A DNA stretch of 39,833 nucleotides from NCBI GenBank assembly GCA_030656195.1, contig JAUSOJ010000036.1, positions 1-39,833 on the forward strand, in the 5' to 3' direction. Shown piece after piece: positions 1 to 39,833 of the stretch. Below the pieces are notes generated by a model. That model saw only the letters and a program-made list of their open reading frames with translations, was not told where the DNA came from and made no database searches. The stretch's first letter is position 1. Each line of letters opens with the position of its first letter. Made by a program: the position numbers and the translations under genes. This DNA is from Lutibacter sp. Its GTDB lineage: Bacteria > Bacteroidota > Bacteroidia > Flavobacteriales > Flavobacteriaceae.

Positions 1-2
1 TT

Positions 3-239
3 GGTGCAATTTCAATTTTGGCGGCTTACTTTATTTGGAAAAATAATTCAATTGCCAAAAAAATGGTTGTGTTTATTCTTGCGTCACATACATTTATCGC
101 AATTTATTTAAACTTTTTTAGTGAAACCGTGGCTTTGGAAAGCATAAAAGCGATGGGTTTTAGAATCGGCATTTGGATTTTAATCTATCTATTAACCTAT
201 AATAAATTTAACAAAGAACCCTTAAATATAACAAAATGA
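3..239 (+). CDS. C-terminal end of a small membrane protein (5' end outside window)
   Basis: The reading frame is open from the first bases of the window, so this is the 3' part of a gene that starts upstream. The visible 78 residues contain about three hydrophobic stretches, separated by short charged turns, and end in a basic tail. This indicates an integral inner-membrane protein. The C-terminal pattern loosely recalls DUF2569-type four-helix proteins, but I do not recognise it firmly. Its TGA overlaps the ATG of the next lipoprotein gene (ATGA), so the two are probably translationally coupled and in one operon with the ABC genes downstream. Function unknown. Confidence 0.55.
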   Translation, partial: GAISILAAYFIWKNNSIAKKMVVFILASHTFIAIYLNFFSETVALESIKAMGFRIGIWILIYLLTYNKFNKEPLNITK

Positions 240-691
240 AAAAAATAAGCATTTTATCAGTAGCCATTTTGGCTTTTAGTTTGGTTGTTTCGTGCAATCA
301 GAACAAAAAACAAGAAATCGCAGAACCAGTTCAAACAGTTGAAGAATCTCACGAAAGTGAAGCGGTTTTAAAATTAAATAACGGAGATTTATGGATGGCG
401 AATGCTGAAACTACGGAAGGAGTCCAAAAAATGAGCCAGTTAGTGGCCAATTTCACTGATACAGAAAATATGGAGGCTTATCGGGAACTTAAATCAACAT
501 TGGAAGCTGAATTTGGAACCATCATCTCCAAATGCACAATGACTGGCGAGGCGCACGACCAACTGCACAATTACCTTTTGCCTATGAAACCATTATTTAA
601 AGATTTGGCGGCTGAAGATTTAGCAACCCGAAAATCTGGCCTAGAAAAACTGACCAAACATTTGTCGGAATATTCCGCCTATTTCAAATAA
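236..691 (+). CDS. small lipoprotein with a Cys/His-rich motif, function unknown
   Basis: 151 residues. The N-terminus is a lipoprotein signal: a short basic start, a hydrophobic core and the lipobox VVSC with Cys20 as the lipidated residue, so the mature protein is probably anchored in a membrane facing the periplasm. The rest is helical and soluble. The conspicuous element is CTMTGEAHDQLH (Cys100, His107, His111), which I associate with a family of small flavobacterial periplasmic lipoproteins. The spacing of Cys and His could bind a metal or haem, but this is inference. It overlaps the preceding membrane-protein gene by 4 nt and lies 15 nt before the first ABC ATPase, so it is probably cotranscribed with the exporter. 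Confidence 0.75.
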   Translation: MKKISILSVAILAFSLVVSCNQNKKQEIAEPVQTVEESHESEAVLKLNNGDLWMANAETTEGVQKMSQLVANFTDTENMEAYRELKSTLEAEFGTIISKCTMTGEAHDQLHNYLLPMKPLFKDLAAEDLATRKSGLEKLTKHLSEYSAYFK

Positions 692-706
692 AATAACGAT
701 TTAAAA

Positions 707-1609
707 ATGAGTATTTCCTTACAACATATCAGCAAATCATTTAAAACAGTGAATGCCGTAAACGATGTTTCTTTTGAAGTAAAAGAAGGGGAATTGTTCG
801 GATTGATTGGTCCTGATGGCGCCGGAAAAACAACCATTTTCAGAATTTTAACCACCTTGCTTTTCGCCGATAAAGGAACAGTTACCGTTGCAGGATTTGA
901 TGTTGTTGACGATTATAAAGAAATTAGAAATCATGTGGGCTATATGCCCGGAAAATTTTCGCTGTACCAGGATTTAACGGTGGAAGAAAATTTAGATTTT
1001 TTCGCCACCATCTTTGGAACAACCATTGAAGAAAATTATGAGTTGATTAAAGATATTTACGTTCAAATTGAACCTTTTAAAAATCGTAGGGCCGGAGCGC
1101 TTTCGGGCGGGATGAAACAAAAATTGGCCTTGAGCTGTGCGTTGATTCACAAACCAAAAGTGTTGTTTTTAGATGAACCAACCACCGGCGTTGATCCGGT
1201 TTCGCGAAAAGAATTTTGGGAAATGCTGAAACGTTTGCAACAAAAAGGGATTACCATTTTGGTTTCAACGCCGTATATGGATGAAGCCGAATTGTGTGAC
1301 AGAATCGCTTTAATTCAGCACGGAAAAATATTGCAAATTGATACGCCACAAGAAATTATCAAACATTATCCGAAAAAAATATTTGATGTAAAAGCTGATA
1401 ATATGTATCGCCTTCTTGAAAGCTTAAAAAGTTATGAGCACCATTACAGCGTGTATCCTTTTGGTGAATTTGTGCATTATACGGATAAGCGGGAAGATTT
1501 TAATCCGCAGGAATTGCAACAATATTTAGAAGCCAAAAATCATCAAAACATTAAAATTGAAATCACCAAAACCACCATCGAGGACACTTTTATGGAATTG
1601 GCAAAATAA
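707..1609 (+). CDS. ABC exporter ATPase, first subunit (YbhF N-half type)
   Basis: 300 residues: one ABC ATPase domain (about 1-220) plus a C-terminal extension. The Walker A is GPDGAGK (35-41), the signature LSGGMKQ (132-138) and the Walker B VLFLDEP (152-158). Two usual catalytic-site residues are missing: the Q-loop Gln is Gly82 (YMPGKF) and the switch His is Pro189 (VSTPYMDEAE). The family is that of YbhF/DrrA-like exporter ATPases; in E. coli YbhF two such domains are fused, whereas here they are separate genes 9 nt apart. With the second ATPase and the two permeases downstream it should form a heterodimeric type-2 ABC exporter in the inner membrane. The substrate is unknown; no HlyD-type periplasmic adaptor is visible in the window. 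Confidence 0.9.
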   Translation: MSISLQHISKSFKTVNAVNDVSFEVKEGELFGLIGPDGAGKTTIFRILTTLLFADKGTVTVAGFDVVDDYKEIRNHVGYMPGKFSLYQDLTVEENLDFFATIFGTTIEENYELIKDIYVQIEPFKNRRAGALSGGMKQKLALSCALIHKPKVLFLDEPTTGVDPVSRKEFWEMLKRLQQKGITILVSTPYMDEAELCDRIALIQHGKILQIDTPQEIIKHYPKKIFDVKADNMYRLLESLKSYEHHYSVYPFGEFVHYTDKREDFNPQELQQYLEAKNHQNIKIEITKTTIEDTFMELAK

Positions 1610-1618
1610 ACAGCGCGA

Positions 1619-2353
1619 ATGAAAAACTACAACGTCATAGAAGTTGAAAACCTGACCAAAAAATTTGGCGATTTTACTGCGGTAAATTCCATTTCTTTTG
1701 AAGTTAAAAAAGGAGAAATCTTTGGATTTCTAGGCGCAAACGGTGCAGGAAAAACAACCGCGATGAAAATGTTGATCGGTATCGCAAAACCAACATCCGG
1801 AAAAGCACAAGTTGCAGGTTTTGATGTTTTTACACATCCGGAAGACATCAAAAAAAATATTGGTTATATGAGCCAAAAATTTGCATTGTACGACGATTTA
1901 ACGGTAAAAGAAAACATCACCTTTTTTGGCGGAATTTACGGATTGTCACGCGCAAAAATAAAAGAAAAACGTTGCGAATTGGTTGAAGAATTGGGTTTGG
2001 GTGATATTGTAAACGAGTTGGTGGGTTCGTTGCCTTTGGGCTGGAAACAAAAAATATCGTTTTCAATAGCGCTGTTGCACAGTCCGACCATAGTTTTTTT
2101 AGACGAACCAACCGGAGGCGTTGATCCTATAACAAGAAGACAATTTTGGGAAATGATTTACAAATCGGCCAACAACGGCACCACCATTTTTGTGACCACG
2201 CATTATATGGATGAAGCTGAATATTGCGATCGGGTTTCCATTATGGTCGACGGAAAAATTGAAGCATTGGACACGCCAAAAAATTTAAAGGAAAAGTATA
2301 ATGCGGACAATATGAATGACGTCTTTTTAAAATTAGCAAGAAATTCTTCGTAG
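1619..2353 (+). CDS. ABC exporter ATPase, second subunit (YbhF C-half type)
   Basis: 244 residues, a single ABC ATPase domain. The Walker A is GANGAGK (39-45), the Q-loop Gln is Gln86, the Walker B is IVFLDEP (158-164) and the switch His is His195 (TTHYMDEAE). The signature motif is degenerate: LPLGWKQ (138-144) instead of LSGGxxQ, which is usual for the second domain of YbhF-like proteins. It complements the first ATPase, which has a normal signature but lost its Q-loop Gln and switch His, so the pair should have one competent and one degenerate ATP site. It lies 9 nt after the first ATPase gene. Confidence 0.9.
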   Translation: MKNYNVIEVENLTKKFGDFTAVNSISFEVKKGEIFGFLGANGAGKTTAMKMLIGIAKPTSGKAQVAGFDVFTHPEDIKKNIGYMSQKFALYDDLTVKENITFFGGIYGLSRAKIKEKRCELVEELGLGDIVNELVGSLPLGWKQKISFSIALLHSPTIVFLDEPTGGVDPITRRQFWEMIYKSANNGTTIFVTTHYMDEAEYCDRVSIMVDGKIEALDTPKNLKEKYNADNMNDVFLKLARNSS

Positions 2354-2454
2354 TTAAGAATAAATAATTAATGATTGAAATATTAAAAAAGCGTTTCGTT
2401 TGATGAAAATAAAATATTTATCAATACAAAATATTAAACACAACAAATAAAATT

Positions 2455-2484
2455 CTCCCCCTTCGGGGGAGTTAGAGGGAGCCT
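2455..2484 (+). repeat. C/G hairpin repeat directly before a permease start codon
   Basis: CTCCCCC-TTC-GGGGGAG (2455-2471) is a strong short hairpin followed by a purine-rich tail (TTAGAGGGAGCCT) that ends at the ATG at 2485. The same element occurs in reverse orientation at 37171-37194. A related hairpin lies in the same position before the second permease. Confidence 0.7.
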
Positions 2485-3591
2485 ATGAAACGGTTTATTG
2501 GATTTATAAAAAAAGAATTTTACCACATTTTTAGGGATAAACGCTCGCTGTTTATACTTTTTGGAATGCCTGTTGCCCAAATTTTGCTCTTTGGTTTTGC
2601 AATCACCAACGAAATAAACAATGTTGACATCGCCATTTTCGACAAATCAAACGATGCAACTACGCAGGAAATCATTCATAAAATATCGGCATCAAAATAT
2701 TTCAGCATCAAACAGCATATCACAAATGAAGCCGAAATTGAAACGGTTTTTCAAAAAGGAAAAGTGCTTGCCGTACTTGTATTCGAAAAAGATTTCAAGA
2801 AAAATTTAACCAAAGAAAACTCGGCAAAAGTTCATATAATTACCGATGCCACCGATCCAAATACCGCAAATTCCATCACCAATTACATCAGTGCGATTAT
2901 AGGAAGTTACAAAATGGAAATCAACAAAAATGTGAATTTGGAATATCAAATTGAGACCAAATCGAGAATGGTTTACAATCCCGAATTAAAAAGTGTTTTC
3001 ATGTTCGTTCCGGGCGTAATGACCATTATTTTAATGCTGGTATCGGCGATGATGACTTCCATTTCCATCACACGTGAAAAAGAACTGGGCACTATGGAAA
3101 TCTTATTGGTTTCGCCATTAAAACCTTTTCAGGTAATAGTGGGAAAAGTGATTCCTTATATATTTTTATCTATCATTAACGCAATTGTTATTGTTTTGTT
3201 AAGCATTTTTATCTTTAAAATGCCGATTCAGGGAAGTTTGTTTTTGCTGGCTTTGGAGAGTGTTTTGTTTATCATCACCTCCTTATCGCTGGGAATTTTA
3301 ATTTCAACGGTATCCGCAACGCAACAAACCGCGATGATGATTTCTTTAATGGGATTGATGTTGCCCACCATATTATTGTCGGGTTTCATTTTTCCAATAT
3401 CAAGTATGCCGTTGCCTTTACAAATCATCAGCAATATCATTCCCGCAAAATGGTTCATCATCATTTTAAAAGGAATTATGCTGAAAGGAGTCGGACTCGC
3501 TTTTATCTGGAAAGAAACCTTGATATTGGCCGGTATGACATTGTTTTTTATTGCGTTGAGCATCAAAAAATATAAAATTAGGCTGGAATAA
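2485..3591 (+). CDS. ABC exporter permease (YbhS type)
   Basis: 368 residues with ABC-2 permease topology: one N-terminal transmembrane helix (about 20-40), a large periplasmic domain (about 45-170), then five hydrophobic segments to the C-terminus. Just after the second helix stands the coupling-helix motif TREKELGTMEILLVSPLKPF, characteristic of the YbhS/YbhR/DrrB-like family and thought to contact the ATPase. It is the first of two homologous permeases and should pair with the second to form the membrane channel of the exporter. The start codon directly follows a GC-rich hairpin repeat. Substrate unknown; YbhFSR relatives export drugs or cations. Confidence 0.88.
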   Translation: MKRFIGFIKKEFYHIFRDKRSLFILFGMPVAQILLFGFAITNEINNVDIAIFDKSNDATTQEIIHKISASKYFSIKQHITNEAEIETVFQKGKVLAVLVFEKDFKKNLTKENSAKVHIITDATDPNTANSITNYISAIIGSYKMEINKNVNLEYQIETKSRMVYNPELKSVFMFVPGVMTIILMLVSAMMTSISITREKELGTMEILLVSPLKPFQVIVGKVIPYIFLSIINAIVIVLLSIFIFKMPIQGSLFLLALESVLFIITSLSLGILISTVSATQQTAMMISLMGLMLPTILLSGFIFPISSMPLPLQIISNIIPAKWFIIILKGIMLKGVGLAFIWKETLILAGMTLFFIALSIKKYKIRLE

Positions 3592-3596
3592 TTATA

Positions 3597-3626
3597 GTCC
3601 GAAGACGGAAGTCCGAAGTCGGAAGT
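3597..3626 (+). repeat. heptad tandem repeat (AGTCCGA/AGACGGA type)
   Basis: Four 7-bp units in a row: AGTCCGA, AGACGGA, AGTCCGA, AGTCGGA, then AGTT. An inverted relative lies at 29881-29912. It sits in the gap between the two permease genes. Confidence 0.7.
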
Positions 3627-3664
3627 TAAAAAAATCGTTTTATAGAAAGTAACAATGAATGAAA

Positions 3665-3702
3665 AAGTTTAAAATTTAAAGTTTAAAGATTAAAGTTTTT
3701 TT
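3665..3702 (+). repeat. AT-rich heptad tandem repeat
   Basis: About five 7-bp units of the type AAGTTTA (variants AAATTTA, AAGATTA) between the two permease genes. A similar 7-bp periodicity (ATATTAA/AAGTTAA) occurs at 33322-33357 and 34795-34814. Confidence 0.6.
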
Positions 3703-3716
3703 AACAATAAATCAAA

Positions 3717-3752
3717 CTCCCTTTCCTTAGGAAAGGGCCGGGGATAGGAAAA
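3717..3752 (+). repeat. hairpin repeat directly before the second permease start codon
   Basis: CCCTTTCC-TTA-GGAAAGGG (3719-3737) forms a perfect 8-bp stem followed by CCGGGGATAGGAAAA and the ATG at 3753. It resembles in design and position the element at 2455-2484 (stem, then purine-rich tail, then start codon). Confidence 0.65.
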
Positions 3753-4874
3753 ATGAAAACAATTTTATACATCGTTCAAAAGGAATTCAGGCAAATTTTT
3801 AGAAATAAAGGAATGCTTCCCATTATTTTTGTGCTGCCGATTTTACAATTGGTTATTTTGTCGAATGCGGCAACATTTGAAATCAAAAACATCAAATTCT
3901 CTTATGTTGATCATGATAAAACCTCGTTTTCAAGAGCATTGATCGAAAAATTTGATGCATCCACGTATTTTCATGTCATTGCAAATTTTCCTTCAAAAAA
4001 AGAAGCGAATGCCGCGATGGCAAAAGGGGAAGTTGATGTTATTTTGGAAATTCCCCGCTATTTTGAACGCGACTTGTTAAAACAAAAAAATACAGACATT
4101 TCTGTTGCAATCAATGCCATTGACGGTGCTGCGGCCGGCGTTGAAAATGTGTACATCAACCAAATTGTGCAGGATTTCAACAAAAAAGCAAAAGTAGCAT
4201 TGTTGACGCCAACAGATATGGTAAATACACCAATAGATATCGTGGCTATTCCTTCCTTTTGGTACAACAAAACCTTAAACTATAAAACATTTATGGTTCC
4301 CGGGATATTGGTTTTGCTGGTTACGATGATTACACTTTTTTTGTCGGGAATGAATATTGTTCGTGAAAAGGAAATTGGCACCTTAGAACAAATGAACGTA
4401 ACACCCATTAAAAAATACCAGTTTATCATTGGCAAATTATTCCCGTTTTGGATCTTGGGATTTGTTTTGCTGACTGTCGGTTTAACCATTGCAAAAGTTG
4501 TTTTTAATGTTCCCATCATTGGAAACTTAGGATTGATTTATTTTTACACCGCATTTTATCTTTTGGTGGTTTTGGGAATGGGATTGTTTATTTCCAATTT
4601 TACCGACACCCAACAGCAAGCGATGTTTATTTCCTGGTTTTTTGTGGTTATTTTTATTTTGATGAGCGGACTTTTTACGCCCATTGAAAGTATGCCCATG
4701 TGGGCACAATATGTAACAGAGTTCAATCCGGTAAAATATTTCGTGCAAGTGACACGGATGGTGATGCTAAAAGGTGCCGGTTTTAACGATATTTTGCCCC
4801 AACTTACAAAAACCATTATTTATGCCATTATTATGAACGGATTGGCGGTTTGGAGTTACCAAAAAACGACTTAA
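3753..4874 (+). CDS. ABC exporter permease (YbhR type)
   Basis: 373 residues, paralogous to the previous permease: N-terminal helix (about 20-40), periplasmic domain (about 45-175), five further transmembrane segments, and the coupling-helix motif VREKEIGTLEQMNVTPIKKY. Together with the two ATPases and the first permease it completes a four-protein ABC-2 exporter. The 161-bp gap before it holds two heptad repeats and a hairpin repeat. No terminator is evident after it. The substrate is unknown. Confidence 0.88.
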   Translation: MKTILYIVQKEFRQIFRNKGMLPIIFVLPILQLVILSNAATFEIKNIKFSYVDHDKTSFSRALIEKFDASTYFHVIANFPSKKEANAAMAKGEVDVILEIPRYFERDLLKQKNTDISVAINAIDGAAAGVENVYINQIVQDFNKKAKVALLTPTDMVNTPIDIVAIPSFWYNKTLNYKTFMVPGILVLLVTMITLFLSGMNIVREKEIGTLEQMNVTPIKKYQFIIGKLFPFWILGFVLLTVGLTIAKVVFNVPIIGNLGLIYFYTAFYLLVVLGMGLFISNFTDTQQQAMFISWFFVVIFILMSGLFTPIESMPMWAQYVTEFNPVKYFVQVTRMVMLKGAGFNDILPQLTKTIIYAIIMNGLAVWSYQKTT

Positions 4875-5029
4875 ATTTAAATATTAAAGAAAAATATGCA
4901 CTCTCTAAAAAAGAATCTTTGATTTGTTTGATATACGGGTAAAAGAAGGCAATTATATTTTTTTACAGTAATTTGAGTAAATTTTATAAGCAATATCTTC
5001 AATTTTTCTACCGCTTAATGATTTAAAAA

Positions 5030-5491
5030 ATGAAAAAAATGATCAAAAAAACAGCCCTGTTATTAATAGCATTTGTAATGCTGTCCTTTAGTGAATCTAA
5101 CACTGATGAAGGCTATTCATTAACCATAAAAGCAGAAGGATTCAGGAATGCTAAAGGAGAAATCTTATTTGCGTTATACAATAAAGACAACTCTATTCCT
5201 GATGAAAAATACAAGAAATATTTTAAAAAGGGTATTTCGAAAATTAATAGAAATGGTACGGCAACTTTTACCTTTACAAATTTACCTGAAGGGAATTACG
5301 CTGTAAATATTTTACACGATGAAAACAAAAACGGGAAAATAGACAGAAAATTCCTTCTGCCAATGCCAAGTGAGGGCATCGGATTTTCAAATTATAAATC
5401 CATCGGAATGTCAAATCGCCCTAACTTTTCTAAAGCGAGTTTTCTTGTAAAATCTAATATGGAAAAAGTTATAAAAGTAATTTACTTTTAA
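5030..5491 (+). CDS. DUF2141 secreted protein
   Basis: 153 residues. A cleavable signal peptide (about 1-22, no lipobox Cys) precedes a beta-sandwich domain of the DUF2141 family. Family features visible are the early strand-turn SLTIKAEGFRNAKGEILFAL, the LPEGNYAVNILHDEN segment and the acidic loop HDENKNGKID (96-105), which looks like a calcium-type Dx(D/N)xNG loop. Members are periplasmic or outer-membrane associated and of unknown function. Its stop overlaps the next gene start (TAATG), so the pair is translationally coupled and the product probably works with the phospholipase-like outer-membrane protein. Confidence 0.85.
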   Translation: MKKMIKKTALLLIAFVMLSFSESNTDEGYSLTIKAEGFRNAKGEILFALYNKDNSIPDEKYKKYFKKGISKINRNGTATFTFTNLPEGNYAVNILHDENKNGKIDRKFLLPMPSEGIGFSNYKSIGMSNRPNFSKASFLVKSNMEKVIKVIYF

Positions 5492-6390
5492 TGAAACTGT
5501 ATAGCCGCCTCTTGCTTTTCATTGGTTTTGCTGCTAATCTAGCGCTGGCGCAAACGAATGAAGAAGCTACATCAATCCTTGATCTGGATAAAATGGCACA
5601 GATTAATCAAGGCGATAGCTATGTAACGTTTCCGTTTGATTTTGGAAATATAGAACCGCTTATGTTTGAAGCAAACGTAAGTCCCAGTTTTAAAATTCGA
5701 GAACGAAAGGATTCCAGATTAATGGGTGTCCTTACAGGCCAAATTATTATCAGGATGTATGATGAAACGTCATATCCGGTAAGAACGCCTAGCTATATAC
5801 CACAAATTACATTTTATTTTTTAACAGGAAATAAACAAGCCTCGAAGAAACTGACTTTGTTTGGTCGATTTGCGCACCATTCAAACGGCCAAGATGGAAA
5901 TTTCTATAATGAAGATGGAGATATCAATTTGAAGTCTGGAAATTTCGCCACTAATTTTGTTGAATTAGGCCTTATCAAATCATCTTATAGCAACCATTTA
6001 AATGCTTTCAAGTTTTTTAAAAGCTCTGTTGAAATCCATCCAAAAAGTTGGATGCTTGATGAAATGAAGGGAAAATATAGCGGATTGCGCTGGCACAATA
6101 CTTTTTTAGCCTATAAACTTCCAATGGATGGTGATTTTAAAAAAAGCCAGAAGGCAAATTTTTCATTAAAGGCAGAAACTATTATGATGTTAGATAATTT
6201 AAATAATCAGGAAATTTTTGATTTGAAACGGTTAAATGCCAGCCTAACATTTTACTACCACCCAAAATTTTTGGAAGATATTGGGTTTTTTGTCCAGTTT
6301 TATCATGGCGCGGACTATTACAATATTTACTTTAATCACCAAATTGATACCATTCGTTTTGGTTTAATGACAGAAATTTTAAGATTTTAA
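5491..6390 (+). CDS. phospholipase A1 (OMPLA/PldA)-like outer-membrane protein
   Basis: 299 residues with a signal peptide (about 1-20, cleavage near LALAQT) and alternating hydrophobic strands typical of a beta-barrel. Residues 129-133 read HHSNG, matching the catalytic His-x-Ser-Asn-Gly element of OMPLA (His129, Ser131); Asn155 in FATNFVEL fits the catalytic Asn, after a longer loop than in E. coli. The C-terminus (QFYHGADYYNIYFNH then RFGLMTEILRF) also aligns by eye with the PldA end, and the final Phe is typical of barrel proteins. OMPLA hydrolyses acyl chains of mislocalised outer-leaflet phospholipids and needs calcium. Activity is inferred, not proven; the long insert in the active-site loop leaves some doubt. 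Confidence 0.65.
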   Translation: MKLYSRLLLFIGFAANLALAQTNEEATSILDLDKMAQINQGDSYVTFPFDFGNIEPLMFEANVSPSFKIRERKDSRLMGVLTGQIIIRMYDETSYPVRTPSYIPQITFYFLTGNKQASKKLTLFGRFAHHSNGQDGNFYNEDGDINLKSGNFATNFVELGLIKSSYSNHLNAFKFFKSSVEIHPKSWMLDEMKGKYSGLRWHNTFLAYKLPMDGDFKKSQKANFSLKAETIMMLDNLNNQEIFDLKRLNASLTFYYHPKFLEDIGFFVQFYHGADYYNIYFNHQIDTIRFGLMTEILRF

Positions 6391-6416
6391 ATAGCGCAGA
6401 CTTAAAAAAATAAGCT

Positions 6417-6424
6417 TAAATTTG
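6417..6424 (+). promoter_or_regulatory. putative -7 element for the ATP-cone/Mrr gene
   Basis: TAAATTTG matches the Bacteroidota -7 consensus TAnnTTTG 20 nt before the ATG at 6445; no clear -33 TTG is present. Confidence 0.35.
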
Positions 6425-6444
6425 ATTTGGTAAAAATAAATGAT

Positions 6445-7284
6445 ATGGACGATAAAGTAGTAGTTGTTAAAAAAATTTCCGGTGATTTAGAGCCGTTTTC
6501 AATACAAAAACTTTCAAGATCACTGCAAAATAGCGGTGCTACAAGTCAGGATATAGAAAAAATTGTGGAAGCCATTCAACCCGAACTTTTCGACGGAATT
6601 TCTTCAAACTTAATTTATAGAAAAGCATTTCAATTACTGAAAAAATACAATCGGGTTTCTGCATCAAAATACAGTTTAAAAAGAGCCATTTTCGACTTAG
6701 GCCCTACCGGTTTTCCATTTGAAAGACTGATTAGCGCACTGTTAAAGCAAAAAGGCTATAAAACCAAAATTGGCCAAACATTACAAGGAGATTGCATCAC
6801 ACACGAAATAGATGTTTTGGCTGAAAAAGACGGTAACGTTTATACCGTAGAGTGTAAATTTCATACAGATCCTTCCGCAGTAAGTAATGTGAGAATTCCA
6901 TTGTATATCAACTCTAGATTTCTTGATGTTCAAAAAGGATGGAACAATTCAGGCAAAAAAACCCATTTAAAACAAGGATGGCTCGCTACAAATACCCGAT
7001 TTACAAAAGATGCTATTGATTATGCCAATTGTGTTAATTTAACGTTGTTGAGTTGGGATTATCCGCCAAATAACGGATTAAAAAGCAATGTTGATAAATA
7101 TGGTTTGTATCCCATAACCACCTTAACTTCTTTAACGAAAAAGGAAAAAATACAATTGATGGAAAAAGACATTATTTTGGTAAAAGAACTCTCTAAAAAT
7201 CCTGATTCGTTGAATCATTTAGATTTTTCGGAAAAACAAAAAGCATTGGTTTTAGCTGAAGTGCATAAGTTGTGTAATTTTTAA
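6445..7284 (+). CDS. ATP-cone domain fused to an Mrr-like restriction nuclease domain
   Basis: 279 residues from ATG 6445; a TTG at 6427 is in frame, but the ATG opens directly onto the conserved domain. Residues about 3-85 form an ATP-cone, the nucleotide-binding module of NrdR and class I ribonucleotide reductases (VVKKISGDLEPFSIQKL then a helical segment). Residues about 90-210 fit a PD-(D/E)xK nuclease of the Mrr/RecB type: after FPFERLISALLKQKGY comes HEIDV (Glu121, Asp123) and VECKF (Glu136, Lys138). No methylase or helicase is adjacent, so it is not an ordinary restriction system. A nucleotide-gated DNA-cleaving role is inference. A TAAATTTG promoter element lies at 6417-6424. Confidence 0.8.
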   Translation: MDDKVVVVKKISGDLEPFSIQKLSRSLQNSGATSQDIEKIVEAIQPELFDGISSNLIYRKAFQLLKKYNRVSASKYSLKRAIFDLGPTGFPFERLISALLKQKGYKTKIGQTLQGDCITHEIDVLAEKDGNVYTVECKFHTDPSAVSNVRIPLYINSRFLDVQKGWNNSGKKTHLKQGWLATNTRFTKDAIDYANCVNLTLLSWDYPPNNGLKSNVDKYGLYPITTLTSLTKKEKIQLMEKDIILVKELSKNPDSLNHLDFSEKQKALVLAEVHKLCNF

Positions 7285-7304
7285 TCTTTATAATGTTTTG
7301 TTTT

Positions 7305-7395
7305 GGGCGTTTCCCGCCAGCTGGCGGGTCAGGCTTTCGCTACTCGCATCCCGAAAAAACGGGAGTGCTCAAACAGACCGCTCTATCCTTAACGC
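7305..7395 (+). repeat. dispersed modular repeat, copy 1
   Basis: Begins GGGCGTT followed by the perfect palindrome CCCGCCAGCTGGCGGG (7313-7328) and a GGCTTTCGCTACTCGC segment. The middle is a hairpin TCCCG-A6-CGGGA (7349-7364). It ends in CTCAAACAGACCGCTC, then TAACGC. Other copies: 22233-22336 (same strand), 22983-23113 and 37416-37512 (opposite strand). The ends are conserved while the central hairpin differs in every copy. Confidence 0.8.
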
Positions 7396-7420
7396 AAAAT
7401 CAAATAAATCAACTCAATTT

Positions 7421-7470
7421 TTCAAAAGGCGTTAATATTTTAAAATTTTAAAATATTAACGCCTTTTGAA
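7421..7470. repeat. perfect 50-bp palindrome upstream of sufS
   Basis: Each 25-nt arm is the exact reverse complement of the other, with the centre between 7445 and 7446 and no spacer. The outer part of each arm is TTCAAAAGGCGTTAA and the inner part is only A and T. Transcribed, it would fold into a very stable hairpin ending in CCUUUU, so it may end transcription of the upstream nuclease gene. Its right end overlaps the -33 element of the sufS promoter, so an operator role is also possible. Confidence 0.85.
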
Positions 7471-7492
7471 TAACAGCTATTTCGTAATTTTG
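7466..7492 (+). promoter_or_regulatory. sufS promoter (-33 TTG, -7 TAATTTTG)
   Basis: TTG at 7466-7468 and TAATTTTG at 7485-7492 (16 nt apart) fit the Bacteroidota sigma-A promoter pattern. The -33 element is inside the right arm of the 50-bp palindrome. Confidence 0.5.
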
Positions 7493-7519
7493 TATTTAGA
7501 ATCATTCTAAAAAAAGAAC

Positions 7520-8734
7520 ATGTTAGATATCAAAAAAATCAGAGCCGATTTTCCCATTTTAAATCAACAAATAAACGGCAAACCATTGGTTTATTTGGAC
7601 AATGCCGCCACCAGTCAAAAACCTCAAGTTGTTATAGACAGCATTGTAAATTACTACACCACCATCAATGCAAATATACATAGAGGTGTTCATACGTTAA
7701 GCCAATTGGCAACCGACGCTTTTGAACAGGCGCGAGAAAAACTGCAACAGCATTTCAATGCCAAAAGAAGCTACGAAATTATTTTTACAGCGGGAACAAC
7801 GCACAGCATCAATATAGTCGCCACCGGTTTTACATCGTTGTTGCAAAAAGGTGATGAATTGATCGTTTCGGCTATGGAACACCATTCGAACATTGTGCCT
7901 TGGCAAATGTTGTGCGAGCGCACAGAAGCTGTTTTAAAAGTGATTCCAATGAACCTGGAAGGGGAATTGCTGATGGATGAATACGACAAACTGCTTTCGA
8001 ATAAAACAAAACTGGTGTTTGTGAACCACGTTTCCAATGCTTTGGGAACCATCAACCCGATTAAAGAAATTATTGATAAAGCGCATAAATTTGGAGCTGC
8101 GGTATTGATTGACGGCGCACAGGCCTGCCCTCATATAAAACCTGATTTGCAAGCATTGGATGTAGATTTTTATGTAGTGTCTGCACATAAATTATGTGGT
8201 CCAACCGGTGTCGGCATATTATACGGAAAAGAGGAATGGCTCAACAAATTGCCTCCTTATCAAGGCGGCGGAGAAATGATTAAAGAAGTGACTTTTGAAA
8301 AAACCACGTATGCCGATTTGCCTCATAAATTTGAAGCGGGTACACCAAATATTGCCGGCGTCATCGCTTTTGGAACCGCCATTGATTATATGAATGGCAT
8401 TGGTTTCGACAACATTGCCGAATATGAAAATGAATTGCTTCAATACGCCACAAAAAAACTATTGCAAATTGAAGGATTAAAAATTTATGGAACTTCCGCT
8501 CATAAAACTGCCGTTATTTCATTCAATATCAATGAAATTCACCCGTATGATATTGGTACAATTATCGATAAATTGGGCGTTGAAGTAAGAACTGGCCACC
8601 ATTGCGCACAACCCATTATGGATTTTTATAAAATTCCGGGAACCGTTCGCGCTTCTTTTTCATTTTACAACACTTTTGAAGAAGTTGATGTGTTATACAG
8701 CGCATTAATAAAGGCAAAAACGATGCTTTCATAG
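7520..8734 (+). CDS. sufS: SufS cysteine desulfurase
   Basis: 404 residues, the normal length for group II (SufS/CsdA) cysteine desulfurases. It takes sulfur from cysteine as an enzyme persulfide, using pyridoxal phosphate, to feed Fe-S cluster assembly in the cytoplasm. Visible marks: the N-terminal DNAATSQKP, His121 in MEHHSNIVPWQ, Asp198 in LIDGAQ, the PLP-binding Lys224 in SAHKLCGPTG, and the sulfur-accepting Cys362 in RTGHHCAQP. The sufB/C/D genes are not next to it; a sufE partner gene lies 21 kb away at 29913-30335. It has its own promoter at 7466-7492, next to a 50-bp palindrome. Confidence 0.95.
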   Translation: MLDIKKIRADFPILNQQINGKPLVYLDNAATSQKPQVVIDSIVNYYTTINANIHRGVHTLSQLATDAFEQAREKLQQHFNAKRSYEIIFTAGTTHSINIVATGFTSLLQKGDELIVSAMEHHSNIVPWQMLCERTEAVLKVIPMNLEGELLMDEYDKLLSNKTKLVFVNHVSNALGTINPIKEIIDKAHKFGAAVLIDGAQACPHIKPDLQALDVDFYVVSAHKLCGPTGVGILYGKEEWLNKLPPYQGGGEMIKEVTFEKTTYADLPHKFEAGTPNIAGVIAFGTAIDYMNGIGFDNIAEYENELLQYATKKLLQIEGLKIYGTSAHKTAVISFNINEIHPYDIGTIIDKLGVEVRTGHHCAQPIMDFYKIPGTVRASFSFYNTFEEVDVLYSALIKAKTMLS

Positions 8735-8906
8735 GAATTTAACAAAATATCATATTCTGTTAATAGATTATATAATTTTATAAGTAAATCAATCTTTTAA
8801 CAAATTTTATTGCTTTTTTCTTGTTTTTTAACTTTTTATTAATACATTGCCGCATCTTTAAATAAAGATTTACCCAAATTATTAATCAACCTTAATCAAA
8901 TTAACA

Positions 8907-9968
8907 ATGAAAAAATTATTTCTTTCTTTAGCTATTTTAGCTTTAGCCGTTGTCGCTTGTCAAACCAATGATGAAGTAACTCCAAACCAAGAAGCCGCCG
9001 TTGACAATATTGACATGAGCGACTTTTTTGTGTACACTTCAGACGATGTCTCTGCAAAAAGCACAAAAGAAGCCAATAATGGCGACAAATGCCACAGCAT
9101 GAAAGTGCTAAACCGACAATTACAAGAAAATCCGGGATTGGAACAACGTATGTTTGAAATTGAAAAACATACAAGAACTTTAATCGCCAATAAAGGAACT
9201 TTGGCAAAAGGAAAACCAGGAAGTGGCACAACAACGCCTACTACACCTTATGTTGGAAAAGTTACCATTCCAGTTATTGTAAATATTCTTGAAGATTCGG
9301 CACATCCAGTAACTCAAGCAAATATTGATTCTCAAATTGCCATACTAAATCAAGATTTCAACAACCAAAATCCTAAAACAGGTGGTGTTCCAACATTATT
9401 TGCAGGTTTGGTTGCCAATGTAAACATCACTTATACACTTGCAGGCGTTGTCAGAAAAGTTTCCACCAAAGCAACTTGGGGAACCAGTGATGCTATGAAA
9501 TTATCAAGCCAAGGAGGAATCAACGCAACTGATCCCGCAAATAATTTAAACATTTGGGTTTGCGAAATTGGCGGCGGAATTTTAGGATATGCCCAATTTC
9601 CAGGAGGAACTTTAGCTACCGATGGCATTGTAATTGGATCTGATTACTTTGGTGAAAACGCTAAAGGTGGTGTATATGGACATGGAAGAACTGCAACCCA
9701 CGAAGTTGGCCACTGGCTAAACTTACGCCATATTTGGGGTGATGGCAGATGTAAACAAGATGATTACGTGTTAGACACACCAAGTTCAGACGGACCTAAC
9801 TATGAATGTCCAGAATACCCAACAGTTCGTTGCAGCTCAACAGATATGACCATGAACTATATGGATTATGTTTACGACGACTGTATGTATATGTTTTCAA
9901 ATGGCCAAAACGACAGAATGAGAACTATTTTTGCAGCTGGAGGCTCCAGAGAAAGTTTGGTAAAATAA
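8907..9968 (+). CDS. M43 (cytophagalysin/pappalysin-type) zinc metalloprotease lipoprotein
   Basis: 353 residues. The lipobox VVAC (Cys18) marks a lipoprotein exported across the inner membrane, probably exposed at the surface. A linker rich in Gly/Thr/Pro (about 100-115) precedes the catalytic domain (about 116-350). The zinc site is HEVGHWLNLRH (265-275: His265, Glu266, His269, His275), with the Met-turn MNYMDY around residue 319, both diagnostic of metzincin family M43. Cys282, Cys301, Cys309 and Cys326 fall where M43B proteins form disulfides. No C-terminal type IX sorting domain follows. Likely role: degradation of extracellular or periplasmic protein. A good terminator follows at 9991-10018. 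Confidence 0.9.
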   Translation: MKKLFLSLAILALAVVACQTNDEVTPNQEAAVDNIDMSDFFVYTSDDVSAKSTKEANNGDKCHSMKVLNRQLQENPGLEQRMFEIEKHTRTLIANKGTLAKGKPGSGTTTPTTPYVGKVTIPVIVNILEDSAHPVTQANIDSQIAILNQDFNNQNPKTGGVPTLFAGLVANVNITYTLAGVVRKVSTKATWGTSDAMKLSSQGGINATDPANNLNIWVCEIGGGILGYAQFPGGTLATDGIVIGSDYFGENAKGGVYGHGRTATHEVGHWLNLRHIWGDGRCKQDDYVLDTPSSDGPNYECPEYPTVRCSSTDMTMNYMDYVYDDCMYMFSNGQNDRMRTIFAAGGSRESLVK

Positions 9969-9990
9969 TCTGATTTGCTTTAAAAAATTA

Positions 9991-10018
9991 AAAAGGTGCT
10001 TTTTGGCACCTTTTTTTA
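9991..10018 (+). terminator. intrinsic terminator after the M43 protease
   Basis: AAAAGGTGC (9991-9999) pairs with GCACCTTTT (10006-10014), followed by a T run. Confidence 0.85.
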
Positions 10019-10045
10019 TACCTTTAAATAATTAAATCCTTCAAA

Positions 10046-10462
10046 ATGAAATTTTATAAAATGACCTTAATTTTACTTTTTGCATCTTTAACTTCTTGCC
10101 AAAGCCAGGATAAAAAAGACAGTATTTCACTAAACTATAATGCACAAACAAGAGGATTTCAAATGGCCATTCAATTGGAAAATAACTTGCTTGAAGTTAC
10201 AAAAAACAATGAAACACATCAAATAGAACTGACTGATATTCAGTTAAATGAAATCATTGAAGTGGTTAAAAAAATTGATTTCGACTTTATAAAAAGCAAT
10301 GTCTCTATTGATGATCTTGCGGTGGACAAAGCCATTAAAGGCGAATTTGAACTAAACTTCAACGGCAAACTTTATGCTTTTGAGTTTGACCACAACAATG
10401 CTCCGGAAAACATTCAAGAATTGCTAAACAAACTGCAAAGCTTTGATGTATCAGAAGAATAA
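10046..10462 (+). CDS. small hypothetical lipoprotein
   Basis: 138 residues. The N-terminal signal ends in the lipobox LTSC with Cys18, so the product is exported and lipidated. The mature part is acidic and predicted mixed alpha/beta (a FELNFNGKLYAFEFDH strand pair near 93-108). I recognise no family. It stands alone between the protease terminator and the CDP-alcohol phosphatidyltransferase promoter, and starts 28 nt after the terminator, so its transcription may depend on readthrough or a weak promoter. Confidence 0.75.
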   Translation: MKFYKMTLILLFASLTSCQSQDKKDSISLNYNAQTRGFQMAIQLENNLLEVTKNNETHQIELTDIQLNEIIEVVKKIDFDFIKSNVSIDDLAVDKAIKGEFELNFNGKLYAFEFDHNNAPENIQELLNKLQSFDVSEE

Positions 10463-10532
10463 ATTTTTATTAATATTTTATTACCAGCAATAAATCGATT
10501 TTTTACATTCTGCACTAAAAAATAATTAAACG

Positions 10533-10540
10533 TATCTTTG
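10533..10540 (+). promoter_or_regulatory. putative -7 element for the CDP-alcohol phosphatidyltransferase gene
   Basis: TATCTTTG matches TAnnTTTG 75 nt before the ATG at 10615, implying a leader of about 65 nt. Confidence 0.5.
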
Positions 10541-10614
10541 CGGTTTATTAAAAACGTGCTGTTTTAACGTTTAGGAAACTAAGTCATTAAAAATGCTCTG
10601 AACAAAATAGCAAA

Positions 10615-11376
10615 ATGTCTAAATTACCTAAAAACCACAAATTTATAGATCTTTCGGATTATGGAAGACCTGCAGCCAGAATTATCGCAAATTCGCTTAA
10701 AGAAACTTCAATCACCCCAATTCATGTAACTGTTTGGTTTATTATTTCGGGATTAATTGCCATTGCCTGCATGCTTTATGGTTATTATTGGGCCGCCGCA
10801 TTTTTCCTGATTTTAAAATCCATTTTGGATGCCGCCGATGGCGAGTTGGCGCGCATAAAAAAAACGCCTTCTTATACAGGTCGTTATTTTGATTCCGTTG
10901 CCGATATCATTTTGAATTTCTTCATTTTTTTGGCGCTTTGGCAGATCACGGATTCACGTTTAATTTACGCTTTGCTGGCTTTTGTCGGAATTCAATTGCA
11001 GGGAACTTTGTACAATTATTACTATGTTATTCTCAGAAACAAGTTTAACGGCGATACCACAAGTCGTGTTTTTGAAGATAAAACACCCATCGCCTTAGAA
11101 GGAGAAAATCAGCGCAATGTGAATTTTCTTTTTGCGCTTTATAAGCTTCTTTATGGCATTTTCGACAAAACAATTTATTTTTTGGATAAAAAAGCGACAG
11201 GCAGCAAGCCTTTCAACAAATGGTTTATGACCGCTGTTTCCACTTTTGGACTGGGCTTTCAGTTGCTTGTAATTTCTGTAATGTTGGTGTTGGGGTGGGC
11301 CGCTTTTATCATTCCGTTTTTCATTAGTTATACCGCAATGATCTTCGTTTTTATCATCATCAGAAAAGTGCTTTAA
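10615..11376 (+). CDS. CDP-alcohol phosphatidyltransferase family protein
   Basis: 253 residues with about six transmembrane helices. The family signature D-x2-D-G-x2-A-R-x8-G-x3-D-x3-D is complete: Asp72, Asp75, Gly76, Ala79, Arg80, Gly89, Asp93, Asp97. These enzymes swap CMP of a CDP-alcohol for a second alcohol during phospholipid synthesis in the inner membrane, with metal ions bound by the four Asp residues. The exact substrate (glycerol phosphate, inositol, serine or other) cannot be read from the sequence. The gene ends 23 bp before the convergent rnhA gene, with no strong terminator between them. Confidence 0.88.
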   Translation: MSKLPKNHKFIDLSDYGRPAARIIANSLKETSITPIHVTVWFIISGLIAIACMLYGYYWAAAFFLILKSILDAADGELARIKKTPSYTGRYFDSVADIILNFFIFLALWQITDSRLIYALLAFVGIQLQGTLYNYYYVILRNKFNGDTTSRVFEDKTPIALEGENQRNVNFLFALYKLLYGIFDKTIYFLDKKATGSKPFNKWFMTAVSTFGLGFQLLVISVMLVLGWAAFIIPFFISYTAMIFVFIIIRKVL

Positions 11377-11399
11377 TCATAGAAATTAAGAAGAATTGA

Positions 11400-11885
11400 T
11401 TAAAAAAGTGGTGTTGACTGATTGATATAGCCAAAATCTTCTTGCAGTTTAACTTTTTTTGAAGCTTCAACGGCCAATACGTCACAGCGTTCATTTTGCA
11501 TATGGTTGTTGTGTCCTTTCACCCATTCAAATTTTGTGTTATTCGGATTGTAAATCGCTAAAAACCGCTTCCATAAATCGGGGTTTTTTACCCCTTTAAA
11601 TTGTTTTTTATGCCAGCCGAAAAGCCATTTTTTTTCAACAGCATCCACCACATATTTTGAATCGGAAAAAATAGTGATTTCCACATCGGTGGTTTTCATA
11701 TTTTCCAGGGCAACAATGACTGCCAGCAATTCCATGCGGTTGTTGGTGGTTTTTTTATAGCCCTCAGAAAACTCTTTTCTGTAACGTTTCCCCACCCATT
11801 CCATCACAATTCCATAGCCGCCCGGGCCCGGATTTCCGCTGCAGGCGCCATCTGTATAAATATGTACTTTGGGTTTATCGGCCAT
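11400..11885 (-). CDS. rnhA: ribonuclease HI
   Basis: 161 residues from the ATG at 11885; a TTG seven codons upstream is in frame but less likely. RNase HI cuts the RNA of RNA-DNA hybrids. Catalytic residues are all present: Asp12 (YTDGACSGNPGPGG), Glu52 (NNRMELLAV), Asp75 (FSDSKYVV) and Asp135 (ERCDVLA), with the catalytic-loop His125 (VKGHNNH). The basic handle KKQFKGVKNPDLW is also visible. The start overlaps the end of purN by 11 nt, so the two minus-strand genes form an operon with purN first. Confidence 0.95.
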   Translation of the reverse strand: MADKPKVHIYTDGACSGNPGPGGYGIVMEWVGKRYRKEFSEGYKKTTNNRMELLAVIVALENMKTTDVEITIFSDSKYVVDAVEKKWLFGWHKKQFKGVKNPDLWKRFLAIYNPNNTKFEWVKGHNNHMQNERCDVLAVEASKKVKLQEDFGYINQSTPLF

Positions 11886-12447
11886 TTTTAATAATTGCTT
11901 TTTCAATGACTTTTGGAAAATATTCGTATTCTAATTTGTGAATTTTTTCAGCTACGTCTTCAGGCGAATCACTTTCCAAAACGTCAAAACTTTTCTGAAA
12001 AATAATGGCGCCTTCATCATAATTTTCATTCACGTAATGAATGGTGATACCGGTTTGCTTTTCCCTGTTTTCAACAACGGCATTGTGCACATGCATTCCA
12101 TACATGCCCTTTCCGCCATATTTTGGCAACAACGCCGGATGAATGTTGATGATTTTATTTGGAAAAGCTTCAACTATTTTTGCTGGGATTTTCCATAAAA
12201 ATCCGGCCAAAATTAAATAATCTGCTTTTTCTTTCAAAAGATTTAACACTTCATCAGTAGCAATAAAATCATTTTTGTCAAAACTTCTGTTCGGGATTCC
12301 CAAACGGCTCGCTCTTTCCAAAACTTTAGCCTCTTTTTTATTGGACAGCACAAGAGTCACTGAAATTGATTCGCTGTTTTTAAAATAGTTGATTATATTT
12401 TCAGCATTGGTTCCGGATCCTGAGGCCAGTATGGCAATACTTTTCAT
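11875..12447 (-). CDS. purN: phosphoribosylglycinamide formyltransferase
   Basis: 190 residues, a typical PurN. It transfers a formyl group from 10-formyl-tetrahydrofolate to GAR, the third step of purine synthesis, in the cytoplasm. Visible marks: the phosphate loop ASGSGTN (8-14), the folate-site segment YLILAGFLWKIP, the catalytic Asn101 and His103 in NIHPALLPKYGGKGMYG, and Asp144 in ENYDEGA. It is divergent from acpP. The 361-bp gap upstream contains two 88-bp tandem repeats, the first of which begins exactly at the purN start codon. Confidence 0.95.
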   Translation of the reverse strand: MKSIAILASGSGTNAENIINYFKNSESISVTLVLSNKKEAKVLERASRLGIPNRSFDKNDFIATDEVLNLLKEKADYLILAGFLWKIPAKIVEAFPNKIINIHPALLPKYGGKGMYGMHVHNAVVENREKQTGITIHYVNENYDEGAIIFQKSFDVLESDSPEDVAEKIHKLEYEYFPKVIEKAIIKNGR

Positions 12448-12451
12448 CTGT

Positions 12452-12535
12452 TTAAATTTTATTGTTTATCTGGAACAGATGCTGTTCGCTATTAAACATT
12501 ACCTTATGTATCAAAATTTGTAATGCTCGTTTCAT
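12452..12535 (-). CDS. 27-codon upstream reading frame 1 in the purN leader
   Basis: Reads MKRALQILIHKVMFNSEQHL followed by FQINNKI and TAA. The stop lies 4 nt (ACAG) before the purN ATG, a spacing that would allow translational reinitiation. It is one repeat unit long, minus the 4-nt linker. No known family; whether it is translated is unknown. Confidence 0.4.
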   Translation of the reverse strand: MKRALQILIHKVMFNSEQHLFQINNKI

Positions 12536-12539
12536 CTGT

Positions 12540-12623
12540 CTAAATTTTATTGTTTATCTGGAGCAGATGCTGTTCGCCCTTAATAATTCCTTTGTATATC
12601 AAAATTTGACAAGCTCGTTTCAT
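12540..12623 (-). CDS. 27-codon upstream reading frame 2 in the purN leader
   Basis: Paralogue of frame 1: begins MKRACQILIYKGIIKGEQHL and ends LQINNKI with TAG, 4 nt (ACAG) before the ATG of frame 1. The C-terminal part (EQHLxQINNKI) is the same in both, while the middle differs. Translation is not demonstrated. Confidence 0.4.
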   Translation of the reverse strand: MKRACQILIYKGIIKGEQHLLQINNKI

Positions 12624-12749
12624 CTGTTTAAATTATTATCTTCTTTGAAACAACAAATAAAATGAATTAAACCCAACAATAATGGGGTAAATAGAAAAAC
12701 TTTGCCTAATTTTAAAACATTGAATTTGATCTTTTATGAATTAAAAGAT

Positions 12750-12778
12750 TTTGATTTAAATAAAGTTTTATATTTTTG
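12750..12778 (+). promoter_or_regulatory. acpP promoter (-33 TTTG, -7 TATTTTTG)
   Basis: TTTG at 12750-12753 and TATTTTTG at 12771-12778 are 17 nt apart, a full match to the Bacteroidota consensus 31 nt before the acpP ATG at 12809. Confidence 0.65.
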
Positions 12779-12808
12779 CCGAGTAATTAAATTTAAAATA
12801 AAAGAATT

Positions 12809-13045
12809 ATGTCAGACATTGCATCAAGAGTAAAGGCCATTATCGTAGATAAATTGGGCGTTGACGAAAATGAAGTAACAACAGAAGCTAGCTTTACTAA
12901 CGACTTAGGAGCAGACTCACTTGATACTGTTGAGTTAATCATGGAATTCGAAAAAGAATTTGACATTCAAATTCCAGACGATCAAGCAGAAAACATTGGC
13001 ACTGTAGGTCAAGCAATTAGCTACATAGAAGCCGCAAAAAAGTAA
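12809..13045 (+). CDS. acpP: acyl carrier protein
   Basis: 78 residues, strongly acidic, four-helix carrier fold. The phosphopantetheine attachment site is Ser37 in [16 protein letters not shown]. It carries growing acyl chains as thioesters during fatty-acid synthesis in the cytoplasm. It is the first gene of acpP-fabF-rnc, with a well-formed promoter at 12750-12778, and ends 9 nt before fabF. Confidence 0.97.
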
Positions 13046-13054
13046 ATTTAAAAT

Positions 13055-14305
13055 ATGGAGATTAAACGAGTAGTTGTAACTGGACTTGGTGCGTTAACGC
13101 CTATTGGCAATAATATTGAAGAATTTTGGAACGGGCTTGCCAACGGTGTTAGCGGGGCAGCTCCAATAACTCATTTCGATGCAACCAAGTTCAAAACTCG
13201 TTTTGCCTGTGAACTCAAAAATTTTGATATTAATCAATTTTTTGACAGGAAAGAGGCCCGTAAAATGGACAGATTCACCCAGTATGCCATGGTTGCTGCT
13301 GATGAAGCCATTGTAGATTCAAAATTAGATTTAGAAAAATTAGATAAAGATCGCGTTGGTGTTATTTGGGGCGCAGGAATTGGCGGACTGGAAACTTTTC
13401 AAAATGAAGTTTTAACTTTTGCCGAAGGCGATGGCACTCCAAGATTCAATCCTTTCTTTATTCCTAAAATGATTGCGGATATTGCACCCGGTCAAATATC
13501 GATCAGATATGGATTTAGAGGTCCAAACTTCGCAACGGTATCTGCTTGTGCATCATCTTCAAATGCGATTATCGATGCCTTAAATTATATTCGTTTAGGT
13601 CACGCAGATGTTATGGTTTCAGGTGGTTCAGAAGCTACTATAACCATAGCTGGAATAGGCGGATTTAATGCTTTACAGGCGCTTTCAACAAGAAATGATG
13701 ATCCGGCAACTGCCTCAAGGCCATTTGACAAAGACAGAGATGGTTTTGTTTCGGGAGAAGGAGCGGGCGCACTTATTTTAGAAGAGTACGAACATGCAAT
13801 TGCAAGAGGCGCAACAATTTACGCTGAACTCGCTGGTGGTGGTTTATCTGCCGATGCTTATCACATCACTGCACCGCATCCAGATGGATTGGGTGCCATC
13901 AATGTGATGAAAAACTGCTTAAGAGATGCTGGTTTAAAACCGGAAGATGTTGATGCTATTAACATGCACGGAACTTCAACGCCACTTGGCGATATTGCAG
14001 AGACAAAAGCAATTTTAGAAGTTTTTGGTGAACATGCTTACACTATAAACATCAATTCAACCAAATCAATGACCGGTCACTTATTGGGTGCTGCCGGGGC
14101 TGTTGAAGCAATTGCTTCAATCTTGGCAATAAAATACGGAATTGTGCCACCTACCATCAATCATTTTACAGATGATGATCAAATTGACAGTAAATTAAAC
14201 TTTACATTCAATAAAGCACAAAAACGCGATGTAAAAGTTGCCATTAGCAACACTTTTGGATTTGGAGGACACAATGCCTGTGTACTCTTTAAAAAACTTG
14301 ATTAA
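13055..14305 (+). CDS. fabF: 3-oxoacyl-ACP synthase II
   Basis: 416 residues, standard KAS II length. It condenses malonyl-ACP with acyl-ACP to lengthen fatty acids. The catalytic triad is Cys165 (VSACASSSNAI), His305 (NMHGTSTPLGD) and His342 (TGHLLGAAGA), with the conserved Lys337. The glycine-rich C-terminal motif SNTFGFGGHNACV is present. It lies between acpP and rnc, the usual order. Confidence 0.97.
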   Translation: MEIKRVVVTGLGALTPIGNNIEEFWNGLANGVSGAAPITHFDATKFKTRFACELKNFDINQFFDRKEARKMDRFTQYAMVAADEAIVDSKLDLEKLDKDRVGVIWGAGIGGLETFQNEVLTFAEGDGTPRFNPFFIPKMIADIAPGQISIRYGFRGPNFATVSACASSSNAIIDALNYIRLGHADVMVSGGSEATITIAGIGGFNALQALSTRNDDPATASRPFDKDRDGFVSGEGAGALILEEYEHAIARGATIYAELAGGGLSADAYHITAPHPDGLGAINVMKNCLRDAGLKPEDVDAINMHGTSTPLGDIAETKAILEVFGEHAYTININSTKSMTGHLLGAAGAVEAIASILAIKYGIVPPTINHFTDDDQIDSKLNFTFNKAQKRDVKVAISNTFGFGGHNACVLFKKLD

Positions 14306-14317
14306 CAGCAATACTGA

Positions 14318-15061
14318 ATGGGTTTCATTCGAAAAATAATTTCTTCTCGTCCTAAAAAAAGTGAGGACGTTTTTTATACTGATTTAAGTAAAATATTAGG
14401 ATTTAAGCCTAAAAACATCACCCATTATCAAAAAGCCTTTGTTCATCGCTCCATCAAAGAGTTCGATAAAAAAACTGGATTTCCTTTAAATTACGAACGT
14501 CTTGAATTTTTAGGCGACGCCATTCTCAGCACCGTTATAGCCGCACATTTATTTCATGTGGTTCCTTCAGGAGACGAAGGTTATTTAACCCAGATGCGAT
14601 CAAAAATAGTAAGCAGAGAGCATCTTAACGAACTGGGACGAGACTTGGATTTGTTGCGATTTATCAGAAGCAATGTCATCCTTTCAAACTTTGGGGAAAA
14701 TGTTCACGGAAACATATTTGAAGCTTTGGTAGGCGCCATTTATTTGGACAGAGGATACGCCTACTGCGAAAAATTTATCAACAAAAGAGTCATTGTTCCT
14801 TATGTTGATATTCTGAAACTTGAGGGTAAAATTACCAGCTACAAGAGTTTGTTTATTGAATGGTGCCAAAAGAAAAAGAAGGAACTGGTTTTTGAAGTTT
14901 ATGAAGATTCAGGAAATGACGCCATAAAACAATTTAGCGTAAAACTTTTTTTAAACGGTGAGCTTATCGCCAAAGGAAGAGCGACTTCAAAGAAAAAAGC
15001 GGAAGAAGTTGCCGCAAAAAGAGCCTTCTTTGCTTTCCAAAACGAATTTCCTATAGGTTAA
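14318..15061 (+). CDS. rnc: ribonuclease III
   Basis: 247 residues: catalytic domain (about 20-165) with the signature NYERLEFLGDAIL (Glu60, Glu63, Asp67) and FEALVGAIYLD (Glu135), then a double-stranded RNA-binding domain (about 172-243) with its basic KKKAEEVAAKRAF helix. It cleaves double-stranded RNA in rRNA processing and decay. The residue matching E. coli Asp114, three before Glu135, is Asn132; the other acidic ligands are intact, and an Asn here may be a lineage variant. It is 12 nt after fabF. Confidence 0.95.
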   Translation: MGFIRKIISSRPKKSEDVFYTDLSKILGFKPKNITHYQKAFVHRSIKEFDKKTGFPLNYERLEFLGDAILSTVIAAHLFHVVPSGDEGYLTQMRSKIVSREHLNELGRDLDLLRFIRSNVILSNFGENVHGNIFEALVGAIYLDRGYAYCEKFINKRVIVPYVDILKLEGKITSYKSLFIEWCQKKKKELVFEVYEDSGNDAIKQFSVKLFLNGELIAKGRATSKKKAEEVAAKRAFFAFQNEFPIG

Positions 15062-15116
15062 GCGCACTCACGAATACGATTTCGTAATATTATTAGTTAC
15101 TGTAATTAAACAATGG

Positions 15117-15124
15117 TATTTTTG
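15117..15124 (+). promoter_or_regulatory. putative -7 element for the IPExxxVDY-pyk unit
   Basis: TATTTTTG matches TAnnTTTG 25 nt before the ATG at 15149. A small ACGAA/TTCGT inverted repeat lies upstream at 15070-15085. Confidence 0.5.
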
Positions 15125-15148
15125 CCAAACTAAATTTTACAGCTTTTT

Positions 15149-15607
15149 ATGCAACTATTATCGTTTGATTTAGAAGATGATTATTCATTAATTGGCATTC
15201 ATTCAACTGAAGAAGATTATAGATTGGCTTATCTATTAAACAGTTTTTTAAATTTTAAACTGACGCGGCATAAAGATCATTTAGATTTTCAGGACTCAAC
15301 TGCTGAATTTCCTTTGTTTGAATATAAAGATGAGTTAAATTTTGTCAATTACTATTTAATCAACAACAAATATGTTGCGCTTGTTGACAACCAATACAAA
15401 GAAGGTTTATTTGGCGGAAATTACAGCACAACTTCTTATCTAATTCCCGAAAAAAAGAAAGTCGACTTTTTTTTAAAAATTGAAGGATGCAATAAAGCAG
15501 ATTTTATTCAAAATTTAGTGATTGAACTTAAAAAAATAAGTCAAATAATAACCTCATACGCGATAGAAACAACCACCTTAAAATCGAAAGAAAATCTCAT
15601 ATTTTAA
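15149..15607 (+). CDS. IPExxxVDY family protein
   Basis: 152 residues. It carries the motif that names this Bacteroidota family, IPEKKKVDFF (IPExxxVD with Phe for the final Tyr). No signal peptide or membrane segment, so probably cytoplasmic. The family is small, of unknown function, and characteristically sits between rnc and pyk in flavobacteria, as here. It ends 2 nt before pyk, which suggests cotranscription and perhaps coupled translation. Confidence 0.88.
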   Translation: MQLLSFDLEDDYSLIGIHSTEEDYRLAYLLNSFLNFKLTRHKDHLDFQDSTAEFPLFEYKDELNFVNYYLINNKYVALVDNQYKEGLFGGNYSTTSYLIPEKKKVDFFLKIEGCNKADFIQNLVIELKKISQIITSYAIETTTLKSKENLIF

Positions 15608-15609
15608 TT

Positions 15610-17040
15610 ATGAAAAAAAATAGAAAACGCACAAAAATTGTAGCAACGCTAGGGCCTGCATGCAACTCTGTAGAAATAATGGAAAACATGATGGAAGCCG
15701 GCGTAAATGTATTCCGGGTTAACTTTTCTCATGCCGATTATGCCGATGTAGAAGAAAAAATTAAAATAATCAGGGAAATTAACGTGCGCCGCGGTTTTCA
15801 CGTAGCGGTTTTGGCCGATTTACAAGGACCTAAATTGCGCGTTGGCGTTATGGGCGAAGGCGTATTCCTTAATCTTGGCGACACATTTACCTTTACAACC
15901 GTAAAGTGCGAAGGAACACAAGAAAAGGCTTTTATGACCTATAAAAGATTCCCGAAAGACGTGCAGGTTGGTGAGCATATTTTGGTTGATGACGGTAAAT
16001 TATTGTTTGAAGTTACCGCAACCGACAGAGATACGGAAGTTACCACCAAAGTTTTGCGCGGCGGTTATTTAAATTCTAAAAAAGGGGTGAACTTGCCAAA
16101 CACTAAAATCTCCTTGCCTGCGCTTACAAAAAAAGATATTGAAGATGCCTTGTTTGCCATTAAAATGGAAGCCGACTGGATTGCCCTTTCTTTTGTAAGA
16201 ACTGCGGAGGATTTAATTCAGCTTAGGGATTTAATCGCAGCAAATTCTCCACATAAAATTCCGATCATCGCAAAAATTGAAAAACCTGAAGCGGTTGCAA
16301 ACATTGATAAATTAACGCCTTACTGTGATGGATTAATGGTTGCTCGCGGCGATTTGGGTGTTGAAGTTCCAATGGAAGAGGTTCCTTTAATTCAAAAACG
16401 TTTGGTGTTAAAAGCCAAAAGAGCACACATTCCCGTAATCATTGCTACCCAAATGATGGAAACGATGATCACCAATCAGGTTCCTACAAGAGCAGAGGTG
16501 AACGATGTGGCCAATTCTATTATGGATGGTGCCGATGCCGTAATGCTGTCCGGAGAAACTTCGGTAGGTGCGTTTCCGTTAGAGGTTATCAAACAAATGC
16601 GAAGAATTATTGAAAGTGTTGAAAATTCGCCTTTAATTAAAATTCCAGATCAAACCATAGGATGCATTAATGAGCGTTACATCACAAAAGTAATCTGCCA
16701 TCAGGCTGCAATACTTGCTGATGCCATTTCTGCGGAAGTGATTACAACCTTAACAGATACAGGCTATACCGCTTTCCATATTTCTTCCTGGAGACCAAAA
16801 TCAAACATTTTGGTATTTTCATCAAACAGAAGAATTTTGGCGATGCTTAATTTATTATGGGGCGTTAAAGGCGTATTTTACGACCGTTTTGTGAGTACCG
16901 ACGAGACCATTGAAGATATCAACAGTATGGCACACGAAAGAGGCTATATCAAAGAGGGCGATTTTGCCATAAATATCACTTCTATGCCGGTTAAAGAAAG
17001 AGGAATGGCAAATACCTTGCGCATTACCCAATACAAATAA
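15610..17040 (+). CDS. pyk: pyruvate kinase
   Basis: 476 residues, full length. It converts phosphoenolpyruvate and ADP to pyruvate and ATP, the last step of glycolysis. Visible marks: TKIVATLGPAC near the start, FRVNFSHADY (35-44), the signature IIAKIEKPEAV with the catalytic Lys, the metal-binding MVARGDLGVEVP, and the ATQMMETMI and SGETSVGAFP segments. The C-terminal domain is present in full. A bidirectional terminator follows at 17094-17136. Confidence 0.97.
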   Translation: MKKNRKRTKIVATLGPACNSVEIMENMMEAGVNVFRVNFSHADYADVEEKIKIIREINVRRGFHVAVLADLQGPKLRVGVMGEGVFLNLGDTFTFTTVKCEGTQEKAFMTYKRFPKDVQVGEHILVDDGKLLFEVTATDRDTEVTTKVLRGGYLNSKKGVNLPNTKISLPALTKKDIEDALFAIKMEADWIALSFVRTAEDLIQLRDLIAANSPHKIPIIAKIEKPEAVANIDKLTPYCDGLMVARGDLGVEVPMEEVPLIQKRLVLKAKRAHIPVIIATQMMETMITNQVPTRAEVNDVANSIMDGADAVMLSGETSVGAFPLEVIKQMRRIIESVENSPLIKIPDQTIGCINERYITKVICHQAAILADAISAEVITTLTDTGYTAFHISSWRPKSNILVFSSNRRILAMLNLLWGVKGVFYDRFVSTDETIEDINSMAHERGYIKEGDFAINITSMPVKERGMANTLRITQYK

Positions 17041-17093
17041 AACTTTAACTAAAAAGTACTTAAAGTTGAAAAACAATATATAGTTTTAAGCTA

Positions 17094-17136
17094 AAAAACA
17101 GTCAAATTTTTTTTTAAAATTAGACTGTTTTTTTTT
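17094..17136. terminator. bidirectional terminator between pyk and the DUF2891 gene
   Basis: AAAACAGTC pairs with GACTGTTTT across an inner AATTTT/AAAATT helix; A runs on one side and T runs on the other serve both converging genes. Confidence 0.8.
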
Positions 17137-17151
17137 GTTAATATAAAAAAT

Positions 17152-18252
17152 TTAGTTGCTTTTCAATATCGCATACAAGCCAAAAGAAGCCAGCCAATGG
17201 GCTCCGGCATATTCGCCTGAATCCATTTTTTCATAACTGTACTGAAAATGTTTGTTTGCCAAATTGATCATTTTATCGTTATCCAAAGCCTTTCCAATTT
17301 CATACAAACACCAGGCGCGGCTAAAATTAAGTCCGTCCAAATGCGCCAACTTTCCGTCGGAGCGATCCGTAACTTCGGCAACTTCCAAATATTTCGCCGG
17401 ATTATTTCTGAAACCAGGCAAAAAAGCATCGAACCAAACAATAAATTCCTCTTTTGGCAACACTTTCAACATCAATGACGCTTCTTGCAAACAAGGCGAT
17501 AAAAAATCAAATCCGCCCGGCTCCCAGGTAACCGGACAACCTTGATCGTTCATATAATAGGTTTTTGCTTTTTCAGTGATCAGCAATGCCAATTCCGGGG
17601 AATATTTTTTGGCATAATCCAAGGCCAAAGACAATCCGAAAGCGGTGTTTGGGTGTTCTCCAACCCGAATCGGATAGTTTAATTTCGGCAAAAATTCCAT
17701 GTATTTTTTTTCAATGAGTTCTACCAAAGGTTTTAAATCTTCGTACATCAATTTAGCCTCCGGATTGTCCCAATCCTGCAAGGTTTCCGCAATTTTCAAC
17801 AACCAGGCCCAGCCGTAAGTGCGTTCAAAATTTTTGTTGTGTTCATCATCAAAATAGTCAACTTCCTGTAAAATATTTTCTTTGGTGATGGTGGTTTTGA
17901 GTTTCTTCAAAATGGCTTCATTGTGCTCAAAATTGGGTAATTCCTTCATAATATTAAGCAACGTCCAGTGACCGTGAACCGATGAATGCCAGTCGAAACA
18001 GCCATAAAATGCAGGATGTAACTCGGAAGGTTCTTTTAAATAGGATTTATTTCCCAAAACCTGCCCCAAATTATTTGGATATTCCTGCGCTATGCATTCA
18101 AATGCAAAATGGTATAAATAATTGGCACTTTTATCGTTTAATTCGGGTTTTAAATAAACCGTTTCATCCATAAATTCAGCTTCTTCTTTTTGTTTTTCTT
18201 TGCAAGAGAAAAACACAGTGGTTAAAAAAATTAAAATAATTACTTTTTTCAT
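17152..18252 (-). CDS. DUF2891 family lipoprotein
   Basis: 366 residues. The signal ends in FFSC with Cys17, a lipoprotein. The body matches DUF2891: HPAFYGCFDWHSSVHGHW around residue 79 is its signature, and the alpha-rich remainder resembles alpha/alpha-toroid enzymes. Members are of unknown function; a glycan-related role is a guess from the fold type only. It starts 2 nt after the stop of the M28 peptidase gene, so the two are cotranscribed. Confidence 0.85.
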   Translation of the reverse strand: MKKVIILIFLTTVFFSCKEKQKEEAEFMDETVYLKPELNDKSANYLYHFAFECIAQEYPNNLGQVLGNKSYLKEPSELHPAFYGCFDWHSSVHGHWTLLNIMKELPNFEHNEAILKKLKTTITKENILQEVDYFDDEHNKNFERTYGWAWLLKIAETLQDWDNPEAKLMYEDLKPLVELIEKKYMEFLPKLNYPIRVGEHPNTAFGLSLALDYAKKYSPELALLITEKAKTYYMNDQGCPVTWEPGGFDFLSPCLQEASLMLKVLPKEEFIVWFDAFLPGFRNNPAKYLEVAEVTDRSDGKLAHLDGLNFSRAWCLYEIGKALDNDKMINLANKHFQYSYEKMDSGEYAGAHWLASFGLYAILKSN

Positions 18253-18254
18253 AT

Positions 18255-20570
18255 TTATAATTTGATGTTGGTTTTTATGATGGTGGCGTCATTCAGCACA
18301 AAAGGCATTGCCATCATAACTTCGTTTCTTGGCGTTATTTTGAATTGCGGATTGGTATACAAATCGTATTTAGCTTCCAATATATCAATGTCCATCACTT
18401 GATTTTTATCAACCACAAATTCAATGTCTATAATTTCTTCTTTGCTGGTTCTGTAAAAATTCATAATGGTGCCTTTTTCCACCGAAAAAACATATTCGCT
18501 GTTTCTGTCATTTTTAACCGGTTCATTATTAACCATAAACGATTTAAATTTAATTGGCGTTTTGGTCAGCAACTCAATTTTATTGGCATTTCGAGGTGAC
18601 TCAATGCGCAAAGTCAGTTTTCTGTCTGTGCCAACAATGGTGTCTGAAACTATTGAAATTATTGGTTTTTCCAAATTTATGATTTCAGTTTTTGCGTGCA
18701 ATTGTATGCCCGTTTTGTATTTGCTTGCCGTAGTATTTCCGTCGTAACTGCCTTTTGTTGGATTTTTACCCAAGAATTGTTTGGTAAAATCATCTGTTTC
18801 TGCATTGTAACTTGCCCAATACGCTTCATTTTTATTGCTGTCAAAAACATATACAACACTGTTGGGTTTTTTGCGGTCAATACTGTATCCTGAATATACC
18901 GAAGCAGAAATCAACGCCATAAAACCAATGAACAAAAATAGCAGACTTAGCTTTTTATGGTCTTTATATTGCGCAAAAACCGGCACCAGAAATCCGAACA
19001 GCAACACGGTAAACACCGCCGAAACCACCAACATTTTAAGTCCGAGCCCAACCGGAAACATTTTCGCCAAAGGCGCAAATATAATAAGCACCGGAATGCT
19101 GAACAGCGTAAAAATTAACAAGGTATCAACTTTGGAAATCGAAAATTTAGCGATCATAAATATGCCAAATAAAAACAGGACAGGCAGTATAAAAAATCCA
19201 GCACCAGGCAAATAAAACGCAACAAATCCGTTGATTACCAGCCATAAAAATAAAGGAGCAACCGATAAATCCTGCTTGGTTCTTTTGATGAAGTAATCTT
19301 TGTAAAACCAAAAACATATTGCCAATGTCAACGATACAAATGCGGCGATATAGTAATAGCCATTGTAGGTAAAGCCCTGCAAAATATCGTTGTATTGCGG
19401 GTGGATTTTCAACAACAATTTCCAGCCAAAAAATGCCAAAGCGCCGGAAGTTACCAATGAAGCCAAAAACGGATAAAACCCTCTTACAATTCCCTTAACG
19501 GTCAATTTCTTTTTTAAAACGCCAAAGTGTAACATCACAAAAAATAAAATTGCGCAAACTATGAACATAGGAATTACCCAAGAAAACGGATAAAAAACCA
19601 ATCCGAGATAAGGGAAATTAAAATACACATAATCTGTTTCCGATTTCAAATTATCCAAATCGGCATTGGCAAAATAATTCAGTGTTGAAGTTAAATAAGA
19701 CGTTTGGTGATTGAAAGTATTCATATCCATTCGCTCATAAGAATCCTGAACCGTGTGGTAATCGAAATGGTCATCAATAAAAGCAAAATTATAGCCATCA
19801 ATATCTGCATCTTCCCTAAAAACGGTTAAATCGGTGTCGTTTGGCAACATTTTATAAATGCTGTACATTAACGAATTGGCCACCGGATAAGGGCTGTCTG
19901 CCTGTTGAAAAGCTTCGATTAATTTTTTGTTTCCGCCGTTGGTTTCAAGCAGCATATAACTTGGGCCTCCGCTTCCGCGCGCTTCAAAATTCAACACCAA
20001 TCCAACTTCTTTTGCCCACGGATGATGATTCACAAAAGCGTTGGCTCCCAACAAACCCAGTTCTTCCGCATCAGAAATACAAATAATGATGTCGTTTTTC
20101 GGCATTTCCTTTTTCGCCAAAAAAGCCCGCACTCCTTCCAAAATAACCACCACCCCGCTTCCGGCGTCACTTGCGCCCAAAGAAGAATGCGGATTGGAAT
20201 CGTAGTGCGAAAGCAACAATAAGGCTTTTCCGTTTCTGCTTCCCTTAATGCGCGCTAAAATATTTTTGTTGTTTGTGGCCGCTCTCCATTTCTTGTTCAC
20301 CGCCATTTGTTCCTGAATTTCAACTTGCAAGCCTAATTTTTCAAGTTCGGAAACAAGGTAATTTCTGACAGTTTCATGTTCCGGCGAACCCGTAAAATGA
20401 GGTTCTTTGGTAATTTCTTTTAATTGCAACAACGCTTTTTCGGAAGAGAACTCGGTTAAAGAACTGGTTTTTTCAATTTTTGACGAAGGCATTAAGGAAT
20501 AAAAACTATAAAAAATTGTGAATCCTATTACGAATAGTGAGACAATTTGGTGGTGTTTTTTCGGAATCAT
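18255..20570 (-). CDS. membrane-anchored M28 zinc aminopeptidase
   Basis: 771 residues from the ATG at 20570. An N-terminal transmembrane helix (about 8-28) leads to a periplasmic M28 peptidase domain (about 40-300). Zinc ligands by motif: His122 (LLSHYDS), Asp135 (GASDAGSG), Glu169/Glu170 (SDAEELGLLG), Glu196 (LNFEARG) and His272 (DYHTVQDS). About nine further membrane helices (about 325-560) and a C-terminal soluble beta domain follow. This layout matches the M28 exopeptidases of the ER/vacuole (Pff1/ERMP1-like) and their bacterial homologues. It is the first gene of a two-gene minus-strand operon with the DUF2891 lipoprotein. Confidence 0.88.
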   Translation of the reverse strand: MIPKKHHQIVSLFVIGFTIFYSFYSLMPSSKIEKTSSLTEFSSEKALLQLKEITKEPHFTGSPEHETVRNYLVSELEKLGLQVEIQEQMAVNKKWRAATNNKNILARIKGSRNGKALLLLSHYDSNPHSSLGASDAGSGVVVILEGVRAFLAKKEMPKNDIIICISDAEELGLLGANAFVNHHPWAKEVGLVLNFEARGSGGPSYMLLETNGGNKKLIEAFQQADSPYPVANSLMYSIYKMLPNDTDLTVFREDADIDGYNFAFIDDHFDYHTVQDSYERMDMNTFNHQTSYLTSTLNYFANADLDNLKSETDYVYFNFPYLGLVFYPFSWVIPMFIVCAILFFVMLHFGVLKKKLTVKGIVRGFYPFLASLVTSGALAFFGWKLLLKIHPQYNDILQGFTYNGYYYIAAFVSLTLAICFWFYKDYFIKRTKQDLSVAPLFLWLVINGFVAFYLPGAGFFILPVLFLFGIFMIAKFSISKVDTLLIFTLFSIPVLIIFAPLAKMFPVGLGLKMLVVSAVFTVLLFGFLVPVFAQYKDHKKLSLLFLFIGFMALISASVYSGYSIDRKKPNSVVYVFDSNKNEAYWASYNAETDDFTKQFLGKNPTKGSYDGNTTASKYKTGIQLHAKTEIINLEKPIISIVSDTIVGTDRKLTLRIESPRNANKIELLTKTPIKFKSFMVNNEPVKNDRNSEYVFSVEKGTIMNFYRTSKEEIIDIEFVVDKNQVMDIDILEAKYDLYTNPQFKITPRNEVMMAMPFVLNDATIIKTNIKL

Positions 20571-20706
20571 AGTGTATAAATTCAATTATTTAAATTTAGT
20601 TTATTTTTTAGATTATCAAGAAAATAAAATACCAATCTGTTAAAATTTTTCACCCTAATTAACAAATTATTAAAACATACGTAACATCTTTTGTTTTTTA
20701 ATCTTT

Positions 20707-20714
20707 TATATTTG
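20707..20714 (+). promoter_or_regulatory. putative -7 element for alkaline phosphatase
   Basis: TATATTTG matches TAnnTTTG 27 nt before the ATG at 20741. A TTG at 20691-20693 is only 13 nt upstream, closer than usual. Confidence 0.45.
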
Positions 20715-20740
20715 CCAAATATTTTTTTATTACAACCCTT

Positions 20741-22156
20741 ATGGACAGAAGAAAATTTTTTAGAAACGGTTCGCTTTTCGCGCTTGGAACTTCCTTGTTA
20801 AACCCCTTTGATATTGCAGCTTCCTCGTTAGATTTTGACGACAAAAAGCGCAATAAAAAAGCCAAAAATATCATTGTTATCGTGAGTGACGGAATGAGTT
20901 CCGGAACCTTAAATATGATGGATATTTACCTTTCAAGAAAAACTGGAAAAGGAAGCAATTGGTTGCAATTGTATAAAGACAACCGCGTAAATCGCGCTTT
21001 AATGGATATGGCTTCGGCAAATTCCATCGTAACCGATTCTGCAGCTGCAAGTTCTTCCTGGGGCGGCGGTGTTAGGGTTAACAATGGCGCTTTAAATATT
21101 GGCTCAAACGGAGAAGCGCATTTGCCTATTTGGCAAAAGTTTAAAAAAGCAGGTAAAATGGCAGGCTGTGTGACCACGGTTCCAATTACCCACGCAACTC
21201 CGGCCGGATTTTGCATCAACAGCAAAAGACGAAATGACCAAGATTTTATCGCCGAAGAATATTTACAGCAAAGATTTGATGTGATGATGGGTGGCGGAAA
21301 TAATTATTTTGCTTCGGAACACCGGAAAGACAAACGCGATATGTATCAGGAATTTGAAGCTAAAGGATATCAAGTGGTGAAAACAAGAAATGAAATGCTT
21401 GCCGCCAATAGCGGAAAACCAATTTTGGGTGTTTTTTACAACGACGGACTTCCCTATTCAAAAGACCGGGAAAGCAACAAAGAACTTACAGAAAAAATTC
21501 CTACACTGGGCGAAATGACCCAAAAAGCCATTGATATGATGAAAAATCATCCTAAAGGTTTTGTGCTTCAGGTTGAAGCGGGAAAAGTGGATTGGGCAGC
21601 GCACGGAAACGATATTGCCGGCTTACTTTACGATCAGGTTGCGCATGATGAAGCCATAAAAGTGGCCATCGATTTTGCCGAAAAAAATAACGATACTTTG
21701 GTCATCATAACCACCGATCACGGAAATGCAAATCCGGGAATTATTTATGGCAAAAATGCCAACGACAATTTTGACACCCTCCAAAACTACAAACATACCA
21801 ACGAGTGGATTTTAAACGGATTTGGAAAAGAAACCTCCATTTCACAGGCAAAAGAACGCATTGAATACGCCAATAAATTTACGCCAACCGATGAAGAAGC
21901 CAAATTGATATTGGGATATTACAGCGATTTAAAATCTGATGACGGTTTATACAACCCAAAACATTTGCCTTTTGAAACCTTTGCGCAAATCCAAAAACAA
22001 CACAATTCCGTGGGCTGGATCAGTATGGACCATTCTGCCGATTATGTGGAATTGGCGCTATTTGGACCCGGAAGCGACCTGTTAAAACCCTATATCAAAA
22101 ATACCGACTTGCACTTTTTAATGTTGGAAGCCGCCGAAGTGGAAAATAAATTTTAA
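20741..22156 (+). CDS. Tat-exported alkaline phosphatase
   Basis: 471 residues. The N-terminus MDRRKFFRNGSLFALG is a twin-arginine signal, so the folded enzyme is exported by Tat to the periplasm. The catalytic domain has Asp50 (IVSDGMSSG), the nucleophile Ser100 in VTDSAAASSSWGGG, and the metal-ligand segments EAGKVDWAAHGND, TTDHGN and MDHSADYV. This is the PhoA-superfamily pattern; phosphomonoesters are cleaved to release phosphate. No Pho box could be identified. It is divergent from the M28 peptidase. Confidence 0.9.
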   Translation: MDRRKFFRNGSLFALGTSLLNPFDIAASSLDFDDKKRNKKAKNIIVIVSDGMSSGTLNMMDIYLSRKTGKGSNWLQLYKDNRVNRALMDMASANSIVTDSAAASSSWGGGVRVNNGALNIGSNGEAHLPIWQKFKKAGKMAGCVTTVPITHATPAGFCINSKRRNDQDFIAEEYLQQRFDVMMGGGNNYFASEHRKDKRDMYQEFEAKGYQVVKTRNEMLAANSGKPILGVFYNDGLPYSKDRESNKELTEKIPTLGEMTQKAIDMMKNHPKGFVLQVEAGKVDWAAHGNDIAGLLYDQVAHDEAIKVAIDFAEKNNDTLVIITTDHGNANPGIIYGKNANDNFDTLQNYKHTNEWILNGFGKETSISQAKERIEYANKFTPTDEEAKLILGYYSDLKSDDGLYNPKHLPFETFAQIQKQHNSVGWISMDHSADYVELALFGPGSDLLKPYIKNTDLHFLMLEAAEVENKF

Positions 22157-22232
22157 CGGGGTTTATTCAGGTTAAACATTATTTATTTCATCAAAAAAGT
22201 GTTTTTATTTAGGATCTGCCTGCCTTTTTGGT

Positions 22233-22336
22233 GGGCGTTCCCCGCCAGTTGGCGGGCCGGGCATTCGCTACTCGCTTTTTTTAGTTGCGAAAAGCAACTC
22301 AAAAAGAGCTCAAACAAACCGCTCAATCCCTAACGC
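22233..22336 (+). repeat. dispersed modular repeat, copy 2
   Basis: Same ends as copy 1 (GGGCGTTCCCCGCCAGTTGG at the left, CCGCTCAATCCCTAACGC at the right). Its core is a different hairpin: AGTTGC (22283-22288) pairs with GCAACT (22294-22299), with flanking T and A runs that extend it. Confidence 0.8.
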
Positions 22337-22411
22337 AACTCGAATCTGTCGACAGGTCAATAGTGAATAATTGATATTTTAAAATCTAAAATTCATCATT
22401 TATAATTCAAA

Positions 22412-22455
22412 TCTAAAGGCCCTTTGCGAATTTTCTTTGCGAAATTTGCGGTTAA
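22412..22455 (-). repeat. 44-bp GCAAAG repeat, copy 1
   Basis: On the minus strand it reads TTAACCGCAAATTT, CGCAAAGAAAATTCG, CAAAGGGCCTTTAGA. The inverted partner is at 37334-37377, with very few differences. Confidence 0.75.
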
Positions 22456-22500
22456 GAACAACCCTATGCTAACCTTTACTTTGTGAACTTATAAATTTTC

Positions 22501-22528
22501 ACAGTCACGAGCTGCAAGCTCGCGCTAG
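22501..22528 (-). repeat. REP-like hairpin (CTAG + GCGAGC stem)
   Basis: On the minus strand: CTAG, then GCGAGCTTGCAGCTCG as the stem (CGAGCT/AGCTCG around GCA). Relatives at 29024-29042, 29794-29816, 29831-29862 and 37258-37290. Confidence 0.6.
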
Positions 22529-22542
22529 AAAAAAAACTGTTA

Positions 22543-22890
22543 TTATTCCTTTTTAATCAACAAATAATAATCATTTTCCAAAGCCAAATAACCTTGATCA
22601 TAAATGTAAAAATAAGTGTTGCCGGTTTTTGTGGTATAAATGGAGGTGAAATAATTAAAATCGAAATTCCCGTCCAGCAGTTTTCTTCTGGTGACTTTGG
22701 TTTTACCCGATTCGTTCAATTCAGAAAGTAATCGGTGGTTTTTTTTAAGCCAGTTGTTCGTGTTTCTGATTAAATTTTTGCTGTCTTTGTCAACTTTGTT
22801 GTTGTAGCTGTTTCGGCAATAATCCGAACAGAATTTTTTATCGATTCTCCCGCTAAAAGGTTCATCGCATTCCAGGCATTTTGTTTTCAT
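22543..22890 (-). CDS. small zinc-ribbon protein
   Basis: 115 residues. The N-terminus has two Cys pairs, CLEC (5, 8) and CSDYC (21, 25), a treble-clef/zinc-ribbon finger as in DUF2116-like proteins. The remainder is basic, then mixed alpha/beta with an aromatic-rich C-terminus. No signal peptide; probably cytoplasmic. Similar short proteins are common in flavobacteria but lack an assigned function; nucleic-acid or ribosome binding is a guess. It is isolated between repeat-filled gaps. Confidence 0.75.
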   Translation of the reverse strand: MKTKCLECDEPFSGRIDKKFCSDYCRNSYNNKVDKDSKNLIRNTNNWLKKNHRLLSELNESGKTKVTRRKLLDGNFDFNYFTSIYTTKTGNTYFYIYDQGYLALENDYYLLIKKE

Positions 22891-22982
22891 ATCAATTTTT
22901 TCTTTTTTATTGGCAATTTTCTAATAATTACAGCATTTATTAAAGCTGAATTAAATTTGATTTTTTGTTTTCACCTCAAGCT

Positions 22983-23113
22983 GCGTTAGTGATTGTAACG
23001 GAAATCCCGGCGTTGCGAGCTTATTATGCAATATGATGAACAGATTGCCGCGCTCCGCTCGCAATGACGGATTGCAGTGAAAAGCACGACCCGCCGGCTG
23101 GCGGGTAACGCCC
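22983..23113 (-). repeat. dispersed modular repeat, copy 3, with a long core hairpin
   Basis: Reverse orientation: GCGTTAGTGATTG at the left end, and CCCGCCGGCTGGCGGG then AACGCCC at the right end. The core is larger than in other copies and contains TTGCGAGC (23013-23020) pairing with GCTCGCAA (23057-23064), including the well-known ATTGCCGCGCTCCGCTCG type of dispersed sequence. Confidence 0.75.
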
Positions 23114-23168
23114 AAAACACTATTTTGATTTAACAGTTGCTGCAATTATAATTTAGTTTAAATATTTT

Positions 23169-23723
23169 TTAATCAATTTTTATATGGCCCCAATTTTCGC
23201 CCCACTTAATTCGGTACAACTGCATTTCTGAAACGCCAAATTGTTTGGCGATTAAACGCACTCGGGTTCTTCGGTTTGGGTCCAACATTTTCTTTTTTAT
23301 GATTCTGACACGGCCTTCAGTTAATTTTGAAGTGGTTACCTGGCCAATTCTTGCAATTATTTTCGGATTTTTTTTATGGTGTAAAGACATTTCAGTTCTA
23401 TTTACCCATTTTAAATTGGCAGCAACATTGTTTAATTTATCAAAATCCAAATGAATGACAATATTTTGATCTTCCCGTTTTTCCGCGTATAAAATGCCGA
23501 CGGCCTTGTGCAGATAATAGGCCGACTTGCTTAATTTGCCTTTTTTTACAATGCCAAAAGATTCGTAGCCATTTATTAACGAGGTTGGGGAAAGCCGCCA
23601 ATTTTCTTCGTGAACTTTTTTCTTTTTTACGCGTCCATAGTTAGAAACCATGTATTCATCTTCCTCGCACCAATTTTCATTGGAAAAGGGCGTCCAAATT
23701 TCATTTCTAAATCCTTGAATCAT
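23169..23723 (-). CDS. NUMOD4/degenerate HNH-type protein with a C-terminal helix-turn-helix
   Basis: 184 residues from the ATG at 23723; a longer frame to 23792 would start upstream of the predicted promoter. Three parts: a NUMOD4-like module (EIWTPF then YMVSNYGRVKK), a central HNH-like segment (VIHLDFDKLNNVAANLKW, with His, Asp and Asn but no full HNH set), and a C-terminal helix-turn-helix like those of homing endonucleases (IAKQFGVSEMQLYRIKWGENW). Such proteins bind DNA; cleavage is doubtful given the incomplete catalytic centre. It is divergent from ssb. Signs of mobility in the gene itself are lacking. Confidence 0.7.
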   Translation of the reverse strand: MIQGFRNEIWTPFSNENWCEEDEYMVSNYGRVKKKKVHEENWRLSPTSLINGYESFGIVKKGKLSKSAYYLHKAVGILYAEKREDQNIVIHLDFDKLNNVAANLKWVNRTEMSLHHKKNPKIIARIGQVTTSKLTEGRVRIIKKKMLDPNRRTRVRLIAKQFGVSEMQLYRIKWGENWGHIKID

Positions 23724-23749
23724 TTGAGTTTTTTTTAGTAGCATAAGGT

Positions 23750-23778
23750 CAAATGTACTAAATATTATCCGTTTACAA
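23750..23778 (-). promoter_or_regulatory. promoter of the NUMOD4 gene
   Basis: On the minus strand TTG (23778-23776), 18 nt, then TACATTTG (23757-23750). This places the transcript start near 23743 and supports the ATG at 23723. Confidence 0.6.
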
Positions 23779-23843
23779 GCGACTACAAACATTTACAATC
23801 GAAAGTAATTAAATACCAACCGAATAACACAAAATACCCAACT

Positions 23844-23851
23844 TACATTTG
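23844..23851 (+). promoter_or_regulatory. putative -7 element for ssb
   Basis: TACATTTG matches TAnnTTTG 52 nt before the ATG at 23903. Confidence 0.5.
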
Positions 23852-23902
23852 CCCTGTTGAATTGAACTAATGACATTCGACTTAAATTTAAAACCTTATC
23901 TT

Positions 23903-24238
23903 ATGAGTACGTTAAGAAACAAAGTACAGTTAATTGGAAACTTAGGAAACAATCCTGAAATCATCACTTTAGAATCGGGAAAAAAATTGGCAAAATTCTC
24001 TATCGCCACAAATGAAACCTACAAAAATGCAAAAGGAGAAAAAGTTACGGATACCCAATGGCACAATGTTGTTGCCTGGGAAAAAACAGCTGAAATTGTT
24101 GAAAAATATTTGGAAAAAGGAAAAGAAGTGGCCATTGAAGGCAAATTAACTTCAAGAAGTTACGACGACAAAGATGGCGTTAAAAGATATGTGACCGAAA
24201 TTATTGTGAGTGAAATGTTGCTGTTAGGAACCAAATAA
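23903..24238 (+). CDS. ssb: short single-stranded DNA-binding protein
   Basis: 111 residues from the ATG at 23903 (MSTLRNKVQLIGNLG); an upstream in-frame ATG at 23870 would add 11 residues unlike the family. It is a single OB-fold with the conserved TQWHNVVAWEKTAE segment. It coats single-stranded DNA in replication and repair. It stops directly after the OB-fold (EMLLLGTK) and lacks the flexible linker and acidic tip that recruit partner proteins, so it is more like a second, short SSB than the main replicative one. A clear terminator follows. Confidence 0.9.
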   Translation: MSTLRNKVQLIGNLGNNPEIITLESGKKLAKFSIATNETYKNAKGEKVTDTQWHNVVAWEKTAEIVEKYLEKGKEVAIEGKLTSRSYDDKDGVKRYVTEIIVSEMLLLGTK

Positions 24239-24270
24239 TGGGAGAAATTGCTATGAAATGAAAAAGTGAA

Positions 24271-24300
24271 AAACGGGCGCAAATTGCGCCCGTTTTTTTT
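24271..24300. terminator. terminator between ssb and rlmF
   Basis: AAACGGGCGCAA and TTGCGCCCGTTT form a 12-bp inverted repeat around one A, followed by T8 (24293-24300); it probably serves the plus-strand ssb and may also serve convergent rlmF. Confidence 0.85.
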
Positions 24301-24320
24301 ATTTATATTGAAAATTGATC

Positions 24321-25247
24321 TTATATTTTTGCTGAATTCCAGTCTTTTTGCTCCTCTTCGGTTAAAAAAGTCCAGGCCACAATTCGGGTAATTTTATTGC
24401 CCTGATGCATCGGGATAATTTTAATATCGGTTGCCTTTAATTTATTAAGGGAATCGCACATTCCTTCCACATTTTCCTTTTTGGAGACCAAGGTGCTGTA
24501 CCAAAAACATTGCGTTTTAAACATAGAACTTTCATACAAATACGTATGAAGAAAAGCTTTTTCGCCACCTTTATACCACAATTCCTGTTGTTTTCCGCCA
24601 AAATTCCGCAGGTTCAAATCGTTTTCATTTCCCAAACCTATCAATTTTCGCGTATTGGCTTGCATCGCTTCTTCTTGTGAACCGTAAAACGGCGGATTGC
24701 ACATGGCTGCCGAAAATTCATCGGTTTCGGTTATAATTCCTTTTAAAACCTGGGTAGAATGCGCTTGCTTCAGCAGTTTGATGGATTGCTCCAATCCGTT
24801 CTTTTTGACGATTAATTCGGCAAATCCTAAAGATTTCGCATCGATATCCGTTCCTGTAAATTGCCAGCCATATTCCGCATTTCCCAAAAGCGGATAAATA
24901 CAATTTGCTCCGGTGCCAATGTCCAACACTTTTGCGTTTTCAGAAATTCCTGAGGCTTTCAATAAATCATTCAAATAATGGATATAATCGACACGACCGG
25001 GAATGGGCGGACATAAATTGTCATCGGGGAATTCCCAAAATTTAACTTTGTAATCTTTAAACAACAAGGCCGTATTCAAACTTTTTACCGCTTTTTGGTT
25101 GGCAAAATCGATGGTTTCGGTTCCGTAAGCATTCACATATGAAAATGATTTCAGCGGCGGAAATGCTTCGCACAATTCGGCAAAATCATAACCTTTGTTA
25201 TGTTTGTTGTTAGGATGAAGCTCGCTTGGTTTTTTATTGGTTCCCAT
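24321..25247 (-). CDS. rlmF: 23S rRNA (adenine-1618 N6)-methyltransferase
   Basis: 308 residues. RlmF methylates A1618 of 23S rRNA with S-adenosylmethionine. Marks: the family-specific N-terminus (LHPNNKHNKGYDF, then LCPPIPGRVDYIHYLNDLL), the SAM loop DIGTGANCIYP from residue 109, and the catalytic NPPF (184-187) in MCNPPFYGS. Length and order match E. coli YbiN/RlmF. It is divergent from the DoxX/TetR operon; a TATTTTTG element at 25264-25271 probably drives it. Confidence 0.95.
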   Translation of the reverse strand: MGTNKKPSELHPNNKHNKGYDFAELCEAFPPLKSFSYVNAYGTETIDFANQKAVKSLNTALLFKDYKVKFWEFPDDNLCPPIPGRVDYIHYLNDLLKASGISENAKVLDIGTGANCIYPLLGNAEYGWQFTGTDIDAKSLGFAELIVKKNGLEQSIKLLKQAHSTQVLKGIITETDEFSAAMCNPPFYGSQEEAMQANTRKLIGLGNENDLNLRNFGGKQQELWYKGGEKAFLHTYLYESSMFKTQCFWYSTLVSKKENVEGMCDSLNKLKATDIKIIPMHQGNKITRIVAWTFLTEEEQKDWNSAKI

Positions 25248-25263
25248 AATTCCGGTATTTCTG

Positions 25264-25271
25264 CAAAAATA
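25264..25271 (-). promoter_or_regulatory. putative -7 element for rlmF
   Basis: On the minus strand TATTTTTG, 16 nt before the rlmF start codon. Confidence 0.45.
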
Positions 25272-25304
25272 ACAATTTTTTAGGATTAACCATTTTACAA
25301 AACG

Positions 25305-25318
25305 AATGAACGTTCATT
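25305..25318. promoter_or_regulatory. TetR-type operator AATGAACGTTCATT
   Basis: A perfect 14-bp palindrome that overlaps the -33 region of the DoxX promoter (TTTTG 25317-25321). Its form is typical of operators read by TetR-family repressors; the second gene of the operon encodes one. Confidence 0.65.
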
Positions 25319-25342
25319 TTGTAAATATTTTATGTATCTTTG
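25317..25342 (+). promoter_or_regulatory. DoxX-operon promoter
   Basis: TATCTTTG (25335-25342) is a consensus -7 element 20 nt before the ATG at 25362; TTTTG at 25317-25321 may be the upstream element, though the spacing is short. Confidence 0.5.
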
Positions 25343-25361
25343 CCAAATAAAATCGATAATT

Positions 25362-25754
25362 ATGAATCCATCCTTCAACATTTGGTCCGTCTTAAAAATA
25401 GTTTTCGCCCTATTTATGATTTATGCCGGCGTACAACACTTTTTAAAACCTGAATTTTTTGTGCCTTACGTTCCTCAATTTTTGCCCTTAAAAATGGAGA
25501 TCGTTTACGTTTCTGGCGTTTTTGAAGTCCTTTTTGGAGTGCTTTTGTTCTTTAAAAAATACGCCAAAATTGCCGCTTGGGGAATTTTTGTGCTCTTGTT
25601 GCTTTTTTTGCCGATCCATATTTGGGACGTAATTTCCGAAACACCGGTTATTGGCAGTAAAACAGCTGCTTGGATAAGGCTTCCAATTCAATTTTTATTG
25701 CTTTTCCTTATCTGGAAAATCAAAAATAATGCAGCAAAACACCTGAAAAATTAA
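25362..25754 (+). CDS. DoxX family membrane protein
   Basis: 130 residues from the ATG at 25362; an upstream in-frame start at 25332 overlaps the promoter. Four transmembrane helices. The pattern YAGVQHFLKPEFFVPYVPQF followed by GVFEVLFGVLLFF matches the DoxX/MauE-like family, small four-helix proteins often linked to redox stress. It is the first gene of a five-gene operon under a TetR operator. It ends 2 nt before tetR. Confidence 0.85.
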   Translation: MNPSFNIWSVLKIVFALFMIYAGVQHFLKPEFFVPYVPQFLPLKMEIVYVSGVFEVLFGVLLFFKKYAKIAAWGIFVLLLLFLPIHIWDVISETPVIGSKTAAWIRLPIQFLLLFLIWKIKNNAAKHLKN

Positions 25755-25756
25755 CG

Positions 25757-26338
25757 ATGGCAAAACGCACAAAAAGTAACGAAAAACGAATTGCGCTGCT
25801 AAACGCCACGCTTCATTTGGTGAACAACAACGGTTTTCACGATGCACCTATGTCGAAAATAGCAAAAATGGCCGGCGTTTCTCCTGCAACCATTTACATT
25901 TATTTTGAGAACAAACAGGATTTGATCAATCAATTGTATTTAGAGAATAAAGCAAGTTTCAGCATCGCTGCTTTTAAAGATTATTTTGTAAATCTGCCTG
26001 TGAAAAATAGCTTTGAACTTATTTGGCGAAACATTGCCCATTTCAAATTAAATCAGGTTGAAGAAGCAAATTTTTTATCGCAATGCGACAATATCGCAAC
26101 AATGATTGATGAAGAAAGCCGACAGGAAGGCTTAAAAAATCTGCAACCACTGCTCGATTTATGGGAACGCGGACAAAAAGAAGGCGTCATTAAAAATATT
26201 TCGCCCTATCTTTTGTATGCTTTCACCATTTATCCGCTGGCATTTTTAATGACGATGCAAAAAAGAAATGATTTTGAATTAACCTCAAAACATCTGACCG
26301 ATGCATTTGATTCGGCATGGAACGCAATAAAAATTTAA
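25757..26338 (+). CDS. TetR family transcriptional repressor
   Basis: 193 residues. The N-terminal helix-turn-helix (about 10-57) is clear: RIALLNATLHLVNNNGFHDA, then MSKIAKMAGVSPATIYIYFENKQDLI. The C-terminal ligand-binding domain is variable. It lies between DoxX and the redox genes and very likely represses its own operon by binding AATGAACGTTCATT at 25305-25318. The inducer is not known; electrophiles or quinones are plausible from the neighbouring enzymes. Confidence 0.92.
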   Translation: MAKRTKSNEKRIALLNATLHLVNNNGFHDAPMSKIAKMAGVSPATIYIYFENKQDLINQLYLENKASFSIAAFKDYFVNLPVKNSFELIWRNIAHFKLNQVEEANFLSQCDNIATMIDEESRQEGLKNLQPLLDLWERGQKEGVIKNISPYLLYAFTIYPLAFLMTMQKRNDFELTSKHLTDAFDSAWNAIKI

Positions 26339-26341
26339 ATT

Positions 26342-27016
26342 ATGGGAAAAACAGCCATTATTTTAGGCGCTACCGGATTAACGGGGCAACAGCTGTTAGC
26401 AAAATTAATCGCTGATGAACGGTATGAAACCATCAAACTGTTTTCAAGAAAGAAAACTGAAAACACTTCATCAAAAGTGATTGAAATAGTTGGAGATATG
26501 TTGGCCTTGGAAAATTTTAAGGAAGATTTTAACGCCGATGAAGTATTTGTTTGCATTGGAACCACGGCAAAAAAAACACCCGACAAAACACAGTATAAAA
26601 AGATTGATTTTGGCATTCCGGCAACAGCTGCAAAACTGGCAAAAGAAAATCAGATTCCAACTTTTTTAGTGGTTTCGGCGATGGGCGCCAACGCAAAAAG
26701 CGGCGTTTTTTATAACAAAACCAAAGGCGAAATGGAACAGGCCGTTTTGTCGGAAAAAATTAAGCACACCTACATTTTACGTCCGTCCATTATTGGCGGA
26801 AACAGACATGAAAACAGGCCGATGGAAAAAATTGGCATTGCGATCTTTAAATTGCTGCAACCATTGATGGTTGGAAAATTAAAAAAATACCGACTCATAG
26901 AAGCCGAAAACATCGCAAAAGCGATGATTTATTTGGCAAATGAGAAACCTGGACTTCAAATAATTGAATCGGATAAAATTCAGGAAATGGCACTATTGCC
27001 GACAAAAAACAAATAA
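26342..27016 (+). CDS. NAD(P)-binding oxidoreductase (atypical SDR)
   Basis: 224 residues, Rossmann fold with GATGLTG (9-15) as the dinucleotide loop, typical of the NmrA/HTATIP2-like atypical short-chain dehydrogenases. SAMGANAKSGVFYNKTKGEME corresponds to the usual active-site region, with the Tyr/Lys pair arranged as YNKTK. The substrate is unknown. It starts 3 nt after tetR and belongs to the same operon. Confidence 0.82.
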   Translation: MGKTAIILGATGLTGQQLLAKLIADERYETIKLFSRKKTENTSSKVIEIVGDMLALENFKEDFNADEVFVCIGTTAKKTPDKTQYKKIDFGIPATAAKLAKENQIPTFLVVSAMGANAKSGVFYNKTKGEMEQAVLSEKIKHTYILRPSIIGGNRHENRPMEKIGIAIFKLLQPLMVGKLKKYRLIEAENIAKAMIYLANEKPGLQIIESDKIQEMALLPTKNK

Positions 27017-27032
27017 ATTACAAACTAAAAAT

Positions 27033-27665
27033 ATGGAATTAATAGACAAATTAAATTGGCGGTACGCCGCAAAGGCGATGAACGGTGAAAAAGTGCCTCA
27101 AGAAAAATTAGACAACATAATTGAAGCGGCAAGATTGGCGCCAACATCAAGCGGATTGCAGCCTTTTGAAATTTTGGTGATCACAAATCCCGAAATCAAA
27201 GAACAAATTAAGGCCGTTGCCTGGAAGCAATCTGTGGTGACAGACTGTTCTCATTTGCTGGTTTTTGCCGCTTGGGACACGTATACACCAGAGCGCATCA
27301 ATAAAATGTTCGACTTGACAAATACCATTCGCGACAAAAAAAATGAAGGCTGGGAAAATTACCGTCAGCAATTATTAAATATTTATCCGCAAAAAGATGC
27401 CGAAGAAAATTTTATTCATGCATCAAAACAAGCATACATCGCTTTTGGCGTTGCCATAGTTGCAGCAGCTTTTGAAAAAGTTGACACCACCCCAATTGAA
27501 GGTTTTGATCCGGCAGCGGTGGATAAAATTTTAGGACTTCGCGAAAAAGGACTCAGAAGCGTGGTTTTATTGCCTGTTGGTTATAGAAATGCCGATAAAG
27601 ACTGGTTGGTAAACCTCACCAAAGTTAGAAAAAGCAAAGAAGATTTGGTGACCATCATCGACTAA
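27033..27665 (+). CDS. NfsB-like nitroreductase (NAD(P)H-dependent, FMN)
   Basis: 210 residues from the ATG at 27033; a longer in-frame version overlaps the previous gene and is unlikely. Family marks: NWRYAAKAMNG at the start, EAARLAPTSSGLQPFEILVI for FMN binding, and the C-terminal glycine region (GLREKGLRSVVLLPVGYRN). These enzymes reduce quinones and nitro compounds with NAD(P)H. Position in the TetR operon fits a role in detoxification. Confidence 0.9.
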   Translation: MELIDKLNWRYAAKAMNGEKVPQEKLDNIIEAARLAPTSSGLQPFEILVITNPEIKEQIKAVAWKQSVVTDCSHLLVFAAWDTYTPERINKMFDLTNTIRDKKNEGWENYRQQLLNIYPQKDAEENFIHASKQAYIAFGVAIVAAAFEKVDTTPIEGFDPAAVDKILGLREKGLRSVVLLPVGYRNADKDWLVNLTKVRKSKEDLVTIID

Positions 27666-27696
27666 ATCAATTATAAATCATTTAAAAAATAAATAT

Positions 27697-28857
27697 ATGA
27701 ACAATTTCGATTTTCAAAATCCGACCAAAATATTATTTGGAAAAGGCCAAATAGCGAAGTTATCAGAAGAAATTCCCGAAAACGCAAAAGTATTGCTGCT
27801 TTATGGAGGCGGAAGCATCAAAAACAACGGTGTTTACAATCAGGTAAAAGCGGCACTTACAAATTTTGAAGTGCTGGAATTTGGCGGCATTCCCGCAAAT
27901 CCGGAATATGCGGTTTTAATGGACGCTTTAAAAGTTATTAAAAGCGAAAACATCACTTTTTTATTGGCAGTTGGTGGCGGTTCGGTGATTGACGGTGTTA
28001 AATTTTTATCGGCAGCGGCAGTTTACGAAGGAGAAGATCCTTGGAATATTTTAAAAAACAGCGAACGAAGTTTGAAAGGAATGCCTTTTGGCTCGGTATT
28101 AACTTTGCCTGCAACCGGTTCTGAAATGAACTCGGGCGCGGTGATTACCCGCAGGGAAACCAAGGAAAAATTGGTGATGGGCGGACCGGGATTGTTTCCT
28201 GTGTTTTCGGTTTTAGATCCGCAAGTGGTGCAGTCGATTCCCGAAAAACAAATTGCCAACGGATTGGCTGATGCCTTTACGCATGTGATGGAGCAGTATT
28301 TAACCTATCCGACAGACGCGATGTTGCAAGACCGATTTGCGGAAAGTATTTTGCAGACCTTGATTGAAGTGGCCCCAAAAATTATGAAAAATCCTGCCGA
28401 TTACAATGCCGCAGCAAACTTTATGTGGAGTTGCACGATGGCGCTGAACGGTTTGATACAAAAAGGCGTGCCAACTGATTGGGCCACACATATGATGGGC
28501 CACGAATTAACAGCTTTGTTTGGTATTGACCACGCAAGAACCCTGGCCATTATTTTGCCAAGCCATTACACCTATAATTTTGAAAACAAAAAGGAAAAAC
28601 TGGCGCAATATGCCGAACGTGTTTGGAACGTTACCGATGGCACTTTAGAAGAAAAAGCCAAAGCCGGAATTGAAAATACCAAAACCTTTTTTAATTCATT
28701 GGGCATTAAAACCGCTTTGTCTGACTATACAAACGACTATAAAGGAACAGCCCAAATAATTTCAAAACGTTTTACAGAGCGCGGCTGGAAAGGTTTGGGC
28801 GAACGCCAAAACGTAACGCCAAGCGATGTGGAGAAAATTGTGGAAATGGCTTATTAA
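27697..28857 (+). CDS. iron-containing alcohol dehydrogenase, YqhD-like
   Basis: 386 residues. NADP-dependent aldehyde reductase of the YqhD/BdhA branch. Marks: GGGSIKNNGVYNQV (nucleotide site), AVGGGSVIDG, TLPATGSEMNSGAV, and metal ligands Asp192, His196, His265 and His279 (GLADAFTHVMEQ, ATHMMGHELTALFGIDHA). It reduces short-chain and lipid-derived aldehydes. It is the last gene of the TetR operon; a terminator hairpin follows at 28900-28930. Confidence 0.92.
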   Translation: MNNFDFQNPTKILFGKGQIAKLSEEIPENAKVLLLYGGGSIKNNGVYNQVKAALTNFEVLEFGGIPANPEYAVLMDALKVIKSENITFLLAVGGGSVIDGVKFLSAAAVYEGEDPWNILKNSERSLKGMPFGSVLTLPATGSEMNSGAVITRRETKEKLVMGGPGLFPVFSVLDPQVVQSIPEKQIANGLADAFTHVMEQYLTYPTDAMLQDRFAESILQTLIEVAPKIMKNPADYNAAANFMWSCTMALNGLIQKGVPTDWATHMMGHELTALFGIDHARTLAIILPSHYTYNFENKKEKLAQYAERVWNVTDGTLEEKAKAGIENTKTFFNSLGIKTALSDYTNDYKGTAQIISKRFTERGWKGLGERQNVTPSDVEKIVEMAY

Positions 28858-28899
28858 AATGATGTTTTAATTTAAAAGCCATTTAATAAATTACGAATT

Positions 28900-28930
28900 A
28901 GCAGCTTGAATAACACTCACGCTGCTTTTT
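28900..28930 (+). terminator. terminator of the DoxX-TetR-dehydrogenase operon
   Basis: AGCAGC (28900-28905) pairs with GCTGCT (28921-28926), followed by a T run. Confidence 0.6.
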
Positions 28931-29023
28931 TATTTAAAAAAATGATAAAAGCGATCCCTTTTGTCGTTATTTATTGTAGTTTTAATAAAATCAAGACAAA
29001 TCCTGCTTTTGATATTGGTAGTA

Positions 29024-29042
29024 CACGAGCGAGACGCTCGTG
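29024..29042. repeat. REP-like hairpin
   Basis: CACGAGCG-AGA-CGCTCGTG, a perfect 8-bp stem; same core as the copy at 29842-29856. Confidence 0.7.
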
Positions 29043-29239
29043 AAACAACCTAAAATTTAAAGTTCTGTTTTTTTCTAAAAAATGCCATTTTTTCAGCCAA
29101 GACTCGCATTTACTTTGTATTTGCTAAAAAATTACTAATTTTATTCAAAGGGATAACAATGCTAAACTTTGAAACAATCCAAGCATCAAACCTTCATCAC
29201 TTGCAATAAATAACTAAACGACAATAAAACAGCATTTAA

Positions 29240-29752
29240 ATGAAATATAAAATAAGACCTTGGACTTTGGATGACTTAGACAGCTTGGTTAACTATGCCA
29301 ACAATTGGAAAATAGCAAAAAATATGACCGACAAATTTCCTTATCCTTATAATAAAGTCAACGGAAAAGCATTTATTGAATTTGCAACAAAAGACAACCC
29401 AATCCATATTTTTGCAATTGACATTGACGGGAAAGCAGTTGGCGGAATAGGAATTCACCCGCAAGACGACATTTATAGAAAAAATGCCGAACTGGGATAC
29501 TGGCTGGCCGAACAATTTTGGGGACAAGGCATTATTAGTGATGCAATAAAAAAAATGGTTGAATTTGCGTTTTCAACTTATGACATTGACCGAGTATTTG
29601 CAAGGCCATATGGGACAAATATTGCTTCACAAAAGGTCTTAGAGAAAAATAATTTCATTTTAGAAGGAAGGTTTGACAGTATATTAATCAAAAATGGTGA
29701 GTTGTTGGACGAGTTGGTTTATGCCATCAGGCGTGAAAATTGGAAAAAATGA
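29240..29752 (+). CDS. GNAT family N-acetyltransferase (RimJ/RimL type)
   Basis: 170 residues. The acetyl-CoA binding segment is EQFWGQGIISDAIKKM (Q-x2-G-x-G), preceded by AELGYWLAEQ and followed by RPYGTNIASQKVLEKNNF, the standard order for RimJ/RimL-like enzymes that acetylate N-termini or small molecules. The substrate is unknown. It is a single gene flanked on both sides by REP-like hairpins, which may indicate local rearrangement. Confidence 0.9.
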   Translation: MKYKIRPWTLDDLDSLVNYANNWKIAKNMTDKFPYPYNKVNGKAFIEFATKDNPIHIFAIDIDGKAVGGIGIHPQDDIYRKNAELGYWLAEQFWGQGIISDAIKKMVEFAFSTYDIDRVFARPYGTNIASQKVLEKNNFILEGRFDSILIKNGELLDELVYAIRRENWKK

Positions 29753-29793
29753 ATGATGGACTGCTGACAGACCTAACTTTTATGTTAAAACCT

Positions 29794-29816
29794 GCTGGCG
29801 AGCTTCCAGCCTGTGA
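29794..29816 (-). repeat. REP-like hairpin, diverged
   Basis: GCTGG-CGAGCTT-CCAGC; the minus strand shares the GTCACAG...CTGxAAGCTCGC pattern with the copy at 22501-22528. Confidence 0.5.
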
Positions 29817-29830
29817 CTACGTGATTAGTT

Positions 29831-29862
29831 TAACAAAAGCACGAGCGAGACGCTCGCGCTAG
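29831..29862 (+). repeat. REP-like hairpin with CTAG
   Basis: TTAACAAAAGCACG flank, CGAGCG-AGA-CGCTCG stem (29842-29856), then CGCTAG. The flank is repeated at 37258-37290 on the other strand. Confidence 0.65.
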
Positions 29863-29880
29863 CAAATGAATATTTTGAGA

Positions 29881-29912
29881 CTTCCTACTTCCGTCTCCCG
29901 ACTTCCGTCTTT
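29881..29912 (-). repeat. heptad tandem repeat, inverted relative of 3597-3626
   Basis: On the minus strand AGACGGA, AGTCGGG, AGACGGA, AGTAGGA: four 7-bp units. It ends next to the sufE stop codon. Confidence 0.65.
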
Positions 29913-30335
29913 TTAAGACATTTTAGACTGAAAAGCCAATGCGTACAATTTTATTTGCTTAATCATAGACACCAATCCGTTGGCGCGGGTTGGCGATAAA
30001 TGTTCTTTCAAGCCAATTTTATCCACAAAATATAAATCGGCATCAAGAATATCTTTCGGTTTTTGGTTGTTGAAAACGCGCAACAAAAGCGCAACAATTC
30101 CTTTGGTTAAAATGGCATCACTGTCGGCCGTAAATTTAATTTTGTCGCCTTCAAATTCAGAATGCAACCAAACTTTCGATTGGCAGCCAGAAATTAAATT
30201 CGAATCGATTTTAAATTCATCCGCAATCATTGGCAATGATTTTCCCAATTCTATAATATATTCATAGCGTTCCATCCAATCTTCAAAAAAGGAAAACTCG
30301 TCTATAATTTCTTCTTGTATTTCTTTGATAGTCAT
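29913..30335 (-). CDS. sufE: SufE cysteine desulfurization protein
   Basis: 140 residues, standard SufE fold. It takes the persulfide from SufS and passes it to the Fe-S scaffold. The acceptor is Cys51 in ISGCQSKVWL, with the conserved LSPTRANGL near residue 113. Its partner sufS is 21 kb away in this window. It is divergent from the PfkB kinase; a TACTTTTG element lies at 30354-30361. Confidence 0.93.
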   Translation of the reverse strand: MTIKEIQEEIIDEFSFFEDWMERYEYIIELGKSLPMIADEFKIDSNLISGCQSKVWLHSEFEGDKIKFTADSDAILTKGIVALLLRVFNNQKPKDILDADLYFVDKIGLKEHLSPTRANGLVSMIKQIKLYALAFQSKMS

Positions 30336-30353
30336 TTTTTAAACTTATTTTTG

Positions 30354-30361
30354 CAAAAGTA
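30354..30361 (-). promoter_or_regulatory. putative -7 element for sufE
   Basis: On the minus strand TACTTTTG, 18 nt before the sufE start codon. It abuts the left arm of the inverted repeat at 30361-30420. Confidence 0.45.
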
Positions 30362-30420
30362 AACACATCTATATTCTAAAAAAAATATTAGACAAATTAA
30401 TCCTGTTTAGATGTGTGTTA
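30361..30420. promoter_or_regulatory. inverted repeat between sufE and the PfkB gene
   Basis: ACACATCTA (30363-30371) and TAGATGTGT (30408-30416) form a 9-bp perfect inverted repeat, extendable with one bulge, around a 36-nt AT-rich centre. Possible shared operator or leader hairpin. Confidence 0.45.
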
Positions 30421-30433
30421 ACTACCATAAAAT

Positions 30434-31360
30434 ATGAGTAAACTACTAATTATTGGAACCGTTGCTTTTGACGCCATTGAAACACCGTTTGGAAAAACGG
30501 ACAAAATTTTAGGAGGTTCCGCAACCTATATTTCACTTTCCGCATCACAATTTGGCATTTATTCAGGCATTGTTTCTGTTGTTGGAGGTGATTTTCCGAA
30601 GAAATATTTAGAAAAATTAAATCTCAGAAACATCAATACCGATGGCATTGAAATTATTGAGGACGAAAAAACGTTTTTCTGGAGCGGTAAATACCACAAC
30701 GATTTAAATTCGCGTGACACTTTAATCACCGATTTAAACGTTTTGGCAAATTTCAAACCTGTTGTTCCCGAAGATTTTACAGATACCGATTATTTAATTT
30801 TAGGAAATTTACATCCTGCCGTTCAAATGTCGGTAATCAATCAAATTCCAAAACGCCCAAAATTGGTGGTGTTGGACACGATGAATTTTTGGATGGACAA
30901 TACCTGGAGCGAATTGATGGAAGTGATTGCGAAAATAGACGTAATTACCATCAACGATGAAGAAGCGCGCCAGCTTTCGGGAGAATATTCTTTGGTAAAA
31001 GCGGCTCAAAAAATCCAGGAAATGGGTCCTAAATATGTGGTCATCAAAAAAGGCGAACACGGAGCTTTGTTGTTTAACGGCGACAATGTATTTTTTGCGC
31101 CGGCATTGCCGTTGGAAGAAGTTTTCGATCCAACAGGAGCTGGCGATACTTTTGCCGGCGGATTTATTGGACATATCACAAAAACAGAAGATATTTCATT
31201 TGAAAATATGAAACGCGCGGTGATTGCAGGGTCAAATTTGGCTTCGTTTTGTGTGGAGAAATTTGGCACCGAGCGCATGGAAAATTTAACGCATCAGGAA
31301 ATACAAAAAAGATTATTGCAATTTAAACAATTGACACAATTTGAAATTGAATTAGGTTAA
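30434..31360 (+). CDS. PfkB family carbohydrate/nucleoside kinase
   Basis: 308 residues. Ribokinase-like fold: the N-terminal GGSATYISLSASQFG (substrate lid) and the C-terminal signature DPTGAGDTFAGGF, with catalytic base Asp238 and anion hole Gly235-Gly237. It phosphorylates a sugar or nucleoside with ATP; which one is not clear. It sits directly before the purF-type gene, so a link to ribose phosphate or nucleotide supply is plausible. A strong terminator-like hairpin separates the two genes. Confidence 0.88.
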   Translation: MSKLLIIGTVAFDAIETPFGKTDKILGGSATYISLSASQFGIYSGIVSVVGGDFPKKYLEKLNLRNINTDGIEIIEDEKTFFWSGKYHNDLNSRDTLITDLNVLANFKPVVPEDFTDTDYLILGNLHPAVQMSVINQIPKRPKLVVLDTMNFWMDNTWSELMEVIAKIDVITINDEEARQLSGEYSLVKAAQKIQEMGPKYVVIKKGEHGALLFNGDNVFFAPALPLEEVFDPTGAGDTFAGGFIGHITKTEDISFENMKRAVIAGSNLASFCVEKFGTERMENLTHQEIQKRLLQFKQLTQFEIELG

Positions 31361-31363
31361 AAT

Positions 31364-31390
31364 GAATTCCGCTTGTGTGCGGAATTTTTT
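31364..31390 (+). terminator. terminator/attenuator between the PfkB and purF-type genes
   Basis: AATTCCGC-TTGTGT-GCGGAATT followed by T6; an 8-bp stem, 30 nt before the ATG at 31419. Confidence 0.7.
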
Positions 31391-31418
31391 TATTGAATTC
31401 ACAATTAATACTACTACT

Positions 31419-33320
31419 ATGAGCGACGCTATTAAACATGAATGTGGAATTGCAATGGTTAGAATGCTAAAACCATTACAATATTATAAAGACAAATACG
31501 GAACGGCTTTTTACGGCTTAAACAAAATGTATTTGTTGATGGAAAAACAGCACAATCGCGGTCAGGATGGTGCAGGTTTGGCAAGCATCAAATTTAACGT
31601 GCCGCCGGGAACGCGCTATATCAGCCGTATTCGCTCAAACGAAGACCAACCCATTCAGGACATTTTTGACCAAATTAATGGCCGATTAAACAGTTTAAAT
31701 ATCGAATTTCCCGATAAAATTGATGATGTGGAATGGCAACTGAACAATGCCCCTTACATTGGAAATCTGTATTTGGGACACGTGCGTTACGGTACTTTTG
31801 GAAAAAACAGTATTGAAAGCGTTCACCCGTTTTTACGCCAAAGCAACTGGATGCACAAATGCTTGATTGTTGCGGGAAATTTCAATATGACCAATTCTAA
31901 ACGCTTGTTTAATGATTTGGTTGATATAGGGCAACATCCGAAAGAAATGACCGATACCGTGACTGTCATGGAAAAAATAGGGCATTTTATAGATGATGAA
32001 GTTGCCAAATTGTATGATAAAATCAAAAAGGAATTTGGCGTTACCAAAAAGGAAGCGTCTCCTATGATTGAAGAACGCATCAACATCAAAAAAATATTGA
32101 AAAAATCGGCTAAGAATTGGGACGGCGGTTATGCAATGGCTGGTTTGTTGGGTCACGGCGATGCGTTTGTGTTACGCGATCCTTCGGGAATTCGCCCTGC
32201 CTTTTATTATGCAGATGATGAATTTGTGGTGGTTGCATCAGAACGTCCGGCGATACAAACTGTTTTTAATATTGCCCTAAAAGATGTTAAAGAAATTGAG
32301 CGCGGCCACGCATTAATCATAAAACGCAGCGGAAAAATTTCTATGGCTAAAATCAAGGAACCGATGCCAAACAAAGCCTGTTCTTTTGAGCGCATTTATT
32401 TCTCCAGAGGAAGCGATGCAGATATTTATACCGAGCGAAAAAATTTGGGGAAATTGGTGTTTCCACAAATTGCGGATAAAATAAAAGGCGATTTAAAAAA
32501 CACGGTTTTTTCTTACATTCCTAATACAGCGGAAACTTCTTTTTACGGATTGCGTGAAGCTGCCGTAGATTTTTTAAATGTGCAAAAAACGGCTGCTATT
32601 TTAAAAGGACAACGCAGCTTGTCGGCCGAAAAAGTGACTGAAATATTGGCTGAAATACCGCGTTTTGAAAAATTGGCCATTAAAGACGCAAAATTGCGGA
32701 CATTTATTGCCGATGACACCAGCAGAGACGATTTGGTGGCGCATATTTACGACGTCACTTACGGCATTGTGAAACCAACCGACAATTTGGTGATTATTGA
32801 CGACAGTATTGTGCGCGGAACGACTTTAAAGAAAAGCATTATCCGGATTTTAGACCGATTAAATCCTAAAAAAATTATTGTGGTTTCCTCGGCACCGCAA
32901 ATTCGTTATCCCGATTGTTACGGAATTGATATGGCAAAATTGGGCGATTTTATCGCTTTCAGGGCCGCTTTGGAACTGTTGAAACAAACCAACCAAGAGC
33001 ATATCATTAAAGAGGTTTATGTAAATTGCCTGAGCCAAAAACATTTGGAAGATATAGAATTGAAAAATGAAGTAAAAGCCATTTACGACCAGTTTACCGA
33101 TGAACAAATTTCCGACAAAATTGCCGAAATGCTAAAAACTCCGGAAATTAATGCGGAAGTTGAAATCATTTTCCAATCGGTTGATAATTTACATATTGCC
33201 TGCCCAAATCATCCTGGCGACTGGTATTTTACGGGCGATTATCCAACGCCCGGCGGAAACCGTGTGGTAAATGATGCTTTCATTAATTTTTATGAAGGAA
33301 GCGACAAAAGGGCTTATTGA
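31419..33320 (+). CDS. amidophosphoribosyltransferase, long (PurF-type) form
   Basis: 633 residues from the ATG at 31419 (MSDAIKHECGIAMV); an in-frame start at 31362 would run through the terminator hairpin. An N-terminal glutaminase domain with nucleophile Cys9 after a short propeptide, RGQDGAG and LGHVRYGTFG, is followed by a phosphoribosyltransferase domain with the PRPP loop VIIDDSIVRGTT (459-470). It makes phosphoribosylamine from PRPP and glutamine, the first step of purine synthesis. It is about 130-160 residues longer than classical PurF, as in a second PurF-like family of Bacteroidota. The last 20 codons are repeated at 34734-34796, after fic. Confidence 0.88.
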   Translation: MSDAIKHECGIAMVRMLKPLQYYKDKYGTAFYGLNKMYLLMEKQHNRGQDGAGLASIKFNVPPGTRYISRIRSNEDQPIQDIFDQINGRLNSLNIEFPDKIDDVEWQLNNAPYIGNLYLGHVRYGTFGKNSIESVHPFLRQSNWMHKCLIVAGNFNMTNSKRLFNDLVDIGQHPKEMTDTVTVMEKIGHFIDDEVAKLYDKIKKEFGVTKKEASPMIEERINIKKILKKSAKNWDGGYAMAGLLGHGDAFVLRDPSGIRPAFYYADDEFVVVASERPAIQTVFNIALKDVKEIERGHALIIKRSGKISMAKIKEPMPNKACSFERIYFSRGSDADIYTERKNLGKLVFPQIADKIKGDLKNTVFSYIPNTAETSFYGLREAAVDFLNVQKTAAILKGQRSLSAEKVTEILAEIPRFEKLAIKDAKLRTFIADDTSRDDLVAHIYDVTYGIVKPTDNLVIIDDSIVRGTTLKKSIIRILDRLNPKKIIVVSSAPQIRYPDCYGIDMAKLGDFIAFRAALELLKQTNQEHIIKEVYVNCLSQKHLEDIELKNEVKAIYDQFTDEQISDKIAEMLKTPEINAEVEIIFQSVDNLHIACPNHPGDWYFTGDYPTPGGNRVVNDAFINFYEGSDKRAY

Positions 33321-33388
33321 TATTAATATTAAAAGTTAAATATTAAAAGTTAAAAGTAAGGATAGGTTGTGACCTGTTGTTCTAAAAG
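33256..33388 (+). repeat. direct repeat, left copy (3' end of purF-type gene plus downstream DNA)
   Basis: Includes the last 20 codons and stop (33258-33320) and about 68 bp beyond, to GTTCTAAAA. The right copy begins 1,476 bp downstream; the 63-nt coding part differs at 5 positions. Copy number of a 7-bp unit (ATATTAA/AAGTTAA) after the stop differs between the copies. Confidence 0.85.
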
Positions 33389-33397
33389 CAATTTATT

Positions 33398-33418
33398 AAA
33401 TAAGAAGTCTTCTTATTT
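33398..33418. promoter_or_regulatory. inverted repeat upstream of fic
   Basis: AAATAAGAAG-T-CTTCTTATTT, perfect 10-bp arms. An AAATAAGAA half recurs at 33520-33528, close to the fic -7 element. Confidence 0.55.
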
Positions 33419-33447
33419 TAAAATAATAACAAATAATTGAAATATCG

Positions 33448-33492
33448 AATTCACTATTTAAAAATATTTATAGTATTTTAAATAGTGAATTT
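33448..33492. promoter_or_regulatory. 45-bp imperfect palindrome upstream of fic
   Basis: 19-nt arms with one mismatch (AATTCACTATTT outward ends) around the 7-nt centre TTTATAG. It lies just before the fic promoter; a possible operator for the winged-helix end of the Fic protein, or a hairpin. Confidence 0.6.
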
Positions 33493-33530
33493 TTAATTTA
33501 AAAAAACAACCGTATTTTTAAATAAGAATT

Positions 33531-33538
33531 ATATTTGT
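33531..33538 (+). promoter_or_regulatory. putative -7 element for fic
   Basis: TATATTTG, a consensus match 16 nt before the ATG at 33554. Confidence 0.5.
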
Positions 33539-33553
33539 TTAAAATACAGCATT

Positions 33554-34678
33554 ATGAAAAATTACAAATCGGGAGATTATCACAATCAAGGCTTTTACAA
33601 AAGTTTTCAGCCAACTTTAATAAACAAGCAGTGGTTACTTGATGATATGGAAATTCAACAACTGCTATCAAAGGCCGACAGGCAATTGGGCAGATTGGAT
33701 ATGTATTCCGAGTATATTCCAAACATTGATTTGTTTATCAGTATGCACGTGCTCAAAGAAGCTACACAAAGCAGCAAAATTGAAGGTACACAAACCAATA
33801 TTGAAGAAGCCCTTTTAGATAAAGAAGACATCGTTTTAGACAAAAGAGACGATTGGGAAGAAGTACAAAACTACATCGAGGCAATGAACACGGCCATAAA
33901 ACAGCTAGAAACGCTACCGTTTTCTACCCGATTAATCAAGGAAACACATAGAATTCTCTTGCAAGGAGTGAGAGGAAAGAACAAGCAGCCTGGCGAATTT
34001 AGAACCAGTCAAAACTGGATTGGCGGTGCCACTATAAGTGATGCCACGTTTATTCCCCCGTTACATAATTCGTTAGCCGAGCTCATGGGTGATTTGGAAA
34101 AATTTGCTCATAACGAAGAATTTTATTTTCCCGATTTACTTAAAATTGCCTTAATACATTATCAATTTGAAACCATTCACCCTTTTTTAGATGGAAATGG
34201 CAGGGCTGGAAGATTGCTTATTACACTTTATTTGGTGGATAAAACAATTCTCAAAAAACCAATTTTGTACTTATCCGATTTTTTTGAACGAAATAGGCAG
34301 TTGTACTATGACAATTTAATGAATGTTAGAACCAAAAATGATTTAAAACAATGGTTCAAATTTTTCTTGGTAGGAATTATAGAAACCGCCAAAAAAGGTA
34401 TTGAAACCTTTGATGCTGTTTTAAAACTCAAAAAAGAAATAGAAGAAAAAATTCAAAAAACAAATAATCGAAGCCATCATCTGTTAAACATTATGGAATT
34501 TCTATACCAAAAACCTATTGTAAATGCCATTAAAATAGTAGCTTTAACCAACGTGTCCCAACCTACTGCCTACAAAATTTTACAAGAATTGGTAAGTATG
34601 AATATTCTAAAAGAAATAACGGGAGGCAAAAGAGGCAAAGTGTATGTGTTTGACAATTATATAAAATTATTTAACTAA
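33554..34678 (+). CDS. Fic family protein (class II) with C-terminal winged helix
   Basis: 374 residues. Fic_N-type N-terminus with the inhibitory motif SSKIEG (73-78, S-x3-E-G), which puts it in class II; Fic core motif HPFLDGNGRAGR (209-220) with catalytic His209 intact; C-terminal winged-helix segment (NVSQPTAYKILQELV). Fic enzymes transfer AMP from ATP to target proteins; the inhibitory helix keeps them off. The target is unknown. No separate antitoxin is adjacent, as expected for class II. The gene sits between two copies of the purF-type 3' end and behind two inverted repeats, which suggests insertion and autoregulation. Confidence 0.92.
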   Translation: MKNYKSGDYHNQGFYKSFQPTLINKQWLLDDMEIQQLLSKADRQLGRLDMYSEYIPNIDLFISMHVLKEATQSSKIEGTQTNIEEALLDKEDIVLDKRDDWEEVQNYIEAMNTAIKQLETLPFSTRLIKETHRILLQGVRGKNKQPGEFRTSQNWIGGATISDATFIPPLHNSLAELMGDLEKFAHNEEFYFPDLLKIALIHYQFETIHPFLDGNGRAGRLLITLYLVDKTILKKPILYLSDFFERNRQLYYDNLMNVRTKNDLKQWFKFFLVGIIETAKKGIETFDAVLKLKKEIEEKIQKTNNRSHHLLNIMEFLYQKPIVNAIKIVALTNVSQPTAYKILQELVSMNILKEITGGKRGKVYVFDNYIKLFN

Positions 34679-34731
34679 GATGAATGGACTAGCCTAAAAA
34701 GACAAACATTTAGTAAATTTTTTTATGAACT

Positions 34732-34850
34732 GAAACCTAGTGGTAAATGATGCCTTCATTCATTTATATGAAGGAAGCGACAAAAGGGCTTATTGATATT
34801 AAAAGTTAAAAGTATGGACAGCTCACGACCTATCGTTCTAAAAATTAATC
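34732..34850 (+). repeat. direct repeat, right copy (purF-type 3' end remnant)
   Basis: 34734-34796 reads in frame as the last 20 residues and stop of the purF-type protein (ends YEGSDKRAY), preceded by a TGA; homology continues to about GTTCTAAAA at 34836-34844. It has no start and is a gene fragment. Confidence 0.85.
34734..34796 (+). pseudogene. 20-codon remnant of the purF-type gene
   Basis: NLVVNDAFIHLYEGSDKRAY then TGA, against NRVVNDAFINFYEGSDKRAY in the intact gene. Three residue changes; no upstream coding part. Confidence 0.8.
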
Positions 34851-34894
34851 CCGCACTTGCGGCGCCAACTATTTTCATATATTTAGCATTGGTT

Positions 34895-34927
34895 AAAATT
34901 GAATTGCAAAACAAGCAATTCAATTTT
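34895..34927 (+). terminator. strong hairpin, possible terminator
   Basis: AAAATTGAATTGC pairs perfectly with GCAATTCAATTTT around AAAACAA (13-bp stem), ending in TTTT. It could be the original terminator of the purF-type gene before the fic insertion. Confidence 0.55.
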
Positions 34928-34964
34928 CAATGATTTATAAATCTAACAGCTTCAACAAACTATT

Positions 34965-37166
34965 TTGAAAGATATTTTACTGATAACGCCTCCTTTTACG
35001 CAATTGAATACGCCTTATCCCGCCACGGCATATTTGAAAGGGTTTTTGAACACAAAAGGCATCAGTTCTTTTCAAATGGACTTGGGCATTGAGGTGATTT
35101 TAGAACTTTTTTCCAAGGAAAGTCTGCAAAAACTATTCGATTTTGCTTTTGAAAATAACAGGATTGAATCTGAAAATGCGCAGCGAATTTATGCATTGAA
35201 AGACGACTATTTAAAAACCATTGGCGATGTGATTGGTTTTTTGCAAGGAAAAAAACAGACCATTGCCAGACAAATTTGCGCTTCAAATTTTCTTCCGGAG
35301 GCTTCGCGATTTTCTGAACTTGATGAGTTGGAATGGGCTTTTGGGAATATGGGAATTCAGGATCAGGCAAAGCATTTGGCGACTTTATACCTTGAAGATT
35401 TATCCGATTTTATTGTGGAATGCATCGACGAGAATTTTGGTTTTAGCCGTTATGCCGAAAGATTGGGGCAAAGCGCCAACAATTTTAATGAGCTGAATGA
35501 AAACCTGCAAAAGGAAACCACGGTTATTGATGACATTACCCTGAAAATTTTGGATGAAAAACTAAAAGTCATCCAGCCAAAACTGGTTTGTTTTTCGGTG
35601 CCGTTTCCGGGCAATTTGTACAGCGCTTTTCGCTGTGCGCAATTCATCAAAAAAAATTATCCTGAGATTAAAGTGGCGATGGGCGGCGGATTTCCAAATA
35701 CGGAATTAAGAAGCGTTACGGATGTTCGGGTTTTTGAATTTTTCGATTTTATTACCTTGGACGACGGCGAATTGCCGGTTGAATTGTTGCTGTCGAATGT
35801 GTTGCATGCTTTGGCGAGCAATCCCGATTATAAATTATTCAAAAGAACTTTTTTGAAGGAAAACGAAAAAGTGGTTTACAACAATTTGTCGGTTAAAAAC
35901 GATTACAAACAAGCGTATGTTGGCACACCGGATTATGCCGATTTGTTGCTGAGCGACTATATTTCTGTCATAGAAATTGCCAATCCGATGCACAGTTTAT
36001 GGAGCGACGGTCGTTGGAACAAACTTACGATGGCGCACGGCTGTTACTGGGGAAAATGCACTTTTTGCGATATTTCACTCGATTATATTAAAATTTATGA
36101 ACCCATTGCCGCAAAATTATTGGTGGACCGCATTGAAGAAATTGTAGCGCAAACCGGCGAAAAAGGATTTCATTTTGTGGATGAAGCCGCCCCTCCTGCG
36201 TTGATGCGTGCGCTGGCGATAGAAATTATCAGACGAAAAATTACGGTGACCTGGTGGACAAATATTCGTTTTGAGAAAAGTTTCACCAAAGATCTTTGTG
36301 TTTTGTTGAAAGCATCGGGTTGTATAGCGGTTTCTGGCGGATTGGAAGTGGCTTCCGACCGATTGCTGGAACTGATTAAAAAAGGCGTAACCTTGGAACA
36401 AGTGGCGCAAGTGACTAACAATTTCACCAATGCCGGCATTATGGTTCACGCCTATTTAATGTACGGTTTTCCAACCCAAACGGTTCAGGAAACGGTGGAC
36501 AGTTTGGAAATGGTGCGTCAATTGTTTGAACTGGGCACTATAAAATCGGGATTTTGGCATCAGTTTGCGTTGACAACCCACAGTCCGATTGGTTTAAATC
36601 CGACAGGATACGGCATTTTTCCGGATTACAAGGAAATCACTTTTGCCAACAACGACATACAATTTAAAGACAAAACACAAATTGATCACGATAAATTCAG
36701 TTTTGGGTTGAAGAAATCCATTTTCAATTTTATGCACGGCGTTGGTTTTGATTTGCCGCTGCAAGATTGGTTTGAGTTTAAAATTTCGAAAACCAGTATT
36801 AAAAATGATTTTATGCAAAAATGCCTAGAAGCTGAACCTTATGTTATGGTAAAACCTTCGGCAAAAATTATTTGGCTGGGCGGAAAACCTTTGGTATCGG
36901 AACTTACAAAATCAAAAAAAGGAAAATCAAAACAACTGCTTCAACTCACTTTTCACGATAAAAGTGACAGCGTTCAGGTGCAAATGGAAAAGGAAAACGG
37001 TGAATGGTTTTTGAAGATTTTGGAACGCCTATCTGTTTACAATAACGAACAACTCACTTTTTCAGCAATAAAAACCGACTATGAAATCCATTTTGGTGAT
37101 TTCGAATTGTTTTGGTATTCCAAACCCGTTAACAGTTTACGGGCGCACGGGTTGTTGGTGTTGTAG
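34965..37166 (+). CDS. B12-binding domain radical SAM protein
   Basis: 733 residues, start TTG at 34965, directly before the conserved KDILLITPPFTQLNTPYPAT; no upstream ATG is in frame. An N-terminal cobalamin-binding-like Rossmann domain (about 1-280, GGGFPNTE near 240) is followed by a radical SAM barrel whose cluster motif is HGCYWGKCTFCD (Cys360, Cys365, Cys368; C-x4-C-x2-C rather than C-x3-C-x2-C), and a C-terminal region of unknown role. Members often methylate unactivated carbons or modify peptides or lipids, using SAM and sometimes cobalamin. No peptide precursor gene is seen next to it. The reaction is unknown. Confidence 0.85.
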   Translation: MKDILLITPPFTQLNTPYPATAYLKGFLNTKGISSFQMDLGIEVILELFSKESLQKLFDFAFENNRIESENAQRIYALKDDYLKTIGDVIGFLQGKKQTIARQICASNFLPEASRFSELDELEWAFGNMGIQDQAKHLATLYLEDLSDFIVECIDENFGFSRYAERLGQSANNFNELNENLQKETTVIDDITLKILDEKLKVIQPKLVCFSVPFPGNLYSAFRCAQFIKKNYPEIKVAMGGGFPNTELRSVTDVRVFEFFDFITLDDGELPVELLLSNVLHALASNPDYKLFKRTFLKENEKVVYNNLSVKNDYKQAYVGTPDYADLLLSDYISVIEIANPMHSLWSDGRWNKLTMAHGCYWGKCTFCDISLDYIKIYEPIAAKLLVDRIEEIVAQTGEKGFHFVDEAAPPALMRALAIEIIRRKITVTWWTNIRFEKSFTKDLCVLLKASGCIAVSGGLEVASDRLLELIKKGVTLEQVAQVTNNFTNAGIMVHAYLMYGFPTQTVQETVDSLEMVRQLFELGTIKSGFWHQFALTTHSPIGLNPTGYGIFPDYKEITFANNDIQFKDKTQIDHDKFSFGLKKSIFNFMHGVGFDLPLQDWFEFKISKTSIKNDFMQKCLEAEPYVMVKPSAKIIWLGGKPLVSELTKSKKGKSKQLLQLTFHDKSDSVQVQMEKENGEWFLKILERLSVYNNEQLTFSAIKTDYEIHFGDFELFWYSKPVNSLRAHGLLVL

Positions 37167-37170
37167 GAAA

Positions 37171-37194
37171 GCCCCCTAACCCCCGAAGGGGGAG
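37171..37194 (-). repeat. C/G hairpin repeat, inverted copy of 2455-2484
   Basis: CCCCCTAA followed by CCCCC-GAA-GGGGG; the reverse complement of the element before the first ABC permease. Confidence 0.7.
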
Positions 37195-37257
37195 TCACTG
37201 ATTATAAAGGAATTAGAAAATAGATTAAAGAAGGAAGACAGTAGACCAAGTTTGCAT

Positions 37258-37290
37258 CTGCTGGTGCGAGTGTTTCACCCGTGCTTTTGT
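37258..37290 (-). repeat. REP-like hairpin, diverged
   Basis: On the minus strand TTAACAAAAGCACG, then GGTGAAACACTCGC; shares flank and pattern with 29831-29862. Confidence 0.55.
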
Positions 37291-37333
37291 TAATCCTTTA
37301 TTAACTCGCGGTAATCTAAATTTTACCCATTTT

Positions 37334-37377
37334 TTAACCGCAAATTCCGCAAAGAAAATACGCAAAGGGCCTTTAGA
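37334..37377 (+). repeat. 44-bp GCAAAG repeat, copy 2
   Basis: TTAACCGCAAATTCCGCAAA, then GAAAATACGCAAAGG and GCCTTTAGA; inverted partner of 22412-22455. Confidence 0.75.
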
Positions 37378-37415
37378 AAAAATTTAATAGTTCAATTTTT
37401 TTATGTATTCAAACC

Positions 37416-37512
37416 GCGTTAGGGATTGCAGTGGAAAGCCCGCAGTCACGCTTTTGGGCGTGACGAGGACTTGAAACGAAAAGCGCGACCCGCCAGCTGG
37501 CGGGGAACGCCC
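37416..37512 (-). repeat. dispersed modular repeat, copy 4
   Basis: GCGTTAGGGATTGCAGTGGA at the left, CCCGCCAGCTGGCGGG (37489-37504) and AACGCCC at the right; the core hairpin GTCACGC (37445-37451) pairs with GCGTGAC (37458-37464). Confidence 0.8.
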
Positions 37513-37541
37513 AACATATTTTTTGAAATAAATTACTGTTT

Positions 37542-39833
37542 TTATTGGGGAATGGCGATACTGTCTTTTGGGATGATCACGTTTTCAATGTTTAAAGAAT
37601 CTATCGCCACATCAGCAATGGTGTCTTTTACTGGTCGTGGTACATTTTTGCGGGACAAGCAATCGAAAAGTTTTAGCACATTTTTTGATGGTTTTTTAAA
37701 ATCTTGCTTTAAATAATATTGAAAAGAAACATCATTGTTTAACATTCTTAAAAACTCGCCATTGATGGGAAGCGCTGTGTGAGACGCCTGGCCCAATTCC
37801 ATGGTTTTGAAATGTACGGCAGGATTTTCGGCACCAACCCAAGAGCCGATAACCAGGTTTGAAGTAAAGCCAACAAACCAGCCATCTGCTTGCGATTGAG
37901 AAGTTCCGGTTTTACCGCCAATGTCTCCGAATAATTGAAAATCGTATCTTATTGGCGCGGCAATTCCTTGGAACACCACGCGTTTTAGCATTTCGACCAT
38001 GATTTCCCCCGTTTTTTCTGTATACGCTTGCTTGGTTTCTTTTACAGGCAAAATATTGAGTGAAACATCATCTCTGTCCACAATTTTAAGCAGGACAACT
38101 TCGTGCATTGGTTTTCCGTAATTTGGAAAAGTGGTATAGGCTCTTGCCATTTCGAGCAAAGAAAGTTCGGCGGTTCCTAAAGACAAAGAAGGAACTTCGG
38201 GAAGCTCCGTTTCAATACCCATATTTTTTGCCATATTAATGATTTTGAGCAAGCCAACTTTTTCCATAAGTTGCACCGTAACGGTATTTACGGAAGCCGC
38301 CAAGGCGCCCCAAACGCTAAACTCACCGCCATAAATATAATCGGAATTTTTAGGTTCCCAGTCCTTGTATTGCGGATATTTGATCAATATATTTGGATAC
38401 ATATCGCAAGGTGAAATGCCGTTTTCAACAGCTGCGGCAAACACAAAAGGTTTAAATGCGCTTCCAACCTGTCTTTTTGTGGTTACGTGATCATACTGAA
38501 AATAATTTTCGTCAATGCCTCCAACATACGCCTTTATATGTCCGGTTTTCGGTTCCATGGCAATAAAACCGGCGTGTAAAAATCGCAAGGAATTTTTTAT
38601 GGAATCCAGCGGCGACATCTTCACGTTTCTTTCACCATCGTGCGAGAAAATTTTCATTTGCACGGGTTGGTTTAGGCTGTCTTGAATTGTAGCTTCTGAC
38701 AATCCCGCTTTTTTAAGTGTTTTATACCTGTTTGAGTTTTTGATGGCGTTGGTTAAAACGATTGGCGCATCTTTCCAAGGATCCTCATCACCCCACTGAC
38801 GGTCAAATTCATATTGTAAAATTTTTAATCTTTTAGCGACCGCTTTTTCGGCATATTGCTGCATCGCATAATTTAAAGACGTGTAAATTTTAAGTCCGTC
38901 TTTGTATAAATCATACTTTTTTCCGCTTGGTTTTCGGTTATTTTCTAACCAGTTGTTCATGGTTAAACGCACATATTCGGTAAAATACTTCGCTTTTCCC
39001 TGATGGCGAGACAGTCTTTTTTGTTTTGTAAGCAAAGGAATGGCAGTGACAGAATCTTTAAATTTTTCAGAAATATATTTTTCCTGGCTCATTAAATTTA
39101 AAACAATGTCTCTTCTGTTTTTAGAAGCTTCAGGAAATTTTATGGGATTGTAGGTGTAAGTTGCTTTTAACATTCCCACCAAAACAGCGCCTTGCTCAAT
39201 GGTTAATTTGGAAGTTGAGGTGCTAAAAAAACGTTGCGAGGCACTTTCGATGCCAAAAGCAGAATCGCCAAAAGGAACGGTATTGAAATAAAATTCTACG
39301 ATTTGTTCCTTTGTAAAATGACTTTCCAGTTTGTAGGCTGCCACCATTTCCTCAAACTTGTTGATGGGCGTTGACAAAAACCAATACGAATTTCGGGGAA
39401 AATAGTTTTTCACCAATTGTTGTGAAATGGTGCTTCCGCCTCCTGAACTTTTATCTCTAAGTATCACGGTTTTTACAATAACGCGCATCAAACTTTTTAA
39501 ATCGACGCCGGAATGCTCGTAAAAACGAGAATCTTCTGATGATATAAGTGCTTCAACCACATGTTTTGGAATGGAATCGAAAGGGATGTTTAAGCGGTTT
39601 TCCCTGTCGAAGCGATAAAGCAACACATTGTCTAAGGAATAAACTTCAGAAGCTTCCATATTTCTGAAAAGTTTCACTTCTTTATTGGTAGGAACCCTTC
39701 CAAACATGCCAAAATAAACAGTGATCATAAAAATCACAAAGAACCCAAAAAGTGCTAAAAGGCCATTTATAAAAAAGCGAATCCAGTTTTTTTTGGTGTA
39801 GTTTTTAAAACTGAAATTTCGAATCAAATACTG
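37542..39833 (-). CDS. class A penicillin-binding protein (PBP1a type), 5' end cut by window edge
   Basis: At least 761 residues; the frame is open to the window edge (a TTG at 39827 is preceded by sense codons), so the true start is outside. Counted from that TTG: a transmembrane helix (about 20-40), a glycosyltransferase-51 domain with EDSRFYEHSG (Glu98) and GGSTISQQLVKN, and a transpeptidase domain with SAFK (Ser456 nucleophile, Lys459), SVN (512-514) and KTGTS (639-643). It polymerises and crosslinks peptidoglycan at the inner membrane. The end is followed by a repeat-filled gap. Confidence 0.93.
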   Translation of the reverse strand, partial: QYLIRNFSFKNYTKKNWIRFFINGLLALFGFFVIFMITVYFGMFGRVPTNKEVKLFRNMEASEVYSLDNVLLYRFDRENRLNIPFDSIPKHVVEALISSEDSRFYEHSGVDLKSLMRVIVKTVILRDKSSGGGSTISQQLVKNYFPRNSYWFLSTPINKFEEMVAAYKLESHFTKEQIVEFYFNTVPFGDSAFGIESASQRFFSTSTSKLTIEQGAVLVGMLKATYTYNPIKFPEASKNRRDIVLNLMSQEKYISEKFKDSVTAIPLLTKQKRLSRHQGKAKYFTEYVRLTMNNWLENNRKPSGKKYDLYKDGLKIYTSLNYAMQQYAEKAVAKRLKILQYEFDRQWGDEDPWKDAPIVLTNAIKNSNRYKTLKKAGLSEATIQDSLNQPVQMKIFSHDGERNVKMSPLDSIKNSLRFLHAGFIAMEPKTGHIKAYVGGIDENYFQYDHVTTKRQVGSAFKPFVFAAAVENGISPCDMYPNILIKYPQYKDWEPKNSDYIYGGEFSVWGALAASVNTVTVQLMEKVGLLKIINMAKNMGIETELPEVPSLSLGTAELSLLEMARAYTTFPNYGKPMHEVVLLKIVDRDDVSLNILPVKETKQAYTEKTGEIMVEMLKRVVFQGIAAPIRYDFQLFGDIGGKTGTSQSQADGWFVGFTSNLVIGSWVGAENPAVHFKTMELGQASHTALPINGEFLRMLNNDVSFQYYLKQDFKKPSKNVLKLFDCLSRKNVPRPVKDTIADVAIDSLNIENVIIPKDSIAIPQ

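Follow-up and report, generated by a model that had tools for sequence, protein, structure and literature searches.

The fic gene and its surroundings

The window, a stretch of 39,833 nucleotides from a Lutibacter sp. contig, carries a fic gene between a purF-like gene and a B12/radical-SAM-type gene, all on the forward strand (Table 1). The Fic motif of the 374-aa product is HPFLDGNGRAGR, in agreement with HPFx(D/E)GNGRxxR, which we take to be the signature of Fic enzymes, and its N-terminal SSKIEG fits the class II inhibitory motif. The PADLOC SoFic profile matches with an E-value of 2.6e-122, the family match spans 359 of the 374 residues, and the protein also matches the SoFic structures 3eqx and 3zcn in the PDB. 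It resembles the SoFic system (PADLOC SoFic, NF046030, PDB 3EQX) in its Fic_N and Fic domains but differs in scoring 179.6 bits against NF046030, under the equivalog cut-off of 550; by that score it is a member of the SoFic family and not the curated equivalog. The SoFic-type C-terminal domain PF21248 reaches 20.1 bits against a cut-off of 27. An anti-phage role is predicted from membership in this single-protein anti-phage family; class 2 Fic proteins are reported as single-protein defence in a passage of PMC12249575.

Table 1. Features of the fic locus, in window coordinates
Feature	Position	Strand	Basis
purF-like class II amidotransferase/phosphoribosyltransferase gene, insertion target	31362..33320	+	652-aa ORF
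Left copy of duplicated 3' end	33256..33387	+	Repeat search, alignment
fic upstream region, AT-rich overlapping palindromes (33437-33463/33476-33502; 33393-33407/33409-33423)	33388..33553	+	Repeat search
fic, SoFic-type adenylyltransferase	33554..34678	+	PF13784, PF02661; PADLOC SoFic
Decayed 5' end of hsdR (type I restriction subunit)	34679..34731	+	Comparison with loci L078 and L101
Right copy of purF-like 3' end	34732..34850	+	Repeat search; alignment with genome G009 and empty sites
B12/radical-SAM-type gene	34965..37166	+	Directly 3' of the purF-like gene at close relatives' empty sites

The region upstream of fic, with its palindromes, probably serves as promoter and possibly contains an operator. 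Positions 33385-33553 are 95% identical to the corresponding stretch of genome G009, and their first 70 bp are 87% identical to an empty site, that of G002. Behind fic, the plus strand holds no ORF of at least 20 aa before the right copy; a 46-aa ORF with a TTG start (34793-34933) overlaps the right copy itself. The short stretch that follows fic is identical to the one at L078 at 41 of 54 positions without gaps, the fic stop codon counted, while 5000 shuffles reached at most 28. Two frames were joined to give the remnant peptide of L078, and this in turn matches the start of the frame behind fic at L101, which is HsdR (70% over 27 aa, E-value 1e-7). A decayed hsdR start of about 50 bp behind fic therefore indicates, on sequence comparison, that this fic lineage came out of a type I restriction-modification (R-M) operon.

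Duplication of the purF-like 3' end

The left copy consists of the last codons, the stop and about 67 bp beyond, and is joined to the intact purF-like gene. A repeat search aligned 33256-33334 with 34732-34810 at 90% without gaps and with a spacing of 1,476 bp, and a second block of the window, 33340-33387 with 34796-34843, at 83%; an indel of about 20 bp separates the two blocks, which together form a single repeat. The first-pass annotation had described this duplication, which is borne out by an alignment score of 113 bits against at most 31 bits in 150 control pairs of the same spacing from the window. Compared by eye, the coding parts show 5 differences, and YEGSDKRAY followed by a stop is retained in each, as had been noted. 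The gene named there as purF-type does stand as the target, but its identity is corrected to purF-like, with 117.9 bits against the TIGR01134 cut-off of 350. The right copy is a 3' tail only, with an in-frame TGA at its start, and the genome holds one full-length purF-like gene, so that the alternative of a separate full-length gene at the right copy fails.

Between the copies, fic is the sole ORF of at least 100 aa, in accordance with the earlier statements that fic lies there alone and that the unit encodes neither integrase nor transposase. The search for a transposon or insertion sequence gave no ORF of at least 100 aa besides fic, and 0 of 22 inverted-repeat pairs joined both ends.

Empty sites in relatives

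The purF-like tail is present in 37 genomes of the genus. Two of them (G000 and G009) have fic there and, always along with it, a second tail, and the remaining 35 have a single tail. At seven of the 11 closest relatives examined the site is empty, with one tail followed directly by the radical-SAM gene. It is thus directly observed that the fic stretch is an insertion behind the purF-like gene. The first-pass annotation had proposed fic as an inserted mobile passenger that leaves the gene end whole and had pointed to fic-less, single-tail strains as the sign of it; such genomes exist (35/37), the opposite pattern, with fic and both copies in all relatives, does not hold, and the empty sites support the proposal. 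That fic moved in trans or by homologous recombination, as was also suggested, stays an inference and is weighed below.

The tails of G009 are a directly observed mosaic. Its left copy continues into the fic-type flank and its right copy into the flank seen where the sister genome G001 has an empty site, whereas G000 has the left flank and the opening bases of the right copy in common with G009. The right junction is shared by G000 and G009 in the alignment, and these opening bases, judged from this correspondence, travel with the unit. Identity between these two genomes is 97.7% in fic, 95.0% in the purF-like gene and 92.2% in the radical-SAM gene.

In G034 the same gap holds a duplicated 5' end of the radical-SAM gene together with genes of HTH and HipA type. 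A tail repeat in G076 was rejected as an artefact, most likely an assembly overlap, with a run of N between the copies. G091 has another, divergent purF tail where its contig C17 begins, at a contig end; this was left out of account, as the contig may be a stray one.

The same layout at other gene ends

Six tRNA genes (tRNA-Phe, Leu, Leu, Pro, Phe and Asn) as well as lepA and metF have a duplicated 3' end with a related fic gene next to it, and the layout is accordingly observed at eight targets besides purF, nine in total, of which six are tRNA and three are protein genes. The flanking repeats are the ends of the target genes and differ by locus. At eight of the nine gene ends the duplication measures about 43-116 bp. 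At 8/9 targets fic is the sole ORF of at least 100 aa between repeats placed 1.3-2.0 kb from start to start (1.3-2.5 kb across all targets), and the distance from its stop to the right copy is 16-158 bp, also at 8/9; the unit at L113 has a GNAT gene in addition to fic. In the lepA case, found in two genomes, fic is 99.9% and lepA 93% identical, and four other genomes have one lepA end and no fic in the available flank. This target, in Chitinophaga, had initially been taken for typA, and the metF target, in F. davisii, is located beside metH and is split into several frames in that record. For lepA and for the Allomuricauda tRNA-Phe, relatives without the insert show no conservation of the right flank, and therefore only the left side of these empty sites is established.

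Repeats flanking fic were counted in a sample made of the best 80 of 419 loci plus genus and phylum hits, with three zone sizes. With zones of 800/400 bp they occur at 21/104 fic loci and at 8/201 control ORFs, a count that takes in all repeats, whether at gene ends or not; the 104 loci remain from 115 rows after three duplicates and then 8 of 112 with short flanks were dropped. With 400/200 bp the counts are 15/79 and 4/155, and with 1200/800 bp the contrast is weaker, 19/84 (at least 33 bits) against 15/155, where 200 cross-locus pairs reached at most 28.3 bits. Eleven of the 21 repeat-flanked loci are tied to gene ends and ten are not (L155, L117, L121, L131, L156, L177, L172, L161, L141 and L134). 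The repeat at L177 spans the region where its own fic starts, that at L131 is upstream of a following ORF, and L134, tRNA-like by eye, was rejected as a tRNA target outside the nine after ARAGORN found no tRNA. A tRNA 3' end faces fic at 9/112 loci as against 3/197 control ORFs (p 0.01).

Recombinases and candidate helper elements

A matching recombinase, which the first-pass annotation had proposed to look for, did not come to light at purF: tblastn with four Allomuricauda integrase queries found no integrase in 81 downstream stretches. An integrase is nearby at one of 115 fic loci. Tyrosine recombinases are encoded in 10/10 genomes tested, a result that ordinary Xer proteins would also give.

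Candidate helper elements are found at the Allomuricauda tRNA-Phe, a different fic site. Small units there carry fic or other cargo and share their attachment point with integrase elements of 8-10 kb. In ten genomes the extra tRNA fragments begin at tRNA position 61-62 regardless of cargo; in four of these ten a tyrosine-recombinase gene adjoins the displaced fragment. The 8-10-kb elements are directly beside fic in G556 and G495, and in G556 the available stretch shows no second fragment beyond fic. A hairpin that precedes the fragment in the small units is missing from 4/4 integrase elements, and therefore the two kinds do not share that arm; the hairpin plus core gave 0 exact matches in viral contigs.

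Possible mechanisms of entry

The reading tentatively preferred here, at somewhat less than even confidence, is that a recombinase-free unit enters gene 3' ends by recombination with an enzyme supplied in trans. Fic and its upstream region would form a mobile unit with one gene and a length of about 1.45 kb, whose edges would carry pieces of the purF-like 3' end; recombination between a carried piece and the recipient's own gene end would keep an intact gene to the left of fic and place the former tail of the recipient on its right. A tyrosine recombinase from another element may have made the founding insertion in trans, and later spread among sister species may have used the duplicated tail as homology. 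This reading is favoured by the empty sites, the mosaic tails of G009 and its right junction in common with G000, the higher identity of fic than of its neighbours between these two genomes, the recurrence of the layout at other gene ends, the enrichment of flanking repeats, and the constant tRNA position and adjoining recombinase genes at the Allomuricauda tRNA-Phe. Counting against it, the right end of the window unit is the hsdR remnant and has no recognisable att arm. Also against it are the lack of an integrase in the 81 purF stretches and its presence near just one of 115 fic loci, the hairpin missing from the integrase elements (which lowered confidence in this reading), the lack of a second fragment beyond fic in G556, the differing terminators of the two copies at the G272 tRNA-Phe, the ten repeats not tied to gene ends and the weaker contrast with the widest zones. 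A close rival, itself a serious possibility if a somewhat doubtful one, is homologous recombination alone, in which one illegitimate founding event joined the R-M-derived fic to the purF tail and RecA crossovers in purF and the duplicated tail followed DNA uptake or transduction. The junction within the hsdR remnant, the right junction common to G000 and G009, the mosaic tails of G009 and the lack of an integrase at purF all favour such spread, and a single founding event is enough for the window. However, RecA-driven spread leaves unexplained why the identified targets are six tRNA and three protein genes, all at the 3' end, and why the tRNA position is constant under differing cargo, unless the units share one ancestor.

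An insertion with long target duplication, in which an unknown process leaves the incoming gene between copies of target sequence tens to hundreds of bp long, as for R-M genes, agrees with the varying length of the duplications, the R-M operon origin of fic and the duplicated radical-SAM 5' end of G034, and the concept is present in a passage of PMC3031569; it is considered unlikely, however, with identified fic cases at gene 3' ends (L131 could be a 5' case) and tRNA 3' ends facing fic more than controls. More improbable still is a larger integrative element that lost everything except fic between two attachment sites. The integrase elements directly beside fic in G556 and G495 and the GNAT gene retained at L113 speak for such a remnant, but fic-only content and tight spacing at 8/9 targets would hardly result from repeated independent decay, and the lepA unit is nearly unchanged between hosts whose lepA differs by 7%. 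In a wider reading, SoFic, together with certain other small genes for defence or toxin-antitoxin systems, may travel as integrase-less cassettes, mostly of one gene, with a copy of a host gene 3' end as attachment site, captured and stacked behind tRNA or housekeeping genes by the tyrosine recombinases of co-resident elements, in parallel to integrons with gene ends replacing attI and attC; this generalisation is rather doubtful.

Comparison with known mobile systems

Tyrosine-integrase islands insert in tRNA genes and at gene 3' ends. The fic units are similar in having an intact gene on one side and a displaced 3' fragment on the other, and at purF, as is expected of an island, a duplicated gene 3' end flanks the insert and relatives have the empty site; unlike islands, the units have no integrase, are small and carry fic alone at nearly all targets. 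R-M genes inserted with long target duplication (Nobusato et al. 2000, as cited in PMC3031569) are alike in that copies of the target, tens to hundreds of bp long, lie on both sides of the gene, and in R-M origin, whereas a fic unit has a lone fic as cargo and the identified targets are gene 3' ends, several of them of tRNA genes. Portions of PMC4119200 and PMC10872708 describe additive flexible genomic islands, or tRNA cassettes, with cargo added behind a tRNA and, in the latter, with repeats formed by the last 20 bp of the tRNA gene; these islands are tens of kb or larger, in contrast to the single genes seen here, which also use protein-gene ends. CALINs and other hitchers, as presented in a section of PMC11389934, likewise carry cargo that has no recombinase of its own and is moved in trans, as fic units may be, but the attachment site of a fic unit would be the 3' end of the target gene and not attC.

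SoFic units at gene 3' ends are named in no title or beginning of an abstract from the literature searches, which does not prove their absence from the literature. Single-gene defence systems are scattered, and how genes without a mobility function arrive is mostly unexplained; fic units allow a direct reading of junctions and empty sites, and at several separate targets. At one site integrase elements lie beside a bare unit, which makes helper-dependent movement of one gene directly testable. At tRNA-Phe in G272 the left copy keeps the relatives' type of terminator and the right copy has a different one, and the right flank was located in relatives.

Duplication and insertion behind the purF-like gene

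As the first-pass annotation had reported, the 3' end (tail) of the purF-like gene recurs beyond fic, scoring 113 bits compared with at most 31 in 150 equally spaced pairs of stretches from the rest of the window, and fic is the sole ORF of at least 100 aa between the tail copies. Its naming of the gene as purF-type holds as far as a likeness to purF, but the match to TIGR01134 is only 117.9 bits against a cut-off of 350; the full-length gene is single-copy in the window's genome (G000).

Relatives with a single tail and no fic, for which that annotation proposed looking, do exist. Seven of the 11 closest relatives examined (G001, G021, G029, G005, G026, G002 and G015) have one tail followed, about 170-370 bp past it, by a B12/radical-SAM-type gene (rSAM), the same gene that lies beyond the right copy in the window. 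Also among the 11, G009 carries fic behind purF and G034 carries other cargo; G023 and G003 have a single tail without rSAM within the stretch examined. Thus, fic behind the purF-like gene is an insertion. A full tail is present in 37 of the 38 genus genomes (in the exception, G014, the gene stops at the contig edge), and a second tail only in G000 and G009 among those 37, the stretch examined beyond purF being short (0.3-2 kb) in G004, G031, G017, G029 and G015. The second tail of G000 was detected by protein search and that of G009, which is frameshifted, at the DNA level. Seven of the 38 genomes have fic, at purF only G000 and G009. The purF and rSAM trees agree in grouping G000 with (G009, G001), and since G001 is empty, fic was either gained twice or gained once and then lost.

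The right copy of G009 continues into sequence matching the site in its sister G001, which is empty, and the left copy into a fic-type flank that is also present in G000 and recurs over 70 bp at the G002 site, likewise empty. The right junction is common to G000 and G009. Therefore, tail sequence travels along on either side of fic, and the crossovers are located within the tail. DNA identity between G000 and G009 is 97.7% for fic, 95.0% for purF and 92.2% for rSAM.

Recurrence at other gene 3' ends

The comparison covered 115 fic loci (the best 80 of 419 from relatives, seven from the genus and 28 further from the phylum), reduced to 112 after removing duplicates and to 104 with sufficient flank; control ORFs were drawn from the same stretches. 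With relatives limited to those best 80 of 419, fic is surrounded by direct repeats scoring 33 bits or more at 21 of 104 loci and control ORFs at 8 of 201 (p 1.4e-5); for repeats scoring 60 bits or more the numbers are 16 and 3, and wider zones gave 19 of 84 and 15 of 155. A tRNA gene within 800 bp has its 3' end directed towards fic at 9 of 112 loci and towards the control ORF at 3 of 197 (p 0.01). The repeat-flanked loci are partly non-independent (G000 with G009, L147 with L150). Visual inspection ties 11 of the 21 repeats to gene 3' ends, distributed over nine sites; the remaining 10 have no gene-end assignment. At eight of these nine sites no sizeable ORF other than fic lies between the repeats, L113 being the exception.

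Features and fic target sites
Feature	Genome or locus	Position	Description
purF-like gene	G000, window	31362-33320 (+)	target; 3' end duplicated, also in G009
tail repeat block 1	G000, window	33256-33334 and 34732-34810	90% match, window repeat search
tail repeat block 2	G000, window	33340-33387 and 34796-34843	83% match, window repeat search
fic	G000, window	33554-34678 (+)	374 aa, SoFic-type
46-aa ORF	G000, window	34793-34933	overlaps right tail copy
lepA	L147, L150		target; 3' end duplicated
metF	L140		target; 3' end duplicated; opposite orientation
tRNA-Phe	L103		target; 3' end duplicated
tRNA-Phe	L160 (G272)		target; 3' end duplicated
tRNA-Leu	L137		target; 3' end duplicated
tRNA-Leu	L113		target; 3' end duplicated; GNAT gene besides fic between repeats
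tRNA-Pro	L126		target; 3' end duplicated
tRNA-Asn	L152	5315-8960	target; two tandem units, fic ORFs identical
cargo units at tRNA-Phe	L244 (G532)	310-1914	HicB/HicA unit, then DUF1398 unit
replication gene in integrase element at tRNA-Phe	L285 (G546)	4718-5572	REP_ORF2/G2P-type replication protein

At the lepA site the fic genes of the two genomes are 99.9% identical, with lepA differing by 7%; in four of the five remaining genus genomes the lepA end is single and the flank examined lacks fic, and the fifth was unmatched. Each tandem unit of L152 closes with the tRNA-Asn end and a terminator, and the pair is a tandem amplification between repeats. In G272 the terminators behind the two tRNA-Phe copies differ, that of the left copy matching three of seven relatives, a pattern explained by no simple model.

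The tRNA-Phe site of Allomuricauda and possible helpers

This site was matched in 57 of 60 genomes. Extra tRNA-Phe 3' fragments, beginning at tRNA position 61-62, occur in six of 20 genomes examined, five of the 20 having been picked because extra copies had already been seen there. The cargo is fic in two of the six and an NYN-domain gene with a sigma-factor-like ORF in one; the two units of G532, another of the six, resemble a cassette array, a tRNA-Phe 3' fragment closing each. G538 (L245) and G543 (L246) hold cargo-free units of about 110 bp with a common hairpin end, which are miniature forms. A hairpin directly before the fragment is common to five of the six genomes, and the sixth has part of it in one of two units.

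A wider search of 71 genomes gave seven further stretches, in four of which a tyrosine-recombinase gene adjoins the displaced fragment. In G556 (L109) fic lies directly past such a fragment, in a stretch that does not reach the tRNA and shows no second fragment beyond fic; in G495 fic lies past the displaced fragment in opposite orientation, cut by the stretch end. The hairpin of the small units is absent from all four integrase elements, which counts against a simple model in which these supply the recombinase in trans. By eye, GAATCGAAGTT precedes the displaced fragment in the integrase elements of G495 (L284) and G556 (L287), and likewise in small units such as that of G538. The replication protein of the G546 element hints that it may be an ssDNA-phage or rolling-circle element. 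With four integrase queries, a similar integrase was found in the flank of one of the 115 fic loci (52 of which have 5 kb on each side) and in none of the 81 purF stretches.

Identity and origin of fic

The window's fic is assigned to SoFic by PADLOC (E 2.6e-122) and matches SoFic chains of solved structure; it falls below the NCBIfam equivalog cut-off for SoFic. According to PMC12249575, Sofic is an anti-phage system of class 2 consisting of a single protein, and in one E. coli strain a gene for a 47-aa antitoxin follows it. The roughly 53 bp that follow the fic stop are a decayed hsdR start, matching another fic locus, L078, at 41 of 54 positions, stop codon counted (maximum in 5000 shuffles, 28). 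In Gelidibacter pelagius (L101) fic lies within a type I operon, in the order N6-methylase, specificity subunit, fic and HsdR; a short ORF 5' of fic in L078 has no Pfam match but is similar to the last part of this specificity subunit. The remnant and the operon context together indicate that the window's fic lineage came out of a type I R-M operon.

Mode of entry

That a small unit, fic with its upstream region, enters gene 3' ends through recombination is well supported. At tRNA-Phe the findings suggest that a trans-acting tyrosine recombinase performs the entry, and at purF we only infer one. RecA-driven spread following one illegitimate founding event accounts for the window about as well, but leaves the tRNA ends unexplained. 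Insertion with a long target duplication, known for R-M genes (PMC3031569), is worth keeping because the window's fic originates from R-M. The single ingredients of entry by recombination at gene 3' ends are all known already, namely gene-end islands, additive tRNA islands (PMC4119200, PMC10872708) and trans-mobilised hitchers (PMC11389934); in titles and abstract openings, a recombinase-free SoFic unit recurring at both tRNA and protein-gene ends was not found named.

Other cargo between purF and rSAM

In G009 (L033) an AbiEii/AbiEi pair, assigned by Pfam and PADLOC respectively, adjoins the fic unit between the right tail copy and rSAM, and thus the gap gathers defence genes. In G034 (L032) HTH and HipA-type genes are inserted in the gap, with the rSAM 5' end region duplicated (169 bp, 90.5%, 38 codons), unlike the identified fic cases, in which 3' ends are duplicated. 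By eye, G023 (L039) has, 3' of purF, a small ORF resembling a bacteriocin and another ORF resembling a peptidase/ABC transporter, as well as repeated segments surrounding transposase-like ORFs.
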